Shown here one piece after another: positions 1-64,000 of a stretch of DNA of 64,000 nt (position 1 is its first letter; every line of letters begins with the position of its first letter). The translations under genes were made by a program, and so were the position numbers. Source of the stretch: Rhodothermales bacterium. GTDB taxonomy: Bacteria > Bacteroidota > Rhodothermia > Rhodothermales > VXPQ01. The stretch lies in NCBI GenBank assembly GCA_951812335.1, contig OX638293.1, positions 824,501 to 888,500 on the forward strand, given 5' to 3'. Under the pieces are notes generated by a model. The model saw only the letters and a list, made by a program, of their open reading frames with translations, was not told where the DNA came from and ran no database searches.

Positions 1-665
1 TCACGACGAGCCAAAACTTCGCCCTCAGTACGGCCGATGTGCAGCGTCTGCTGCAAGAGGGCATCATCCGGCCCGGCGGCGTTCTCAAGAGGTTCCGCTT
101 CTTCATCAACGACTTCGAAACGCGCACGCGCGGTCTCGATATCGTGGGTTCCTACCGGATGGAGGGTCAAGGGGGGGGGACCACAACGTTTAGCACCGCC
201 TGGAATTGGACCTCCACCAAAGTGATCGATTTCAATCGCGAGACCCTGAGCGATCTCCGGATCCGGATCCTTCAGGAAGGGCTTCCCAAAATACGTGGGA
301 ACGTGATGGCCAACCACGCCTTCACAAACGGAACGAGCGTCCTGGTGCGTGCAAGTTACTGGGGAGGCTACTTCGACGGCGAGAGCCCCTACTACGAGTC
401 GGATCCCGATAATACGATCGACTATTCGGATATCGATAATACGATCAACTATCCGGCCCGTACGCTTGTGGATGTCGAAGCCACCCATTCGTTCACGGAC
501 TACTTGACGTTTACGGTCGGAGCTCGGAACATACTGAACACCGTTCCTGAAGAATATCCAGGTGCTGCAGACGGTGTAGGTAACAGGTACGGCCAGTTTA
601 CCCCGTTCGGCTTCAACGGGGCCTTCTACTATGCTCGCATCCGGTATCGCTGGGACTGGAAATAA
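1..665 (+). CDS. TonB-dependent receptor, C-terminal part (start outside window)
   Basis: This is the C-terminal ~220 residues of an outer-membrane beta-barrel receptor. The frame is open from base 3 with no stop, so the gene begins left of the window. What is seen is the alternating aromatic/polar pattern of barrel strands, a 'VGARNILN' segment of the kind found near the end of TonB-dependent receptors, and an aromatic-rich terminus 'IRYRWDWK'. The family is known for TonB-driven uptake of siderophores, cobalamin or glycans; the substrate cannot be told here. A run of nine G residues (171-179) lies in frame and is an unusual mononucleotide tract. A hairpin terminator follows the stop. The family assignment is fairly safe, but the plug and signal regions are not visible. 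Confidence 0.8.
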   Translation, partial: TTSQNFALSTADVQRLLQEGIIRPGGVLKRFRFFINDFETRTRGLDIVGSYRMEGQGGGTTTFSTAWNWTSTKVIDFNRETLSDLRIRILQEGLPKIRGNVMANHAFTNGTSVLVRASYWGGYFDGESPYYESDPDNTIDYSDIDNTINYPARTLVDVEATHSFTDYLTFTVGARNILNTVPEEYPGAADGVGNRYGQFTPFGFNGAFYYARIRYRWDWK

Positions 666-691
666 GCGATGCTCAAGCGTACAGTGCAAGG

Positions 692-727
692 AAAGGGGGC
701 AGGGCATATGCCCCACCCCTTTTCTTT
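692..727 (+). terminator. Hairpin terminator after TonB receptor
   Basis: GGGCATATGCCC forms the upper stem and an 8-bp lower stem (AAAGGGGG with CCCCTTTT, one G-T pair) closes below a 2x2 internal loop, followed by further T residues. It sits 27 nt after the receptor stop codon and about 190 nt before atpD, so it probably separates the two transcripts. The rest of the 666-913 gap shows no gene. Confidence 0.6.
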
Positions 728-862
728 GTCAGGGATTTTCCATCTTTGCACCTGTTCGGCAGGCGCCTGCGTGGCGTGTACAGGTCTCGACGGCGCCCCG
801 ATTTGTCTGCCCCGGTTCGGTTTCGCATATTCTTTGCGATCTATAATCCCGGCAAGTAGTAA

Positions 863-2401
<1,539 letters not shown>

Positions 2402-2488
2402 GCATCGACGCATATTCGCGCCGGTTTTTTCGGCGCTTCGTACAAGGTTCGATTGCAATAAGGTCAGGTCGTATAATGCCCAGCCCGT

Positions 2489-2914
2489 ATGGCTCATCTT
2501 CAGGTTGAAATCGTTGCTCCGTCCCGGCGCGTCTTTCAGGGAGAGGCGCGGGGCGTTCAGGCGCCTGGCCGGTTTGGTTCGTTCGAGGTGCTCTTCAATC
2601 ACGCCCCCATGATTGCTGCGTTCGATATTGGCGCAGTACGTGTCACGGCCCCCGATGGGGAGCAGGTCTTTTTTGCTTCGAGCGGGGGATTTCTCGAAGT
2701 GATCGACAACCGGGTTACTGTACTCGCGGATACGGCCGAGCCGGTTTCCGAAATAGATACGCAGCGGGCAAAGGCGGCCGAAGAACGGGCGTTGCGCCGC
2801 TTGCAAGCGACCGGGGAAGATATTGACCGGCTTCGCGCCGGGCGAGCCCTCGAGCGGGCACGTAACCGATTACGCATGGCGATGGGACGTATTGGCAGGA
2901 CGGGTTCGGGATAA
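2489..2914 (+). CDS. atpC: F1Fo ATP synthase subunit epsilon
   Basis: Epsilon subunit of F1, part of the central stalk that couples rotation and can inhibit ATP hydrolysis. The N-terminal beta-sandwich is recognisable from 'LQVEIVAPSRRVFQGEA', 'NHAPMIAAFDIGAVRV' and 'SGGFLEVIDNRVTVLADTAE' (residues ~3-85). It is followed by a charged helical C-terminal hairpin (residues ~88-135, rich in R/E/A) of the ATP-sensing type. Its 141 residues fit the family. It is the second gene of an atpDC pair, and the next gene starts 3 nt after its stop, so all three may share a transcript. Confidence 0.95.
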   Translation: MAHLQVEIVAPSRRVFQGEARGVQAPGRFGSFEVLFNHAPMIAAFDIGAVRVTAPDGEQVFFASSGGFLEVIDNRVTVLADTAEPVSEIDTQRAKAAEERALRRLQATGEDIDRLRAGRALERARNRLRMAMGRIGRTGSG

Positions 2915-2917
2915 TCC

Positions 2918-4084
2918 ATGACCACGCTGAACGATCTCCCGACGCCCTGCCTGCTGATTGAGCGGTCTCGCCTCGCGGCGAATCTTTCGACAATGCAGGC
3001 CCGTGCCGACGCGCAGGGGGTTCGCTTGCGCCCTCACATCAAAACACACAAGTCGACGGTGCTGGCCCGCATGCAACAGGAGGCGGGTGCGTGCGGCGTT
3101 ACCGTGGCGACAGTGGGAGAAGCCGAACACTTTGCCCGCGCCGGTTTCGACGATATACGCATCGCGTATCCTGTGATCGGGCAAGACCGGCTGGAACGTG
3201 TAGCCAATCTGTACGCCGACGCACACCTTTCTTTCTGTGTCGATACGGTGTCCGGCGTTCGAGCCGCCTCCGCTTTTTTTGCGTCGCGCGGCGTTTTCGC
3301 CGAGGTGTTGATCGAAGTCAATGTAGGGCAGAATCGCTGCGGCGTCGATCCGGAAGCCGCACGTGCGGTGTCGCTTGCGCGCACCGTAGCCGAATCCCCC
3401 GGAATCCGTCTTGCCGGCATTCTCACGCACGCCGGGCAGGTTTACAAGGGCCCGCCAGAGGGAATCTCGAAGGAAGAAGCTATACGAACCGTTTCCCGGC
3501 ACGAACGGGACGCCATGCTCCGGTTCGCCGGGCGGCTCAGGGAGGCAGGTCTTGCCGAGTCGGGCGCCTTCGAAATCAGCATCGGCTCGACGCCCACGAT
3601 GCACATGTTCGAGAACAGGGAGGAAGAAGGCTTTCGTATTACCGAGATACGCCCCGGCAACTACGTTTTCCACGACGCCATGCAGGTAGCTCTGGGTGCA
3701 GTTGCGCTGACCGACTGTGCGCTTACCGTGCTGACGACCGTTGTCAGTCGCCATCGCACGGCATCGGGGAGGGAGCGGTTATTTGCCGACGCAGGTTCGA
3801 AAACCGTCACTTCCGATCAAGGGGCGCTCACGGATGGCTATGGGCAGTTGCTGTACGACGGGCTTCGCATGGAGCGCTTGCCGCATGCCCGTATCGCCGC
3901 GCTTTCCGAAGAACATGCCTGGATCGATGTATCGGGCGGATCGACCCTCGAAGTGGGAGACCGTATCCGGTTCGTACCGAATCATGCCTGCGTATGCATG
4001 CATTTGCACGAAACCGCGTGGCTCGTCGACGGCGAGGAAGTCATCGATGCCTTGTCCATCGATGCCCGTACTCGCGTACCGTAG
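2918..4084 (+). CDS. D-threonine aldolase / D-serine dehydratase-like PLP enzyme
   Basis: A fold-type III (alanine-racemase-like) PLP enzyme of 388 residues. The Schiff-base lysine lies in the motif 'RPHIKTHKS' (residues ~38-46), and 'SIGSTPTMHM' and 'EIRPGNYVFHD' are typical of the D-threonine aldolase/D-serine dehydratase (DSD1) group. Near the C-terminus 'PNHACVCMHL' supplies the His (~356) and Cys (~358) that bind the divalent metal in this family. The expected role is cleavage or dehydration of a D-beta-hydroxy amino acid in the cytosol. Which substrate is used cannot be decided from sequence. The start is 3 nt after atpC, suggesting transcriptional coupling although no functional link is evident. 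It faces glnN, with a repeat fragment between the two. Confidence 0.85.
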   Translation: MTTLNDLPTPCLLIERSRLAANLSTMQARADAQGVRLRPHIKTHKSTVLARMQQEAGACGVTVATVGEAEHFARAGFDDIRIAYPVIGQDRLERVANLYADAHLSFCVDTVSGVRAASAFFASRGVFAEVLIEVNVGQNRCGVDPEAARAVSLARTVAESPGIRLAGILTHAGQVYKGPPEGISKEEAIRTVSRHERDAMLRFAGRLREAGLAESGAFEISIGSTPTMHMFENREEEGFRITEIRPGNYVFHDAMQVALGAVALTDCALTVLTTVVSRHRTASGRERLFADAGSKTVTSDQGALTDGYGQLLYDGLRMERLPHARIAALSEEHAWIDVSGGSTLEVGDRIRFVPNHACVCMHLHETAWLVDGEEVIDALSIDARTRVP

Positions 4085-4102
4085 CATCCGGACCGGATCC
4101 CC

Positions 4103-4242
4103 CTCGCAGTCTCCCGAAGGGCGCTTCACGCCCGCACTGTCGCTGATCCACAGCGTTTTCCGCTAATTCCAACGATGGAATTATGATGTCCTTTACGTGC
4201 GAACGTGAAGTGCCGGGCGAAGCGGTTTTAATCAGAGTATCC
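4103..4242. repeat. MITE-like repeat, copy a (one end, H2 module only)
   Basis: Fragment of the dispersed intergenic repeat. It begins inside the right arm of the H1 hairpin ('CTCGCAGTCTCCCGAAGG') and continues through the whole H2 module, with arms GGCGCTTCACG and CGTGAAGTGCC. It ends in a clean terminal repeat TTAATCAGAGTATCC. The other end is missing. It fills the gap between the convergent aldolase and glutamine synthetase genes, finishing 4 nt before the glnN stop, and could double as a transcription stop for both. Confidence 0.8.
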
Positions 4243-4246
4243 CTAA

Positions 4247-6424
4247 CTACCTGATGAACAGTATTTCCCGGTACGTCGGCACCGGCCACAGTTCGTTCGG
4301 CACCACCCGTTCGAGCTTGTCGCACGCAAGGCGTACGGCGCTCATCGCCGGAATGACCTGATCGCGCATGTGAACGGCGTGTGCATGCCCCTCTTCGGTA
4401 CTGGTCATATTCGCAGCCTTCAACCGATCGATCGCTTCGCGTAGTTCGTCTATGAGTGCGCCTGTCGCAGAGGCCGTAGCTTCCATGCCTCCGGAAGGAG
4501 CGCCGATCTGGTTGGCTTGCGTAACGGTCGTCGTTAACTCGCCGAAGTACCTCGCCGCTGCGGGGAGCACCATCGTTTCGGCCATGGCCTGCGTGGTTTC
4601 CGCTTCGATGTTGACCGTGATGACGTACTGTTCGAGCCACGTTTCGTGCCGGCTCTCGAGTTCCTTCTTCGAAAGGACATGGGCCTTCTCGAAAAGCGAT
4701 ACGTTTTTCTCGTCGAGCATTTTTTCGAGTGCGTCGACCGTCGTACGCAGGTTCAGCAGGCCGCGTCGTTCGGCTTCGGCATGCCATTCTTCCGTGTAGT
4801 TGTCCCCCTCGAAAAGGATGGCTTTCGTTTCCTGAGAGGATTCCTGAAGCACCTTGGCTATGGCTGCTTCGAAGGACGTCCCGTCGTCCATCCTAACTTC
4901 CAGGCTCGTTGCGAGTTCGTTCAGCGAGTCCGCCATGGTTACGTTGAGCACCGTGTTCGCAAACGAGATCGTCTGGTTAGAGCCGACGGCTCGGAATTCG
5001 AACTTGTTGCCCGTAAAGGCGAACGGGGAGGTACGGTTCCGGTCACCCGAGTGGCGCGGCAAATGCGGAAGGACCGGACTGCCAAGGCCAAGGAAGCCGC
5101 CCTCTTTGTTCGACGTTGCCGAGCCTTCGGCAAGCTGGTTGAAGATGTTGTACAGGGCCTCGCCAAGGAAAACGCTCAAAATGGCCGGGGGCGCTTCGTT
5201 GGCGCCCAAACGATGATCGTTTCCGGCCGTCGCCACGGCGATTCGCAACAGGTCCTGATGCTTGAATACTGCACGGATCACGGCGGCGCAGAAGAACAGG
5301 AAGCGCAGGTTTTGGGAAGGGTCGTCGCCCGGATCGAGCAGATTTACGCCCGTATTCGTGGACATCGACCAGTTGTTGTGTTTGCCCGATCCGTTCAGTC
5401 CGTCGAACGGCTTTTCGTGCAGCAGGCAGACGAGGCCGTACTTGCGGGCTATCTTCTGCAGCATGAGCATGATCAGGTGCTGGTGATCGGCGCCCAGATT
5501 CGAGTTTTCAAAAATCGGTGCGATTTCGTATTGGCCCGGCGCCACTTCGTTGTGGCGTGTTTTGACGGGCACTCCGAGACGGTACAACTCCCGTTCCGTT
5601 TCGAGCATGCACGACAGAATTCGGTCTTCGATCGTTCCGAAATAATGATCGTCCAACTCGTGACCCTTCGGCGGTTTTGCGCCGATGAGCGTACGCCCTG
5701 TGGTCACGAGGTCCGGTCGGCGGTAATAGTACTCCTCGTCGATCAGGAAGTATTCCTGTTCGGAACCGACGGTGGAATACACTTTTTGTACGTCTTCTAC
5801 GCCGAATAGCGCAAGGACCCGCCGGGCCGCGGCGTCCAGTGCTTCTATGGAGCGAAGCAGGGGGATCTTGTAGTCCAGCGCCTCACCGGTCCAGGAAGTG
5901 AATGCCGTGGGGATCGACAGATAGGCCCCGTTTTTGTTCTCGATGATGAATGCAGGCGAGGTGGGGTCCCATGCCGTATAGCCGCGAGCCTCGAAGGTGG
6001 CGCGCAAGCCGCCGCTCGGGAAACTCGATGCGTCCGGTTCGCCCTGAATCAGGTTACTCCCGGAAAACTCTGAAATGGCGCCGCCGCCCTTGTTCGGGGT
6101 GATGAAACTGTCGTGCTTTTCGGCGGTCGAGCCGGTCAAAGGTTGGAACCAGTGCGTAAAGTGCGTTCCCCCTCGTTCCTTGGCCCACTCTTTCATGGCC
6201 GTCGCCACGGTGTCCGCAACCGTCGGATCGACCGGCTCATTATTTTCGATAGTCGCGAGAAGCCGTTCGTAGACTTTCTTTGGAAGCCGGCTCTTCATGG
6301 CCTCCAGGCCGAAGGTATTCTCCCCGAAGATGCTTTCGATGTCTATGGGAAGAATCGGCGTCTTGATGTCCGGCACGAATTTGGTTGCGGCCTTTACGTT
6401 ATAATCGTCAATCAACTTGGACAT
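4247..6424 (-). CDS. glnN: Type III glutamine synthetase
   Basis: Forms glutamine from glutamate, ammonia and ATP in the cytosol. At 725 residues it matches the GSIII class (~700-730 aa) rather than GSI. Visible class motifs are '[14 protein letters not shown]' (85-98), 'SEQEYFLID' (221-229), '[13 protein letters not shown]' (297-309), '[14 protein letters not shown]' (341-354) and '[17 protein letters not shown]' (~410). The N-terminal GSIII-specific extension is complete. The Lrp/AsnC gene lies 100 nt upstream on the same strand, so the regulator may control it and be co-transcribed with it. The start [10 protein letters not shown] is the first methionine. Its stop lies against repeat copy a. 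Confidence 0.96.
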
Positions 6425-6524
6425 GGCGTACAGCGTTTGGTGGTCGTCAGGTTGGTGGTGCAGGAGTAGCGTCAGCAGATCTCCGGGGAGTCCCCGGCAC
6501 GTCGGCTGCGTAGTGAAAATGGGG

Positions 6525-7001
6525 TTAATGTTCCGTCAGTTCGGTTGTAAACGGCTCGATTTTCCTCGTTTCCTTGAAGGTGCTCAGCACAATACTGGTC
6601 GAGGTACTGTGCACTCCGGGCAGCGATCGAATTTTCGACAGGATTTGTTCGAGGGCGGTCGTGTTCCTGGAGCGTACCTTTAGTATGTGAGATCCCTCTC
6701 CGGTAATCGAATGCACCTCCTGCACTTCCGGGAAGACGAGGGCTTCATTCACGAAATTATCGTAATTCACCGATCCGTCCACGGTTACGCGAATAAAGGA
6801 AACGATGTCCAGGTGGAACCGCTTCGGGGCGACCACGGCGTGATAGCCTGTGATCACTCCCCGTTCTTCGAGTTTGCGCATACGGTCGCTAACGGAGGGT
6901 ACGGAAAGCCCTACGATCTCCGCGATAGCATTGCGTTTCATCCGCCCGCTATCCTGTAGCAGATTAAGAATGGTGACATCGATATCGTCGATTCGGTGCA
7001 T
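6525..7001 (-). CDS. Lrp/AsnC family transcriptional regulator
   Basis: A 158-residue amino-acid-responsive DNA-binding protein. Residues ~5-60 form the AsnC-type winged helix-turn-helix ('[40 protein letters not shown]'-like, seen here in two consecutive parts). Residues ~70-150 form the RAM ligand-binding/oligomerisation domain, including '[18 protein letters not shown]'. Lrp proteins bind AT-rich, often palindromic sites and commonly regulate themselves and nitrogen genes. Here the gene is directly upstream of type III glutamine synthetase on the same strand, and an AT-rich region with two palindromes lies ahead of it. The start ATG at 7001 gives the expected N-terminus '[15 protein letters not shown]'. 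Effector unknown. Confidence 0.93.
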
Positions 7002-7092
7002 GGCGTTGTGGTTGGGGCAGTTTGGATTGCGGTATCGATATTTTGTCCTTTACCGTGGATTCCGTATCATTTTATTAACTAATTTAGGAAAA

Positions 7093-7128
7093 GATGCAAG
7101 AGTGCATCCATAAAATTAAAAATTTAAT
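7093..7128. promoter_or_regulatory. AT-rich palindromes upstream of lrp (candidate operator)
   Basis: Two inverted repeats lie in the divergent lrp/isomerase gap (7002-7279): GATGCA-AGAG-TGCATC at 7093-7108 and ATTAAAAATTTAAT at 7115-7128. The surrounding ~100 nt is much more AT-rich than its neighbours. Lrp proteins favour such DNA, so autoregulation and control of both flanking genes is plausible. No binding data can be inferred. Confidence 0.4.
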
Positions 7129-7279
7129 CCATTTTTTGCATATAGGATCGGATTTTCGTTCATCGAGAGGTGATTTGCGGCGATACGTTTGCGATGCATG
7201 CGAACATGGGGGGCCTCCAGACGTACCCATGGCGCGATATGTAACGACTTGATTTTTGAGCAATTAACAAGAGAATGTC

Positions 7280-8227
7280 ATGCACCGCAGGGATTTTTTC
7301 CGGCGCACGGCCGTCGCAGGAGGGCTTCTTGGAATGGGGGCTGCTTCGCCTGCAAAGGCGCTGGCGCCGATAATGGAGTTGGGTCGCGGGCCGGGTAACC
7401 GGATCGGCGTATCCACCTATTCGTTCTGGCGTTTTGCAGGAGACAAGGAAGACTATCCGATCGTTTCTTGTATCGAACAGGCCGCGGATATGGGTTTCGA
7501 CGGTGTGGAGATCCTCCACATCCAGATGGGTTCCGAGGATAATGCCCATTTGCAGATGCTCAAGCGCAAGGCCATCGAGTCGGGATTGGATCTGATGGGA
7601 TTTTCGACCCATCAGGGATTCGTATCGCCGGACGCCGAAGAGCGCAAGCAGAATGTGGACAGGACAAAGCGCCAGATCGATATAGCCTCTGCACTGGGGA
7701 TTCCCACCATGCGCATCAATACCGGGCGCTGGGGTACGAGCGAATCGTTCAATGCATTGATGGCCAATCGGGGCATTGAGCCACCACTCGAGGGATATAC
7801 GGACGAGGAAGCGTTCGAGTGGGTAATCGACGCCATCGGTTCCTGCATCGATCACGCTGCGGAGAAAGGGGTCGTGCTGGGGCTGGAGAATCACTGGGGA
7901 CTCGGGCGTACGCCCGAAGGGGTGCTCCGCATTGTTCGGGCCATTGACTCGCCCTGGCTTCAGGTCACCCTGGATACGGGCAACTTTCTGGAGGATCCGT
8001 ACGACAAACTGGCCATGCTGGCGCCGTACGCCGTGCTCGTGCAGGCCAAGACGTATTACGGCGACGGTACGTGGTATACGCTCGATCTGGATTACGACCG
8101 CATTGCGCAGATCATGCGCGACGCCGGTTTTCGGGGATATGTTTCGCTGGAATTCGAGGGGAAGGAAGATCCTGGCGTAGCGATCCCGAAGAGTCTGGCG
8201 TTGTTGCGCAATGCGTTCGGGGCGTAG
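7280..8227 (+). CDS. Sugar phosphate isomerase/epimerase-like TIM barrel, Tat-exported
   Basis: A 315-residue protein of the xylose-isomerase-like TIM-barrel superfamily (AP endonuclease 2 fold). It begins with a twin-arginine signal, 'HRRDFFRRTAVAGGLLGMGAA' as two pieces RRDFF and a hydrophobic stretch (residues 3-25), so it is probably exported folded. Barrel motifs include 'GFDGVEILHIQ' (~75), 'GLENHWGLGRTPEG' (~200), 'VTLDTGNFLEDPYDKL' (~225) and the C-terminal 'GYVSLEFEGKEDPGVAIPKSL'. The Glu/His/Asp residues are positioned as in the metal-binding members. The substrate is likely a sugar or cyclitol, but this is not determined. It is divergent from lrp and followed by a tRNA gene. Confidence 0.85.
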   Translation: MHRRDFFRRTAVAGGLLGMGAASPAKALAPIMELGRGPGNRIGVSTYSFWRFAGDKEDYPIVSCIEQAADMGFDGVEILHIQMGSEDNAHLQMLKRKAIESGLDLMGFSTHQGFVSPDAEERKQNVDRTKRQIDIASALGIPTMRINTGRWGTSESFNALMANRGIEPPLEGYTDEEAFEWVIDAIGSCIDHAAEKGVVLGLENHWGLGRTPEGVLRIVRAIDSPWLQVTLDTGNFLEDPYDKLAMLAPYAVLVQAKTYYGDGTWYTLDLDYDRIAQIMRDAGFRGYVSLEFEGKEDPGVAIPKSLALLRNAFGA

Positions 8228-8277
8228 CCGGATCGTAATGCGTCGTCGGCAAGTAGGATGCCGTTCAATACTTGTCC

Positions 8278-8350
8278 GGGCCCGTAGCTCAGTGGTTAGA
8301 GCAGTGGACTCATAATCCATTGGTCGTAGGTTCGAACCCTACCGGGCCCA
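8278..8350 (+). tRNA. tRNA with CAT anticodon (tRNA-Ile2 or elongator tRNA-Met)
   Basis: A full 73-nt cloverleaf: acceptor GGGCCCG/CGGGCCC, D-arm GCTCAGTGGTTAGAGC, anticodon stem GTGGA/TCCAT around loop CTCATAA (anticodon CAT), and T-arm GTAGG TTCGAAC CCTAC. The discriminator is A and CCA is not encoded. The D-arm and variable loop resemble E. coli tRNA-Ile2 (lysidine-modified CAU) at least as well as elongator Met, so the amino acid is left open. It is not initiator tRNA, which has C1-A72 and three G-C pairs in the anticodon stem. Confidence 0.93.
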
Positions 8351-8359
8351 CTTTTCGGC

Positions 8360-8389
8360 AACGCCGGAGCCGGGGACGGTTCCGGCGTT
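8360..8389 (+). terminator. Hairpin after the tRNA gene
   Basis: AACGCCGGA at 8360-8368 pairs perfectly with TCCGGCGTT at 8381-8389 around a 12-nt loop, ten bases past the tRNA. The T-tract is short, so its strength as an intrinsic terminator is uncertain. It could also assist processing of the tRNA 3' end. Confidence 0.45.
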
Positions 8390-8448
8390 TGCTATGGAGC
8401 CGCGCACGCGAAGCTGTCTGCGTACGACATTACTCAACGGTGATCCAT

Positions 8449-9092
8449 ATGCCGCGTTATACCCTGCTACTTGCCGGTTGCCTCTTGTTGACATCCTCGG
8501 CAACGGCGCAAACAGCGCAACCCGCCCGGTTGAATGTATCCGTGCAGGGCGGGGTCATCCGAAATTTTCAGTATGAGGGTCGGGGCCTGCCTCTCTTCGC
8601 ATTCTATCGGGAAGTGCTAATTGCCAGTCGGCCTTTTCCGCTCGCCCGCGGGATTTTCTTACAGGGTGGCCCACACTTGGGGCATTGGGACGATGGAATA
8701 TATGAGAATAAGGGCTTGTATCAGGGTTGCGCTACCTATTCTCATCGCAGCCGTATTGCCGGAGCGCGCTTGTACGTGATCCCTACACAAATTTCTTTCG
8801 TTTCCCTGAGCCTGTCAGGTGGCCTATCCTGGCACTTTATCAGCGGTGACTATGCAGGCCCCCCCCATCCGAATGTGAACGTGTCTTGGTTCTCGGCACT
8901 CATTGGGGTGAAAATTATCCCGACCGCCTCAAGACACTGGAAGTCGGTCTGCGCGTAGCGGTTCCCCTCGGCAACAGGCTGGCGGTTACTACAGAGGTGC
9001 AAAAGTACGTTCATGTTCCTGTCGAAGAGCGTAATCCCCATACAAAAAACCGGTTTGTTTACAAACTGGGGCTTTCCTTTGGGTTTTTTTAA
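8449..9092 (+). pseudogene. Outer-membrane protein paralogue, copy 1 (frame broken at a C8 tract)
   Basis: First of three paralogues. ATG 8449 begins 'MPRYTLLLAGCLLLTSSATAQ', a Sec signal, with 'QTAQPARLNVSVQGG' at the mature start. The frame runs through the eight-C tract at 8859-8866 and then ends early. Adding one C restores reading into 'WGENYPDRLKTLEVGLRVAVPLG' and the conserved barrel end 'YKLGLSFGFF' (stop 9092), matching copies 2 and 3. This is either a slipped-strand off state, a recent frameshift or a sequence error. A longer frame beginning at 8272 runs through the tRNA and is not real. Function of the family is unknown; it is a predicted small outer-membrane barrel. Confidence 0.8.
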
Positions 9093-9258
9093 CTCGATCG
9101 AAAGACTGCGCCAGGAAATAACAGGGCGCTATTGCGCTCCTCTTCGAGTTCTTCCTGTGTAACGTACTTGCCCTGCTACATCAACGCGTTGCCGGGGGAG
9201 CGCCTGGCAACGATTCGCCTACCGGATTCCCGATGTTTCGCCTCCACTTCTTTTTTGG

Positions 9259-9483
9259 TTGGCGGCAAGGGAGATCCGATTTACTTTGCCGGAGGCCTCG
9301 GCGGTTTCACTCATTGTCTACGATGTGATGGGACGCGAGGTGGAACGCCTTCTCGATAAGACCCTGGGAGCCGGTTACCATGAAGCGAGGTGGGATGCGA
9401 CGGGCCTGCCCAGTGGAGTCTATCTCTATCGAATCGAGGCAGGGGCCTTTGCGCAAACCAGGCGTATGACCTTGCTCAAATAA
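9259..9483 (+). pseudogene. Orphan secretion sorting-domain remnant, copy A
   Basis: An open frame with no convincing start encodes a C-terminal domain of the type IX / FlgD-like sort: 'EIRFTLPEASAVSLIVYDV', 'GREVERLLD', 'GYHEARWDATGLPSGVYLYRI' and 'TRRMTLLK' at the end. Normally such a domain ends a much longer secreted protein of Bacteroidota, but here only the tail exists, behind a barrel-protein gene. The likely history is loss of the cargo body during formation of the tandem array. It is unlikely to be translated as a useful protein. Confidence 0.6.
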
Positions 9484-9519
9484 GCTGTCTTCGTACGACA
9501 TTACTCAACGGTGATCCAT

Positions 9520-10209
9520 ATGCCGCGTTATACCCTGCTACTTGCCGGCTGCCTCCTGTCGATCTCCTCGGCAACGGCGCAAACAGCGCAACCAGCCCGG
9601 TTGAATGTATCCGTGCAGGGTGGAGTCATCCGAAATCTTCAGAATGAGGATGAGGGCCAGCCCCTCCATGCATTCTATCCGGAGGTGCAAATTGCCAGTC
9701 GGCCTTTTTCGCTCGTCCGCGGGATTTCTTTACAGGGTGGCCTACACTGGGGGTATTGGGACGATGGAGTGCGTGAGGGTGTAATAGGGGAGAACAGATG
9801 TTTCTCTTTTCTTTCTTTTTGTTTTACTTCCCGTTCTCATCGCGGCCACATTGCCGGAGCCCGCCTTTACGTGGTCCCTACACAAATTCCTCTTGTATCC
9901 CTGAGCCTGTTCAGTGGCCTATCCTGGCACTTTGTCAGTACTGACAAAGGTGTAATTAACGTAGGAAATGGTGGATATTCAGGTATATATTCAGACATTA
10001 TTCCGCGTAGGAATTATCCCGAGCGCTTCAAAGCCTTGGAAGCCGGCCTACGCATAGCGGTTCCCCTCGGCAGCAGGGTAGCGATTACTGCAGAGACGCA
10101 AGGGTATTTTCATATTTTCATTGAGGAGCATAATCCCTACACAAACGAGCGTGATCTCCATAGAAGCCAGTTTGCCCACAAACTGGGGCTTTCCTTCGGG
10201 TTTTTTTAA
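9520..10209 (+). CDS. Small outer-membrane beta-barrel protein, copy 2
   Basis: A 229-residue intact paralogue. Residues 1-21 are a Sec signal ending in 'SSATAQ'. The mature protein starts with 'TAQPARLNVSVQGGVIRN'. Alternating hydrophobic strands and the C-terminal phenylalanine of 'YKLGLSFGFF' suggest an 8-stranded OmpA-like barrel recognised by BamA; this is inference from pattern, not a named family match. Compared with copies 1 and 3 it has its own loop insert near residues 85-105 (Phe/Ser-rich, with Cys), so the surface loops have diverged while the ends stay nearly identical. GTG 9511 is a possible alternative start; ATG 9520 gives the better signal peptide. The role is unknown. Confidence 0.75.
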   Translation: MPRYTLLLAGCLLSISSATAQTAQPARLNVSVQGGVIRNLQNEDEGQPLHAFYPEVQIASRPFSLVRGISLQGGLHWGYWDDGVREGVIGENRCFSFLSFCFTSRSHRGHIAGARLYVVPTQIPLVSLSLFSGLSWHFVSTDKGVINVGNGGYSGIYSDIIPRRNYPERFKALEAGLRIAVPLGSRVAITAETQGYFHIFIEEHNPYTNERDLHRSQFAHKLGLSFGFF

Positions 10210-10375
10210 CTCGACCGAAAGACTGCGCCAGGAAATAACAGGGCGCTATTGCGCTCCTCTTCGAGTTCTTCCCGTGTAACGTACCTGCCCTGCTACATCA
10301 ACGCGTTGCCGGGGGAGCGCCTGGCAACGATTCGCCTACCGGATTCCCGATGTTTCGCCTCCACTTCTTTTTTGG

Positions 10376-10590
10376 TTGGCGGCAAGGGAGATCCGATTTA
10401 CTTTGCCGGAGGCCTCGGCGGTTTTGCTGGTTGTCTACGATGCGAGGTGGAACGCCTTCTCGATAAGACTCTGGGAGCCGGTTACCATGAAGCGAGGTGG
10501 GATGCAACGGGCCTGCCCAGTGGAATCTATCTCTATCGGATCAAGGCAGGGGCCTTTGCGCAAACCAGGCGTATGACCTTGCTCAAATAA
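10376..10590 (+). pseudogene. Orphan sorting-domain remnant, copy B (10-bp deletion)
   Basis: Second copy of the sorting-domain remnant. Relative to copy A it lacks ten bases at about 10440 (GATGTGATGGGACGCGAGG became GATGCGAGG), which shifts the frame in the middle of the domain. The front half 'EIRFTLPEASAVLLVVYDA' and the back half 'EVERLLDKTLGAGYHEARW' are therefore in different frames. No function is expected. Confidence 0.6.
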
Positions 10591-10626
10591 GCTGTCTTCG
10601 TACGACATTACTCAACGGTGATCCAT

Positions 10627-11316
10627 ATGCCGCGTTATACCCTGCTACTTGCCGGCTGCCTCCTGTTGACATCCTCGGCAACGGCGCAAACAGCACAACC
10701 TGCCCGGTTGAATGTATCCGTGCAGGGCGGAGTCATCCGAAATTTTCAGCATGAGGATGAGGGCCAGCCGCGCAACGCATTCCATCCGGAAGTGCAAATT
10801 GCCAGCCGGCCTTTTCCGCTCGTCCGCGGGATTTCCTTACAGGGTGGCCTACATTGGGGGTATTGGGACGATGGAGTGCGTGAGCATAGGATAGAAGACT
10901 TCGGCCGCAATACCTATTCTCAAAGCAGCCACATTGCCGGAACCCGCTTCTACGTGGTCTCTACAAAAATTCCTTTCGTTTCCCTGAGCCTCTTCAGTGG
11001 CTTATCTTGGCACTTTGTCCGCAGTGACTTTGTAGGCGGTTTCAACGGCTGCTTAGACATCCCACCACCCTTATGCGATATTGCTGCCAGTGGCTATTTA
11101 ATCATCGACAGCGACTTAGACGGTTATTGGGGCAGAAAGTATCACGAGCGCTTCAGAGCCCTGGAAGTCGGTCTACGCGTAGCGGTTCCCCTCGGCAACA
11201 GGCTGGCGGTTACGACAGAAGCGAAGAAGTACATTCATCGTTCCATGGTGGAGCGTATTTCTCATACCCCAAACCGGTTTGTCTATAAACTGGGGCTTTC
11301 CTTCGGGTTTTTTTGA
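10627..11316 (+). CDS. Small outer-membrane beta-barrel protein, copy 3
   Basis: A 229-residue intact paralogue with the same signal peptide (ending 'SSATAQ') and the same barrel end 'YKLGLSFGFF'. Its middle loop (about residues 140-165, 'GGFNGCLDIPPPLCDIAASG') is unlike those of copies 1 and 2 and contains two cysteines that could form a disulphide across an extracellular loop. Divergence concentrated in predicted loops with conserved strands is what variable surface proteins show. Function is unknown. GTG 10618 is an alternative start. The sorting-domain tail found after copies 1 and 2 is missing here because the repeat unit ends at 11355. Confidence 0.75.
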   Translation: MPRYTLLLAGCLLLTSSATAQTAQPARLNVSVQGGVIRNFQHEDEGQPRNAFHPEVQIASRPFPLVRGISLQGGLHWGYWDDGVREHRIEDFGRNTYSQSSHIAGTRFYVVSTKIPFVSLSLFSGLSWHFVRSDFVGGFNGCLDIPPPLCDIAASGYLIIDSDLDGYWGRKYHERFRALEVGLRVAVPLGNRLAVTTEAKKYIHRSMVERISHTPNRFVYKLGLSFGFF

Positions 11317-11368
11317 CTCGACCGCAAGATTGCGCCAGGAAATAACAGGGCGCTACCAGAAATACGCT

Positions 11369-12757
11369 TCAGAATACGCGGAACAGGCCGTAAAACGCCA
11401 CCATCGCGATAGAAACGATACTGATCCAGAATAGCGTGTCGTAGACGCGCCCCGGTTTGAGTACCTCGGGGAGGTTGCGGTATCGAAAATGCAGTACGGC
11501 GAAAACCACAAGCAGCAGGATGACGGTGGTGATGGCTCCGCCTATGGCGACCATGATAGCCGGTAGCCTGATGAGCAGGAAAAGCGCTGCCCATACCAGA
11601 GGAATGATCCAGGCCAGCCATCCGATGGCGTTCCGGCGCGCCCTTGTTTCCTTGAAGTCGAACCACCCGATCTGCCCGAAAGCGTCTGCAAACAGGCGGG
11701 TCCAGATAGCAAGCGCGCCGAACAGCGTGGAAAAGAGCACCGTGAACGCGCCCGCGAGGAAAAGCGCGCCCGCCCAGTCTCCGAGGCTCTGCGTATAGAT
11801 CCGCGAAAGCGTGCTCACCAGCTCCATACCTTCAGGGAGCAGTCCCTGTCGATACAGAATCGCCGCGCCCAGCAGATAAAATGCCGCGGTCGTGACCGTA
11901 TACACGATCATCGCCGCTATGGCGTCCAGGTACAGGACGCGGATCCAGCCCTTTGCGCGCCTTGTCCAGGCGGCGGTCGCCTCGTAAGGGCCGGTATGCG
12001 CTGCGTACCCCTTTTCGATGAGCCAGTAATTGTAGGCCAGAATCTCGTCGCCTCCGACACCCGTAATGCCGAATGCGCCTATCGCAATGAGCACCACCTC
12101 AGGGGGAAGTTGAAAACCGAATCCCCCCAGAATGTCCTCTGCGGAGAACTGGAACGGCGTGAACTGCACGGCGACGACGCAAAACACGGTCAGCAACGTG
12201 AACAGGCCGATCAGCACCAGGGAAAGTTTCTCGATAGGGGCATACCGGCCGCGCTGGATAATGATCGATACGGCTACGCTGGCCGCGAGGCACCAGACCA
12301 CCACCGGAACCTGCGGGAAAACGAGGGCCAGTACGAGCGCCGTGCCTCCGATCACGCCGCCGACCTGCATCGTCTTGAGCACCATCAGGGTAAGCCAGGT
12401 CCATATGGTCCAGCTGGCCTTCCCGAAACGAGGGCCCGGCAAACCGTTCAGCGCCTCCATCGTGGATTGACCCGAATAGATAGCGTTCTTGCCGAATTCC
12501 ACCTGAACAGCCACCTTCACGAGGCAACTGACAAGGATGATCCAGAACATGACGAATCCGGCTTCCGCGCCCAATCGCGTGGTAGCGATCAATTCGCCGG
12601 AGCCGACAATGGACGCCGACAGGATAAACCCCGGTCCAAGGTAACGGAGCCGCCCGGAAAAGGTGGTCGGCGGCTCTTGTATCCGGTCCGGCAAGGGCCG
12701 GTACGGATTGATTTCCGGAGATGTGTTTGAATCTGTGTCGCGCGCCATACAGGGCAA
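11369..12757 (-). CDS. Nramp-related divalent metal transporter
   Basis: A 462-residue membrane protein with about eleven hydrophobic segments and the Nramp opening 'GPGFILSASIVGSGELIATT' (residues ~41-60). In classical MntH/Nramp proteins the first helix carries DPGN, whose Asp and Asn bind Mn or Fe. Here the corresponding place reads GSGE, so the metal site differs and the ion cannot be assumed. Helix 6, which has 'MPH' in MntH, reads 'AIGAFGITGVGGDEILAYNYW'. Proteins of this variant type are known as the 'Nramp family divalent metal transporter' of environmental bacteria. The tail abuts the truncated tandem array. The alternative start MARD (12748) is equally possible. Confidence 0.8.
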   Translation of the reverse strand: MPCMARDTDSNTSPEINPYRPLPDRIQEPPTTFSGRLRYLGPGFILSASIVGSGELIATTRLGAEAGFVMFWIILVSCLVKVAVQVEFGKNAIYSGQSTMEALNGLPGPRFGKASWTIWTWLTLMVLKTMQVGGVIGGTALVLALVFPQVPVVVWCLAASVAVSIIIQRGRYAPIEKLSLVLIGLFTLLTVFCVVAVQFTPFQFSAEDILGGFGFQLPPEVVLIAIGAFGITGVGGDEILAYNYWLIEKGYAAHTGPYEATAAWTRRAKGWIRVLYLDAIAAMIVYTVTTAAFYLLGAAILYRQGLLPEGMELVSTLSRIYTQSLGDWAGALFLAGAFTVLFSTLFGALAIWTRLFADAFGQIGWFDFKETRARRNAIGWLAWIIPLVWAALFLLIRLPAIMVAIGGAITTVILLLVVFAVLHFRYRNLPEVLKPGRVYDTLFWISIVSIAMVAFYGLFRVF

Positions 12758-12887
12758 TATACCCTGCGCAGCGCAAAAACGGCGGGGGGTTGGCGGAACG
12801 GGCGCGGATGCTTACTATAATGGTAGCACAAGATGATTCCGTCAGGACGTATACTTTTCGCCCCGCCAGGCACCCGCAAATAATATC

Positions 12888-13301
12888 ATGGAAGCCCATT
12901 CCACATTCGACGTCATCGGATGGGACGCCTCGTCCTATGACCGTCCCGAAGAAGGCCCCGAATTGACCCGCGTGACCATTCGGAAAAAATTCCGGGGTGA
13001 TCTCGACGGAGAAAGCACCGGCGAGGGGCTGTTTTGCGGACTGGGCGATCCGGAAGCTGGCGCGGGATATGTCGTTTCGGAAAAAGTGACAGGAACCCTT
13101 GCCGGACGAACCGGCACATTCGTTTTGCAGCACGGAGGCATCATGGGGCCAGACATGGCGCCGCACGCATTCGGGAATGTGGTGCCCGGATCGGGCACCG
13201 GCGAACTGGCCGGCCTCGGCGGCAAAATGGAAATAAGCCGCACAGAGGACGGCGTGCATACGCTGACCCTGAAATACGCTTTTGTCGGAGACGCCGCATG
13301 A
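12888..13301 (+). CDS. DUF3224 domain protein
   Basis: A 137-residue protein that fits the DUF3224 beta-barrel family along its whole length: 'FDVIGWDASSYD' at the start, 'KKFRGDLDGESTGEGL', 'GYVVSEKVTGTLAGRTGTFV' and 'LQHGG' in the middle, and 'VPGSGTGELAGLGGKMEI' with 'HTLTLKY' near the end. The family is allene-oxide-cyclase-like in fold and has no settled function. It has no signal peptide. It is divergently arranged with the Nramp-like gene across 130 nt containing a TATAAT hexamer at 12816, which may be a -10 element for this gene. Confidence 0.85.
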   Translation: MEAHSTFDVIGWDASSYDRPEEGPELTRVTIRKKFRGDLDGESTGEGLFCGLGDPEAGAGYVVSEKVTGTLAGRTGTFVLQHGGIMGPDMAPHAFGNVVPGSGTGELAGLGGKMEISRTEDGVHTLTLKYAFVGDAA

Positions 13302-13365
13302 CGTTGCCGGTATTGCCTGGCAGACAAGCCCGGACATAGCGGGCCGTCCCCGCCCTGCGCATTAT

Positions 13366-13401
13366 TTAATAACTTCTTACAAGTTATTAATCAGAGTATC
13401 C
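13366..13401. repeat. Solo repeat terminus with perfect 10-bp hairpin
   Basis: TTAATAACTT and AAGTTATTAA form a perfect 10-bp inverted repeat around CTTAC (13366-13390). The sequence then runs directly into TTAATCAGAGTATCC, the terminal repeat of the dispersed element. No other part of the element is visible. It lies 16 nt before the PHP gene start, so it forms that gene's 5' untranslated region. Confidence 0.6.
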
Positions 13402-13417
13402 CATACCCTATAGCCCC

Positions 13418-14656
13418 ATGCGCCGTCTTTGCTGTTTCCTTGCCCTGCTTCTGCTGACCGTTCCCGTCGCCGGAGCGCAACATACACAGCACGCCGACAG
13501 CCGCGCTATCGAGTTTCCCGACGTACCGGGATACCATACGCTGGTCTGCGATCTCCACACCCACACGGTGTTCTCCGACGGGAGCGTCTGGCCTGACATC
13601 CGCGTGCAGGAAGCGCTGCGCGACGGGCTCGACTGCCTTGCGATTACCGATCACATCGAATACCAACCGCATATCGAGGACATTCCGCATCCGGACCGCA
13701 ACCGGAGTTACGATCTGGCTGCGCAAGTGGTCGAAAGAATGATGGAGGACGAGCAGGAAGAGGCGGAAAACGAAGAAGCGGAGGGAGAGGAAGAGGCAGA
13801 CGAGAATGAAGAAGAAAACGTACCCCTTCTCGTCCTGCGGGGAGCGGAGATTACGCGGGCCATGCCGCCGGGTCATATAAACGCCGTCTTGCTGGAAGAC
13901 GTCAATCCCGTCCGGGTGGACTCCTCCGCAGATGCGATCCGCGAGGCCAACCGGCAAGGAGCGTTCGTCTTCTGGAATCATCCGAGTTGGCCGGCGCAAA
14001 AACCGGATGCGATTGCAGAACTCACCGACATGCATCGCGAGTTGATCGCCGAGGGACTGCTGCATGGCATCGAGGTGGTCAACGAACAATGGTATTCGGA
14101 CGAGGCGCTCCAGATCGCCCTCGACCACAATCTCGCCATCCTTGGGACCTCCGACATTCATGGCCTGATAGACTGGACCTTCGATGTGCCCGGAGGCGGC
14201 CACCGGTCCGCCACGCTCGTTTTTGCGACGGATCGTTCTCTCGAAGCCATCGGAGAGGCGTTCCGGATGCGGCGCACGGTAGCATGGTTCAAAGATATTC
14301 TGATCGGCAGGCCGGAGCACGTGCAGCCGCTGATCGAGGCGTCGCTCTCGATAAAGACCGCGGAATACGGCGAAGACAACTCTGTGCTCCATGTAGCTAT
14401 CGAAAACACGTCCGACGCGGCATTTACGCTGCGCAACCGGTCGGAATACACCTTCGCCGATGCGACGGACCTGATCGTCTTAGAGGCGCATGCCGTTACA
14501 TGGCTGGAGGTCAAGACCGGCGAACGGGGGTTTCGCCACGATCTCGTTTTCGAGGTGCTCAATGCCGTCACGGCGCCCTCCACGCATCCCGAATGGGCAT
14601 TGACCATCGAGGTGGAAGAAATGAGGGAAAGCGAGGCGGAAGAGGAAGGGGAATAA
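13418..14656 (+). CDS. Secreted PHP-domain metal-dependent phosphoesterase-like protein
   Basis: A 412-residue protein with a Sec signal (residues 1-20, '...VPVAGAQ') and a PHP domain: 'CDLHTHTVFSDG' (~44-55), 'AITDHIEYQPH' (~75), 'GAEITR' (~145), 'FWNHPSW' (~190) and 'LGTSDIHG' (~245). These supply the histidine/aspartate metal ligands. PHP domains hydrolyse phosphoesters, but exported single-domain members are poorly characterised. Between the second and third motifs is a strongly acidic insert (~108-132, almost all E/D/A/N), and the C-terminus is also acidic ('EEMRESEAEEEGE'). A C-terminal Ig-like region follows the catalytic domain. The last ~100 bp are duplicated at 16333-16432. Confidence 0.85.
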   Translation: MRRLCCFLALLLLTVPVAGAQHTQHADSRAIEFPDVPGYHTLVCDLHTHTVFSDGSVWPDIRVQEALRDGLDCLAITDHIEYQPHIEDIPHPDRNRSYDLAAQVVERMMEDEQEEAENEEAEGEEEADENEEENVPLLVLRGAEITRAMPPGHINAVLLEDVNPVRVDSSADAIREANRQGAFVFWNHPSWPAQKPDAIAELTDMHRELIAEGLLHGIEVVNEQWYSDEALQIALDHNLAILGTSDIHGLIDWTFDVPGGGHRSATLVFATDRSLEAIGEAFRMRRTVAWFKDILIGRPEHVQPLIEASLSIKTAEYGEDNSVLHVAIENTSDAAFTLRNRSEYTFADATDLIVLEAHAVTWLEVKTGERGFRHDLVFEVLNAVTAPSTHPEWALTIEVEEMRESEAEEEGE

Positions 14657-14672
14657 GCGGTAGCGAACCCGC
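14571..14672 (+). repeat. Direct repeat, upstream copy (3' end of PHP gene)
   Basis: The final ~86 bases of the PHP coding sequence plus 16 bases beyond its stop are repeated at 16333-16432 with about ten differences and a 6-base gap. The two copies bracket the AAA/DUF4143 gene and repeat copy c in the same orientation. Confidence 0.85.
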
Positions 14673-14737
14673 ATTGGGCCACTGGCGGTCATGAAATGCA
14701 ACAAGATCCGCTAAACCGTATGGTTGGCGGGGCGTTT

Positions 14738-15982
14738 TCACGACCACATTGCGTCGGCCGGGACCGCCCACAAGTTGCTATCGAAAGGCGCAATTCGATT
14801 GCCCCGATAAAGGACTATTCCACAGACAAAATCATCCTTTGCTTGCTGCCGCAATATTTTTAATCCTTTGAAGTGGTTTTCCGTTACGGCGTCCCGGTTT
14901 TTAACCTCGATGGCCGCCAATTTTCCATTCGGACCTTCCAGTACAAAGTCCACTTCTTTCCCATCGCTTGTTCTGAAGTGATACAACTCCGCGATACCTC
15001 CCGCCGCAGATAGCTGCTTGACAAGTTCCGTAGCGACAAAGTTTTCCAGAACTTGTCCGAACCTGTGCGGATCGTTGACTTCAGACTGCGCGAGATCGAT
15101 TCGCTGCAAATGACAGAGCAGCGAGGCATCGACAAGGTAGTTTTTCGGCGCCTTGACCAAACGCTTGCCGATATTGCGAAACCAGGGTTTTATGTCCATC
15201 GTCAGGAACATCATTTGCAGGAGAACGCGGTAATTTTTGGACGTTACGGCGTTCAGCCCGATCATTCTTGCAATATCGGCTTCATTGACCAGTCCTCCCG
15301 CCCGCCCTGCGAGCGTCTTGAGCAGGTTCGGCAATATTCCCAGCTTCGCAATATCCGCGATCTGTCGCACATCTCTTTGCAGTATGGTGGTTATGTAGCT
15401 CTCGAACCATTGCCGCCGAGCGGTTTCGTCCTGAGTCGAAATTTCAGGAAAGGTGGCTCTCCGGATAGCATCCGTCAGGGTTCCGTTTTTTTGTATCGCG
15501 CCGGGGCGGAAACGATTCTCCATAAGACAGGGCAGGAAGCTGCCCGATCCCCCCGAAACCTCCAACGCGGACAACGGGTAAAGCGTCAGGACGCTCATGC
15601 GGCCCACCAGGGCATCGGCCAATCCGGGCAGAGCCAGGATATTAGAGGACCCGGTCAGCAGATACTGACCGTTTGCAGCTTGTTTGTTCTTCAGGCGGGC
15701 CTCATCGACCATCGCTTTGAGTGCGCGGAACAACCCCGGCGCCATTTGCACTTCGTCGAGGATCAGGCGGCCTTTCCAGGCGCGCAGAAAACTTTCGGGA
15801 TGGGCGTGCGCCGCGCCCAGCATGGTGGCTTCGTCGAAAGTCACGTAGTCCGCGGGCCATTCGTTAGCGGCAAGCCTCAGCGCCAGCGTGCTTTTTCCCG
15901 CTTGCCGAGGACCGGCTACGTATACGACCGGAAAAACCCGCAAAGCTTCCAGAACAGTTTTGTTCAGACTTCGCTCGATCAT
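14738..15982 (-). CDS. AAA ATPase with DUF4143 domain
   Basis: A 414-residue ATPase of the widespread AAA_14 plus DUF4143 group. The P-loop 'AGPRQAGKST' is at residues ~23-32 and Walker B 'LILDEVQ' at ~71-77. A sensor-like 'YLLTGSSN' follows, then the DUF4143 winged-helix part and a restriction-endonuclease-like segment 'GKEVDFVLEGPNGKLAAIEVKN' near the C-terminus (D...E-x-K pattern). The cellular role of this family is unknown; it is common in accessory DNA. I start at ATG 15982 (MIERSLNKTV), as family members do; the frame could extend to 16084. It has lower G+C than its neighbours, is flanked by direct repeats and has a MITE-like repeat upstream, all suggesting acquisition. Confidence 0.87.
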   Translation of the reverse strand: MIERSLNKTVLEALRVFPVVYVAGPRQAGKSTLALRLAANEWPADYVTFDEATMLGAAHAHPESFLRAWKGRLILDEVQMAPGLFRALKAMVDEARLKNKQAANGQYLLTGSSNILALPGLADALVGRMSVLTLYPLSALEVSGGSGSFLPCLMENRFRPGAIQKNGTLTDAIRRATFPEISTQDETARRQWFESYITTILQRDVRQIADIAKLGILPNLLKTLAGRAGGLVNEADIARMIGLNAVTSKNYRVLLQMMFLTMDIKPWFRNIGKRLVKAPKNYLVDASLLCHLQRIDLAQSEVNDPHRFGQVLENFVATELVKQLSAAGGIAELYHFRTSDGKEVDFVLEGPNGKLAAIEVKNRDAVTENHFKGLKILRQQAKDDFVCGIVLYRGNRIAPFDSNLWAVPADAMWS

Positions 15983-16076
15983 CGCGTTGCGTGTACCGTG
16001 TGCAAATATCAAGGATACTCCGGTCAAAACCACTGTGCTCAGCACGTCACGTCCGCAACGTACGGTCACATTCCAG

Positions 16077-16257
16077 CGTTGCAATCAGCGGGAAATACTG
16101 CGGATTCGGGGCATCGCAGACGTGAAGCGCCCTTCGGGAGGCCGCGAGGGGCACGCTGGCTGTGTCATTCCTCATTACGTGGGGCCTGCCACGTTTCTTC
16201 GTCATCCCTTGCCGGCGCACCCCTCTCAGCCTCTGAATTCCGTAGATTTAATTAGGA
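16077..16257. repeat. MITE-like repeat, copy c (degenerate)
   Basis: Order: shortened H2 module ('CGTGAAGCGCCCTTCGGGAGG'-like), then the H1 hairpin with arms around GCGAGGGGCACGCTGGC and GCCGGCGCACCCCTCTC, then a decayed terminus 'GATTTAATTAGGATA'. The inner stem is ACGTGG/CCACGT, where most copies have ATGTGG/CCACAT, a paired change. The other terminus cannot be found. Confidence 0.75.
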
Positions 16258-16332
16258 TATTATAAAGATATAATTTATATTTTATAAAAGTAAAATTTAT
16301 TTTTGCAAGAATCTAGGGCACGCCAAGTGGTT

Positions 16333-16432
16333 CGGGGCCCCCTCCACCCATCCCGAATGGACATTGACCATCGAGGTGGAAGAGATGAGGGAAGGGGAGG
16401 CGGAAGAGGAATAAGCGGTATCAAACCCGCAC
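16333..16432 (+). pseudogene. Duplicated 3' remnant of the PHP gene
   Basis: A direct copy of the last part of the PHP gene, including the acidic C-terminal codons, the stop and a short 3' flank. The upstream body of the gene is missing; just before it is a short AT-rich stretch (16255-16310) unlike its surroundings. It may be the scar of a tandem PHP duplication interrupted by the AAA gene, or a target duplication made on its insertion. Confidence 0.75.
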
Positions 16433-16455
16433 CGTGCTATGTGAGCAGGTATTTC

Positions 16456-16935
16456 CTAAAGGTCTTCATAACATTCCTTCCATGCTTCGCAAGCCTGATT
16501 AAAACAAGACACAGCAAGCAATAACAAATTATGATGCCACCTTTCAGCCTCGCGTAACACATCCGGAAAAGAAAACGAGTCAAACATCTTTGGCTGCGTA
16601 TACAGTTTGTGCATCTCCAAACCCGCGTCCGCGCATTCTCGAAGTCTTTGCCGCGCAATCAAACGTATTTCCCGTGCCGCCGAGGTGTCTGTCCATTCAT
16701 CTGAAGCGAGTTCCCGTATCGCAGCGGCTCTCAGCCGCATCGATGCTGCGTTTTTCCGCGCTTCCGAAATGGCTCTGCGCCTCTGAATTACCAGCATCCA
16801 CTTAAAGGGTATTCCCGTCGGGAGTAACTTCATAGCTTCCAGAAACTTCACCTGAAGGTCGCACGATTCAGCCATACACTCCCATGCCTCTACTTCTGCT
16901 TTAAAGGCCGCCAATAGCAGGGATCGTTCGTTCAT
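16456..16935 (-). CDS. Hypothetical helical protein
   Basis: About 159 residues from ATG 16935 (MNERSLLLAAF); the frame could begin at 16992. No family recognised. The sequence is rich in Ala, Glu, Arg and Leu, predicted mostly alpha-helical, with regularly spaced Cys and Trp ('EAWECMAESCDLQVKFLEAM', 'SCFNQACEAWKECYEDL'). The two terminal blocks share an 'EAW.C' pattern, hinting at an internal repeat. It has no signal peptide or membrane segment. It is less G+C-rich than its neighbours and lies in the accessory stretch beside the PHP remnant, so horizontal origin is plausible. Reality as a gene rests on length and the absence of a better frame. Confidence 0.5.
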   Translation of the reverse strand: MNERSLLLAAFKAEVEAWECMAESCDLQVKFLEAMKLLPTGIPFKWMLVIQRRRAISEARKNAASMRLRAAAIRELASDEWTDTSAAREIRLIARQRLRECADAGLEMHKLYTQPKMFDSFSFPDVLREAERWHHNLLLLAVSCFNQACEAWKECYEDL

Positions 16936-17070
16936 GGTTTCGCCGGGGTCAGAAATGGTAGCAATGAGGAATAGTCCGTAAAAACCGGACATATTTTCCC
17001 GGAATTTGAACTTAACGTGTAGCGTTGCAACCTTGTTCTGATCCGATCATTCCGAACCGCCTCTGGTCGG

Positions 17071-19410
17071 CTATTGCGCCTGGCGCGCAATCCATGCGCG
17101 CCGTTGCAGCAGATCCGGGTTGTCCGGGTATTGCGCGAGCAGGCGATCCGTGTATTCGAGCGCGGCGTCCCACGCCTCCTGTTGCGCATGGAAAATGCTT
17201 AGCGCGTTAAGATAATCCGCGTGATCCGGGGCAAGGCGCAGCGCATTGGACAGAAGCCGTCCGGCTTGTTCGGCATTGCCCAGTTGCTGGTACGCCAGCC
17301 CGGCGTTGTACTGCATGCGGGCATTCGAAGCGTCCAGCGCCGCCGCCCGCCCGAGGTGGGTCGCAGCCTCTTCGAGCTGCTCCGGCGTTTCGGCGAGGAA
17401 CAGGCCCAGCGTGTAATGCACCTCCGCAGCGTCCGGCTGCATGCGCACCGCTGCGCGCAGGGAGGCTTCGGCCTCGGCAGCCAGCGCTTCCGCCTGCGTG
17501 CCGCCCTGTCCCCGCGTGCGGTTAAGCAGCATGGCCAGGTTCAGGTGCGCCGGGACAAAGGTGGAGTCGATGCGGACGGCGGTCCGGTACGCTGCCGCAG
17601 CCGAGTCCGACCGGCCCAGGCGCTCGTGGAGAATGGCCAGATTCAGGTGCGAGGCGGCCTGGTCGTTCAGGGCGCGTTGTCCGTCGCGGTATTCCTTTAG
17701 GGCGTTCCGCCAGGCAATCGCCGTTTCGCTCGCATTGTCCCGGGTGTATCGCTCCGGCGCGATCTGCGCGAGCACGCGGGCCGCTTCCATCCGCACCAGC
17801 CCCACGGAATCGGTCAGCAGGGGCTCCAGTTTCGGGATCGCCGAGCGATCGGTTTCGGCGCGGTTCTGCGCTCCGAGGCGGCGTACGGCGGCAGCCCGCA
17901 CGAGAGGCGCTTCGTCGCCGAGCGCCTGGATGGCCATCTCCGAAGCCCGGACGGTGGTATAGCGGTCCAGCAGCGTCAGCGCCGTGGCGCGCACGATATC
18001 CGGAGCGCCGGGATCTTCCATCAGCCGGATCAATTCCGGTTCGGCCTCCGGGGCCCCTTCCCGTCCCCCGGCAAGGGCCGTGGCGAACGAGGGCGGGCGT
18101 TCTGGTCCATGCCAGTCCTCGATCCGTTCGGCAGCCCATTCCGCGGAGCGGTCCGTATGACACCCCTGGCATACATTGGGTGCGCCGATTTGGGCCGAGA
18201 GATCGGGCCGGGGAATCTTGAAACTGTGATCCCGGCGGGGGTCTACCACCATATAGGTTCGCTCGGGCATATGGCAATCGACGCACTGCCCCCCTGCCGA
18301 TTCTTGCGGATGCCGGAGGTGCTCGAACGTGTCGTAGACGGCTGCGTCGTGGCATTGTCCGCAGAGCGCATTCCCCTCGAATTTCAGCCGGGTCGTATGC
18401 GGATCGTGGCAATCGGCGCACACCACGCCCTCCGCATACATACGGCTTTGCAGGAAAGAGCCGTACACGTACACCTCGTCGCGTATCTGCCCATCGGCGA
18501 AGTACAGTTCCTCTTCGAGCAGTTCGGGCTCGTAGTGGTCCAGGAAGGCATTGCCCGCGATATGATTCGGGTAGACGATCCGGCGACGGGAATGGCAGGG
18601 CGCGCAGGTTTCCACCTGCTGGTGCGGCGCCGAAAGGGTCGCCGTGAGGCCGGACGAGACCCGGTCGTACGTTCCGGATTGCGCGTTTTCCACATGGGCC
18701 TCGCCGGGCCCGTGGCATGTTTCGCAGCTCACGTCGATTTCCGAAAAAGAGGTCTCGTAGGCGCCGGCGGCCAGATTGAAATTGCGTTGCAGGTTGGTGG
18801 AATGGCAATCCGCGCACATGTAATTCCAGTTCATCCCGTCGCCGGTCCAGTGGAGCCAGTCCGGAGGATCGATGCACTCGTCTTCTGCGAGCGAGAACCA
18901 CCGTTCGCCCTGCGTATCCCAGGCCACCGTAAAGGCCTGCACGCGTCCGTTTTCCAGCGGGATGAGATATTGCTGGAGCGGTTCGTAGCCGAACGTGTAA
19001 GCGACCGGGAAGGTTTGCATGGTTCCGTCGGCGCCCTGCGTACGGATGAAGAAGCCGTCGTCTTCCCGGAAAAAGCGCGTTTCGACGCCGCACCGACGAA
19101 ACACGGCGTCGTCGAAATCGCCAAGTACGGTTTCCGGGAGAGCTTCTTCCATGGCCCGGTCATGATCCGATCCTTCCCACGCGAGGGCAGCTTCCGCATG
19201 GCATCCCGCGCAGACTTCGCGGCCTACATACGCCGGGGCGGAAGCGGCAGGGGATGCACGATCCGTGCCGCACCCGGATCCGATAAAAATGACCAGACAG
19301 GTCAAACAAAAAAGACCAATCCGGTCAATAAATCTGCCTGCCGTCGCGGATTCGCTATCGGAAAAAAGCCGCCGGATCGCGCCGTATTGGCCAGAGGACC
19401 GACCGAACAT
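17071..19410 (-). CDS. Octaheme c-type cytochrome lipoprotein with HEAT and TPR repeats
   Basis: A large periplasm-facing protein. After a hydrophobic segment ('GLFCLTCLVIFIGSGC', a possible lipobox) come eight CxxCH heme sites: CAGCH, CADCH, CETCH, CAPCH, CADCH, CGQCH, CVDCH and CQGCH, spread over ~350 residues. These are followed by a HEAT-like region ('IVRATALTLLDRY', 'LVRAAAVRRLGAQ', 'LVRMEAARVLAQI') and at least four TPR units to the C-terminus. The cytochrome part resembles the cytochrome c-554/multiheme nitrite-reductase-like group; electron partner unknown. I start at ATG 19410. ATG 19446 or an upstream ATG at 19554 are alternatives, and no Shine-Dalgarno decides. It is divergent from the sulfatase across repeat copy d. 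Confidence 0.88.
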   Translation of the reverse strand: MFGRSSGQYGAIRRLFSDSESATAGRFIDRIGLFCLTCLVIFIGSGCGTDRASPAASAPAYVGREVCAGCHAEAALAWEGSDHDRAMEEALPETVLGDFDDAVFRRCGVETRFFREDDGFFIRTQGADGTMQTFPVAYTFGYEPLQQYLIPLENGRVQAFTVAWDTQGERWFSLAEDECIDPPDWLHWTGDGMNWNYMCADCHSTNLQRNFNLAAGAYETSFSEIDVSCETCHGPGEAHVENAQSGTYDRVSSGLTATLSAPHQQVETCAPCHSRRRIVYPNHIAGNAFLDHYEPELLEEELYFADGQIRDEVYVYGSFLQSRMYAEGVVCADCHDPHTTRLKFEGNALCGQCHDAAVYDTFEHLRHPQESAGGQCVDCHMPERTYMVVDPRRDHSFKIPRPDLSAQIGAPNVCQGCHTDRSAEWAAERIEDWHGPERPPSFATALAGGREGAPEAEPELIRLMEDPGAPDIVRATALTLLDRYTTVRASEMAIQALGDEAPLVRAAAVRRLGAQNRAETDRSAIPKLEPLLTDSVGLVRMEAARVLAQIAPERYTRDNASETAIAWRNALKEYRDGQRALNDQAASHLNLAILHERLGRSDSAAAAYRTAVRIDSTFVPAHLNLAMLLNRTRGQGGTQAEALAAEAEASLRAAVRMQPDAAEVHYTLGLFLAETPEQLEEAATHLGRAAALDASNARMQYNAGLAYQQLGNAEQAGRLLSNALRLAPDHADYLNALSIFHAQQEAWDAALEYTDRLLAQYPDNPDLLQRRAWIARQAQ

Positions 19411-19660
19411 ACGCCGGGTAAGAGGTGGAGACACGGACCGCCGCATGAAGAACGAACGAGGATTCTCGGAGGACACAGGCGCTTTCGGGATGCGCGGTAT
19501 ACTACACGGTATATCACAGTATACTATGGAGTATACCATTCGCCAAGGTTTCATGTCGGGCTGACCGCCTTCGTGGACCCGCCCCCATCGAACGGATCAA
19601 AAGGTTTTATGTTGTATTCTGTGCACGGATCATGCGCAGTTCCTCTTGACACTGTCCGCC

Positions 19661-19850
19661 GGATAACCTGCTGATCAAGTCCACTTCGATCAGCGCTTCA
19701 CGTTCGTGCGTGAAGCGCCCTTCGGGAGGGCGAGAGGGGTTCGCTGGCCGTGTCATTTCTCATTGTGTGGGGCCTGCCGCACTGCTTCGTCATTTCTTGC
19801 CAGCGAACCCCTCTCACCCTCTGAACTTCGCGGACTTAATCAGAGTATCC
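19661..19850. mobile_element. MITE-like repeat, copy d (190 bp)
   Basis: Left end GGATAACCTGCTGATCAAGT, then a collapsed H2 hairpin (GCGCTTCACG / CGTGAAGCGC around TTCGTG), then H1 with a perfect 17-bp stem GAGAGGGGTTCGCTGGC / GCCAGCGAACCCCTCTC and an inner stem GTGTGG/CCGCAC. Right end is GGACTTAATCAGAGTATCC. H1 lies toward the sulfatase gene. No flanking direct repeat is seen (CGCC and ATAT). Confidence 0.88.
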
Positions 19851-19894
19851 ATATTGTAACCATTCCTTCGGATTTCTCGACATTCCATAAAACC

Positions 19895-21352
19895 ATGCGT
19901 CTTTTCGTCCATACGTTCCTTGTTCTCGTTTTTGCATTCGCCGGCGCGCTGTCTGTCCGGGCGCAGTCCGGCGACGCCCCCCGGAACGTCGTGTTTATTC
20001 TGAGCGACGACCACCGGTACGACTTCATGGGATTCCATGAGCGGGCCCCCGATTTTCTCGAAACCCCGAACATGGATCGCATGGCCCGGGAAGGGCTGCA
20101 TCTGCGCAACGCGTTCGTGACCACGGCGTTGTGTTCGCCCAGCCGCGCCTCCATTCTTACCGGGCAGTACGCGCATAACCACGGCGTGGTGGACAACCAG
20201 CGGCTGGTGCCGGAGGGCACTACGTTTTTCCCGGAATTGCTCCGGGAATCGGGCTACGAGACCGCTTTCGTGGGGAAATGGCACATGGGTTCTTCCAGCG
20301 ACGGGCCTCGCCCGGGCTTCGATTACTGGGTGAGTTTCCGGGGGCAGGGCGTCTACATGAATCCCGAACTGAACGTCAACGGATCGCGCAGTCCGCACCT
20401 TGGCCACACGTCGGACCTGCTCACGGATTACGCCCTGCGGTGGCTGGATAACCGGGATGCGGATCGTCCGTTCTTTCTGTATCTCTCGCACAAGGCCGTT
20501 CATGCCGAGTTCATTCCTCCGGAGCGGCACGCGGGCCGGTATGCGGACACGCCGCTGGAGTACCCCGTCACTATGGCGAATACGGAGCAGAACTATCTCT
20601 CCAAACCCCGGTGGGTCAAGGAGCAGCGCTATAGCTGGCACGGGGTCGATCACATGTACCACGGCGATCTTGTGTACGACCAGTTTTACCGGCGCTATGC
20701 GGAGACCTTGCTGAGCATCGACGACAGTATCGGTCGCGTCCTGGATTATCTCGAAGAGCATGGCCTTTCGGACGAAACGCTGGTTGTGTACATGGGGGAT
20801 AACGGATTTCTGTTCGGCGAGCATGGGCTGATCGACAAGCGGAATGCCTATGAGGAGTCCATGCGCGTACCCATGCTTGCGTATGCCCCGGGACATATTG
20901 CAGCCGGCAGTGTGCTCGACGAGATGATTCTGAACATAGATGTTGCCCCTACTTTCCTGACCCTGGCCGGTATGGAGACGCCCGCGAGGATGGACGGACG
21001 TTCGTTCCTGCCGCTTCTTTCCGGCGGGTCTATTCCCGACTGGCGAACCGAATTCGTGTACGAATACTTCTGGGAATTTCCCTTTCCCCATACGCCCACG
21101 GTGTATGCGCTCCGCGGCGACCGGTACAAGTACATGTTCTACCACGGGGTCTGGGATATGAACGAGCTTTACGATCTCGAAATGGACCCGTTCGAGCAGC
21201 ATAACCTCATCAACAGCCCGGATCACCAGGAACGCATCCTCGAAATGCAAGCCCGGCTTTTCGAAACGCTGGAGGCCGACGATGCGGTGGATGTCCAGTT
21301 CCGCCGTCCGGGGCGATTTCAGGCCGGCGAACGCCTTCTGGATGCGGAATAG
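19895..21352 (+). CDS. Type I sulfatase (formylglycine-dependent), secreted
   Basis: A 485-residue arylsulfatase-family hydrolase that removes sulfate esters, probably from polysaccharides. It has a Sec signal 'MRLFVHTFLVLVFAFAGALS' ending 'VRAQ'. The metal-binding 'LSDDHRYD' (Asp38-39) follows, and the modification motif 'CSPSRASILTG' has Cys80 as the residue converted to formylglycine. 'GKWHMG' and 'GDNGF' are further active-site blocks, and 'YKYMFYHGVWDMNELYDLE' is the usual C-terminal block. The frame extends upstream to 19706 through repeat copy d, but ATG 19895 gives the signal peptide and is preferred. No anaerobic or FGE-type maturase is in the window. Substrate unknown. Confidence 0.92.
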   Translation: MRLFVHTFLVLVFAFAGALSVRAQSGDAPRNVVFILSDDHRYDFMGFHERAPDFLETPNMDRMAREGLHLRNAFVTTALCSPSRASILTGQYAHNHGVVDNQRLVPEGTTFFPELLRESGYETAFVGKWHMGSSSDGPRPGFDYWVSFRGQGVYMNPELNVNGSRSPHLGHTSDLLTDYALRWLDNRDADRPFFLYLSHKAVHAEFIPPERHAGRYADTPLEYPVTMANTEQNYLSKPRWVKEQRYSWHGVDHMYHGDLVYDQFYRRYAETLLSIDDSIGRVLDYLEEHGLSDETLVVYMGDNGFLFGEHGLIDKRNAYEESMRVPMLAYAPGHIAAGSVLDEMILNIDVAPTFLTLAGMETPARMDGRSFLPLLSGGSIPDWRTEFVYEYFWEFPFPHTPTVYALRGDRYKYMFYHGVWDMNELYDLEMDPFEQHNLINSPDHQERILEMQARLFETLEADDAVDVQFRRPGRFQAGERLLDAE

Positions 21353-21397
21353 CGGACCGCGTTCGTATACGGACGGATTGCCGCCGGTTATATTGTA

Positions 21398-21650
21398 GGA
21401 TGCTCTGATTAATTCTACTTCGATCAGCGCTTCATGTTAGTGCGCACAGGACATCATGACGATGTCGTTGAAATCAGCGAGAAATGCTGTGATTTGGTGC
21501 ATGGCGTACATGAAGCGCCCTTCGGTAGGCTTCGAGAAGCGCGCTGGCTGTGTCATTCCTCATTATGTGGGGCCTGCCACATTGCTTCGTCATTCCTTGC
21601 CAGCGCACTTCTCGAAGCCTCTGAACTTTGCAGAATTAATCAGAGTATTC
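21398..21650. mobile_element. MITE-like repeat, copy e (253 bp, 4-bp flanking repeat)
   Basis: A full-length element: left GGATGCTCTGATTAATTC, right GAATTAATCAGAGTATTC (16 of 18 bases inverted-repeat). TGTA flanks it on both sides, a candidate target-site duplication. H2 comes first, with arms CGCTTCATG and CATGAAGCG, then H1 with arms GGCTTCGAGAAGCGCGCTGGC-like and its near-perfect complement. Both termini share AATTC where other copies have AAGTC, so the two ends have changed together. Confidence 0.92.
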
Positions 21651-21690
21651 TGTAAGGAGCAAGGAATCTCCCGAACCGATTCCCGCCGCT

Positions 21691-23790
21691 ATGTCGATAA
21701 GCTTTCTAGAGCAGGGAGTGCAACGTGTGCAGGGGATCAAGGGCCGCCGTGTGGATGTGCTGGCGGATGCGGGCGTGCGGACGATCCGCGACCTGCTGCA
21801 CTACTATCCGCGGCGCTATCTTGACCGGTCTTCGATCGTCCCGATTCGGGCGTTGCGCGGGGACATGTCCTCGGTTACGGTGGTGGGCGAGGTTATTCTT
21901 GCGGATACGGTGCGGGGACGAACCGGGCAGCGGTTCGAGCTGATCGCCCAAGACGAGAGCGGCCAGGTCATGAAATGCGTCTGGTTCAAGGGAGCACAGT
22001 GGATCCGGGGGCGTTTCTCCAAGGGCGATCGGGTTGCGTTTCACGGAAAGCCCCAGCGCTATGGCGGCATGTTTTCGATGGCGCACCCGGATTTCGACAA
22101 GCTGGACGCGGAAAGCCGGACGCTCGATACCGGGCGTATTATCGCATTGTATCCCGGCGGCGCGGCGCTGACCGGCGTAGGGCTGACCAGTCGCGCCTTC
22201 CGGCATATCATCCACGATTTCCTTACGCAGCACGGGGAGGAGATTCCGGAATCGTTTCCCTCGGATATTTGCGAGGCCGCGCAGTTGATGGACGGCCCTG
22301 CTGCGCTGCGCGCTATCCATTTTCCGGAAGATCGGGACGAACTCGAAGCGGCGCAGCGCCGGCTGAAGTTCGAGGAACTCTTTTCCGTGCAGATCATGCT
22401 GGCGCAGTTGCGCCGCCGCCGGATCGTGCACGCGGGTCCCCGGTTCGAAGCGCCGGGCGCGCTTATGAGGAAGTTTCTCCAGGATGGACTTCCCTTCGAA
22501 TTGACCGGCGCGCAGCAGTCTGCGCTGAAAGATATTGCCCGGGACATGCGGAGCGGTAAGCAGATGCGCCGCCTTCTGCAGGGCGATGTGGGCAGCGGCA
22601 AGACCGTGGTCGCCGTTGCGGCCATGCTTCATGCGCTGGATAGCGGCTACCAGAGCGCGTTCATGGCGCCTACGGAAATTCTGGCGGAGCAGCATTACGC
22701 CAATTTACGCAAGTACCTCGACCCGCTGGACGTGCGGATACGGCTGCTTGTCGGGGGATTGCCCAAGGCGGAACGCGAAAAGATTCTTGCGGATATTGCA
22801 GAAGGGGAGGCAAGCATTGCGGTCGGCACCCATGCGCTTATCCAGGAAGATGTGACGTTTCGGCGGCTGGGTCTGGCGATCGTCGACGAACAACACCGGT
22901 TCGGGGTGATGCAGCGCGCCCGCATGTTTGAAATGGGCGCCCGACCGCACATGCTGCTCATGACCGCCACGCCGATTCCTCGGTCGCTCGCGATGACGCT
23001 CTACGGCGATCTCGACGTATCGATCATGAAGGAAATGCCGGCGGGAAGGCGCCCGGTGCGCACGGCGCTGCGCTACGACAAAAGCCGGGAGCAGGTGTAT
23101 GCCTTCGTGCGCGGCGAGATCGAAAAGGGACGGCAGTGCTACATCGTATATCCGCTGGTGGAAGAGTCCGAAAAAATGGACCTCAAGGACGCCGAATCCG
23201 GGCATGCGGAGCTGAAAAAGATATTTGCTCCGCACAAGGTGGGATTGATCCACGGACGGATGTCACGGGGCGAGAAAGAGGACACCATGACCCTGTTTCA
23301 CCGGGCCGATTTCAAGGTGCTGGTCGCTACGACGGTGATCGAGGTGGGGGTAGACGTATCGAACGCCACCATTATGATCGTCGAGCATGCCGAACGGTTC
23401 GGGCTGAGCCAGTTACACCAGTTGCGGGGCCGGGTCGGCCGGGGCGGGGAGCAGAGTTACTGCATTCTCATGGCGGACTACAAGTGTACGCACGAAGCCC
23501 GCGAGCGCTTGCAGGTGATGGTGGATACGAACGATGGCTTCCGGATCAGCGAGGCCGATCTGAAGATCCGCGGGGCCGGCGATTTCTTCGGTACCAGGCA
23601 GAGCGGCTTGCCGGAATTGAAGATTGCCGAGTTGCCGGGGGATGTGGAACTCCTCACGGAGGCTCGCGACCTGGCCTTCGGACTGGTTAAACGCGATCCC
23701 GATCTGAAGGAATCCGGTCATGCGGCGCTGCGGGAACACCTCCACGCCGTGTACGGGGACCAGGGGATGGGGCTGTCCCGTGTCGGCTGA
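21691..23790 (+). CDS. recG: ATP-dependent DNA helicase RecG
   Basis: Branch-migrating helicase that processes stalled forks and recombination intermediates. 699 residues, the usual length. The N-terminal wedge/OB domain includes 'GRRVDVLADAGVRTIRDLLHYYPRRY' read in two parts. Motif I 'GDVGSGKTVVA' is near residue 298, motif II 'VDEQHRFGV' near 397, motif III 'MTATPIPRS', and motifs V-VI 'VIEVGVDVSNA' and 'QLRGRVGRG' follow, then the RecG C-terminal 'RGAGDFFGTRQSG'. The start ATG 21691 (MSISFLEQG) comes 40 nt after repeat copy e, so any promoter close to the gene lies in or beside the repeat. Confidence 0.98.
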   Translation: MSISFLEQGVQRVQGIKGRRVDVLADAGVRTIRDLLHYYPRRYLDRSSIVPIRALRGDMSSVTVVGEVILADTVRGRTGQRFELIAQDESGQVMKCVWFKGAQWIRGRFSKGDRVAFHGKPQRYGGMFSMAHPDFDKLDAESRTLDTGRIIALYPGGAALTGVGLTSRAFRHIIHDFLTQHGEEIPESFPSDICEAAQLMDGPAALRAIHFPEDRDELEAAQRRLKFEELFSVQIMLAQLRRRRIVHAGPRFEAPGALMRKFLQDGLPFELTGAQQSALKDIARDMRSGKQMRRLLQGDVGSGKTVVAVAAMLHALDSGYQSAFMAPTEILAEQHYANLRKYLDPLDVRIRLLVGGLPKAEREKILADIAEGEASIAVGTHALIQEDVTFRRLGLAIVDEQHRFGVMQRARMFEMGARPHMLLMTATPIPRSLAMTLYGDLDVSIMKEMPAGRRPVRTALRYDKSREQVYAFVRGEIEKGRQCYIVYPLVEESEKMDLKDAESGHAELKKIFAPHKVGLIHGRMSRGEKEDTMTLFHRADFKVLVATTVIEVGVDVSNATIMIVEHAERFGLSQLHQLRGRVGRGGEQSYCILMADYKCTHEARERLQVMVDTNDGFRISEADLKIRGAGDFFGTRQSGLPELKIAELPGDVELLTEARDLAFGLVKRDPDLKESGHAALREHLHAVYGDQGMGLSRVG

Positions 23791-23808
23791 ACAAGGGGCC
23801 CGGTTCGG

Positions 23809-24405
23809 CTATCGGGCGCGTCCGATATTGCCCGGAAGTGGGCGAGCGGCGCTTACTTTCCTGGCGGCAGGCGCCGGTTGCGATATCTCTCGCGGCTTTC
23901 TCCACAGCGGGACGGACGAACAGGGCTCGCCGTACATCAATTTGGCGGCCACCTGCTGCAATTCTGTCGTAGCCAGCAGGTAGGCGGCGGGCGGCACGAC
24001 GCCGCTGCCGCATCCCTTGACGACCACGGGCTTTCCTTCGTAGGGAGACCAGTCTGTGGATTCGAGCGCGCGCACGAAATGATCCCGGATCAGGTCTGTC
24101 GCCCGTCCCAGAGCTACGGAACGGGCGACAGCTTCCAGTTTCGACGCCGCGAGCATCCATGCCCAGGTAGGAATGATCGCATCCGCTGAGCAGAAGATTG
24201 CCACGTGGTGATCTGCGTACTGTGCCCAGTCGTGCGTTTTCATCCCTGCGCGGAAGTCCTTTTCGCGCAGGATCATCTCCTGAAACAGGAACGGGGCCAT
24301 ATCGAATTCCGTGACGGGCCGGTTATCCCACAGGTCTTCCAGATTGAACACGACAAGGTCGCTCTGGGCCACGCGATTTGTGATTTGATCCGTAATCGGT
24401 TCCAT
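23809..24405 (-). CDS. DUF2480 family protein
   Basis: A 198-residue protein of a family found mainly in Bacteroidota. Recognised from 'VVFNLEDLWD', 'FDMAPFLFQEMILREKDFR', 'HVAIFCSADAIIPTWAWML' and 'KGCGSGVVPPAAYLLAT' with conserved cysteines in the last two. Function is not established. The cysteine pattern and position 40 nt downstream of a cysteine desulfurase on the same strand suggest a link to Fe-S or sulfur metabolism, which is inference. The frame continues upstream inside the desulfurase gene, but ATG 24405 (MEPITDQITNRV) is the family start. The last ~25 residues after 'WRKPREI' are poorly conserved. It converges with recG, stops 19 nt apart. Confidence 0.8.
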   Translation of the reverse strand: MEPITDQITNRVAQSDLVVFNLEDLWDNRPVTEFDMAPFLFQEMILREKDFRAGMKTHDWAQYADHHVAIFCSADAIIPTWAWMLAASKLEAVARSVALGRATDLIRDHFVRALESTDWSPYEGKPVVVKGCGSGVVPPAAYLLATTELQQVAAKLMYGEPCSSVPLWRKPREISQPAPAARKVSAARPLPGNIGRAR

Positions 24406-24445
24406 GCGCAAAAGGACAGGACGTGTGTTTTCGGGCGCGAGAGCG

Positions 24446-25606
24446 TCAGGCGGGGGTCGCTGCCGTTTGTTTTGCGGACCGGACAGCCTCTCCGATCTGT
24501 GCGGCGGCGCGGTCCACTTCGTCCTCGGTGGTGAATCGCCCGAGGCTGAGACGCAGCGTGGACAGAGCTTGTTCGCTCGACAGGCCCATGGCCCGGAGCA
24601 CATGGCTCGGCTCGCCGCTGCCGCTGGAACAGGCGCTGCCGGCGGAAAAGGCAAGGTTGCGGCACGCCGCTATAATACGAGCTCCCCCGATTCCTTCGAA
24701 TCGGATGCTGGACGTTTGCGGTAGGCGCGGGACGTGTTGCGGGACATTCAACCGTGCGCCGGGACGTTGCAGCAGGCGACGCTCCAGGCGGTATTGCAAG
24801 TGCCCCATACGCTCCCTGAAATCTTCCATTTCCCGGCAAGCGATACCGGCGGCTTTTCCCATGCCCACGATGCCCGGCACGTTCAGCGTCCCCGAACGGC
24901 GTCCGTTTTCGTGACCGCCCCCGTCCAGAAGCGGCGCAATGCGCACCCGGGGATCGCGCCGGCGCACGCACAAGGCGCCGACGCCCTTCGGTCCGTAGAA
25001 CTTGTGCGCCGAGCAGACGAGCAGATCCGCCAATCCGGCGTGGACAGGTACCTTGCCCACGGCCTGGGTGGCGTCCGTCATAAAAAGAACGCCCCGGGAG
25101 CGGGCCATTTTCGATACGCTTTCTACGGGCTGGATCGTGCCTGCCTCGTTGTTTGCCCACATTACGGAAACGAGAATCGTGTCGTCGCGGAGGGCGGTTT
25201 CCAGCGCATCCAGATCGATCTGTCCATACGCATCCACGGGCAGGTAAGTAACCTCGTATCCTTTTCGCTCCAGGGCGCAGTGTGCGTTGAGGACCGCCCG
25301 GTGTTCGGTCTGTACCGTAACGAGGTGTCGCCCCTTGGACCGGTACATCTCCGCCACCCCCTTGATAGCCGCATTTGCTCCCTCGGTAGCCCCGGAGGTG
25401 AACACAATCTCTCCCGGCTCCGCGCCGAGGGCGGCCGCCATTTGTTCGCGGGCCTGCTCGCAGGCTTCCTCCGCAGCCCAGCCGAGAGGATGCCCCTTGC
25501 TGGAAGGGTTGCCGTACTGCACGCAAAACCAGGGCAGCATGGCATGCAGAACGCGTTCGTCCACCGGCGTGGACGCATTGTAATCGAGGTAAACGATTCC
25601 CTTCAT
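24446..25606 (-). CDS. Cysteine desulfurase (NifS/IscS family)
   Basis: PLP enzyme that takes sulfur from cysteine as a persulfide for Fe-S cluster or thio-cofactor assembly. 386 residues. 'YLDYNASTPVDE' starts the fold, 'TSGATEGAN' (~70-78) binds PLP phosphate, and the internal aldimine lysine is K202 in 'CSAHKFYGPKG'. The persulfide cysteine is C326 in 'SAGSACSSGSGEPSHVL', on the short loop of group I (IscS/NifS) enzymes. No iscU or suf genes are adjacent; a DUF2480 gene follows. The start MKGIVYLDYN is typical for the family. Confidence 0.93.
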   Translation of the reverse strand: MKGIVYLDYNASTPVDERVLHAMLPWFCVQYGNPSSKGHPLGWAAEEACEQAREQMAAALGAEPGEIVFTSGATEGANAAIKGVAEMYRSKGRHLVTVQTEHRAVLNAHCALERKGYEVTYLPVDAYGQIDLDALETALRDDTILVSVMWANNEAGTIQPVESVSKMARSRGVLFMTDATQAVGKVPVHAGLADLLVCSAHKFYGPKGVGALCVRRRDPRVRIAPLLDGGGHENGRRSGTLNVPGIVGMGKAAGIACREMEDFRERMGHLQYRLERRLLQRPGARLNVPQHVPRLPQTSSIRFEGIGGARIIAACRNLAFSAGSACSSGSGEPSHVLRAMGLSSEQALSTLRLSLGRFTTEDEVDRAAAQIGEAVRSAKQTAATPA

Positions 25607-25770
25607 GACCGTGATGGGCGGGTCGCCGGTCGCGCACGGAGCGATTACCGCACAGGGGATTTATGTTGGGTATCGAACAAGGATAATACACTACAACGCA
25701 TGAAACGAGGGATATATCCCTTGCGGAGATAGGGTTTTTGGGAGTGGGAAGCGTGGAATTTCTTCGTACA

Positions 25771-25917
25771 GGATACTCTGATTAAGTCTCCCGAAGGGCG
25801 CTCCGCGCCCGCACTGTCCGAATCCGAAGCGTTTCCCGCTAATTTCAGATGCCATTATGGTATTCCTGTACGCACGAACGTGAAGCGCTGATCGAAGCGA
25901 TTTTGATCAGAGTATCT
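25771..25917. mobile_element. MITE-like repeat, copy f (H1 deleted)
   Basis: A clean left end GGATACTCTGATTAAGTC is fused directly to the H2 module (CCCGAAGGGCGCTCCGCGCC ... CGTGAAGCGC), and the element closes with TTGATCAGAGTATC. The whole H1 hairpin is missing. It lies between the divergent desulfurase and the AAA ATPase gene. The rest of the 25607-25981 gap shows nothing else recognisable. Confidence 0.88.
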
Positions 25918-25981
25918 TATACTATATCCGTAGGGTCGCGTGCAGGATGCGACCGTGTGAAACCGGAAGCACCGGGATGCC

Positions 25982-27247
25982 ATGCTCAAGCGTGTTCACA
26001 TCAAAGGCTACAAATCTCTTCTCGATGTCGAGGCGCATATCGAGCCCCTTACCGTGCTGTTCGGTCCGAATGCCGCAGGGAAAAGCAATGTGCTCGATGC
26101 GTTGCAACTGCTGTCCGGGCTCGGCACGAGCAAAACGTTGAAGGATGCCTTTTATTCATCGTATAGGGGTAAGCCCCTCGAATCGTTCACGATGCGGGAA
26201 GGTGGGCTCAAGGAGTTGGTTGCCCGGGAGCACTTGACTTTTTCCTTCGAAGCCGATCTGCGGCTTTCGGATGCGGTCGTGCACGCTGTCAATCAGGAGA
26301 TACGGGACATGCGTCGTCCGAGCCGCGCCGTATCGACCCCCAAAAACGGCAAGGAGCGGCTTCCGCAAGTGCACGAACTCGACCTGCGTTACCGCATCGA
26401 AGTCGAAATGTTGCCCAGGTCCGGCATTCTGCGTGTGGCGGACGAATCTCTGGCCGCCCTGAACAGCAAGGGGAAGCCCACGGGTAAACGCAAGCCGTTT
26501 TTCGGACGAGAAGGCGAAAAGATATATCTGCGGCTTGAGGGACAGGCGCATCCCACTTATTACGACCGGTATCTGGATCGAAGCATCCTGTCCATGCCCC
26601 ATTATCTACCGTATTATCCACATGTAGCGGCGGCGCGGCGCGAACTGGAAAGCTGGCGCTTTTTCTACTTTGAGCCGCGCGAACGCATGCGTGCCGCCTA
26701 CCCTGTCAGGGAAGTGTCTCGTATCGGCACGATGGGTGAAGAGCTGGCCGCTTTTCTGAATACGCTCAAGGCCACGGATCCGGACCGGTTCCAGGGTATA
26801 GAGAATGCGTTGCACACGCTTATGCCGGATATCGATGGGATCGATGTGAATGTGAACGAATTCGGCGAGGCCGAACTGCACCTTATAGAGGGCAGTGTAG
26901 CCATTCCTGCTCGTGTGCTCTCGGACGGTACGCTTCGGATGCTCGGATTGCTGGCCCTGACCGGAGCACGAAAAGCCCCTGGCCTCGTGGGGTTCGAAGA
27001 ACCGGAAAATGGGGTCCATCCGCGTCATATCCGATTCATTGCGGACTTGTTGAAAACGCAGCAAATCCTGCAGCAGACCCAGTACATTATCACCACCCAT
27101 TCGCCGCTCTTGTCGGATTTGCTTCCGGACGATTCCTTGTTCGCGGTGTGTCGAAGCGGTGGAGCTACCCGGGTTGATCCTTTCTCGACATGGGGAATAC
27201 TGGGACGGGGAAGGGATATTGACCGGGTTCTCTCGGACGAACACTAA
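25982..27247 (+). CDS. RecF/OLD-like AAA ATPase (AAA_21)
   Basis: A 421-residue ABC-type ATPase related to RecF, SMC heads and OLD nucleases. 'HIKGYKSLLDVEAHIEPLTV' precedes the P-loop 'FGPNAAGKSNVLDAL' (residues ~30-44). The signature region 'LSDGTLRMLGLLAL' (~305) and Walker B 'GFEEPENGVHP' (~335) follow, then the D-loop/switch 'YIITTHSPLLSDLLP'. It has no TOPRIM nuclease domain in the chain, so it is not itself an OLD protein. Relatives are often paired with a DUF4276 or TOPRIM partner in defence loci, but no intact partner follows within 310 nt. Function is therefore open: DNA repair, defence or regulation. Confidence 0.85.
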   Translation: MLKRVHIKGYKSLLDVEAHIEPLTVLFGPNAAGKSNVLDALQLLSGLGTSKTLKDAFYSSYRGKPLESFTMREGGLKELVAREHLTFSFEADLRLSDAVVHAVNQEIRDMRRPSRAVSTPKNGKERLPQVHELDLRYRIEVEMLPRSGILRVADESLAALNSKGKPTGKRKPFFGREGEKIYLRLEGQAHPTYYDRYLDRSILSMPHYLPYYPHVAAARRELESWRFFYFEPRERMRAAYPVREVSRIGTMGEELAAFLNTLKATDPDRFQGIENALHTLMPDIDGIDVNVNEFGEAELHLIEGSVAIPARVLSDGTLRMLGLLALTGARKAPGLVGFEEPENGVHPRHIRFIADLLKTQQILQQTQYIITTHSPLLSDLLPDDSLFAVCRSGGATRVDPFSTWGILGRGRDIDRVLSDEH

Positions 27248-27558
27248 GGCCATTCGTTGGGTACGTTCCTGTGCAACAACAGCGCATGGACACTAAAACA
27301 AGACGAGCGATCCTGAGAGCGCCGGGGGATTTTGACGACCGGCGGTTCGGCGGATCGATGAAGGGCTTTCGTCCGCCCGGGCGCTATGCCTGACCCGAAA
27401 CGTCCGGCCTGCATATTCGCGTTCTCATCAGATTTCAGAAGCAGTGAGAGAAAAGATTGCAACGGCAGGCGTACGTTGCATATCAGTCAGTCCTCCGTGA
27501 AGCGTTAATCTTCCATGCGATGTTAATGAATGCTATTGGTGGGCTTTGCACTGGCGCA
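27248..27558. other. Gap without a recognisable gene
   Basis: About 310 nt after the AAA ATPase. Only very short frames are seen, the longest sensible one being about 35 codons from ATG 27286. No repeat copy, hairpin terminator or RNA gene was found. In related loci a partner gene sits here, so this may be its eroded remainder, but I cannot show that. Confidence 0.4.
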
Positions 27559-28017
27559 ATGACTGTGCGTATCGCGCACAGGGGCAGTAAGGAATGGGAA
27601 GCTGTGAAAGCCATCCGCACGCAGGTTTTTATCGAGGAACAACATTGCCCGTGCGAACTGGAGTGGGACAGGTATGAGGAGATCAGTCGCCATGTGCTTG
27701 GGTTGCTAGACGGCGAGCCGATGGCGGCGGCAAGGTGGCGTATGCTGGCGTATAGACAACGCCCCACTGCCAGACTGGAACGGTTTTCCGTGCTACGGGG
27801 CTACCGCGGGAAAGGGTATGGAAAGGCCCTTGTATCCTGGGTTATCGAGGATGCTCGCCGGGCCGGCTTTGGGGAATACATTCTCCATGCCCAGTTACAT
27901 CTGGAGAACTTCTACCGGTCGTTCGGCTTCCGGACCGTCGGAGACCCGTTTGAAGAAGTCGGGATTCCGCACATCAGGATGGTCCGATGCGACAGCAGTC
28001 CCTGCAAGGATGCGTAG
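27559..28017 (+). CDS. GNAT family N-acetyltransferase
   Basis: A 152-residue acyl-CoA transferase of the ElaA/YjcF-like group. 'AIRTQVFIEEQHCPCELEWD' contains the usual 'VFI.EQ' opening, 'AARWRM' the next strand, and acetyl-CoA binding is through 'VLRGYRGKGYGKALVSWV' (residues ~78-95, the R/Q-x-x-G-x-G/A motif). The C-terminal block is 'LHLENFYRSFGFRTVGDPFEEVGIPHIRM'. The substrate is unknown. I start at ATG 27559 (MTVRIAHRGSKEW), where similarity begins; the frame is open to 27457. It is convergent with the parvulin lipoprotein gene, with stops 36 nt apart. Confidence 0.85.
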   Translation: MTVRIAHRGSKEWEAVKAIRTQVFIEEQHCPCELEWDRYEEISRHVLGLLDGEPMAAARWRMLAYRQRPTARLERFSVLRGYRGKGYGKALVSWVIEDARRAGFGEYILHAQLHLENFYRSFGFRTVGDPFEEVGIPHIRMVRCDSSPCKDA

Positions 28018-28053
28018 ATCCCGGGAGCAACGCGTATCCTGCCTTGCACGGCT

Positions 28054-29130
28054 CTATTCTTCGCGTACGTTCAGATCGACGTCCACCACATCCGGGTTGA
28101 TATGCACCGTTACGCTTGCGCGGAGCCGGTCGATTTCACGCTGGATGGCGTCACGCTGTCGTTCTCGAAGGATCATCTGGTGCGCCTCGGTCGAATCCAT
28201 CAGTGCGGCGATTCGCCGTCCGGTCAGTTTAATGAGGTGATATCCGAAATCCGTTTCGATGGGCTCTTTCGTCACATCTCCCGAGTCCCTCAGAGCATAG
28301 GTAGCTTGCTCGAAAGGCTCCACCATGTCTCCCCGGCTGAAGAAGCCGAGATCCCCGCCAAGGGCCCCGGAAGGCCCTTGCGAGTGCCTTTGAGCCATTT
28401 CTGCGAAGTCGGCGCCTGTCCGGATGCTGTCGAGCACAGCCTCGGCCTGGTGTAGCGTGGAATCCTTTTGTTCGGCAGTTGCCGACGGAGGGGGGATGAA
28501 CAAGATATGCGAAGCGCGCACCTCCTCAGCTCGCGATTCGCTGAACGCCAGAATGTCTTCCGTCTCCGGTTCCTCGGCAGTCGCCGCAAAATGGTCGAGC
28601 ATTGCCCTCTGCGTGATGTCGTTGCCCATCTGCTCGCGGAGACCCTCTTCAGTCAGATTATCCTCCGCAAGGGCCTGCCCGAACGCTGCCTCGTCGGGAA
28701 ATTGCGCCATGATCTGCCGGATTCGCTGTTCTACGGCTTCCTCGCTGGCGGTAAGGTTGAGGCGGTCCGCTTCACCGAAGACCAGATGCTGCAATAGCAC
28801 GAATTCTTCCACGATGCTTTTTCGGAGTCTGCGGGTTTCTTCCGCATCGCTCAGGATACCGAATTGCATCGCAGCAAACTGGACTTGCTCCTCGAAGGTT
28901 TGCGTAGATAGGGTGTCTGCTCCAAATTCGGAGGTTACGACGACCGCAAGCGAGGCATCCGACAACGGTTCGCCCATGGCATATTGCACATCGCTGGTTT
29001 GTGCGGGCGTTTCTTGACCGGATCCGCATGCCGTAAACAGGAGCAGAAAACAAAGCGCTGTACCGCCACGGACGGAAGAGGGGAAAGACTGGATGAAAGA
29101 CTGGATGAAAGACTGGACGGAGGCGTTCAT
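28054..29130 (-). CDS. PpiC/SurA-type peptidylprolyl isomerase lipoprotein
   Basis: A 358-residue periplasmic chaperone/foldase. The signal ends in the lipobox 'LLFTAC' with lipidated Cys35. A SurA_N-like helical region runs from ~55 to ~200 ('FVLLQHLVFGEADRLNLTAS'). The parvulin domain follows at ~210-315: 'VRASHILF', 'GADFAEMAQRHSQGPSGALG', 'GDLGFFSRGDMVEPFEQATY' and 'TDFGYHLIKLTGRR'. It is expected to help outer-membrane protein biogenesis. The first codons contain three 12-nt DNA repeats (29084-29119) coding an S-F-I-Q pattern, so the true start may be one of several, for example a later codon nearer the hydrophobic stretch. Confidence 0.9.
   Translation of the reverse strand: MNASVQSFIQSFIQSFPSSVRGGTALCFLLLFTACGSGQETPAQTSDVQYAMGEPLSDASLAVVVTSEFGADTLSTQTFEEQVQFAAMQFGILSDAEETRRLRKSIVEEFVLLQHLVFGEADRLNLTASEEAVEQRIRQIMAQFPDEAAFGQALAEDNLTEEGLREQMGNDITQRAMLDHFAATAEEPETEDILAFSESRAEEVRASHILFIPPPSATAEQKDSTLHQAEAVLDSIRTGADFAEMAQRHSQGPSGALGGDLGFFSRGDMVEPFEQATYALRDSGDVTKEPIETDFGYHLIKLTGRRIAALMDSTEAHQMILRERQRDAIQREIDRLRASVTVHINPDVVDVDLNVREE
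29084..29119. repeat. Triple 12-nt direct repeat
   Basis: AAAGACTGGATG occurs twice exactly and a third time as AAAGACTGGACG. The repeat encodes (S)FIQ units at the extreme N-terminus of the parvulin lipoprotein on the opposite strand. Copy-number changes here would alter only the length of the positively poor n-region. Confidence 0.85.
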
Positions 29131-29267
29131 GGATATGGGGTTATTACCGAGTGCGACATGCGGCTTGCAGAGGTCCGGGCGTCGTTTTATGAAACTCTTC
29201 AGGGGGATTTGCGTTGCAAAAAGTCAGGGTGCGGTCGTTGAACTTTTCTGTCTGCCGTCGCCAATCC

Positions 29268-29340
29268 GCCGCGTTCGTCTAGGGGTTCAGGACGCCAGCC
29301 TCTCACGCTGGTAACACGGGTTCGAATCCCGTACGCGGTA
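29268..29340 (+). tRNA. tRNA-Glu (CTC anticodon)
   Basis: A 73-nt cloverleaf: acceptor GCCGCGT/ACGCGGT with a terminal G-T pair, Glu-type D-arm TCGTCTAGGGGTTCAGGA, anticodon stem CCAGC/GCTGG around CTCTCAC (anticodon CTC), and T-arm CACGG-GTTCGAATC-CCGT as the usual TTCGAAT loop. CCA is not encoded. It sits between the parvulin gene and clpP, on the opposite strand to both. Confidence 0.93.
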
Positions 29341-29388
29341 CCTTATGATCTTTCGGTATCTCCCGTACCGCAAGCAGAGGCCCCCTGC

Positions 29389-30081
29389 TTACATCTCCGG
29401 TTCCTCCGCCGCTTGCCGCTGGTGATTCAGCACATTGTCCACGATGCCGTAGTCCTTGGCTTCCTGGGCACTGAGCCAGTAGTCGCGGTCGGCGTCGTTC
29501 TCGATTTGTTCGATCGACTTGTCCGTGTGCCGGGCAAGAATTTCGTACAATAGCCGCTTCAGACGAATAATCTCTTTTGCCTGGATTTCGATATCCGATG
29601 CCTGACCCTGTGTGCCGCCCAGCGGCTGGTGCAGCATGATGCGGGAGTTGGGCAGTGCACCGCGTTTGCCGGCGGCGCCCGCCGCAAGCAGAATCGAACC
29701 CATCGAGGCGGCGAGTCCCACGCATGTCGTGGCGATCGGAGCGCTGACCCATTGCATGGTGTCGTACACCGCCAGGCCGCTGTATATAATGCCTCCCGGC
29801 GAGTTGATGTACATGTTGATGTCCCGGTCGGAATCCTCGCTTGTCAGGTACAAAAGTTGCGCGACCGCGAGGTTTGCGATCTGATCGTTGACGGGCGTTC
29901 CGAGAATGACGATGCGCTCTTTCAGCAGGCGGCTGAAGATGTCGTAGGCGCGTTCGCCCCGGTTCGTTTGTTCGACGACCATCGGCACGAGCGTTCCGAT
30001 CGGTTCCTTGCGGAAAGGGCCGCTATAGATGCTGTTCGGGACAGAGAGGTCCCGCGAGAATTTGACGAAATCGTCTACCAT
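29389..30081 (-). CDS. clpP: ATP-dependent Clp protease proteolytic subunit
   Basis: Serine protease that assembles into the ClpP tetradecamer and works with ClpX/ClpA in the cytosol. 230 residues. '[17 protein letters not shown]' (~50) opens the fold, the catalytic serine is in '[15 protein letters not shown]', the histidine in '[18 protein letters not shown]' and the aspartate follows near '[21 protein letters not shown]'. An N-terminal extension of ~20 residues precedes the usual 'LVPMVVEQ' start, so processing or a later start is possible. It lies 97 nt downstream of trigger factor on the same strand, the conserved tig-clpP order. clpX is not in the window. Confidence 0.97.
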
Positions 30082-30178
30082 GCGCGCTGGAAAAAATACG
30101 TGATGTTCGAGGCGATGATGCTACCGTATCCCCCGAAGGGAGTTCCGCCGCATCCGTGCTTGCCACGGACGTTTCCGA

Positions 30179-31519
30179 TCAGGCAGGGATAACGATGGGG
30201 GAATCCGATGAAGCATTTTCGTCGAGCAGCGCCTGGAATGCTTCCGGATCCTTGTCTTCTATCTCAAAGGCGTCCGTGAGTCGGGCGAAAACTTTTCGGC
30301 TCATCAGGCGCTCCCGGATCTCGTCAATTGCTCCTGCGCGTTCGTAGTATCGGCGCAACGTTTCGGGGGCCAGTTCATCGCTATTCTCGGCGGCGCTATC
30401 GAAGTAGGCATCGAGATCGTCTTCGGTTACCTGCAGTTGTTCGCGCTCGATATAGGCATCGCGGAGCAGTTTCCATTTGGCATGTCGCCCCGCCATGCTG
30501 CGGCGCGTTTCCCGGAAGGCTTGTTCGTCGAAATCCTTCGGCTCCTTGCCGTTGTTGCGTTTTTTCAAGTCATCGACAAAACCGTCCAGGTACATTTCCA
30601 CCGCCGATTCGGGAATGGGTATGTCGTGCAGCGCCATCATGCGATCGACGATCCGGTCGACAAGCAATTCCTCGGTGCGTTCCTTCCAAAGCGCGTTCAG
30701 TTGTTGGCGAATGGCGCCTCTCCATTCGTCCAGATCGCTTACTTTCCCTTCTGTAGCCGCCTCCGCAAACGCATCGTCGAGATCGGGCAGGTCCCGGCGT
30801 TTAGTTTCCTTGACCGTAGCCCGATACCGGCGCGCAGGTCCGTTGTCGTCTTTGTCGGGGGGAAGTTCCAAAGTGAATGTGTCTCCTGCCTGTCTGCCAA
30901 GTACGCCTTCCCGGATGGCTTCGTGCAGATCCTTGTCGTCGACAAAAAAAGTTACACCCTCTTCTTTCTCTCCGATGACGGGCGTGCCGGTTTTTTCGTC
31001 GAGGCGTTGCATGTCCATGACGACCTGGAAGTCTTCCGTGATTTCATCCGTCTCGACAGGGACAAGCGCGGCGCGACTTTTCCGGATGCGCTCCAGATGT
31101 TCTGCTACATCCTCGTCCGTAACCTCGCGTTTGAGGCGCGAAATTTTCTCGCCGGAAAGGTCCTTCAGCGTGATTTCGGGCCGGATACCGAACCGGATCA
31201 CTGCTCGCAAGTCACCGTCCATTTCGTAATCGAGCGTGGTGAGCAGGGGTCGGCCCACCACGTCGTATTGCTTGCCTTCGATGACTTCCTTATGGAAGAC
31301 GCTCTGCACTTTTTCCTCGGCAAGCATATAAGCGATTGCTTCTCCGCGGATTTTTTTGACGAGACCCACGGGGACCTTGCCGGTCCGGAAGCCTTTCATT
31401 TCTGTGCGTGCCCGTTGCCGGTGCAGGGCGGTTTTGAAGTCCGGCGCCAGTTCTTCCGCCGCCGCCTCGATCTCAAGGTCGCAGGTTACTTCGCTGATCT
31501 GGTTGATACGGGTTTGCAT
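30179..31519 (-). CDS. tig: Trigger factor
   Basis: Ribosome-associated chaperone for nascent chains. 446 residues, standard length. The N-terminal ribosome-binding domain contains the signature region 'MKGFRTGKVPVGLVKKIRG' (residues ~40-60, the family's 'GFRxGK' loop that docks on L23). The middle FKBP-like domain covers ~150-245 ('VTFFVDDKDLHEAIREGVLG'), and the helical arms run to the end with an acidic tail. It is first in the tig-clpP operon. A small hypothetical gene lies 68 nt upstream on the same strand. Confidence 0.96.
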   Translation of the reverse strand: MQTRINQISEVTCDLEIEAAAEELAPDFKTALHRQRARTEMKGFRTGKVPVGLVKKIRGEAIAYMLAEEKVQSVFHKEVIEGKQYDVVGRPLLTTLDYEMDGDLRAVIRFGIRPEITLKDLSGEKISRLKREVTDEDVAEHLERIRKSRAALVPVETDEITEDFQVVMDMQRLDEKTGTPVIGEKEEGVTFFVDDKDLHEAIREGVLGRQAGDTFTLELPPDKDDNGPARRYRATVKETKRRDLPDLDDAFAEAATEGKVSDLDEWRGAIRQQLNALWKERTEELLVDRIVDRMMALHDIPIPESAVEMYLDGFVDDLKKRNNGKEPKDFDEQAFRETRRSMAGRHAKWKLLRDAYIEREQLQVTEDDLDAYFDSAAENSDELAPETLRRYYERAGAIDEIRERLMSRKVFARLTDAFEIEDKDPEAFQALLDENASSDSPIVIPA

Positions 31520-31587
31520 GGTATGGTGTTTGTGCGCAGGCGAGGACCGCTGTCGTTCGGGAACAGGGTCTGCGTGGTCCGTAAGCG

Positions 31588-31818
31588 TTATATAGACGCC
31601 AACCTGTTGTGGGAAATCGGAATGAGATAATGGTGTTCGAGCACATCCTCGTGTACGCCGAACTGACCGGTGCCGCGGAAATCTACGGCTACATACGATC
31701 CGACGATTTGTTTGACCTCCCCGATTCCGTAATAGGGAGGATGTGGACCATAATAGACCAGTTGGCCTTCCCGGAAAGCCTTCTTGTGCCGTGCGCGCCG
31801 GTGAAACGAGGGGATCAC
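31588..31818 (-). CDS. Small basic/SH3-like hypothetical protein
   Basis: A 76-residue frame from GTG 31818 (M/VIPSFHRRARHKK); it could extend to 31959. The core 'REGQLVYYGPHPPYYGIGEV' and 'VGSYVAVDFRGTGQFGVHED' reads like a small all-beta (SH3/KOW-like) domain that often follows 'G..V.Y.g....G.V..i.g..V.Vdf'. That is a structural impression, not a family match. It is 68 nt upstream of tig on the same strand and could be the first gene of that operon. The absence of ATG makes the start uncertain, but composition favours this strand over the overlapping forward frames. Confidence 0.5.
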   Translation of the reverse strand: MIPSFHRRARHKKAFREGQLVYYGPHPPYYGIGEVKQIVGSYVAVDFRGTGQFGVHEDVLEHHYLIPISHNRLASI

Positions 31819-32108
31819 CGGGAGCAGATCGAGTCGATATGGCAGGGATTTGTTCAAGGGCGGTTTCCCGGTCGTTTTCCCGAAAGGTATGGTATGCGCA
31901 GGACCTCCGCCACCTCTCGACAAAAGTTCATACCCGCCGGAATCCGCTCGCCGCGGCAAGCGGAATACGACGCTGGTTTGGTTGTCGCCCCGACATTCGT
32001 TATTATTGCGGTCCCGACGGCGGTTATTTCGGGCGAGACATTCGCTCGCGGATTCCTTTGCCGCTTGCCCATTCGGGCTTTCTCAGACACGATGCGATTC
32101 ATACCGGC

Positions 32109-32396
32109 ATGAGTTCAACCGAATTCGACACGAAAATGATCGATCGTCAGGTCGGTCGCAATGCAGAGTTGTTTGCTCGGGCCATCAACGGTCTGGATAC
32201 TCCGGAGCGGCGGTATCCCTACCTGCGCATCCTCGTCAGCATCGTTGAACAGGCGCATCCGGAGTGGAATCAGGGGCCGCAAAAGGACCGTCAGATTGCA
32301 CGCCTCTTCCAGGAAATGGGAGGACGCGTCGACGAGAGCGAAATCGTCGAGGTCGTTCGCGTCCGGGATGAGGAACGAGGCTACTTCTACGATTGA
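32109..32396 (+). CDS. DUF4290-like protein
   Basis: A 95-residue protein from ATG 32109 (MSSTEFDTKMIDRQ). 'QVGRNAELFARAINGLDTPERRYPYLRILVSIV' resembles the N-terminal half of DUF4290 proteins of Bacteroidota, which open with a YGRN...R motif. Members are usually about twice as long, so this is either a short relative or a truncated one; the C-terminus 'EERGYFYD' is intact-looking. Function unknown. The frame runs upstream to 31743, but that part has no protein-like character. It is convergent with ruvC, stops 13 nt apart. Confidence 0.6.
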   Translation: MSSTEFDTKMIDRQVGRNAELFARAINGLDTPERRYPYLRILVSIVEQAHPEWNQGPQKDRQIARLFQEMGGRVDESEIVEVVRVRDEERGYFYD

Positions 32397-32409
32397 ACGG
32401 GCTTCATGT

Positions 32410-32961
32410 CTATTCGATGACGATATGGGGATTCGCCCGCAGGAAGCTTTTCCAGCTTGCGGGTCTTTGGGTCGCGCCTTTCGCTCGGCGGTGTGCATGA
32501 CATAGCCCTACCGCGAGGGCATCGGACGCATCGGCTTCCATGGCGCTATTGTCATCCTCGTCCTTGATCGACAGAATGGCGCGCACCATATAGCGAACCT
32601 GCTCCTTCGAGGCGTTGCCGCGCCCGGTGACGGCTTTTTTGACTTGCTTCGGGGTATACTCGGTTACCGGGACCTCCCGGTTCAGCATCGCTATCATGGC
32701 AGCCGCCTGGGCCCGTCCGAGCTTCAACATGGACTGTGGGTTGCTTCCGTATACGGGCATCTCGATGGCGCATTCGTCCGGGCAAAAGCGCGCGGCGATC
32801 GCCGTGATCTCGTCGTAAATTTTTTTGAGGCGAAGGGGGTGCTCGTCGTACCGGCCAAGGCGCAGGACGCCATATTCCAGTGCATGCTCCCCAGGGCCAT
32901 CGCAGCTGACGACGCCGTACCCTGTGTACCGAGATCCGGGGTCGATGCCAAGTACGATCAT
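32410..32961 (-). CDS. ruvC: Holliday junction resolvase RuvC
   Basis: Endonuclease that cuts Holliday junctions with RuvAB. 183 residues. The RNase-H fold opens with 'VLGIDPGSRYTGYGV' (catalytic Asp7). The second acidic residue is in 'CAIEMPVYG' (Glu ~67), and the last acidic residues are in 'MEADASDALAVGLCHAH' (~140-150). 'YTPKQVKKAVTGRGNASKEQV' is the conserved DNA-binding stretch. A ~20-residue basic tail follows the core. It is 24 nt downstream of yebC, a common pairing. Confidence 0.96.
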   Translation of the reverse strand: MIVLGIDPGSRYTGYGVVSCDGPGEHALEYGVLRLGRYDEHPLRLKKIYDEITAIAARFCPDECAIEMPVYGSNPQSMLKLGRAQAAAMIAMLNREVPVTEYTPKQVKKAVTGRGNASKEQVRYMVRAILSIKDEDDNSAMEADASDALAVGLCHAHRRAKGATQRPASWKSFLRANPHIVIE

Positions 32962-32985
32962 TGTGCGCAGCCCCGCGGGGATTTG

Positions 32986-33741
32986 TCAGAAGGATATGGC
33001 AGCGAGGGTTTCCTCGTTCATATCGAGCGTGGTGAATACAGCCTGTACATCCTGATGGTCGTCGATGTGTCCGATCAGGCGAACTACCTTCCGGGCATCG
33101 TCGCCGAAGAGCGTTACGGTCGTTACAGGTTCCCGAATCGACTGGACATCGCCGATGTCGACGCCGACGCGTTCGAGCGCCGCGCGTACATCTTCCAGAA
33201 GATCGACCGGCGTGACGATTATATACGCATCGCCCTCCTGGTGCATGTCCTCGGCGCCCGCTTCCGCAACGATATCGAACAGGGTCAGTTCGTCATGTTG
33301 CTGTCCGGAGGATGAGATTTCTATCATGCCTTTGCGTTCGAACAGGTATCCCACCGAGCCAGACTTTCCGAGGCTTCCGCCTCCTTTACTGAAAAGATGG
33401 CGCAGGTCGGCTACCGTCCGGTTTCTATTGTCCGTCAGCGTTTCTACGAATACCGCTACGCCATGCGGCCCATAGCCCTCGTAGGTAACCTCTTCGTAGT
33501 CTTCTCCCTTAATTTCTCCGGCGCCGCGCTTGATGGCCCGTTCGATATTGTCCTTCGGCATGTTTTCGGCTTTTGCCTTTTCCATCGCCAGCGCCAGTGA
33601 GGCGTTCATGCCGGGATCGCCTCCCCCTTCCCGGGTGGCTACCGTGATGTCGCGGGAGATACGTGCCCATATTTTCGACTTGCGCTGGTCGGTTTTGGCC
33701 TTATGCCGTTTGATTTTGGACCACTTGTTATGACCGGCCAT
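32986..33741 (-). CDS. yebC: YebC/PmpR family protein
   Basis: A 251-residue cytosolic protein of the YebC/TACO1 family, known as transcriptional regulators (PmpR) and more recently as factors that help ribosomes through difficult motifs. Signature regions: 'MAGHNKWSKIKRHKAKTD' at the start, 'KAKAENMPKDNIERAIKRG' (~55-73), 'EEVTYEGYGPHGVAVFVETLTDN' (read as two blocks, ~85-105), and 'FSKGGGSLGKSGSV'. It is the upstream gene of the yebC-ruvC pair. Upstream lies a remnant and a full copy of the dispersed repeat. Confidence 0.96.
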   Translation of the reverse strand: MAGHNKWSKIKRHKAKTDQRKSKIWARISRDITVATREGGGDPGMNASLALAMEKAKAENMPKDNIERAIKRGAGEIKGEDYEEVTYEGYGPHGVAVFVETLTDNRNRTVADLRHLFSKGGGSLGKSGSVGYLFERKGMIEISSSGQQHDELTLFDIVAEAGAEDMHQEGDAYIIVTPVDLLEDVRAALERVGVDIGDVQSIREPVTTVTLFGDDARKVVRLIGHIDDHQDVQAVFTTLDMNEETLAAISF

Positions 33742-33773
33742 GGCGAACGATACACGCTGAATAGCATCGTGAG

Positions 33774-33841
33774 AATCAGAATATCCTTAAACTAAATCTA
33801 CGCGCTATGGCGCTAATATGGTATTCTCTGGCGTATTCTTT
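33774..33841. repeat. Remnant of a further MITE-like copy
   Basis: ATCAGAATATCC at 33775-33786 resembles the element terminus. 'CGCTAATATGGTATTCTCTG' at about 33811-33830 resembles the loop of H2 (CGCTAATTC...ATGGTATTCTTT in copy g). It directly precedes copy g, so two insertions may have occurred side by side. Confidence 0.45.
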
Positions 33842-34097
33842 AAAATACTCCGATTGAGTCCGCGAAGTTCAGAGGCTGCGAGGAGTGCGCTGGCAAGGAA
33901 TGACGAAGCAATGTGGCAGGTCCCAGATAATGAGGAATGACGCTGTCAGCGCACCCCTCGCAGCCTCCCGAAGGGCGCTCCGCGCCCGCACTGTCCCGAA
34001 TCCGCAGCGTTTCCCGCTAATTCCGACGATGCAATTATGGTATTCTTTACGCACGAACGTGAAGCGCCCGGTCGAAGCGGTTTTGATCGGAGTATCC
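33842..34097. mobile_element. MITE-like repeat, copy g (256 bp)
   Basis: A full-length element in the opposite orientation to copies d and e: left end AAATACTCCGATTGAGTCC, then H1, then H2, then right end TTTTGATCGGAGTATCC. H1 arms at 33873-33895 and 33944-33966 pair at 21 of 23 positions. The loop carries GGAATGACG twice, either side of the inner stem. H2 arms are GGGCGCTCCGCG and CGTGAAGCGCCC. It is between the divergent yebC and sigma-factor genes; about 175 nt of unassigned sequence then precedes the sigma gene. Confidence 0.9.
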
Positions 34098-34272
34098 TTC
34101 ACATCTTTCACAGGGTATAGGGGCGGAACTGCACAAATAGGTCGGGTATTGGCTATCTTCGGACATCTTCGGTTGCATCGCGGCGGCGGATATTCCCGGC
34201 ATTGCCCGGCGTTCGCTTCATGCCGTCAGACACGGAAAGTTCTCCGGAACGGGTGAAACAGCCTGTTCGGTC

Positions 34273-34884
34273 ATGCCTGAAAAGAAGCCCCAAACAATCC
34301 CTTCCCACTCTGCCGAACAGGACAAGCGGTGCGTGTCGCGCGCGCTTGCCGGCGACGAGGCGGCTTATGCCGAACTACTCGAAAAATACCGGAATGCGCT
34401 TCGCCAGCACATCCGGAAAATAGCCCGGGATCGTATGGAGGTAGACGATCTGGTTCAGGACAGTTTCGTCAAAGCATTTGCGGCGCTTGCGTCCTATTCT
34501 CCCGAGTACGCCTTTTCCACTTGGCTGTACAAGATTGCGACGAATCATGCGATCGACTACGTCCGGAAGAAAAAACTCCCCACGCTGTCTATTGACCAGC
34601 CGATCAAGACTCGTGAAGGAGAAATGTCGATGGAGTTGCCGGACACAACGTACCGGCCGGATCGGCACATCGTGGAAGACGAACGCAAAGCTCTGATTCA
34701 GGAAGCCATCGATGCGCTTCCGTCGAAGTACCACCGTGTTATCGTGTTGCGCCACCAATGCGAAAAAAGTTATGAAGAAATTGCGCAGGAGCTCGATTTG
34801 CCGTTGGGCACCGTAAAGGCGCATATTTTCCGGGCGCGCGAGTTGCTCAACAAATACCTGCGTGACCAGCGCCACCTGTTTTGA
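34273..34884 (+). CDS. ECF-type RNA polymerase sigma factor
   Basis: A 203-residue sigma-70-family factor of ECF size. Region 2 covers ~30-105: 'AAYAELLEKYRNALRQHI', 'MEVDDLVQDSFVKAF' (core binding) and 'FSTWLYKIATNHAIDYVRKKK' (-10 recognition). Region 4 covers ~135-195: 'ALPSKYHRVIVLRHQCEKSY', then the helix-turn-helix 'EIAQELDLPLGTVKAHIFRARE'. No anti-sigma gene is next to it; the downstream neighbour is purB behind repeat copy h. It resembles the housekeeping-like RpoE group of Bacteroidota, but its regulon is not known. ATG 34273 is the first good start. Confidence 0.92.
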   Translation: MPEKKPQTIPSHSAEQDKRCVSRALAGDEAAYAELLEKYRNALRQHIRKIARDRMEVDDLVQDSFVKAFAALASYSPEYAFSTWLYKIATNHAIDYVRKKKLPTLSIDQPIKTREGEMSMELPDTTYRPDRHIVEDERKALIQEAIDALPSKYHRVIVLRHQCEKSYEEIAQELDLPLGTVKAHIFRARELLNKYLRDQRHLF

Positions 34885-34916
34885 TCCCCCTGTCCGCCGC
34901 ATCCGTCCTGAACCTG

Positions 34917-35170
34917 GGATACCCCGATTAAGTCCGCGAAGTTCAGAGGCTGAAAGGGGTGCGCTGGCAAGGAATGACGAAGCAATGTGGCAGGCCCCGC
35001 ATAATGAGGAATGACGCAGCCAGCGTGCTCCTCTCTGCCTCTCGAAGGGCGCTTCACGCCTGCGATGCCCCGAATCCGCGGTGTTTCCCGCTAATTTCAA
35101 CGATGCAATTATAATATCTTTTAAGCACGAGCGTGAAGCACTGATCAAAGTGGACTTAATCAGCGTATCC
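34917..35170. mobile_element. MITE-like repeat, copy h (254 bp, ends 1 nt before purB)
   Basis: A full-length element: left GGATACCCCGATTAAGTCC, right GGACTTAATCAGCGTATCC (17 of 19 inverted). Order H1 then H2. H1 stem is imperfect (AGGCTGAAAGGGGTGCGCTGG with CCAGCGTGCTCCTCTCTGCCT-like arm, five mismatches); the inner stem is ATGTGG/CCGCAT. H2 arms are GCGCTTCACG and CGTGAAGC. The element stops at 35170 and the purB ATG is 35172-35174. Confidence 0.92.
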
Positions 35171-35171
35171 C

Positions 35172-36491
35172 ATGATACCCCGATACACCCGCCCCGAAAT
35201 GGGGGAAATATGGAGCGAACAGAGCCGATTCCAGTCCTGGCTCGATGTCGAGTTGGCCGCATGTGACGCATGGTCGAAACTGGGCGTCATACCTTCGGAG
35301 GATGTTGCTATGCTCTACGCCCGGGCCTCGTTCGATGTGGAACGTATTCATGAGATCGAGAAGACGACGCGGCATGATGTGGTGGCTTTTACGCGCGCAG
35401 TAAGCGAATCGCTGGGGCCGGAGAAAAAATGGGTGCATTATGGCCTTACTTCCTCCGATGTGGTCGATACGGCGCTGATGGTCCAGCTCAAAGAGGCGAA
35501 CGATCTTCTGCTGGCCGCCATCGACCGGATGCTGGACGTGCTGGCGGACAAGGCGCGCGAGCATCGATATACCCTAATGATGGGTCGCACGCATGGGGTC
35601 CACGCCGAGCCGACGACATGGGGCCTGAAAATGGCGTTGTATCATGCCGAGACGATGCGAAACCGCCGCCGGTTCATGGCTGCGGCCGAGGATATGGCCG
35701 TGGGGAAATTGTCGGGGGCCGTAGGCACATTTGCACACATTCCCCCCGAGATCGAACAGATGGTGTGCGAGAGGCTGGGTTTACGGCCCGCGACCGTCTC
35801 GACGCAAGTCCTGCAACGGGACCGGCATGCACACTATTTGTCGGTCCTTTCGCTCATCGGCGCTTCGCTCGAAAAGATGGCGGTGGAGGTGCGGGGGCTT
35901 CAAAAAAACGAAGTCCGGGAAGTCGAGGAAGCCTTTGGAAAGGGGCAAAAAGGATCTTCCGCCATGCCGCACAAACGGAATCCGGTGGGTTCGGAAAATA
36001 TCACAGGCTGCGCCCGGCTCCTTCGCGGCTACATGGTGTCGGCCTACGAAAATGTGGCGCTCTGGCACGAGCGCGACATTTCTCATTCGTCCGTGGAACG
36101 GGTCATTATTCCCGATGCGACGACGATTCTTCACTATGCGTTGCACCGGTTTGCCGGCATCATGGACACGCTGGTCGTATATCCCGAGGCGATGCGGGCA
36201 AATATGGAACGGACCTATGGACTGTATCATAGTCAGCGGCTCATGCTTATGTTGATCGACAAGGGAATGCCCCGAGAGGCGGCCTACGATCTGGTTCAAC
36301 CGGCGGCGATGCGGGCATGGGAAGAACAACGCCCGTTCAGGGAGGTTGTCGCCGGGGACATCGCGCTCATGGAGCATTTGTCCCCGGGGGAGGTGGAGGT
36401 GGCCTTCGATCTATCGTACCATATTCGCCGGATCGACTTTATTTTCGAGCGAGCCGGTTTGGCCGTCGATGCCCCGCCGGCGCATGATTGA
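35172..36491 (+). CDS. purB: Adenylosuccinate lyase
   Basis: Catalyses two purine steps: SAICAR to AICAR plus fumarate, and adenylosuccinate to AMP plus fumarate. 439 residues. The N-terminus '[20 protein letters not shown]' is the canonical family start, which fixes ATG 35172. '[12 protein letters not shown]' (~88), the catalytic histidine region '[16 protein letters not shown]' (~140) and the signature '[17 protein letters not shown]' (~258-275) are all intact. Because the repeat ends one base before the start codon, the entire 5' untranslated region, and perhaps the promoter, come from repeat copy h. Confidence 0.97.
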
Positions 36492-36649
36492 CGCCCTCTC
36501 CCGACAATTTTCACCGACCTTCGGTATATGGCTTGACAATTTCAATACAGGGCTTTACCTATATTATTTTACTGTAGGCACTGGACATGGAGGTCGGCTA
36601 CGATCTCTTGTGAACGTTTCTTCGGACACGCTCATCTCACCATTTTACC

Positions 36650-39466
36650 ATGAACGCCATGCTGCGCCATCTGCTCGCTACGTCCCTGTTTTGTTTTCTC
36701 GCATTCGTTGCGTCCGTGCCCCGATCGGTGCAGGCGCAAGCCAGCGTATCGGTTAGCGGCGTCGTTACGGACGCTTCGTCGGCATCTCCTCTGCAAGACG
36801 CCAATGTGGTGTTGCTGGTCGATGGCATCATGATTGCAGGCGCCGCCTCGGGCGCCGACGGATCGTACGAAATTTCCGGGGTTCCTCCGGGCGATTACGT
36901 GCTTGCGGTGCGTTTTGTGGGATACGAGGAGGAACAGATGCAGATATCGTTGCAGCCCGGGGAATCTATCACAGCAGATGCAGCCTTGCGCCCGACAGGT
37001 TTCGATCTCAATGCAGTGGTCGTGAGCGCATCGCGCGCCTCCGAGAAAGTGCTGGATGCCCCGGCCTCGATTTCCGTCCTGGATGCAAGGGAAATCGAGA
37101 CTGTTGCCCTGCCGTCCTCCGCCATGTTGCTTCGGAATGTAACCGGGGTGGATATGGCGCAGACGGGCGTTAACCGGTATGAGATCGTGCTGCGAGGGTT
37201 CAATAACGTCTTCTCAGGAGCCACGTATGTCATGACGGATTACCGGCGGGCGGCCTTGGCGTCCCTGGGCCTGAACGATTATAGCCTGATGCCGATCAGC
37301 CAGATCGACCTGGAGCGCGTCGAAGTGGTAAGAGGTCCGGGATCGGCGCTCTTCGGCGGCGGGGTCGATGCAGGAGTGATCCACTTCATCAGCAAGGATC
37401 CGTTTACCCATCCGGGTACAACGGTGCGCTTGGGGGGAGGCCTTCGCAATGCATTGACGGCCTCTCTGCGTCATGCGGGCGTTGCGGGCGGTAAGTTGGG
37501 ATACAAGTTCGTCGCCGATTTTCAGCGCGCCAACGACTTTGCTTTCGATCCGGAGGATCCTGCAGATGCTGTGCAACTCGCCACGTTCAGAGAGGAGGCG
37601 CTGCCCGTAGATTACAATAACCATAACTATACGATGTCGGGCCAGCTTTCCTGGCGGCTTCGCCCGGATGTCACGCTGACGGCCAATGGCGGATATTCGG
37701 CGGTCAAGACCATCGGACTTTCGGCTATCGGTACGATTCAGGGCGACGGATTCGGGTATACGTACGGGCAGCTTCGTCTCGATGCCGGAGGGTTTTTTGC
37801 CCAGGCCTATGCGAATTTCAACGAGGCGGGCGATTCCTTTGTCTATCGATCGGGATCGGTCGAGGACGTTGTGGACAAGTCGACCCTGTTCAATGTGCAA
37901 GGGCAGTACGACTTCGATATTCTGGACGATCGCTTCCGTTTTATCCTCGGCGCGGAATACGAACATACCAATCCCGTTACGAAGTACACGATCTTTGGCC
38001 GTAACGAAGATCATGACCGATTCGCCGAGACAGGCGCTTATCTCCAGAGTGTCGTTCGACTGAGCCCGACATTGAATGCGACGCTTGCCGTGCGCGCGGA
38101 CAGGCACGGTTTGTTTGACGGGGTGCAAATTTCTCCCCGGGCCGCCCTCGTTTTCAAGCCCGATCCCGCACACAGCATTCGCGCCACATTCAACCGGGCA
38201 TTCGCTTCGCCAACCACGCATACCCTTTTTCTGGATATCAATGCGGGAGCAGCCGGGCCGCTTACGATCCAGGCCCGAGGGGCGCTGGACGGATTTAATT
38301 TCCAGCGCGATGAACAGGGCGGCCTGATCGCTTCCAGTATGATTCCGGATATTTTCGGGGCGCCCGTTCCCGTAGGCGTCCCGCTCGATTTGCTCTACGG
38401 TCAGATATACGGATTGCTTTCGAGCATTCCGGCGTCTCAGTTGCAAACGTTGCTTGCGGCACAAGGTTTAAACCTTCCGGCGCCTGTCATTTCCCAGTTT
38501 ATCGGTTTGCTCAGTCCGGACGGGGGTATCGCCGTAACGGGCCTGACGCCGACCAGTATCGGATATGTGGATCTGAACACATTGATTGTGGATCCGAACA
38601 GTATAACCCAGGATGTGGTGGATGTCCCTCCCCTGAAATACACGAACAGCGAGATATTCGAAGTAGGGTACAAGGGGCTGCTCGGGGAACGGCTGCTGGT
38701 TGCCGTGGATGGGTATTACGCCCGGCGGCGGAATTTCGTCAGCCCGTTGCGGGTGGAGACGCCCTTCGTGCTGGTGCCGGAACACGATTTGTTGTTCAGC
38801 GATCTGGAAGCGGCGATCGCTGCCGGCATTGCGGGCAATGAGACCCTGAATGCGGCCCTGCAGGCGGTGGGATTCTCGGCAGACGACATATCGGCGCTCA
38901 TCGTAGAGCTTGCCAGGCCGGACTTTGCAGCGTTTCTTCCGGAGAATTCGCCGATCGGTATCGTGCAGCCTGAGGAAAACATGACGCCCGGCCAGCTTCT
39001 GATGACGTATCGGAGCATGGGGGAGATCGAATACTATGGTGTGGATGTGTCCACCGAACTGCTGCTCGGCGATCAGCTGCGCGTTTTCGGAAATCTGTCC
39101 TGGGTCAGCGACACCTTTTTTGACGCCAGTGAGCTTGGCGAAGAGGAAGAGACGCTGGAACTGGCCATGAACTCCCCTGCTGCGAAGGTCAAGGGCGGAT
39201 TTGCCTACGAATCTTCCGGCAACTGGAGCATCCATGCATCCGTGCGGCATACCGGGGGTTTCGAGGTGCGATCGGGTTTGTACACAGGGCCCGTGGGAAA
39301 GCATACGCTGCTGGATGTCGGCGCCGGGTACGATCTCGGTAATTATTTGCCCGGATTGCGCATGAATCTGTCCATGTTCAATGTGCTGGATCAACAACAC
39401 CGCGAGTTCGTCGGCTCGCCGGCGATAGGCCGAATGGGGCTTCTGCAGATGACCCTGGATATATAG
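36650..39466 (+). CDS. TonB-dependent receptor with carboxypeptidase-like N-terminal domain
   Basis: A complete 938-residue outer-membrane receptor. The Sec signal ends around 'RSVQAQ' (residue ~28). A CarboxypepD_reg-like domain spans ~33-120 ('SGVVTDASSASPLQDANVVL', 'PPGDYVLAVRFVGYEEEQ'). The plug starts with 'VVVSASRASEKVLDAPASIS' and includes 'VEVVRGPGSALFGGGVDAGV', and the barrel runs to 'GRMGLLQMTLDI'. Several loops between ~515 and ~690 are long and mostly alpha/coil. The substrate is unknown: no SusD-like lipoprotein follows, so a glycan role is less likely than metal or cofactor uptake. Its TAG stop shares its last base with the terminus of repeat copy i. Confidence 0.94.
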   Translation: MNAMLRHLLATSLFCFLAFVASVPRSVQAQASVSVSGVVTDASSASPLQDANVVLLVDGIMIAGAASGADGSYEISGVPPGDYVLAVRFVGYEEEQMQISLQPGESITADAALRPTGFDLNAVVVSASRASEKVLDAPASISVLDAREIETVALPSSAMLLRNVTGVDMAQTGVNRYEIVLRGFNNVFSGATYVMTDYRRAALASLGLNDYSLMPISQIDLERVEVVRGPGSALFGGGVDAGVIHFISKDPFTHPGTTVRLGGGLRNALTASLRHAGVAGGKLGYKFVADFQRANDFAFDPEDPADAVQLATFREEALPVDYNNHNYTMSGQLSWRLRPDVTLTANGGYSAVKTIGLSAIGTIQGDGFGYTYGQLRLDAGGFFAQAYANFNEAGDSFVYRSGSVEDVVDKSTLFNVQGQYDFDILDDRFRFILGAEYEHTNPVTKYTIFGRNEDHDRFAETGAYLQSVVRLSPTLNATLAVRADRHGLFDGVQISPRAALVFKPDPAHSIRATFNRAFASPTTHTLFLDINAGAAGPLTIQARGALDGFNFQRDEQGGLIASSMIPDIFGAPVPVGVPLDLLYGQIYGLLSSIPASQLQTLLAAQGLNLPAPVISQFIGLLSPDGGIAVTGLTPTSIGYVDLNTLIVDPNSITQDVVDVPPLKYTNSEIFEVGYKGLLGERLLVAVDGYYARRRNFVSPLRVETPFVLVPEHDLLFSDLEAAIAAGIAGNETLNAALQAVGFSADDISALIVELARPDFAAFLPENSPIGIVQPEENMTPGQLLMTYRSMGEIEYYGVDVSTELLLGDQLRVFGNLSWVSDTFFDASELGEEEETLELAMNSPAAKVKGGFAYESSGNWSIHASVRHTGGFEVRSGLYTGPVGKHTLLDVGAGYDLGNYLPGLRMNLSMFNVLDQQHREFVGSPAIGRMGLLQMTLDI

Positions 39467-39565
39467 GATACTCTGAATTATGTGGGACCTGCCACATTGC
39501 TTCGTCATTCCTTGCCAGCGCACTCCTCGCAGCCTCTGAACTTCGCGGACTTAATCAGAGTATCC
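39466..39565. mobile_element. MITE-like repeat, copy i (100 bp)
   Basis: A deletion derivative. The left terminus GGATACTCTGA joins directly to the inner H1 stem (ATGTGG GACCTG CCACAT), then the right H1 arm and the right terminus GGACTTAATCAGAGTATCC. The left H1 arm and all of H2 are missing. Its first G is also the last base of the receptor stop codon. The remaining gap to nuoA (39566-39804) has no recognised feature and presumably holds the nuo promoter. Confidence 0.88.
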
Positions 39566-39804
39566 TTAAAGCGCACCTGATCCTGTGCGCTGTGCCCGGT
39601 CGATTCTCCTTGACGGGATATTCACGAGTGTTTCGCGTTGATTGCCCTGCTTGTGTGGGGTATTTTGTCCATGCTACGCGTTTACGTTCGGTTTCCCGGG
39701 ACTTTTTTGTACACCGGGTCGCTGCACGGGCGTGGATGGCGCGCGCCCCGTTCCTCTGGCGCATTATTGGCACACCGTAGCCGCATCCATTGTCTGCACG
39801 AACT

Positions 39805-40176
39805 ATGCCTGCGGATTTCGTACCCCTGCTGATCATGATGGCGCTTGCGTCAGGGATGGCGTTGACCCTCCTGAAGGGGGCGGACTTGCTCGGTCCGCGC
39901 CGGCGTAACCTGATCAAACAGAGCAGCTATGAGAGTGGGATGGATCCTGTCGGCACGGCTCATGAGCGCTACTCGGTGAAATTTTATCTGGTGGCGATGA
40001 TCTTCATCGTTTTCGATGTGGAAGTCGTCTTTTTGTACCCGTGGGCCGTGAGTTTCCGCAAGTTCATGGATGCAGGGGTTGCTTTGGGAGCCCTGGCGGT
40101 CGTTTTTGTGTTTATTCTTATTCTTGGCGTCGGTCTTCTGTACGATGTCAAAAAGGGTGGGCTGGAGTTCGACTGA
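39805..40176 (+). CDS. nuoA: NADH-quinone oxidoreductase subunit A
   Basis: Small membrane subunit of respiratory complex I. 123 residues from ATG 39805 ([10 protein letters not shown]); TTG 39790 is an upstream alternative. Three membrane helices are apparent. The loop '[20 protein letters not shown]' and helix '[21 protein letters not shown]' are diagnostic. The C-terminus '[11 protein letters not shown]' is also typical. It is the first gene of an eight-gene nuo run. Confidence 0.96.
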
Positions 40177-40216
40177 TGCTGCATATTTCGTTTCCCGACG
40201 ACAGATCCTGAATACT

Positions 40217-40747
40217 ATGGTTTCGCAAGGCGCCCGGAACGAGGGATTTCTTACTACCAGAGTGGATGCCGTATTGAATTGGGCGCGCTCCAATTCGCTT
40301 ATGCCGATGCCTATGGGTCTTGCTTGCTGCGCTATTGAAATGATGGCATTTGCAGGTCCCAGGTACGATGCGGCCCGTTTTGGAAGCGAGGCTATGCGCT
40401 TTTCGCCGCGCCAGGCCGATCTGATGATTGTGGCCGGCTGGGTGTCGTACAAGATGGCGCATGCCATTCGCCGGGTATGGGATCAGATGGCTGACCCGAA
40501 ATGGTGTATCGCCATGGGGGCTTGCGCCTCGACAGGCGGGATGCACCGCTGCTACGGTGTGGTGCAAGGGTGCGATAATTTTTTGCCGGTAGATGTGTAT
40601 ATCCCCGGATGTCCGCCTCGCCCGGAGGCTCTGTTACATGCCCTGATGGATATTCAGGAGAAGATCCGCAACGAATATTCCGTTACGCAAGATTATGTGC
40701 AGGGGCATGTGCTCCCGGAAGGCCAGACAGGTAACGGCATTGGCTGA
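40217..40747 (+). CDS. nuoB: NADH-quinone oxidoreductase subunit B
   Basis: Peripheral-arm subunit holding the terminal 4Fe-4S cluster N2. 176 residues. Cluster ligands are the tandem cysteines in '[17 protein letters not shown]', the one in '[10 protein letters not shown]' and the one in '[11 protein letters not shown]'. I start at ATG 40217 ([11 protein letters not shown]), 40 nt after nuoA. An in-frame ATG at 40145 ([10 protein letters not shown]), overlapping nuoA, would add 24 residues and cannot be excluded. It is followed by nuoC after a single base. Confidence 0.96.
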
Positions 40748-40748
40748 G

Positions 40749-41459
40749 ATGCCCGCGGACGTCGAACATATCCCACCGGCGGAAGAAAGCACGCCGTCTC
40801 ACCGGGTGCTCGATTTCTTTTTTACGCCCCGGGACGCTCCGGCCCCCGGCGGGGACAATCCGCTTATCCAATCCACGACGCAAGCCCCTCAGATTATCCG
40901 GGCGTTATGCGATCGGTTTGGCAAAGCCATCCTCGGGGTGGAAGAATATGCCGGGGAGCAGACCGTTCTGGTCGAGACGCAGCGCATTGCAGACGTATGC
41001 CGTTTTCTGAGAGACGAGCAGCGCTTCCAGTATCTGGCGGATGTAGGCGGATCGGATCGGTTCGTGGAAGAAGACCGATTTGAAGTGTTCTATAACCTCG
41101 TGTCCTTTGAAAAGGGAAAGCGTATCCGACTGAAGGTTCGCGTGGACGAGGCCGCCTTGACCGTACCCACGGTAACGGGTGTATATCGTGCCTCGAACTG
41201 GAACGAGCGCGAGGTGTACGACATGCTGGGCATTCGCTTTCAGGGGCATCCGGATATGCGCAGGATGTTTATGCCGGAAGATTTCGAATACTATCCGCAA
41301 CGGAAAGAATTTCCCCAGATGGGTATCCCCGGGTCGCTGCCGTTGCCTCCCCGTACGCCCGAGGGGCCTCTACAGTACGATCCGTATCCGGCTGCCCATG
41401 ACGGCCCGACGCCGAAGAGTTACCAGGAACCCCCATCAGAGATCGCCGAGGAGGAATGA
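40749..41459 (+). CDS. nuoC: NADH-quinone oxidoreductase subunit C
   Basis: 30-kDa-type peripheral-arm subunit. 236 residues; the first ~45 are a Pro/Glu-rich extension before the fold. The diagnostic stretch is 'GVYRASNWNEREVYDMLGI' followed by 'FQGHPDMRRMFMPEDFEYYP'. The C-terminal ~30 residues are Pro-rich. It is separate from NuoD, not fused as in enterobacteria. ATG 40749 lies 1 nt after the nuoB stop, and its own TGA overlaps the nuoD ATG (ATGA). Confidence 0.95.
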   Translation: MPADVEHIPPAEESTPSHRVLDFFFTPRDAPAPGGDNPLIQSTTQAPQIIRALCDRFGKAILGVEEYAGEQTVLVETQRIADVCRFLRDEQRFQYLADVGGSDRFVEEDRFEVFYNLVSFEKGKRIRLKVRVDEAALTVPTVTGVYRASNWNEREVYDMLGIRFQGHPDMRRMFMPEDFEYYPQRKEFPQMGIPGSLPLPPRTPEGPLQYDPYPAAHDGPTPKSYQEPPSEIAEEE

Positions 41460-42775
41460 GCGACGAATCGGGTTTCCGGACATCGGGAACGGAATCGGTT
41501 TTCCGGTTCTGGCCCCGGCATAACGAGGCGATCTACGAACGCCTCGAAAGCAAGCACGTGTGGCTGGAGCAGGCGCTGCGCAACAAGGCGAAAGAGGGGG
41601 ATCCGCTTGAGCATGAGATGATCCTCAATATCGGGCCGCAGCACCCGGCCACCCACGGCGTCCTCCGGTGTGTGGTCAAAATGGATGGCGAAACCATTGA
41701 GAAATCGGTGCTCGACATCGGTTACTTGCACCGCGGCGTCGAGAAACTTGCCGAGCACAAGACCTATCAGGAATTCATGCCCTATACGGATCGCATGGAT
41801 TACATTGCGCCGTATTCCAACAATGTGGCGTGGTGTCTGGCTGTGGAGAAGCTTGTGGGTATCGACGTTCCCGAACGGGCGCAGTGGCTTCGCATGATTA
41901 TGTGCGAACTGGCGCGCATTTCGTCGCACTTGCTCTGGCTGGGGGTCGGATTGATGGATGCCGGTGCGGTGTCCGTCTTTCTGTGGACCTTCAAGGGGCG
42001 CGAAGACCTCTATCGTATTTTTGACGAAGTGGCGGGCGCTCGTTTTACGGTGTCGCATAGTCGCATCGGTGGCCTGGTTGCCGACCTGACGCCGGAAGCA
42101 TTCCGTTTGATACATCGTTTTGTGGACGATTTTGGTCAGGAAATAGCGGGATGGGAAGCCCTGCTCAACCGGAACCGTATATGGATCGACAGAAACCGCG
42201 ATGTAGGTACGCTTACTCGTCAGGAAGCTGTGGAGATCGGGCTTACGGGGGCGAACCTGCGGGCAAGCGGCGAACCGTATGACATTCGTCGTTTCGAACC
42301 GTACCTGTTTTACGGAGAAGTGGATTTCGATGTCCCGACCCGCGAAGAGGGGGACTCCCTGGCGCGGTATTTCGTGCGGCTCGAGGAGATGAAGCAAAGT
42401 CTTCGGATTATCCGGCAATGTCTGGATCGCTTGCCTGATGGTCCCATTCGCGCCGACGACGCCAAGCGGGCTTATCCGTCGAAGGACGAAGTGTATTACT
42501 CCATGGAGGGCATGATCCACGATTTTCTGTATACCGATGTAGGGGTTGCGCCGCCGAAAGGCGCCGCCTGTTATCAGGCGATCGAATCGCCGAAGGGTGA
42601 ATTGGGCTGGTACCTCCAGTCCGACGGCACGGGTAATCCCTGGCGGGCGAAGTTCAAATCACCCTCTTTCACGAATTTACAAGGACTCGAACACATGATG
42701 GAAGGATCTCTGGTTGCCGATGCGGTTATTCTCATTGGCTCCATTGATCCGGTCATGGGAGAAGCCGACAAATAA
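41456..42775 (+). CDS. nuoD: NADH-quinone oxidoreductase subunit D
   Basis: 49-kDa-type subunit, which forms the quinone site with NuoB. 439 residues. 'MILNIGPQHPATHGVLR' (~54-70) with the quinone-contacting His, 'DIGYLHRGVEKLAEHKTYQE', 'DRMDYIAPYSNNVAW' and the C-terminal 'IGSIDPVMGEADK' identify it. The first ~45 residues are an extension with no clear role. Translationally coupled to nuoC by the ATGA overlap. Confidence 0.97.
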   Translation: MSDESGFRTSGTESVFRFWPRHNEAIYERLESKHVWLEQALRNKAKEGDPLEHEMILNIGPQHPATHGVLRCVVKMDGETIEKSVLDIGYLHRGVEKLAEHKTYQEFMPYTDRMDYIAPYSNNVAWCLAVEKLVGIDVPERAQWLRMIMCELARISSHLLWLGVGLMDAGAVSVFLWTFKGREDLYRIFDEVAGARFTVSHSRIGGLVADLTPEAFRLIHRFVDDFGQEIAGWEALLNRNRIWIDRNRDVGTLTRQEAVEIGLTGANLRASGEPYDIRRFEPYLFYGEVDFDVPTREEGDSLARYFVRLEEMKQSLRIIRQCLDRLPDGPIRADDAKRAYPSKDEVYYSMEGMIHDFLYTDVGVAPPKGAACYQAIESPKGELGWYLQSDGTGNPWRAKFKSPSFTNLQGLEHMMEGSLVADAVILIGSIDPVMGEADK

Positions 42776-42782
42776 TCCGGCA

Positions 42783-43457
42783 GTGAGCGATTTTATCAAA
42801 CATCCTGTGGTCCCGTTGCCGGATCGCTTTCCGGAACCTGTCTTTTCCGAAGAAGACCTGGTGTTTACGGATGCGGAAAAGGAACGGATTGAAGAATTTC
42901 AGGTCCAGTATCCGACGCCTGAAGGCGCCGTAATGAAAACCCTCTGGCTCGCTCAGGAAAAATTCGGGTTTTTGCCCCCGGAGGTGATTCGTCTCGTTGC
43001 CGATACGCTCGGCATTCCTTTTTCGCTTGCGTACGGCGTGGCGACGTTCTATACGCAGTATTACAAGGCCAGGAAGGGGGCCTATGTTCTGGACGTATGC
43101 ACCTGTTTCAGTTGCCAGTTGTGCGGCGGATACGACATGCTGCACTACCTCGAAGAAAAGCTTGGCGTTCGGGAGGGAGAGACGACCGAAGACGGGTTAT
43201 TCACGATTCAGGGAGTGGAATGCCTCGGTGCTTGCGGAACGGCGCCGATACTCCAGGTCACGAACGGACCGTACGTACACAATCTTTCAAGAGAAAAAAT
43301 GGATGCGCTGATCGATGCGCTGAAGAATGGGGATATGCCCCCGTTCGTATCCGTCACATTGCCGCAAGACGAAGACACTTTGGATGGAAACCGGCGGTCG
43401 GATGTGGAATCGACGGATGTTGGCCGGACCCCGCCCATTGCCGAGACCCTCGAGTAA
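42783..43457 (+). CDS. nuoE: NADH-quinone oxidoreductase subunit E
   Basis: 24-kDa-type subunit carrying 2Fe-2S cluster N1a. 224 residues from GTG 42783 (V/MSDFIKHPVV), 7 nt after nuoD. Thioredoxin-like fold; ligands lie in 'VCTCFSCQLCGGYD' and 'ECLGACGTAP'. The first block has extra cysteines (C-x-C-x2-C-x2-C), more than the usual two, which is worth noting. The C-terminal ~45 residues after 'PPFVSV' are a charged, low-complexity tail beyond the normal ~165-residue length. Confidence 0.94.
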   Translation: MSDFIKHPVVPLPDRFPEPVFSEEDLVFTDAEKERIEEFQVQYPTPEGAVMKTLWLAQEKFGFLPPEVIRLVADTLGIPFSLAYGVATFYTQYYKARKGAYVLDVCTCFSCQLCGGYDMLHYLEEKLGVREGETTEDGLFTIQGVECLGACGTAPILQVTNGPYVHNLSREKMDALIDALKNGDMPPFVSVTLPQDEDTLDGNRRSDVESTDVGRTPPIAETLE

Positions 43458-43498
43458 CGTATCCCTGGGGGACCTGTATCGCGTCCGGACAACCACGT

Positions 43499-44827
43499 AT
43501 GAAAATGCCTTCACCCAGCAGGAACGGATCTACGAAAGCCGGCGACTGGCGTAGCTACGAGCGCGTACTTCTGCCTCCGGTTCGTGATTTGCATCGGTTC
43601 GACGTGTACGTAAAACATGGGGGCTACAAAGCGTTGCGAGCGGTATTGACCCATAATAGAAAATGGGCGCCGGGCAAGGTGACCGAGGCGGTTAAGGCAA
43701 GCGGTCTGCGCGGTCGGGGCGGTGCAGGATTCCCGACAGGGTTGAAATGGAGTTTCATGCCCCCGATCGATCCCGGAACGCCTCGCTATATTGCCTGCAA
43801 CGGCGACGAAAGCGAGCCGGGGACATTCAAGGACCGGCAACTTATGGAATACAACCCGCACCTCATTTTCGAGGGGATCCTGATTGCGGCCCGGGCTATG
43901 CAGATCGACGCGACGTATCTCTACATCCGCGGGGAATATGCCGACTGGATTCGCCATATGGAACATGAACTGGCGAAACTCTATATGGAAGGCTATGTCG
44001 GCAAACGAATTCTGGGGACGGACTTTTCCAGCGACATTATTATCCACAAGGGAGCAGGCGCATACATCTGCGGCGAGGAAACCAGTTTGCTCGAGTCTGT
44101 CGAAGGGAAGCGCGCCTATCCGCGCATCAAGCCGCCGTTTCCTGCGCAAAAGGGACTCTGGGGTCGTCCGACCACGGTCAATAATGTGGAGACGCTGGCC
44201 TGCACACCTCTTATCGTTAACCGGGGGGCCGAATGGTTTGCGGGCATCGGACCGGAAAAACACCCTGGGCCGGTCCTCTACGGCATGTCGGGGCATGTCG
44301 AGCGCCCCGGCGTGTATGAGTATCCGACAGGTATGTTGATTACCGACCTGATCGAAGAGGTTGCCGGGGGCGTACGCGGCGGCAAGAAACTCAAAGCGAT
44401 CGTACCCGGGGGCGCTTCGGTGCCGGTCCTCCGCGCCGACATGATCGATGGCGTCACGATGGATACCGAATCGCTGCGCGAAGCGGGTTCCATGATGGGA
44501 ACGGCCGGGATGCTGGTGATGGATGAAGACACGGACATGGTCAAGTTTCTTCGCCGGGTCACCCGGTTTTATCATCACGAGAGTTGCGGACAATGTACGC
44601 CATGCCGAGAAGGAACCGGATGGATCGAGAACCTTGTTACGCGCATCGACGAGGGGGAAGGGACCCTGCGCGATCTGGATATCCTGCTGGACCTTTGCGA
44701 TCAAATGGAAGGCCGGACGGTGTGCGCTCTTGCCGATGCGGCAGCCTGGCCCGTTCGTAATACCATCCAGCGTTTCCGGGAAGAATTTGAAGCCAAATGC
44801 CGGCAAAGCATATACGCGATGGCGTGA
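43499..44827 (+). CDS. nuoF: NADH-quinone oxidoreductase subunit F
   Basis: 51-kDa-type subunit that binds NADH and FMN and holds 4Fe-4S cluster N3. 442 residues. 'GLRGRGGAGFPTGLKWSF' (~63-80) binds NADH, 'GAGAYICGEETSLLESVEGKR' (two blocks, ~180-200) binds FMN, and 'ESCGQCTPCREGTG' (~361) with a later Cys in 'DLCDQMEGRTVCALAD' forms the cluster. ATG 43499 is preferred because similarity begins just after it; ATG 43505 is possible. The frame stays open upstream through nuoE only by chance. Confidence 0.96.
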   Translation: MKMPSPSRNGSTKAGDWRSYERVLLPPVRDLHRFDVYVKHGGYKALRAVLTHNRKWAPGKVTEAVKASGLRGRGGAGFPTGLKWSFMPPIDPGTPRYIACNGDESEPGTFKDRQLMEYNPHLIFEGILIAARAMQIDATYLYIRGEYADWIRHMEHELAKLYMEGYVGKRILGTDFSSDIIIHKGAGAYICGEETSLLESVEGKRAYPRIKPPFPAQKGLWGRPTTVNNVETLACTPLIVNRGAEWFAGIGPEKHPGPVLYGMSGHVERPGVYEYPTGMLITDLIEEVAGGVRGGKKLKAIVPGGASVPVLRADMIDGVTMDTESLREAGSMMGTAGMLVMDEDTDMVKFLRRVTRFYHHESCGQCTPCREGTGWIENLVTRIDEGEGTLRDLDILLDLCDQMEGRTVCALADAAAWPVRNTIQRFREEFEAKCRQSIYAMA

Positions 44828-44853
44828 TATATGCGGCGACGCACGTTCCAACC

Positions 44854-46584
44854 ATGTCGAAAATTACGATAGACAATAAGGAGTATGCATTTCAGGGGCA
44901 GCCGAAGCTGCTCCAGTTTTGCCTGGATCGCGGCGTGGAACTGCCGCATTTCTGCTATCACCCGGCGCTTTCCATTCCCGCCAATTGCCGCCAGTGCCTT
45001 GTGGAAGTGGGCATGCCGATTCGGGACAGGGAGACCGGCGAGATCGCACGGAACGACAACGGGGAGCCGGTTATCCGGTGGATGCCGAAGCTGGACACGA
45101 GTTGCTCCGTGGATATGGCGGACGGCATGGTTGTCCGGACGCATCGGACCAGCGAACAGGTGGAGCGGGCTCAGCAAGACAACCTTGAGTTCCTGCTCAT
45201 CAACCACCCCCTTGATTGTCCGATTTGCGATCAGGCCGGCCACTGTCCGTTACAAAACCAGACGTACAAGTACGGTCCCGAAGGGTCCCGTTTCGAATTT
45301 CTCAAGGTCCGGAAGCCCAAGAAGGTTGTACTGGGCCCCCGAGTGATGCTGGACGGAGAGCGCTGCATCAATTGTACGCGGTGCACCCGATTTACGGACG
45401 AGGTGTCGAAGAGCCATCAATTGACCATCATCGAACGCGGCGTAAAAAATTATCCGATGACCGCACCGGGCGAGGTGTTCGATGAGCCCTACTCGATGAA
45501 CGTGATCGACATTTGCCCGGTGGGCGCGCTCACGTCCATCGATTTCCGGTTCCGTGCCCGGATATGGGAGATGAGTTCCGCTCCGTCCATCACGGTAACC
45601 AATGCAAAGGGGGCCAATTGTGCATATTGGGTACGCGACAATCTGGTGCTGCGCATCACGCCTCGCGCGAACCCGCATATCAACGAGTACTGGTTGCCGG
45701 ACGAGGATCGCGCTGCATATCCACGGTTCAACGAACATCGCCCCGGAGGCCCTCGGGTTCGCATTGCCGGGGAGTTGAAGTCCGTCGGCTGGGAGGCTGC
45801 GTACGCTCGCGTGTCCGAACTGCTTGGCTCGGTGGAGGGATCGAACGTCCTTTTCCTGGGATCGCCGTATGCAACCGTTGAAGACAACTATCTTCTTGGT
45901 AAGCTGGCTGCTTCTGTGGGCGCCCCTGCGCCGGTGTACATCCCCCATGTCGAGCCGGGCGCCGGCGACGGGTGGCTGATCACGGATGACAAAACGCCGA
46001 ATGCCGAGGGATGCCGGCGGCTTGGTATCCACCCGGTCGATCCGGCGCTTGTACACGCCCGACTCGAGGCGGACGAGATCGCGGCCGTATATGTCCTCGA
46101 AGACGACCCGGTAGCCAGCGGGCTTTTCCGCGCTGTCGATGTGCAGGATATTCCGGTCATCCTGCATACCTATCATACCACAAACGAAACGATTGCCGTT
46201 GCCGACGTGGTGTTGCCGGCTGCGATGGTCGTGGAGACCGTAGGTACCTATGTGAGTGCAGACGGATACGCACAGCGTGTGTGGCCTGCCAAGGCCATTG
46301 TGGGCGTCAATCGGACGCTCCGCATGGAAATGGGCGTCAGTCGTCCGGATTCGCATGGTACGCCGTTCGATCGCTGGCATAATGCGTCCAATCGGGTAAA
46401 TTGCAAGCCGAGCTGGGAAATATTGCCTGCCGTTGCGCGAAGCATGGGTCTGCAAAGCGACGATGCTTCCCCCGGGGCGATTATGCAGGAAATCGCACAC
46501 ACGATCGGAGCATTCGAGGGCGCTGCCTATGAAAGCATGGGTGCGCACGGGGTTCGTCTGGCAGAGATCGGAGCCACTGTATAA
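44854..46584 (+). CDS. nuoG: NADH-quinone oxidoreductase subunit G
   Basis: 75-kDa-type Fe-S subunit. 576 residues from ATG 44854 (MSKITIDNKEYA). The N-terminal 2Fe-2S ferredoxin domain has 'FCYHPALSIPANCRQCLVEV'. The His-Cys 4Fe-4S site lies in 'CPICDQAGHCPLQ', and the N4/N5 cysteines in 'GERCINCTRCTRFTDEV' and 'IDICPVGALTS'. The molybdopterin-like C-terminal domain is short compared with E. coli (~900 aa), resembling the shorter forms of Bacteroidota. The gap to nuoF is 26 nt. Confidence 0.95.
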   Translation: MSKITIDNKEYAFQGQPKLLQFCLDRGVELPHFCYHPALSIPANCRQCLVEVGMPIRDRETGEIARNDNGEPVIRWMPKLDTSCSVDMADGMVVRTHRTSEQVERAQQDNLEFLLINHPLDCPICDQAGHCPLQNQTYKYGPEGSRFEFLKVRKPKKVVLGPRVMLDGERCINCTRCTRFTDEVSKSHQLTIIERGVKNYPMTAPGEVFDEPYSMNVIDICPVGALTSIDFRFRARIWEMSSAPSITVTNAKGANCAYWVRDNLVLRITPRANPHINEYWLPDEDRAAYPRFNEHRPGGPRVRIAGELKSVGWEAAYARVSELLGSVEGSNVLFLGSPYATVEDNYLLGKLAASVGAPAPVYIPHVEPGAGDGWLITDDKTPNAEGCRRLGIHPVDPALVHARLEADEIAAVYVLEDDPVASGLFRAVDVQDIPVILHTYHTTNETIAVADVVLPAAMVVETVGTYVSADGYAQRVWPAKAIVGVNRTLRMEMGVSRPDSHGTPFDRWHNASNRVNCKPSWEILPAVARSMGLQSDDASPGAIMQEIAHTIGAFEGAAYESMGAHGVRLAEIGATV

Positions 46585-46622
46585 CCGGCGCCGCTCACTG
46601 AAAATTACTGTAGAAACCGCGC

Positions 46623-47657
46623 ATGGATATACCTCTTTACTGGACGGCGGTCGTGGCGTTCGTCGTGCTGAATCTGATGATGCTCTCGGCTTCCGTACTC
46701 GTGTACGCCGAGCGAAAGGTATCGGGGTACATCCAACTCCGGCCAGGTCCCGACCGTGTTGGGCCAAGGGGGTTTTTCCAGCCGTTCGCGGATGTACTCA
46801 AGCTGCTTTTCAAGGAAGACATCCGGCCCTTATCGGCGAATCCTTTTATCCATTCGCTGGCTCCGGTAGTCATGGTGGTCGTGGCCATGTCCGTTCCTGC
46901 CGTGATCCCCTTTGCACGCGGGGTCGTTATTGCCGATGTGGGACCGGGCGTCCTCGTCATTCTTGCCCTTACGTCCATCAGCGTTTACGGCATTACGCTG
47001 GCAGGATGGAGTTCGAACAGTAAATACTCCCTGCTGGGCGGGCTGCGTTCGGCGGCGCAGATGATTTCGTACGAATTGACGATGGGACTGGCTGTCGTGT
47101 CCGTAATTTTGCTTGCGGGTACGCTTAATGTCACGGGTATTGTCGAGGATCAGGCGGGAGGATGGGCGATTTTGGGGTGGAATGTATTTCGCAACCCGAT
47201 CGGGGCTATTCTTTTCGTGGTTACGGCATTTGCCGAAACGAATCGCGCCCCGTTCGATTTGCCGGAGGCGGAACAGGAACTTGTCGGCGGGTACCACACG
47301 GAGTACAGCGGCATGAAGTTCGGTATGTTTTTCCTTGCCGAATATGTCAACTGGTGGGTCGCTTCGTTTGTCATTGTAACCCTCTTTTTCGGAGGGTATC
47401 TGGTGCCGTTCGAGCCCTTGCTTGTACAGGCCTTTCCGGAACTTGCCGGGAGTATCCTTCTCGGAGCGCTTCAGGTGCTGTCGCTGCTTGTCAAGGTGGC
47501 GTTTTTTGCGTTTCTGTTCATCTGGGTGCGATGGACACTTCCCCGATTCAAATACAACCAGCTCATGCAATTGGGATGGAAGGTGCTGCTTCCGATCGCC
47601 CTGGTTAATGTCGTGGTCGTAGCCCTCGGCATGATCTTTTTCCGCATGGTTTTTTGA
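46623..47657 (+). CDS. nuoH: NADH-quinone oxidoreductase subunit H
   Basis: Membrane subunit that links the two arms and lines the quinone chamber. 344 residues with about eight hydrophobic helices. 'YAERKVSGYIQLRPGPDRVG' (~28-47), 'FQPFADVLKLLFKEDI' and 'AFAETNRAPFDLPEAEQELV' (~205) followed by 'GYHTEYSGM' are the family signatures. It is the last nuo gene here; nuoI-N are not downstream, since rpe begins within its stop codon. Confidence 0.96.
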   Translation: MDIPLYWTAVVAFVVLNLMMLSASVLVYAERKVSGYIQLRPGPDRVGPRGFFQPFADVLKLLFKEDIRPLSANPFIHSLAPVVMVVVAMSVPAVIPFARGVVIADVGPGVLVILALTSISVYGITLAGWSSNSKYSLLGGLRSAAQMISYELTMGLAVVSVILLAGTLNVTGIVEDQAGGWAILGWNVFRNPIGAILFVVTAFAETNRAPFDLPEAEQELVGGYHTEYSGMKFGMFFLAEYVNWWVASFVIVTLFFGGYLVPFEPLLVQAFPELAGSILLGALQVLSLLVKVAFFAFLFIWVRWTLPRFKYNQLMQLGWKVLLPIALVNVVVVALGMIFFRMVF

Positions 47658-48322
47658 TACTATCTTCTTCCATTATTGCCTCGGATGCTGCGTGCCTTGG
47701 GGCTCAGGCGCGAGAAGCGCTGGATGCCGGCGTCGACTGGCTCCATATAGATGTGATGGATGGACGGTTCGTGCCGAACATTACCGTGGGCCCCTTTGTG
47801 GTGGAAGCGCTCCGGCCTCTTGCCGACGAGACTGGAGCCAAGCTGGATGTGCACCTGATGATCGAAGAGCCTCGCCGGTATGTGGACGATTTTATTACGG
47901 CGGGCGCCGACATCGTTACGGTGCATGTGGAAGGTTGTCCGCATCTTCACCGTATATTGACGCATATCCGGTCTCGCGGAGCCATGGTCGGCGTCACCCT
48001 CAATCCGGGCACTTCGCTTGCAGCTATCGCAGAGGTGCTTCCCGACGTGGATATGGCGCTGATCATGTCGGTCGATCCCGGCTTCAGCGGTCAGAAATAT
48101 ATCCCGGAATCGACGGAGAAAATCCGCCGGCTCAGAGGCATGCTTAATCAGATGGCTTCCCGCGCCTGGTTGCAGGTCGATGGGGGGGTCTATGCGGGCA
48201 ATATCCGTGAGGTGGTCCGGGCCGGGGCCACGGTAGTGGTAGCGGGCAATGCAGTGTTCGGCGGCGCTTCCATAGCCGACAACGTGCAGGCGCTTCGGGA
48301 TGCGGCTGCTCTTGAAGCCTGA
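47654..48322 (+). CDS. rpe: Ribulose-phosphate 3-epimerase
   Basis: Interconverts ribulose-5-phosphate and xylulose-5-phosphate in the pentose phosphate pathway. 222-residue TIM barrel. 'SSSIIASDAACLG' opens it, 'WLHIDVMDGRFVPNITVGP' (~29-47) supplies the metal His and catalytic Asp, 'VHLMIEEPRRYV' follows, and 'ALIMSVDPGFSGQKYIPE' (~135-152) and 'WLQVDGGVYAGNI' carry the second catalytic Asp and phosphate site. It starts with TTG 47654, overlapping the nuoH stop (TTGA), so translation is coupled. A G7 tract near 48182 lies in frame. Confidence 0.95.
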   Translation: MILSSSIIASDAACLGAQAREALDAGVDWLHIDVMDGRFVPNITVGPFVVEALRPLADETGAKLDVHLMIEEPRRYVDDFITAGADIVTVHVEGCPHLHRILTHIRSRGAMVGVTLNPGTSLAAIAEVLPDVDMALIMSVDPGFSGQKYIPESTEKIRRLRGMLNQMASRAWLQVDGGVYAGNIREVVRAGATVVVAGNAVFGGASIADNVQALRDAAALEA

Positions 48323-48326
48323 TCGC

Positions 48327-50573
48327 ATGTTTGCCGAGGTGGCGTTTCCCCTTCCGCTTCCCAAGCCCTTTATATACCGCGTTCCCCCGGGGATGTCCGG
48401 TGTAATTGTCGGCTCTCGGGTGCTTGCGCCGTTTGGACCGCGTCGAGTGACGGGTGTCGTCACGGCTCTGCGTCAGGACGCCGCCGGTATCGGGCAAACG
48501 AAAGACTTGCTTGCGTCGCTCGATACGTTGCCGTCGGTTTCTGCCGAACTCTTTGACCTCGTCCGGTGGATGGCGGACTACTACGTATGCTCGTGGGGCG
48601 AGGTGTTCCGGGTTATGATGCCGGCGGGGATGCTTTCGGGAAATCCGGCCAGAACCCGGGTCGAACGGCGCGTACGATTTTCTCCTGCATGGCGGCACGC
48701 GAAGGCTGTGGACGCCTTGCGCACCGAGTTGCGCGGCCCCAGACAGATAGCGGTCATCGAATCCCTGGCCGGATATGTTGCCGAAGGCTTGCAGGAGCCG
48801 CGGCAGGCTGATTTGCTGGCCAGTGCAGGCGCTGCTTCTCCGACACTCCGGCGTCTTGTTCAGCGCGGGGTACTCGAGATTGTCGAGGCGGAAGCGATTC
48901 GCGCCGGGGTCATCGATGCGGGCGAGGCCGGGGCGCTCCCGGAACGTACGTTGCATCCTGCGCAGGCCGACGCGCTGCACGCTGTTTCTGTATGTATCGA
49001 CGCCAAGCGGTTCCACACCTTTCTGCTGCATGGGGTAACGGGCAGCGGGAAGACGGAAGTGTATATCGAAGCCCTGAAGCAAACGATCCGTCGCGGTCGC
49101 ACCGGAATCGTGCTGGTTCCCGAGATTGCGCTCACTCCACAAATCGTTCGCCGTTTCAGGGCGCATTTCGGAAGCCGCATCGCCGTATTTCATTCCGGCA
49201 TGGGCGCAGGCGAGCGATTCGATACATGGCGGCTCTTGCGATCGGGCCGGTTTGCCGCCGTCGTTGGGCCGCGGTCTGCAGTCCTTGCGCCCTTGTCCAA
49301 CCTCGGATTGCTTGTTGTGGACGAGGAGCATGGACAATCCTACAAGCAGCAAAATCCGGCGCCACGCTATCATGCCCGCGATGTAGCCGTCATGCGGGCG
49401 CGCATGAACGATGCCGTGTGTATTCTCGGATCGGCAACGCCCAGTCTGGAGAGTCACTACAATGCGCAACGCGGAAAGTATACGTTGTTGTCCCTTCCCG
49501 AACGGGCAAGGCGCTCTGTGGGCAAGCCGGCCTCTTTGCCGGATGTGCGAATTATAGACCTCCGAAGTACGGCCTCCTCCACCTCGTTGTCGCCCTGGTT
49601 GGAAGATGCCGTGGGCCAACGACTTGCCCGATCCGAACAGGTTATCCTCCTTCAGAACCGGCGAGGCTATGCGCCTTTGCCCGGATGTGTGCGTTGCGGC
49701 TGGTCGCCGGAGTGCGAGGATTGCTCGATCACGATGGTTTTCCACAAGAGCGGCCATCGCCTGCGGTGCCATTATTGCGGGCGCACCGCGCCGCTTCGCG
49801 AACGCTGTGCGAATTGCGGAGAGGCGTCGATAGAGGCGTTTGGAACCGGCACGCAGCGCGTCGAGGAGGACCTGGAAACGCGTTTTCCTGAAGCGCGCAT
49901 CGTACGTATGGACCTCGATACCACCTCTGCGAAAGATGCGCACGAAGTACTGCTCCGGCGCTTCGAGGAGGGGCATGCGGATATTCTTGTGGGGACGCAG
50001 ATGGTTGCGAAAGGCTTCGATTTCGAGCGCGTCACGCTGGTCGGGGTGATCAATGCAGACATCGGCTTGCTATTGCCCGACTTTCGCGCCGAAGAGCGCG
50101 CCTACCAATTGCTTTCGCAGGTGGCTGGGCGGGCAGGACGCGCCTCGCTGCCGGGTGAAGTGGTCATACAGACAAGAAATCCCGACCGTCCTGTCCTGCG
50201 CTATGCGCGCGATCATGACTACGAAACGTTTGCAACGCGCCAGTTGGCGGAACGCCGGGCGCTCTGCTACCCGCCGTTCGGGCGTATGGCGGGCATAGCG
50301 TTTCGGGGGCCTCGCGCCCGGGATGTGGCCGATCTGGCTCGGCGATGGACGGATGCACTCAGAAAGGAAGCGGCCGGCGCCCAGGTCATGGGACCGGAAG
50401 AAGCCTTCATAAGCCGGGTAAAGAAGCAGTACCGGTATCGTTCCATGGTGAAGTGCCGCCGCGGAGACCGCATCTCCTTGCAGGAGGCCCTGCGGGCCGT
50501 GGAGGAAGGCATGGGTTCGCTTCCGGCCGGTTGCCGCGTCAACATCGACATAGATCCGGTCGGCTTTTTCTGA
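48327..50573 (+). CDS. priA: Primosomal replication-restart helicase PriA
   Basis: Restarts replication at collapsed forks. 748 residues from ATG 48327 (MFAEVAFPLPLPKPF); ATG 48300 inside rpe is an alternative. The N-terminal DNA-binding domain runs to ~180. Walker A 'LLHGVTGSGKTEVYIEAL' is near ~235 and Walker B 'LLVVDEEHGQSYKQ' near ~330. The zinc-binding insert has paired cysteines in 'CVRCGWSPECEDC' and 'LRCHYCGRTAPLRERCANCG'. Helicase motifs V-VI are in 'DILVGTQMVAKGFDF' and 'QVAGRAGRA'. Last gene of the long nuo-rpe-priA run. Confidence 0.97.
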   Translation: MFAEVAFPLPLPKPFIYRVPPGMSGVIVGSRVLAPFGPRRVTGVVTALRQDAAGIGQTKDLLASLDTLPSVSAELFDLVRWMADYYVCSWGEVFRVMMPAGMLSGNPARTRVERRVRFSPAWRHAKAVDALRTELRGPRQIAVIESLAGYVAEGLQEPRQADLLASAGAASPTLRRLVQRGVLEIVEAEAIRAGVIDAGEAGALPERTLHPAQADALHAVSVCIDAKRFHTFLLHGVTGSGKTEVYIEALKQTIRRGRTGIVLVPEIALTPQIVRRFRAHFGSRIAVFHSGMGAGERFDTWRLLRSGRFAAVVGPRSAVLAPLSNLGLLVVDEEHGQSYKQQNPAPRYHARDVAVMRARMNDAVCILGSATPSLESHYNAQRGKYTLLSLPERARRSVGKPASLPDVRIIDLRSTASSTSLSPWLEDAVGQRLARSEQVILLQNRRGYAPLPGCVRCGWSPECEDCSITMVFHKSGHRLRCHYCGRTAPLRERCANCGEASIEAFGTGTQRVEEDLETRFPEARIVRMDLDTTSAKDAHEVLLRRFEEGHADILVGTQMVAKGFDFERVTLVGVINADIGLLLPDFRAEERAYQLLSQVAGRAGRASLPGEVVIQTRNPDRPVLRYARDHDYETFATRQLAERRALCYPPFGRMAGIAFRGPRARDVADLARRWTDALRKEAAGAQVMGPEEAFISRVKKQYRYRSMVKCRRGDRISLQEALRAVEEGMGSLPAGCRVNIDIDPVGFF

Positions 50574-50642
50574 TCGGCGAACTACGATCCCGTTGAAGTC
50601 GTCTGCCGGAACCCTGTCGATCCGTGCGGGTATCTTCGTCAA

Positions 50643-50740
50643 GGGCAAGTTCCGCACGGTCTGCTCCCTGTGAATCCTGTCAGGGCCGGAAGGCAGCAGC
50701 AGTAACCAGGTTGAAGCGACGCGATACGGGTAGCTTGCCC
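50643..50740 (+). ncRNA. ffs: Signal recognition particle 4.5S RNA
   Basis: Small bacterial SRP RNA that binds Ffh in co-translational targeting. The diagnostic core is present: CCTGTCAGGGCCGGAAGGCA followed by GCAGCAGTAACCAGGTTGAA, i.e. the GGAA tetraloop and asymmetric loop of domain IV. The ends pair as GGGCAAG (50643) with CTTGCCC (50734-50740). A CTCTTTTTTAA tract follows immediately and serves as terminator. It lies between priA and yajC, both on the same strand. Confidence 0.95.
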
Positions 50741-50752
50741 CTCTTTTTTAAC
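50741..50752 (+). terminator. T-tract terminator of SRP RNA
   Basis: A run of six T residues directly follows the closing stem of the SRP RNA, so the RNA's own terminal helix probably acts as the terminator hairpin. Confidence 0.6.
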
Positions 50753-50777
50753 CCCGACACCATACGCAACCCTGCTC

Positions 50778-51089
50778 ATGCCTTTATACGAGACGTTGTT
50801 GATGGGAGCGCCGGCCGGCGGAGAGTCGAACCCGATGGCCATGTTCCTGCCGTTGATCCTGATTTTTGTCGTTTTCTACTTTTTCATTATCCGGCCCCAG
50901 AAGAAAAAGGAAACCCAGCGCAAGCAAATGATCGCAGCCGTCCGCAAGGGGGACAAGGTCATTACGCTTGGCGGAGTGCACGGGGCGGTGACCCAGGTGG
51001 ACGACACCAGCGTGCTTGTTCAGGCGGATACGAACGTCAAGTTGCGCGTCGAAAAGAGCGCTATTGCGAGTGTGGATACGAAGGGGTAA
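50778..51089 (+). CDS. yajC: Sec translocon accessory protein YajC
   Basis: A 103-residue single-pass membrane protein of the SecDF-YajC complex. The membrane helix 'MAMFLPLILIFVVFYFFII' (~21-39) is followed by the invariant 'RPQKKKE' and a small cytosolic beta-rich domain, 'VRKGDKVITLGGVHGAVTQV' and 'VLVQADTNVKLRVEKSAI'. The N-terminus is Gly/Pro-rich. secDF are not adjacent. Its location right after the SRP RNA gene places two protein-export genes together. Confidence 0.94.
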   Translation: MPLYETLLMGAPAGGESNPMAMFLPLILIFVVFYFFIIRPQKKKETQRKQMIAAVRKGDKVITLGGVHGAVTQVDDTSVLVQADTNVKLRVEKSAIASVDTKG

Positions 51090-51185
51090 TCCGATCTCGT
51101 GCGGAAGCGGGGACTTCCTGTTTCCGGACGTTTGTTTTGCCGAACTATCCATTGATTCGGCATGAATGACATGGGGTAAGGCGTC

Positions 51186-52463
51186 ATGGGGAAGACACCC
51201 GACACGAACTGGATGAAGCGGTCTTTCGACACGATCGAAGATGCTGTTCGGGAGTTGGCGGAGGGGCGGCTCGTCATTGTGGTCGATGACGAGGATCGCG
51301 AGAACGAGGGGGATTTCATAGGGATTGCGGACAGGATTACCCCCGAGACCGTCAACTTCATGGCGACGCATGGCCGCGGTCTTATCTGCGCGGCGCTTAC
51401 CAGGGAGCGGGCGGCGGATCTTGCCCTCGACATGATGGTCGACGGCAACACCTCGCTCTACAACACCCCGTTTACGGTATCGGTGGATTTCAAGACCGGC
51501 ACCACGACGGGCATTTCGGCTCCGGATCGCGCGCGAACCTTCCGCGCCCTTGCCGACCCGGAAAGCACCCCATCGGATTTTGCGCGTCCGGGCCATGTTT
51601 TTCCTCTTCGATCCCGGGACGGTGGGGTTCTGCGCCGCGCCGGACATACCGAGGCCGCGGTAGATCTGGCCCGCATGGCCGGATGCGCTCCGGTTGGGGT
51701 CCTGGTGGAAATCATGACCGAGGAAGGTATGATGGCGCGTACGCCCGATCTTATGGAAATGGCGGACCGGTTCGATCTGCGTATTATTACGATCAAGGAT
51801 CTCATCGCGCACCGGATGACGACGGAATGTCTCATACGGCGCGTCGTGGAGGTGGATTTACCGACACTGTATGGTGACTTCAGGCTGATCGCGTATCAAG
51901 ATATACTCAGCGAGGAAGCCCATCTTGCTTTGGTAAAGGGAAACTGGGCCGAAGAAGAACCGGTGCTCGTACGCGTACACTCGCAATGTATCACCGGAGA
52001 TATTTTCGGTTCGCTGCGGTGCGATTGCGGGGAGCAACTGGCCATGGCGATGCAGCAGGTGGAAGCGGAGGGCCGCGGCGCCGTGTTGTATATGAAGCAG
52101 GAGGGCCGCGGTATCGGCCTGCTTAACAAACTGCGCGCCTACAAGCTGCAGCAGGAGGAGGGAATGGATACGGTGGAGGCCAACGAGGCGCTTGGATTCA
52201 GGATGGATCATCGGGATTACGGCATCGGGTGCCAGGTTTTGCGCGATCTGGGGGTTCGAAAGCTCCGGCTCCTGACGAACAATCCGACGAAACGGGTCGG
52301 GCTGGCCGGCTACGGACTTGAAATCGTTGAACGTCTTCCCATCGAAACGTCGCCGAATACGGTAAATCACCACTATCTCAAGACCAAGCGGGATCGTATG
52401 GGGCACTTGATTCTGGGCGACGTGGACGAGCATGATCGCACCATGCTCAGGAAGGTTCTGTAG
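51186..52463 (+). CDS. ribBA: Bifunctional 3,4-dihydroxy-2-butanone-4-phosphate synthase / GTP cyclohydrolase II
   Basis: Makes both early precursors of riboflavin. 425 residues. The RibB half (~10-215) has '[15 protein letters not shown]' with the acidic metal-binding loop and '[20 protein letters not shown]' with the catalytic histidine. The RibA half (~220-420) has '[20 protein letters not shown]' with three zinc cysteines and '[20 protein letters not shown]'. GTG or ATG choices exist near the start; ATG 51186 is used, and ATG 51213 ([10 protein letters not shown]) would also fit. The 3' end overlaps the convergent coaE by 17 nt. No FMN riboswitch was recognised upstream. Confidence 0.96.
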
Positions 52464-53064
52464 GCGATCGCCGGGGTGTCATATCCCGGTACAATCGTTC
52501 CACCTTGCGCCGCAGTTGTCCCGGGTCACTGTCGTTTTCGAGTACGATGTCGGCCCGCTCCCGCAGGAGGGAGGGATCGGCCTGATTCGCTATTCTGGCG
52601 GCTACGTCTTCATACGAGACGCCGTCTCGTTCGCACACCCGCTCGATGCGCACCGGAAGAGGAGCTTCTACCACCGCCACGGTATCCAACCGGTGCTCTG
52701 CGCCCGCTTCGAAGATCAGGGCGGCCTCTTTGACCATGAGCGACGCCCCCTCACGCCGCGCTTGTTGCGCCGCTTCCTCGAATCGTCTCAGTACTAGGGG
52801 ATGGACGAGTGCATTGAGCCGGTCGAGAAGGGTTTTATCGGCAAACGCCATCCGGGCAAGGAAGCGCCGGTCCGGGCTGCCGTCGGGCAGATAGCTTTCC
52901 GGGCCAAAAACGTCGATTACGTTACGGCGCACCGAGGGATCGTTTGCGAGTAGCCGTTTCGCCTCGTCGTCCGCGTAGAACACTCGTGCGCCGAGCTCTT
53001 CCAGCATACGGCATACGGTCGTTTTGCCGCTTCCGATGCCCCCCGTAACGCCGAGTAGTTTCAT
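52447..53064 (-). CDS. coaE: Dephospho-CoA kinase
   Basis: Last step of coenzyme A synthesis, phosphorylating dephospho-CoA. 205 residues. P-loop '[19 protein letters not shown]' (~5-23), '[12 protein letters not shown]' (~28-39) with the catalytic Asp, '[10 protein letters not shown]' and '[13 protein letters not shown]' are the family blocks. It starts 3 nt after the stop of the upstream barrel-protein gene, so it is third in a HIT-barrel-coaE operon. Its tail overlaps the ribBA 3' end on the opposite strand. Confidence 0.96.
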
Positions 53065-53067
53065 GGG

Positions 53068-55152
53068 TTACAATCTCCAGGACGCTACCATGGAAATGTT
53101 CGGAATGATTTTTCGATTTCCGAACCGTGCTGCTTGTCGGATATGATCGGCCCGCGTTTCAGGGAGTGTACCGAAGAGGCGCCGCCGGATGTGCTGCACA
53201 TTTAACCAACCGTTCAGTCGAAGCACCGACCTACCGGGCATAGGCCAGGAGATCGAACAAATTGGACCCATTTGTTCAATGATGGTTCGTCCCGGGCGTG
53301 TGATGCTTGCCGTGATCGGTTTTCCTGTATTGTCCAGTTGTCGTGTGCCGTCCTCGTTGCGGATATCGTACCGTACGGTGGCAGCCGGCTCAAAGTCGCT
53401 TCGAATGAAGAGGCGCGCTCCGATAGAGGCGGTAATGCCTTGTCGCGTGCGCACCTGCAGGCGTACTCGCGCGCTGTAGGTGCGCAAGGTGTCGAACGGG
53501 ATTTCTGCGAAGTGATCCCAAAGAAGATTGCCGAGGCGCAGATCGCTGAAACTGCCGTCCGCATAGATAGTGGGTCCGCGTCGGAAACGGTGCTCCCCGT
53601 CCAGTTCGTACCGAAGCTCCCGTGCAGATTGATCGATGGCTCTTCGGCCGGGGAGCACGAAATCGTGCACGGTGTAGGTTGCACGGATTTCCGTTCCCAT
53701 GCGCAGGCGCGTACGGCTTCCCGGCGTCCACGTGAAGGCGGGCCGCAGGCGCAGGGAGCGACGGATATTGTTTTCCACCGATCGGTCGGCGTTCAGGTAG
53801 ACGGTGTGATACCAGGTCCCCAGCAAACGCATCTCTGTGCTCAACCTTCGGTTTATCGAAATACGCGCTCCCATTTGGCCGGTATGGTACAACTCGTCCC
53901 GGTCGTCCAGATTCGCTTCAGGCGTGTCGTGACGAAGAATGCTGCTACTGCCGTCGAAGGTCAAGGTGAGCCGACCCAGTCCGGCTCGTCCGCGCGCATG
54001 CAGGGCAAACAGACCCTGGTCGTAATCCGCCTGCTGGAGCAGATTCGCTTTTTGCGCCACTTGTGTCCGGGGGAGGTCCTCCCGGTTCGTCAGTCGCCGT
54101 CGCTCCACTTCGGCGCCGACCCGGGCCGAAATATTTACCATGAAACGACCGGCGTCCTGTTCTCCGTATCCGATGCCGATTTGGCTGTCCACCAGGCGCC
54201 GATTGAACGCCGTATCGAAGAAGAATGCATTTTCCGGGGCACGCAGCGTCCGGATCCGGCGGTTGTTCGTTCTTGCATCCATGCGTCCGGTCAGCCGTAT
54301 GGATCGGTAGATCGGGGCTTCGATCTCCATACCGATATTCAGCGTGTCTCCGGCGATGGCCTCCACGGTTTCCGAAACGCGATCTTCTGTGGTTCGATTC
54401 AAAAACGAGACGGCCTGATACGCGTCGCGACGGTAGTTGCTGTACTGCACATCCGTCGCGATGCGCAGATTCTCTAACGAACGGATCACATTCCCCTCCA
54501 TGCGCAGTGCACGCCCCCGCCGCGGATCGATGAACCGGTATGCTGCATCTCCTGCAACCTGGATGCGGTATGCGCTCATGGGTGCAGGAGACCATGCGAC
54601 GCCGAGAGCATACGCGGGCCCGATATCCATGCGCAGCGGAGGCTCGCCGGCGCCGCTCCCGATACCCGGCCGGCGATCCCATGCGAGACCTGCGGCCGGC
54701 TCGATACGAAGATTTTGTCCCGATTGGAACCGTACGCCGGAGTACACTTCCTGCGAAAACACGCGACTTTGCGTGTACCAGCGGGATCGTCCTCGCGCCT
54801 GCACGCTCCAGTGCGTTCCCAGAGGGCGGCCAATACGCCAGTTGAGGAGATTTTCGTCCCGAAAACTCAGCCGGTCCCCGAAAAGCACGAATGCGTCCGA
54901 ACGGAACCGGTTGTCGAGTATGGCGCTCCATTTCCCGATGTGCTGGGAAAGCAGGGTTTTGGCGGTCCAGCGATACCGGTTTATGTCTCGTTCGAAGCCG
55001 GTTTCGATCAGTTGTCTCTCAGAACCCGTTTGCGGTGCGATTTGCGCCGGCGCCTGTGCTCGAACCTGTACGACCCCGAGCGTTGCCAGGGCGCCCGCCA
55101 GCACGACACGTCCGGCGCCGGTTCGAAAGGCCGCTCGAAGGAATGCACGCAT
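53068..55152 (-). CDS. Large predicted outer-membrane beta-barrel protein, unknown function
   Basis: A 694-residue protein, not assigned to a named family. The signal peptide runs from ATG 55152 to about 'GVVQVRAQ' (residue ~33); the frame is open upstream into the HIT gene. The rest is a long series of short amphipathic strands with Arg, Tyr and Trp at the ends ('WSVQARGRSRWYTQSRVF', 'YELDGEHRFRRGPTIYADGS'), typical of a 20-plus-stranded barrel without a TonB plug. Very Arg-rich for an outer-membrane protein. It is placed between HIT and coaE with almost no spacing, so it is co-expressed with housekeeping genes and may be a structural or transport protein. Confidence 0.7.
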   Translation of the reverse strand: MRAFLRAAFRTGAGRVVLAGALATLGVVQVRAQAPAQIAPQTGSERQLIETGFERDINRYRWTAKTLLSQHIGKWSAILDNRFRSDAFVLFGDRLSFRDENLLNWRIGRPLGTHWSVQARGRSRWYTQSRVFSQEVYSGVRFQSGQNLRIEPAAGLAWDRRPGIGSGAGEPPLRMDIGPAYALGVAWSPAPMSAYRIQVAGDAAYRFIDPRRGRALRMEGNVIRSLENLRIATDVQYSNYRRDAYQAVSFLNRTTEDRVSETVEAIAGDTLNIGMEIEAPIYRSIRLTGRMDARTNNRRIRTLRAPENAFFFDTAFNRRLVDSQIGIGYGEQDAGRFMVNISARVGAEVERRRLTNREDLPRTQVAQKANLLQQADYDQGLFALHARGRAGLGRLTLTFDGSSSILRHDTPEANLDDRDELYHTGQMGARISINRRLSTEMRLLGTWYHTVYLNADRSVENNIRRSLRLRPAFTWTPGSRTRLRMGTEIRATYTVHDFVLPGRRAIDQSARELRYELDGEHRFRRGPTIYADGSFSDLRLGNLLWDHFAEIPFDTLRTYSARVRLQVRTRQGITASIGARLFIRSDFEPAATVRYDIRNEDGTRQLDNTGKPITASITRPGRTIIEQMGPICSISWPMPGRSVLRLNGWLNVQHIRRRLFGTLPETRADHIRQAARFGNRKIIPNISMVASWRL

Positions 55153-55240
55153 GGCGAGACATACGGAAACAGCAACGCGGTAGAAGGAAGACAGGAGCGT
55201 TGGCCCGCGCGTTCCCGGCAAATGTGCGAGAGCTTCGACG

Positions 55241-55588
55241 TCAGCCCGGCGGCCAACCCATAGATCGCCCGCCAAGAAGGTGCAGGTGGATATGATCCAC
55301 CGATTGCCCGGCTGCCGGTCCACAATTGAAAACGGTCCTGTACCCCGCTGCAAGTCCTTCTTGAGCAGCCAACTCCCGCGCCACCGTAACAAGGTGTCCG
55401 ACCAGTTTTTCATCCGCTTCGGTGAGGTCGTTCAGCTCCGGAATGGGCTTCCGGGGAACGATCAGGATATGTACGGGCGCTTGCGGAGCAATATCCCGGA
55501 ATGCGAAACACTGTTCGTCCTCATACACCATATCGGACGGAATGTCTCCATCCGCGATTTTTTGAAAAAGCGTTCTTGTATCGGCCAT
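55241..55588 (-). CDS. HIT family nucleotide hydrolase (HinT-like)
   Basis: A 115-residue histidine-triad protein that cleaves nucleoside phosphoramidates or AMP conjugates. 'TLFQKIADGDIPSDMVYEDE' (~5-24) opens it, 'APVHILIVPRKPIPELNDL' is the mid block, and the triad is 'QSVDHIHLHLLGGR' (~94-107). The final 'GWPPG' is the usual HinT end. First gene of the HIT-barrel-coaE run. The start MADTRTLFQK fits the family. Confidence 0.94.
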   Translation of the reverse strand: MADTRTLFQKIADGDIPSDMVYEDEQCFAFRDIAPQAPVHILIVPRKPIPELNDLTEADEKLVGHLVTVARELAAQEGLAAGYRTVFNCGPAAGQSVDHIHLHLLGGRSMGWPPG

Positions 55589-55682
55589 GTCGCGTGGAAA
55601 CGTGGGATATCCCGGAATATCTTCTACAGACGGCTGCTTTCCTGTTCGTTGGTATTTGCTACTGCTTGCCTGATCGAATATA

Positions 55683-55745
55683 GGATACTCTGATTAAGTC
55701 CGCGAAGTTCAGAGGTTGCGAGGGGTGGTTTTGATCGGCGTATCC
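55683..55745. mobile_element. MITE-like repeat, copy j (63 bp)
   Basis: The shortest derivative. Left GGATACTCTGATTAAGTCC plus the beginning of H1 (CGCGAAGTTCAGAGG) joins straight to the right end GGTTTTGATCGGCGTATCC. Both hairpins are deleted while both termini remain. It lies between the divergent HIT and PTPS genes, with no other feature in the gap. Confidence 0.85.
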
Positions 55746-55858
55746 TGTAACCGAACATCGGACAGGCTTCAACGTGAAAGGAAAATCGGGGCCTATCCGC
55801 GGCTATACCTGCCGCTATGCCCCGGACCTGTATCAACCGGCATGAAGTCCGATTTCCC

Positions 55859-56272
55859 ATGGCGCTTGTTTACGTAACCCGTACGGTGCATTTCAACGCG
55901 GCGCACCGGCTGCACAATCCGAAAAAATCCGACGACTGGAATCGCAGCACGTACGGCCGGTGCAACAATCCGAACGGGCACGGGCACAATTACGTGCTGG
56001 AGGTGACCGTGGCCGGCGAGCCCGATAAAGACACCGGGTACGTCCTTGATTTGTCCGACCTGAATCGTATCGTACAGGATAAAATTGTGGACAAGTGCGA
56101 CCATGCCCACCTGAATATGGACGTGGATTTCATGCAGGGCGTTTTGCCCTCTACCGAGCAGTTTGCCATAGCGATCTGGCGCGAGTTGGAGGATGCTCTT
56201 CCAACGGGAACGTTGCATAGAGTCCGAATCGCGGAAACGAACAACAATTCGGTGGAATACTTCGGTGAGTAA
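55859..56272 (+). CDS. 6-pyruvoyl-tetrahydropterin synthase
   Basis: Converts 7,8-dihydroneopterin triphosphate to 6-pyruvoyl-tetrahydropterin, the second step to tetrahydrobiopterin. 137 residues. Zinc histidines lie in 'HFNAAHRLHN' and 'NPNGHGHNY', and the catalytic Cys precedes them in 'YGRCNNPNGHGHNY', matching animal PTPS nearly residue for residue. Further blocks are 'CDHAHLNMDVDF', 'PSTEQFAIAIW' and 'ETNNNSVEYFGE'. It looks more like true PTPS than like QueD. I start at ATG 55859 (MALVYVTRTVHF); the frame opens at 55817. folE follows after 21 nt. Confidence 0.93.
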   Translation: MALVYVTRTVHFNAAHRLHNPKKSDDWNRSTYGRCNNPNGHGHNYVLEVTVAGEPDKDTGYVLDLSDLNRIVQDKIVDKCDHAHLNMDVDFMQGVLPSTEQFAIAIWRELEDALPTGTLHRVRIAETNNNSVEYFGE

Positions 56273-56293
56273 CCCCTACCCATTCGTAAGACG

Positions 56294-56956
56294 ATGCCGA
56301 CACACTCTTTGAACGACCGGGAAACGAAGCAAACGGTCTCATGCGCCTCCGCAGCGCATGACCACGGCCGTTACAGGAGACACGATGTTTACGACGAGGC
56401 GGCGACAGAGACCATCGCCCGGCATGTGGCGGGCATCCTGCCCTTGCTGGACGGAGACCCTGCCCGCGAGGGGCTTTTCAAAACCCCTTTACGTGTGGCC
56501 CGTTCGCTTCAGTTTCTTACGCAAGGGTACGGGATGGACCCGGAAGCTATTCTGAAATCCGCGTTGTTCGAAGAGGATTACAGCGAAATGATCCTGGTGA
56601 AGGAAATCGAGATATTTTCCTTGTGCGAGCACCATATGCTTCCCTTTCACGGGCGCGCCCATGTGGCCTACATCCCGGACGGCAAGATTGTGGGCTTAAG
56701 CAAGATACCGCGCGTGGTGGACGTGTTCGCTCGTCGCCTTCAGGTGCAGGAACGGCTTACCTTGCAGATACGGGACGTCCTGTCCGACGTGCTGAAACCG
56801 CTTGGGGTAGCCGTCGTGATCGAGGCGATCCATCTGTGCATGATGATGCGGGGCGCAGAGAAGCAGAATGCGGTGACGACGACCAGCGCCATGAGCGGCG
56901 AGTTCATGAAAACGCCGACCCGCGCCGAATTCATGCGGCTGATCAACAAGGATTGA
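56294..56956 (+). CDS. folE: GTP cyclohydrolase I
   Basis: Opens GTP to 7,8-dihydroneopterin triphosphate, the entry to folate and biopterin synthesis. 220 residues. The fold blocks are '[16 protein letters not shown]' and '[19 protein letters not shown]' with the zinc Cys and His, then '[19 protein letters not shown]', '[15 protein letters not shown]' and the second zinc Cys in '[18 protein letters not shown]'. The N-terminal ~35 residues are an extension. It lies between PTPS and a sepiapterin-reductase-like gene, indicating a biopterin role beside, or instead of, folate synthesis. Confidence 0.96.
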
Positions 56957-57014
56957 TGGTAGCCGCCTTTTTACGCCTTTTTACGCCATTTTTACAAAGC
57001 ACGATAATCCATCC

Positions 57015-57716
57015 ATGCCGACTGTACTGATAACCGGAGCAAGCCAGGGGATGGGCCGCGCCGCGGCGCAGGCGTTTGCCGCGTTGCCCGACGCCCGCCT
57101 TGCCCTTGTGGCGCGTAACGAAGAGCGCCTGGAGGAAACCTGCGAGCTGTCTCGTGTACACGGCGCGGAAGCCCGGGCCTTTCCATGCGATGTGACGGAC
57201 GAGGCGGCTGTCGAGGAAATGGCGACCTCTGTGCGCGCCTCGTTCGGCACGCCGGACATGGTCCTGAATAATGCAGGGCTCTTCGAGACGGGTCCCATAG
57301 TCGATATGACGGTCGAGGCCTTTGGTCGTCAGGTAGCGGTGAATCTGACGAGCGCGTTCATGGTCACTCGGGTTTTTCTCCGGGACATGCTGGATCGAGG
57401 CAGCGGTCATCTTTTCTACATGTGCTCCGTGGCCTCGTTGAAGGCCTATCCCGGCGCGGTCGCTTATTGCGCAGCCAAGCATGGGGTGCTTGGATTGGCG
57501 CGCGCCATGCGGGAAGAGACGCGAGCGCACGGCGTGCGGGTTACGGCGGTATTGCCGGGCGCTACCTGGACGCCCAGTTGGTATGGAAGCGGCGTGCCTT
57601 CAGAACGTCTCATGCCGCCCGAAGACATTGCCCGGGCGATTCTCGATGTCTGGCGTATGAGCGATCGCACCGTGGTTGAAGAACTGCTGCTCCGTCCCCA
57701 GGAGGGAGATGTTTAG
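57015..57716 (+). CDS. Short-chain dehydrogenase, sepiapterin-reductase-like
   Basis: A 233-residue SDR. Cofactor motif 'LITGASQGMGRAAA' (~5-18), 'NNAGLFETG' (~90), catalytic Ser in 'MCSVASLKAYPGAVAY' and Tyr-x3-Lys in 'YCAAKHG' (~155). The C-terminal 'MPPEDIARAILDVWRMSDRT' and 'VVEELLLRP' closely resemble what I recall of Chlorobium tepidum sepiapterin reductase, whose end has 'MPEDIA' and 'SRTVVEEIILRP'. With folE and PTPS directly upstream, reduction of 6-pyruvoyl-tetrahydropterin to a biopterin is the likely role. Other SDR functions cannot be excluded from sequence alone. Confidence 0.85.
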   Translation: MPTVLITGASQGMGRAAAQAFAALPDARLALVARNEERLEETCELSRVHGAEARAFPCDVTDEAAVEEMATSVRASFGTPDMVLNNAGLFETGPIVDMTVEAFGRQVAVNLTSAFMVTRVFLRDMLDRGSGHLFYMCSVASLKAYPGAVAYCAAKHGVLGLARAMREETRAHGVRVTAVLPGATWTPSWYGSGVPSERLMPPEDIARAILDVWRMSDRTVVEELLLRPQEGDV

Positions 57717-57753
57717 GGTCCCCGGGTACACGTGAAAAAGACTGCTTCTCCTC

Positions 57754-58803
57754 ATGCGTCGCAAGGTTCTCGTTGCGCAGATCGTTCTTGTCCTGCTGGC
57801 AGTGAGCATGCCTCTTCTCGGAGCGGCAACATGGATTGCGGTCAGGCCCAACACCCCCGATTTCGAGGGTAAACGTACGGTCCGCATCCCGCCCGGCTCC
57901 GGCTTCGAAGCCGTGGTCGATTCGCTCCGCGCAAACGGCATTCTCCGGCGGGCAGGTACGTTTCGCCTCATGGCGCGCGCAACCGGTTGGGGAGACCAGA
58001 TCAAGGCGGGGCATTACGCCTTCCCTTCCGGGGTTTCCAATGAAGATATGCTGAGCCTGCTGCGACGCGGACTGCAAGAGTCGGTCCTCCTGACGATACC
58101 CCCTGGCGTACGCCCCGATGTGGCTGCCGGGGTCGCAGCCCGAAACATGTTCTTTTCTCCGAAAGATTTTGTTGCAGCCCTCGCCGATACGCAATTCGCT
58201 GCCTCGTTACGCACCGACACTACCGGCCTCTTCGGCTACATGTTGCCGGAAACGTACCATTTCTACTGGCTTTCCAGTGCAGAGCGTGCTGTCCGCACCA
58301 TCACGGAAACGTTCGATGCGTTCTTCGAGCGTGAATTGCGTGCCGGAGCAGACAGTCTCGGCATGTCGAAACGGGATGTGGCGACCCTGGCCAGCATTAT
58401 CGAATGGGAAGCGCTGCATGCCGAGGAAAAACCTATGATATCGGGGGTCTACCACAACCGGTTGCGCATCGGCATGAAACTGGACGCCGATCCCACCATC
58501 CAGTACATCGTTCTTCGGCAGGAGGGAAGCAAGCGGCGCCTGCTCTACAGCGATTACCGTATTCCGCACCCTTTCAATACGTATCTGCACGGGGGATTGC
58601 CGCCGGGGCCTCTCAACAATCCGTCCCCTTCCTCTCTGCGGGCCGCCGTCGCCCCTGCCCGCCATGATTTTCTCTACTTCGTGGCGACCGGCGACGGCAC
58701 ACACCACTTCAGCAGAACCCTTACGGAGCATCTCCGGGCCGCTCGCCGCTATCATGCGCTCATGCGCCAGCGCCGCGCCGAACAGGCGGAAGGGGAGGGG
58801 TGA
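57754..58803 (+). CDS. mltG: Endolytic murein transglycosylase MltG
   Basis: Cuts nascent peptidoglycan strands in the periplasm and helps set their length. 349 residues. One N-terminal membrane anchor (~8-30). A LysM-like region follows ('FEAVVDSLRANGILRRAG', '...QIKAGHYAFPSG'). The YceG catalytic block is 'ASIIEWEALHAEEKPMISGV', whose first Glu is the catalytic residue, followed by 'YHNRLRIGMKLDADPTIQY' and 'YNTYLHGGLPPGPLNNPS'-like 'FNTYLHGGLPPGPLNNPSP'. It ends with a basic tail. It is 37 nt downstream of the SDR gene on the same strand. Confidence 0.95.
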   Translation: MRRKVLVAQIVLVLLAVSMPLLGAATWIAVRPNTPDFEGKRTVRIPPGSGFEAVVDSLRANGILRRAGTFRLMARATGWGDQIKAGHYAFPSGVSNEDMLSLLRRGLQESVLLTIPPGVRPDVAAGVAARNMFFSPKDFVAALADTQFAASLRTDTTGLFGYMLPETYHFYWLSSAERAVRTITETFDAFFERELRAGADSLGMSKRDVATLASIIEWEALHAEEKPMISGVYHNRLRIGMKLDADPTIQYIVLRQEGSKRRLLYSDYRIPHPFNTYLHGGLPPGPLNNPSPSSLRAAVAPARHDFLYFVATGDGTHHFSRTLTEHLRAARRYHALMRQRRAEQAEGEG

Positions 58804-58936
58804 AGGATAAACTTGTCCCCGATAAAGATTGGTAGTGGCCCGAAAATCAGACAACTATCGTGGATTTAGTTCCGAATCCGGCTGTCTGCGGGGAACACCT
58901 CCTCCCAAACCCTGCGAATCCGTTCCGCGAAATGCC

Positions 58937-60493
58937 TCAGAATCCCACGCGCACGCCCAGCAGGAACCGGTGCTGCGTTACGCTTTCCTCGACGAGAGGC
59001 GGCTCGTTGATATTGTGAGAGTATGGGGTGTATTCGTTGTCGAATTTCATGCGCGTCCATCCCGCATCGATATGGAAATTCTGCGCGAAACGGTACGATG
59101 CGCCAGCGGAGACGAAGCGCCGGTCGCGATCAGCTTCGTCGCCGCCCCGCGACACGTTCCGGTCGAATGGATCGGGATAGGCGGCCACACCCCCCCGCAC
59201 CGTGACGTCTCCGAATTCATACGCCCCCCCGATACGCATATTCCAGACCGGGTCCATGGTATCCCGGACCTCTCTGTTCAAGTCTCTGAACAGGTCGCCG
59301 CCCGTCGCATCCCCGTCGAACTCCATTTGGGACCAGTCTACATATTCCAGGTCTCCCGCAAGAAGAAAGCCCCCGATTTCCCAGGATGCGCCGCCCCCGA
59401 TGCGCCAGGGGGTGCGCAACTCGTATTCGTATTCATTACGGGTTTCGGCATCCAGAGAGCCTCCCTCGTCGAACCAGGTGGTCAATTCCCGGTAGAAATT
59501 TTCCCTGATTTCGTAAAAGGTAGGGGTCTCCAGCGTCACGCCCACGCGCAACCCGTTCGCAAGCGTCGTGGTCGACACCCCGCCGCGCAGGTTGAACCCG
59601 CTCAGGTCCGCCTCGAACCCTTCTTCGTACAGCAGTCTGTTAAACCCGAACAACGAGCGGTCGGACAGGACGACCTCATAGTCTGACGCAGTGTTTTCGT
59701 TGTAGGTGTCCGCCTCCTCGTAAATGCTTTCGAAGTTGTACGAACCGAACGCAAAATTGGCCGCCAGGCCGATCATCACGTCCTGGCTCGCCTCCCATGC
59801 GCCGCCGAGGTTCAATTCGTTCATTCGTCCTTCTGCCAGTACGTCTCCCAACTGGTCGATTTGGGTGCCCGGGATAACTGCCTCGTAGAAAAGCCCGTCG
59901 TTCGTGCCTACGTTTTCGAACAAAAATTCGATCGCTCCTCCGTCATAGGCCAGTTGGGGGATATCGTTGTAGAAGTTCGGGAAAGGTCCATCGTCGTCTT
60001 CCTCCACGGTGAACTCGTTCGCATCGGGCAGGAACGACGTACTGATGGAACTGGTGGCGTTCGTTCCTCCGAACGCGAGATTGCGGTCGAACGTATTGAC
60101 CTGGTTGAATGCGAGGCCGAGCACGAACGACCCTTGCGACGTTGGAAGCTTTTGTATGTAGGCCAGGTTGCTGAGGCGGGTGGCGCGTATGTCGGCTTCC
60201 GCCGCGGACGACGTACGGATCCCGGTGAAATACTGCGCGTCCTCCGTGGCCGAGAACGTATGCAGGGAACCGCTGATTTCCGAGTTGCTGAAATAGCCCA
60301 GACCGGCCGGATTCGTACGCAATGCGCCGTAGTCCGCTACGCCGGCAATGCCGACGCCGGCCATGCCCATCATGCGCGGACCGGTCGCAGGGGACCGTGC
60401 AGCGAAGATATAGGCGTCGTCGGGCGTCTGTGCATACGTGGAGGACACTGCGAATAAGGCAAGGGCAAATACCGCTAAGAAGCGCCTTTTCAT
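58937..60493 (-). CDS. FadL/OmpP1-like outer-membrane transport protein
   Basis: A 518-residue outer-membrane barrel. The Sec signal is 'MKRRFLAVFALALFAVSSTYAQ' in two parts (residues 1-22). The mature start 'AARSPATGPRMMGMAGVGIA' and 'ALRTNPAGLGYFSNSEISG' are the FadL/OmpP1 (TodX-like) pattern with the conserved NPAGL motif. The C-terminal 'QHRFLLGVRVGF' ends in Phe, as barrels do. Acidic loops are frequent. It likely passes hydrophobic compounds, but the substrate is unknown. ATG 60493 gives the signal peptide; the frame is open to 60592. It is convergent with mltG. Confidence 0.85.
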   Translation of the reverse strand: MKRRFLAVFALALFAVSSTYAQTPDDAYIFAARSPATGPRMMGMAGVGIAGVADYGALRTNPAGLGYFSNSEISGSLHTFSATEDAQYFTGIRTSSAAEADIRATRLSNLAYIQKLPTSQGSFVLGLAFNQVNTFDRNLAFGGTNATSSISTSFLPDANEFTVEEDDDGPFPNFYNDIPQLAYDGGAIEFLFENVGTNDGLFYEAVIPGTQIDQLGDVLAEGRMNELNLGGAWEASQDVMIGLAANFAFGSYNFESIYEEADTYNENTASDYEVVLSDRSLFGFNRLLYEEGFEADLSGFNLRGGVSTTTLANGLRVGVTLETPTFYEIRENFYRELTTWFDEGGSLDAETRNEYEYELRTPWRIGGGASWEIGGFLLAGDLEYVDWSQMEFDGDATGGDLFRDLNREVRDTMDPVWNMRIGGAYEFGDVTVRGGVAAYPDPFDRNVSRGGDEADRDRRFVSAGASYRFAQNFHIDAGWTRMKFDNEYTPYSHNINEPPLVEESVTQHRFLLGVRVGF

Positions 60494-60644
60494 GGGAGTA
60501 TCTGTCTGGTTTTCCGGGTTACGAACGGATTTTTTGGGGTATCCGGCGATTCGCATGGGTACAGGGAGGGTTAGGGATCGCATGAAAAGCACGATCCTGA
60601 AAACACTTCCGGGGTAATCGCAACGCCGTGGTTACACGGTGCGC

Positions 60645-61955
60645 TTATCGACTGCGGGAACGACCCGAAGAGGATGAAGACCCGCCCGAAGACCGCCCGC
60701 TGCTGCCCGACGAAGATCGGGGCGGCGGGGACGAACGGACGGTGCGTCCGCTGGACCCGCTGCTGCGCGAGGAAGGCGCTGAACGGACGGTACGGCCACT
60801 CGATCCACTGCTGCTGCTCGAGGAGGGCTTCGAACGGACGGTACGGCCACTCGATCCACTGCTGCTGCTCGAGGAGGGCTTCGAACGGACGGTACCCCCG
60901 CTGGACCCACTGCTGCGCGAAGATCCGGATGAGCGCACAGTCCCCCGGTTGCCGGAAGACGACGAAGACCGGGACGAGGGAGACGAACCGACAGTGCGGC
61001 CACTCGATCCACTGCTTCCGCGCGAGGAGGGGGTCGAACCGACAGTGCGGCCACTCGATCCGCTACTGCCGCGCGAGGAGGGGGTCGAACCGACGGTTCG
61101 CCCGCTGGACCCGCTGCTGCGTGCGGTGGTTGTCCGGCGCGTATCGCGAACCGTATCGGTTGACCTGCCCGTTCTCGAGCGACTACCCTGCACGGCGGTC
61201 GATCTTCCGGAACGCGTCGAGCGCTCTCCGGAAACGGTCGAGGCGCCGCGCGTCTTTCCAACGGAAGCGTTCCCTGTGTTGCCTATCTCGCGGATTCCGC
61301 CTCCCCCGAAATCGTCTGCATATCCGTCACGGGATCTCCTGCCCCAACCCATGCTGGCGCCGCGCGGGCCCCATTGCGTGTCTCTCGAGCGAATCGTTCC
61401 GGGGTAATCATACCGCCACCCGCCGTAATAGGGATTCCAGGTGTGCGCATAGCCCGGATAATAGCCATAGGAGCGGTAGCGGAAGGGGCTGTAATAATAG
61501 GGAGACCCGCCCCATCCCCAGCCCGGACCGAGGGAAATGCCCGCGTAAAAGCTGCTGTATCCGTACCCATAGGGACTGTACCCATGCCCATAGGGGCTAT
61601 ACCCCCAGGAATTGTATCCCCAGGGATCGTACCACGAAGGCCCGTAGAACGAACTATAGGACCAGTGCGGGTCCCGGTAGTACCGCGGACTCCATCCGTA
61701 ATCGAACCGGTCGAAGTAGCGGCGATAGCCATAGGGACCGCTGTAGAAATACTGGTCATTGTAGTAGCGTTCCGTTACGACGGTGTCCTCGGAGCTTTGC
61801 ACTACCTCCACGTAATCGGGAATCCGCTCGTACTGTACGGTGCTCAACTGGGTGTAACAACCGGCCAGCAGGATCACAAGCAGTCCGGCGGCGAATGGCG
61901 CCGCGCGCAAGGCGGGACGATGGGTTCCCCGCTTGTGTAATGTCGATCGTTCCAT
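60645..61955 (-). CDS. Repetitive lipoprotein: Tyr/Gly-rich head, Ser/Arg repeat tail
   Basis: A 436-residue protein of no named family. The lipobox 'LLVILLAGC' gives lipidated Cys33. Residues ~60-185 are extremely rich in Tyr, Gly, Pro and Ser ('YSPYGHGYSPYGYGYSSFY'), like adhesive or matrix proteins. Residues ~280-414 are about eight tandem 17-residue repeats of the form SSGSSGRTV-x-S-x-PSS, strongly basic and disordered. The two halves suggest an exposed, surface-attached polymer-like protein. Low complexity makes homology unreliable. ATG 61955 is the start, and the 61956-62258 gap to proS holds no other gene I can see. Confidence 0.75.
   Translation of the reverse strand: MERSTLHKRGTHRPALRAAPFAAGLLVILLAGCYTQLSTVQYERIPDYVEVVQSSEDTVVTERYYNDQYFYSGPYGYRRYFDRFDYGWSPRYYRDPHWSYSSFYGPSWYDPWGYNSWGYSPYGHGYSPYGYGYSSFYAGISLGPGWGWGGSPYYYSPFRYRSYGYYPGYAHTWNPYYGGWRYDYPGTIRSRDTQWGPRGASMGWGRRSRDGYADDFGGGGIREIGNTGNASVGKTRGASTVSGERSTRSGRSTAVQGSRSRTGRSTDTVRDTRRTTTARSSGSSGRTVGSTPSSRGSSGSSGRTVGSTPSSRGSSGSSGRTVGSSPSSRSSSSSGNRGTVRSSGSSRSSGSSGGTVRSKPSSSSSSGSSGRTVRSKPSSSSSSGSSGRTVRSAPSSRSSGSSGRTVRSSPPPRSSSGSSGRSSGGSSSSSGRSRSR
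60714..61118. repeat. In-frame 51-bp minisatellite
   Basis: About eight head-to-tail copies of a 51-bp unit (17 codons) encode the Ser/Arg-rich tail of the lipoprotein. Neighbouring units are nearly identical at the DNA level, for example the two copies of CGAACGGACGGTACGGCCAC at about 60830 and 60780, which points to recent expansion or homogenisation. Confidence 0.85.
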
Positions 61956-62258
61956 GAGATGGCACCCGGTTTGGTGAAAACTTGGCGACGGTGGTTCCGT
62001 TACAGTGTGTACGGGTTATGATGCATAAGGTGCCGATTGGTTGCAAACAAACGACGGAACTTATTGCTTTTTTCGAAGAAAGAACGACGTTCGTCCGGCT
62101 CCAACGGCTTTGTCCCGGAATCAAGCAAACATCGCGCCATTTCCGGATCCTCCACGGAATATCTGGCTTTCCTCCTGTGACGCTGTCCGGATTCGTTCCG
62201 GGCCGCCTGCGTTTCTCTCTATAGTGTATTTAATAAACGGCGCCCACTGTGCAATATT

Positions 62259-63734
62259 ATGGCCGATGTGATTACAAGCCGCGAGAAAGATTATGCGCAA
62301 TGGTATCTGGACATTGTGCAGCATGCGAAGCTGGCCGATTACTCGGCGGTGCGCGGGTGTATGGTCATTCGTCCGAACGGCTGTGCGCTGTGGGAGAACA
62401 TGCGCCGGGCGCTCGATGACATGTTCCGGGAAACGGGGCACGAGAATGCCTATTTCCCCTTGTTCATTCCCCAATCCTTTCTGGCGCAGGAGGCCGAGCA
62501 TGTAGAGGGTTTCGCCAAGGAGTGCGCCGTGGTCACCCACTCGCGTCTTATGGAAAACCCGTCCGGCGACGGGCTGTTGCCCGATCCCGATTCGAAGCTG
62601 GAGGAGAATCTCATCGTCCGCCCCACCAGCGAAACGATCGTCTGGGACGCCTACCGTAACTGGATCCAATCGTGGCGCGACCTGCCCATTCTCGTCAATC
62701 AATGGGCGAACGTCGTACGCTGGGAGATGCGTACGAGGCTGTTTCTGCGCACGATGGAATTTCTCTGGCAGGAAGGGCACACGGCCCACGAAACGAAGGA
62801 GGAGGCCATTGAGGAAACGCTGCGCATGCTGGAGGTATACGCTACCTTTGCCGAGGAATGGATGGCCATGCCGGTGATCCGGGGCGTGAAAACGGCAAGC
62901 GAACGTTTTGCGGGGGCAGTGGATACGTATTGTATCGAGGCCATGATGCAGGATGGGAAGGCCTTGCAGGCCGGCACCAGTCATTTCCTCGGCCAGAACT
63001 TCGCCAAAGCGTTCGACTGCCAATTCCAGAACCGGGAAAACCGGCTCGAATATGTGTGGGCTACTTCCTGGGGGGTCTCGACCCGTCTGATCGGGGCGCT
63101 CATCATGACGCATTCGGATGACCGGGGACTGATCCTCCCGCCTCGCCTCGCTCCCACGCAAGTCGTGATCGTACCCATTTTCCGGAAAGACGAAGAGCGG
63201 ACCGTCGTGCTCGAGGCGGCCGACCGCATCCAGGCAGCGCTGCGCGCGGCAGGCGTTCGCGTCAAGGTGGATGCCCGCGAGACGCACCGTCCCGGCTGGA
63301 AATTCAACGAGTACGAAGTGCAGGGGGTGCCGGTGCGGCTTGCCATCGGTCCCCGCGACGTCAAGAACCATAAGGTCGAAATGGCGCGCCGCGACAAGCC
63401 CGGGAAGGAAATCGTTTCGCAGGAGGGGCTGCCCGCCCGGATCGGGGCTGAGCTCGAAGATATTCAGCAGCACTTGTTTGACCGGGCGCTGGAAATGCGC
63501 GAAGCCTCCACCCGGTGCGTCGACGACTACGAAGCGTTCAAGGATACCCTGGACCGGCATGGCGGCTTTGTGTGGGCTCACTGGGACGGTACGCCGGAAA
63601 CCGAGGCCCGCATCAAACAGGAAACGAAAGCGACCATTCGGTGTATCCCGATGGGTGCGGACAAGGAACCGGGCAAGGATATGCTGACCGGCAACCCGTC
63701 GGAGCGCCGTGTTCTTTTCGCCCGGGCCTATTAA
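62259..63734 (+). CDS. proS: Prolyl-tRNA synthetase (eukaryote/archaea-like type)
   Basis: Charges tRNA-Pro. 491 residues, the short ProS type without the editing insertion found in E. coli ProS. Motif 1 region '[20 protein letters not shown]' (~31-50), motif 2 '[19 protein letters not shown]' and '[20 protein letters not shown]' (~125-165), and motif 3 '[20 protein letters not shown]' (~270-289). The anticodon-binding domain follows and the chain ends in 'FARAY', the usual C-terminal Tyr. The stop codon lies one base before repeat copy k. Confidence 0.97.
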
Positions 63735-63735
63735 C

Positions 63736-63900
63736 GGATACTCTGATCAAGACCACTTCGATCAGCGCTTCACTTTCACGCGTAAGGAACGACATGCTTG
63801 CATCGTTGAAATCAGCGCAAAACACGGCGGATTCGGGTCGTCGCGGTCGTGAAGCGTCCCTGTCTGCCTCTGAATCTTTGCGGACTTAATCAGAGCATCC
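63736..63900. mobile_element. MITE-like repeat, copy k (165 bp, 4-bp flanking repeat)
   Basis: Left end GGATACTCTGATCAAGACC, right end GGACTTAATCAGAGCATCC, flanked by TAAC on both sides. The H2 module is present (GCGCTTCAC ... GTGAAGCGTC); the H1 hairpin is deleted, leaving only CTGCCTCTGAATCTTTGCGG before the terminus. The flanking TAAC on the left includes the proS stop codon. The last 100 bases of the window after it show nothing recognisable. Confidence 0.88.
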
Positions 63901-64000
63901 TAACGTAATTCACAGTATTCACAGAAAGACCCATCCCTGGTACTGCCCATCGATCCACGGCTACATCGATTCATCCGGCCCTGAACTCAAACCGGGAGCG

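Follow-up and report, generated by a model that had tools for sequence, protein, structure and literature searches.

The dispersed 255-bp element at 33843-34097 is a MITE, a non-autonomous transposable element of IS5 type, and tree-based statistics on its copies show that its body is constrained to fold. Our best reading, to which we assign a probability of roughly two in three, is that this IS5-type MITE has been selected for a fold of its plus strand. The copies alter their sequence yet keep a single-strand fold, which suggests that a folded RNA or single-stranded DNA (ssDNA) matters to the element itself.

The window, the 64,000-nucleotide stretch analysed here, covers positions 824501-888500 of a genome assembled as one contig of 2,686,407 bases (G000). 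BLAST searches and alignment of the copies delimited the unit as 33843-34097, with terminal inverted repeats (TIRs) and, inside them, hairpin H1 followed by hairpin H2; the interval 33873-33966 reported in the first-pass annotation comprises H1 only. The copies and their parts in the window are as follows.

33843-34097, + strand: full-length MITE, copy g, which holds the finding; ends AAATACTC...GAGTATCC (BLAST and alignment)
33843-33863, + strand: left TIR, consensus GGATACTCTGATTAAGTCCGC (alignment and end-motif counts)
34077-34097, + strand: right TIR, consensus GCGGTTTTGATCAGAGTATCC (alignment)
33869-33966, + strand: H1 hairpin, with an outer stem of ~22 bp, an internal loop with two GGAATGACG copies and a 6-bp inner stem (111.5 bits)
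33895-33943, + strand: conserved internal loop and inner stem, AAGGAATGACGAAGC - inner stem - AATGAGGAATGACG
33970-34070, + strand: H2 hairpin, of which the outer stem GGGCGCTYC../..GAAGCGCC covaries and the interior does not (tree-based double-change test)
34917-35170, + strand: second full-length copy, which stops 1 bp short of the ATG of the ORF at 35172
21398-21650, − strand: full-length copy e
16013-16262, − strand: full-length copy c, with a decayed left end and approximate bounds
19665-19850, − strand: copy d, a deletion derivative with H1 present and the H2 interior lost; right bound approximate
39466-39565, − strand: 100-bp deletion derivative that keeps both ends but only half of H1
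25771-25917, + strand: 147-bp deletion derivative with the ends and H2, without H1
63736-63900, − strand: 165-bp derivative with both ends
4100-4242, + strand: 3′ fragment with H2 and the right end
55683-55727, + strand: 5′ fragment with the left TIR

Deletion derivatives retain both ends, and the junction in copy d is that of an amplified, H2-less subfamily of ~186 bp in G003, where at least four copies are present. At four other loci of G000 (L009, L011, L015 and L042), the 3′ third of the element (~174-255) is present again in tandem, directly after the right end.

The element occurs in dozens to hundreds of copies in these uncultured Rhodothermales bacteria, and 149 distinct full-length copies were gathered from six species of one Rhodothermales genus. 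A query of 33800-34040 returned 42 matches in G000. A DNA search of 60 relatives detected the element in each of the five remaining species of the genus, and the 54 genomes from other families had no match. None of the 108 genomes of the order outside the genus has a copy; a covariance model of H1, run on 114 genomes of the order, matched only the six genus members. Both ends carry a TIR of ~19 bp (GGATACTCTGATTAAGTC and the corresponding right end), and the end motif GGATACTCTGATTAAG occurs 356 times genome-wide at ≤2 mismatches, compared with 0 for the reversed control. Because 150 of 152 distinct H1 cores adjoin the left TIR of the transposable element, H1 was rejected as a free-standing RNA gene. 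Rfam searches at gathering and relaxed thresholds yielded nothing credible (best score 22 bits, where the gathering score is 80), viral contigs contained no match to the core pattern, and no promoter for the element was identified. Many draft contigs of G001 and G002 stop ~15-20 bases outside an H1 match, and the repeat therefore seems to break these MAG assemblies.

Insertion sites document the mobility of the element. Among 79 flank-deduplicated copies, 25 are bounded by an exact 4-bp target-site duplication, compared with 5.9 expected by shuffling. In a larger set, 43 of 144 copies show an exact duplication, most often TTAA (20), TATA (7) or TTTA (5), and some duplications are non-palindromic (TTAG, TTCA, TCAA and GTAA). 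The site of the copy at 34917-35170 is clean and empty in all five other species, GAAC[C/A] directly adjoining the start codon region, and at the syntenic site of 33843-34097 the element is absent from G003 and G004 and reduced in G005. In G001, G002 and G004, copies only 0.4-0.8% apart occupy different sites, which points to recent movement in these genomes; the copies in G000 are older, with a median nearest-neighbour divergence of 8.7%. The element is non-coding and carries no transposase gene of its own. According to a simple codon-usage gene finder, all 53 full copies with callable neighbours in G000 are intergenic (18 between divergent and 5 between convergent gene pairs), and their ends often abut start or stop codons, often within 40 bp. 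Two copies in G000 (L033 and L014) lie at the centre of a host palindrome, such as GCGGCGTTTAA / TTAAACGCCGC flanking L033, which gives the appearance that palindromes or terminators are targets. Around the element, positions −1 to −5 show more complementarity than chance would give, a signal that the palindromic TTAA and TATA duplications partly explain.

The transposase that moved the MITE seems to have been of IS5 type, working in trans by cut and paste, as judged from sequence relics and shared ends. The PF01609 profile detected transposase fragments at three loci in G004, and at all three the right end ATTGATCAGAGTATCC lies 196-206 bp downstream of the transposase match. One of these genomic loci in G004, L144, has both ends, GGATACTCTGATTTAATCC...GGATTGATCAGAGTATCC, enclosing an internally deleted transposase gene. 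The G004 fragments belong to the IS5 family according to NCBIfam NF033581 (2e-40), with bit scores slightly below the cut-off, as these are partial proteins. G000 retains a 29-residue transposase relic with a decayed right end, and G066, from another genus of the order, contains IS5-type transposases whose ends, GGATAGTCTGATTAAGTC, agree with the MITE end at 17 of 18 bases. No intact transposase or autonomous copy with these ends was found in the six genomes of the genus. Other candidates were rejected: IS1380 (PF13701) and IS701-type (PF13546) transposases are absent from the genus; PF01797, the profile for a Y1/RAYT mover, was found in 0 of 6 genomes, with a positive control in 5; an inverted pair of TIRs 1.8 kb apart (L130) has ordinary transporter genes and no transposase between its members; and a separate IS5-family insertion sequence of ~860 bp at G000:636280 (L137) has ends, GGGCGTGTTAACAC, unrelated to those of the MITE.

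In the fold of the consensus and of single copies, the TIRs close a stem that bears two hairpins, and folding exceeds that of shuffled sequence, with z of −6.9 for H1 and −5.4 for the whole element. H1 is complete at five places in the window (16139-16236 −, 19727-19824 −, 21527-21624 −, 33869-33966 + and 34943-35040 +), and these hairpins fold as the first-pass annotation had described, with stems that vary yet stay complementary. The outer stems that it had paired in copies d, e and g do pair over 22 positions, with 21 Watson–Crick pairs plus one G-U in d, 21 plus one in e and 20 plus one in g, and the variant inner stem of copy c, ACGTGG/CCACGT, is fully paired. The inner stem reported for copy d has a single imperfect pair (C.A on the strand of the element, G.T on the strand that had been read), and copy g lacks the common ATGTGG/CCACAT and reads ATGTGG/CCAGAT, with one mismatch.

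Co-substitution was assessed on 144 distinct full copies from the six species by parsimony on a tree. Branches on which both members of a pair changed were counted and compared with a null that kept the number of changes per column and the weight of each branch (500 runs). On this single tree, which cannot model recombination between copies, the inner stem of H1 had 21 double changes against 3.9 expected (null maximum 10), the outer stem of H1 23 against 10.7 (null maximum 20) and outer H2 11 against 4.0 (null maximum 10). The TIR had 13 against 4.9, which is still inside the null range (maximum 14), and the H2 interior was without covariation support, with 20 against 20.9 expected and, in an earlier run on 94 copies that agrees with the larger one, 8 against 12. 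All 44 double changes in H1 went from one Watson–Crick pair to another. When 41 diverse H1s were aligned separately, each of five measures was higher than in all 500 shuffles, and the signal fell in every control with slid partners (60 double-changed cells compared with 4-19). The earlier proposal of selection for a folded structure is supported by these counts above the tree-based null in H1 and outer H2, a signal that slid partners do not give. A stricter column-pair test (APC-corrected G test with simulated null columns) was less generous than the co-substitution count. Only two pairs, 70/85 and 137/221, were individually significant; these are the two top scores of ~31,000 column pairs, and no pair outside the structure was significant.

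The direction of the double changes bears on how the stems came to vary. The H1 arms are near-identical inverted repeats, and inversion of arm segments between copies could in principle produce paired variation. Such inversion predicts block swaps of GC to CG, whereas the double changes observed are mostly single-position transitions (GC to AT; 57 of the 71 in the core helices). Because of these transitions, arm inversion is not the explanation for the stem variation; it is already contradicted and retains a negligible probability.

Single changes from Watson–Crick pairs were used to ask which strand is constrained, over the TIR, P2 (columns 25-29 with 226-230) and H1. In a DNA palindrome, a changed pair that is G.T on one strand is A.C on the other, and G-U and A-C counts are therefore expected to be equal unless selection is strand-specific. 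On the plus strand, 178 single changes gave G-U and 92 gave A-C (p 2e-7), compared with 108:108 in the H2 interior, which served as a control. Unpaired and interior columns have a mutation spectrum that predicts 0.99:1, and the departure from it has p 1e-7. The bias is moderate in size and is not seen in outer H2 (23:34). The plus-strand H1 is also steadier than its complement in 133 of 146 copies (132 of 146 with DNA parameters). The excess of G-U over A-C on one strand makes it probable that selection acts on a single strand, as RNA or ssDNA. Of the first-pass choice between a DNA cruciform and RNA, a symmetric cruciform is accordingly disfavoured.

The same counts bear on an origin of the paired changes by mutation in place of selection. 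Template switching or arm-to-arm conversion in a quasi-palindrome at replication would change both sides together, and H1 is a long, near-perfect palindrome. Some pairs differ by transversions without a visible wobble step, for example TIR 4/251 (TA to GC), and one branch carries five double changes, as conversion would allow. However, such a process is strand-blind and would leave no excess of G-U over A-C; the predominance of transitions is what passage through G-U steps would give, intermediates (G-U, A-G and G-A) are present among the copies, and the conserved internal loop of H1 would be left unexplained. We consider this mutational origin rather unlikely.

If selection on the plus strand is the better account, the molecule selected could be ssDNA, as in a lagging-strand or peel-and-paste type of intermediate, and not RNA. 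In ssDNA, G.T is also better tolerated than A.C, the greater stability of the plus strand holds with DNA parameters, and REPINs offer a precedent (PMC3116915). Against this, none of the six genomes has a Y1 (IS200/RAYT-type) transposase, copy orientation shows no bias relative to the replication strand (35 vs 41), and the presence of TIRs and target duplications suggests a DDE enzyme. A selected ssDNA form is possible but on balance improbable.

Selection might alternatively act on each copy where it resides. Resident copies could function within host transcripts as a terminator, a stabiliser or an RNase III site, the kind of RNA element that NEMIS and ERIC have been proposed to be, a role that would suit their intergenic positions close to start and stop codons and the conservation of the loop core on terminal branches of G000 (27 changes compared with ~71 expected). 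However, co-directional gene pairs hold 12 sense and 18 antisense copies and thus no sense preference, and copies antisense to neighbouring genes show the same strand bias (G-U:A-C 28:14) as sense copies (25:17). When terminal branches are divided by age, G-U:A-C is 10:9 in the youngest third, a small class, 45:13 in the middle third and 81:56 in the oldest. Because the youngest copies lack the bias, selection appears to act mainly on the lineage that is still transposing; we lean towards selection on this spreading lineage followed by decay of resident copies, which is not a proof. Mismatches are common in old copies. Function in place is thus doubtful, and we regard it as quite improbable. 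Several loci are near-identical over element and flanks in G000 and G004, and few pairs are informative for an orthologous-copy test of in-place selection. Pairs such as L010 (G000) and L213 (G004) are 97-100% identical including flanks, compared with ~89% for genes near the window, which suggests recent gene flow between the two species.

The internal loop of H1, AAGGAATGACGAAGC / AATGAGGAATGACG, is nearly invariant in the 144 copies and is the most sequence-conserved part of the element; on terminal branches of G000, by comparison, the outer H1 stem changes as fast as the H2 interior. The two direct copies of GGAATGACG that had been noticed in it are real and share this near-invariance. Sequence therefore matters at the loop, where the first-pass view of selection for structure 'rather than for sequence' does not hold. 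A structured RNA or a bound ssDNA hairpin typically looks like this, with unpaired bases conserved between stems that covary. Most simply, the conserved symmetric loop would be a protein-binding module of a plus-strand RNA.

In the preferred reading, an IS5-type MITE selected for its plus-strand fold, an IS5-type transposase would act in trans on the MITE ends by cut and paste, and the two TIRs would close a stem that carries H1 and H2 on one strand. The selected molecule would be plus-strand RNA or, less probably, plus-strand ssDNA, selection would act mainly on the lineage that keeps transposing, and the H1 loop would bind a putative protein on that RNA. A bolder proposal, which we hold only tentatively and think unlikely, is that the IS5-type element needs a strand-specific folded RNA (or ssDNA) of its own encoding in order to spread. 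The TIRs would then have two roles, as transposase ends and as the stem that closes a structured RNA whose conserved internal loop binds protein. If true, the element would combine cut-and-paste transposition with an RNA cofactor.

Folding of MITE transcripts is usually argued from energy predictions. Such transcripts are generally described as folding (PMC10969869; PMC2229807), and the present element can be compared with several known systems. Like IS5-family MITEs and insertion sequences (NF033581), it has a short non-coding body and a 4-bp AT-rich target duplication, and its TIR matches IS5 transposase loci both within the genus and in a second genus of the order; unlike them, its body is a two-hairpin structure with strand-specific covariation and not a deleted insertion sequence. 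REPINs are likewise non-autonomous, intergenic and hairpin-forming, with compensatory changes reported on both hairpin sides (PMC3116915), but the present element is much longer, has TIRs and a target duplication and lacks REP tag-and-stem units, and the genomes that carry it have no Y1/RAYT transposase. A REP tag is GTAG or CGTC at the foot of a short palindrome, with a stem of 8-9 bp for CGTC (PMC3733652); CGTCATTCC occurs twice on the minus strand here, but as direct repeats in the internal loop and with no palindrome. Caulobacter CIR repeats share a two-armed RNA fold joined by a linker (reviewed in PMC2229807), although they are ~110 bp long with a GANTC loop motif, compared with ~255 bp and TIRs closing both arms. 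Correia/NEMIS elements are TIR MITEs with folding transcripts, for which an effect on adjacent mRNAs has been proposed (reviewed in PMC2229807); they differ in size, ends and interior, and the present element shows no sense-orientation bias. In the sections of the source at hand, QMITE1 and QMITE2 of Coxiella burnetii are MITEs with a long stable fold, some copies being reported as small RNAs, and their folds are predicted and not derived from covariation (PMC5896051); we found no relation to them.

Compared with the open-access literature searched, what seems different is the phylogenetic and strand-specific evidence, together with a two-hairpin body that has an invariant loop and IS5-type ends; an earlier description outside that literature is possible. 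With 144 copies from six species, the fold could be tested on a tree and a one-strand fold separated from a DNA palindrome by the G-U/A-C comparison, a strand test that is reusable on other repeat families. If our reading is right, it raises the question of why a DNA transposon needs one strand folded, and what binds the invariant loop.

Three further features of the window were recorded. Three tandem direct repeats of ~1.1 kb at 8411-11355, 77-96% alike and with similar ORFs of ~230 aa, are probably a gene triplication, and repeats with a 51-nt period at 60715-61172, within a long ORF, likely belong to a repeat protein. At 50636-50744 (+), this Rhodothermales genome contains a match to the Bacteroidales small SRP RNA family.
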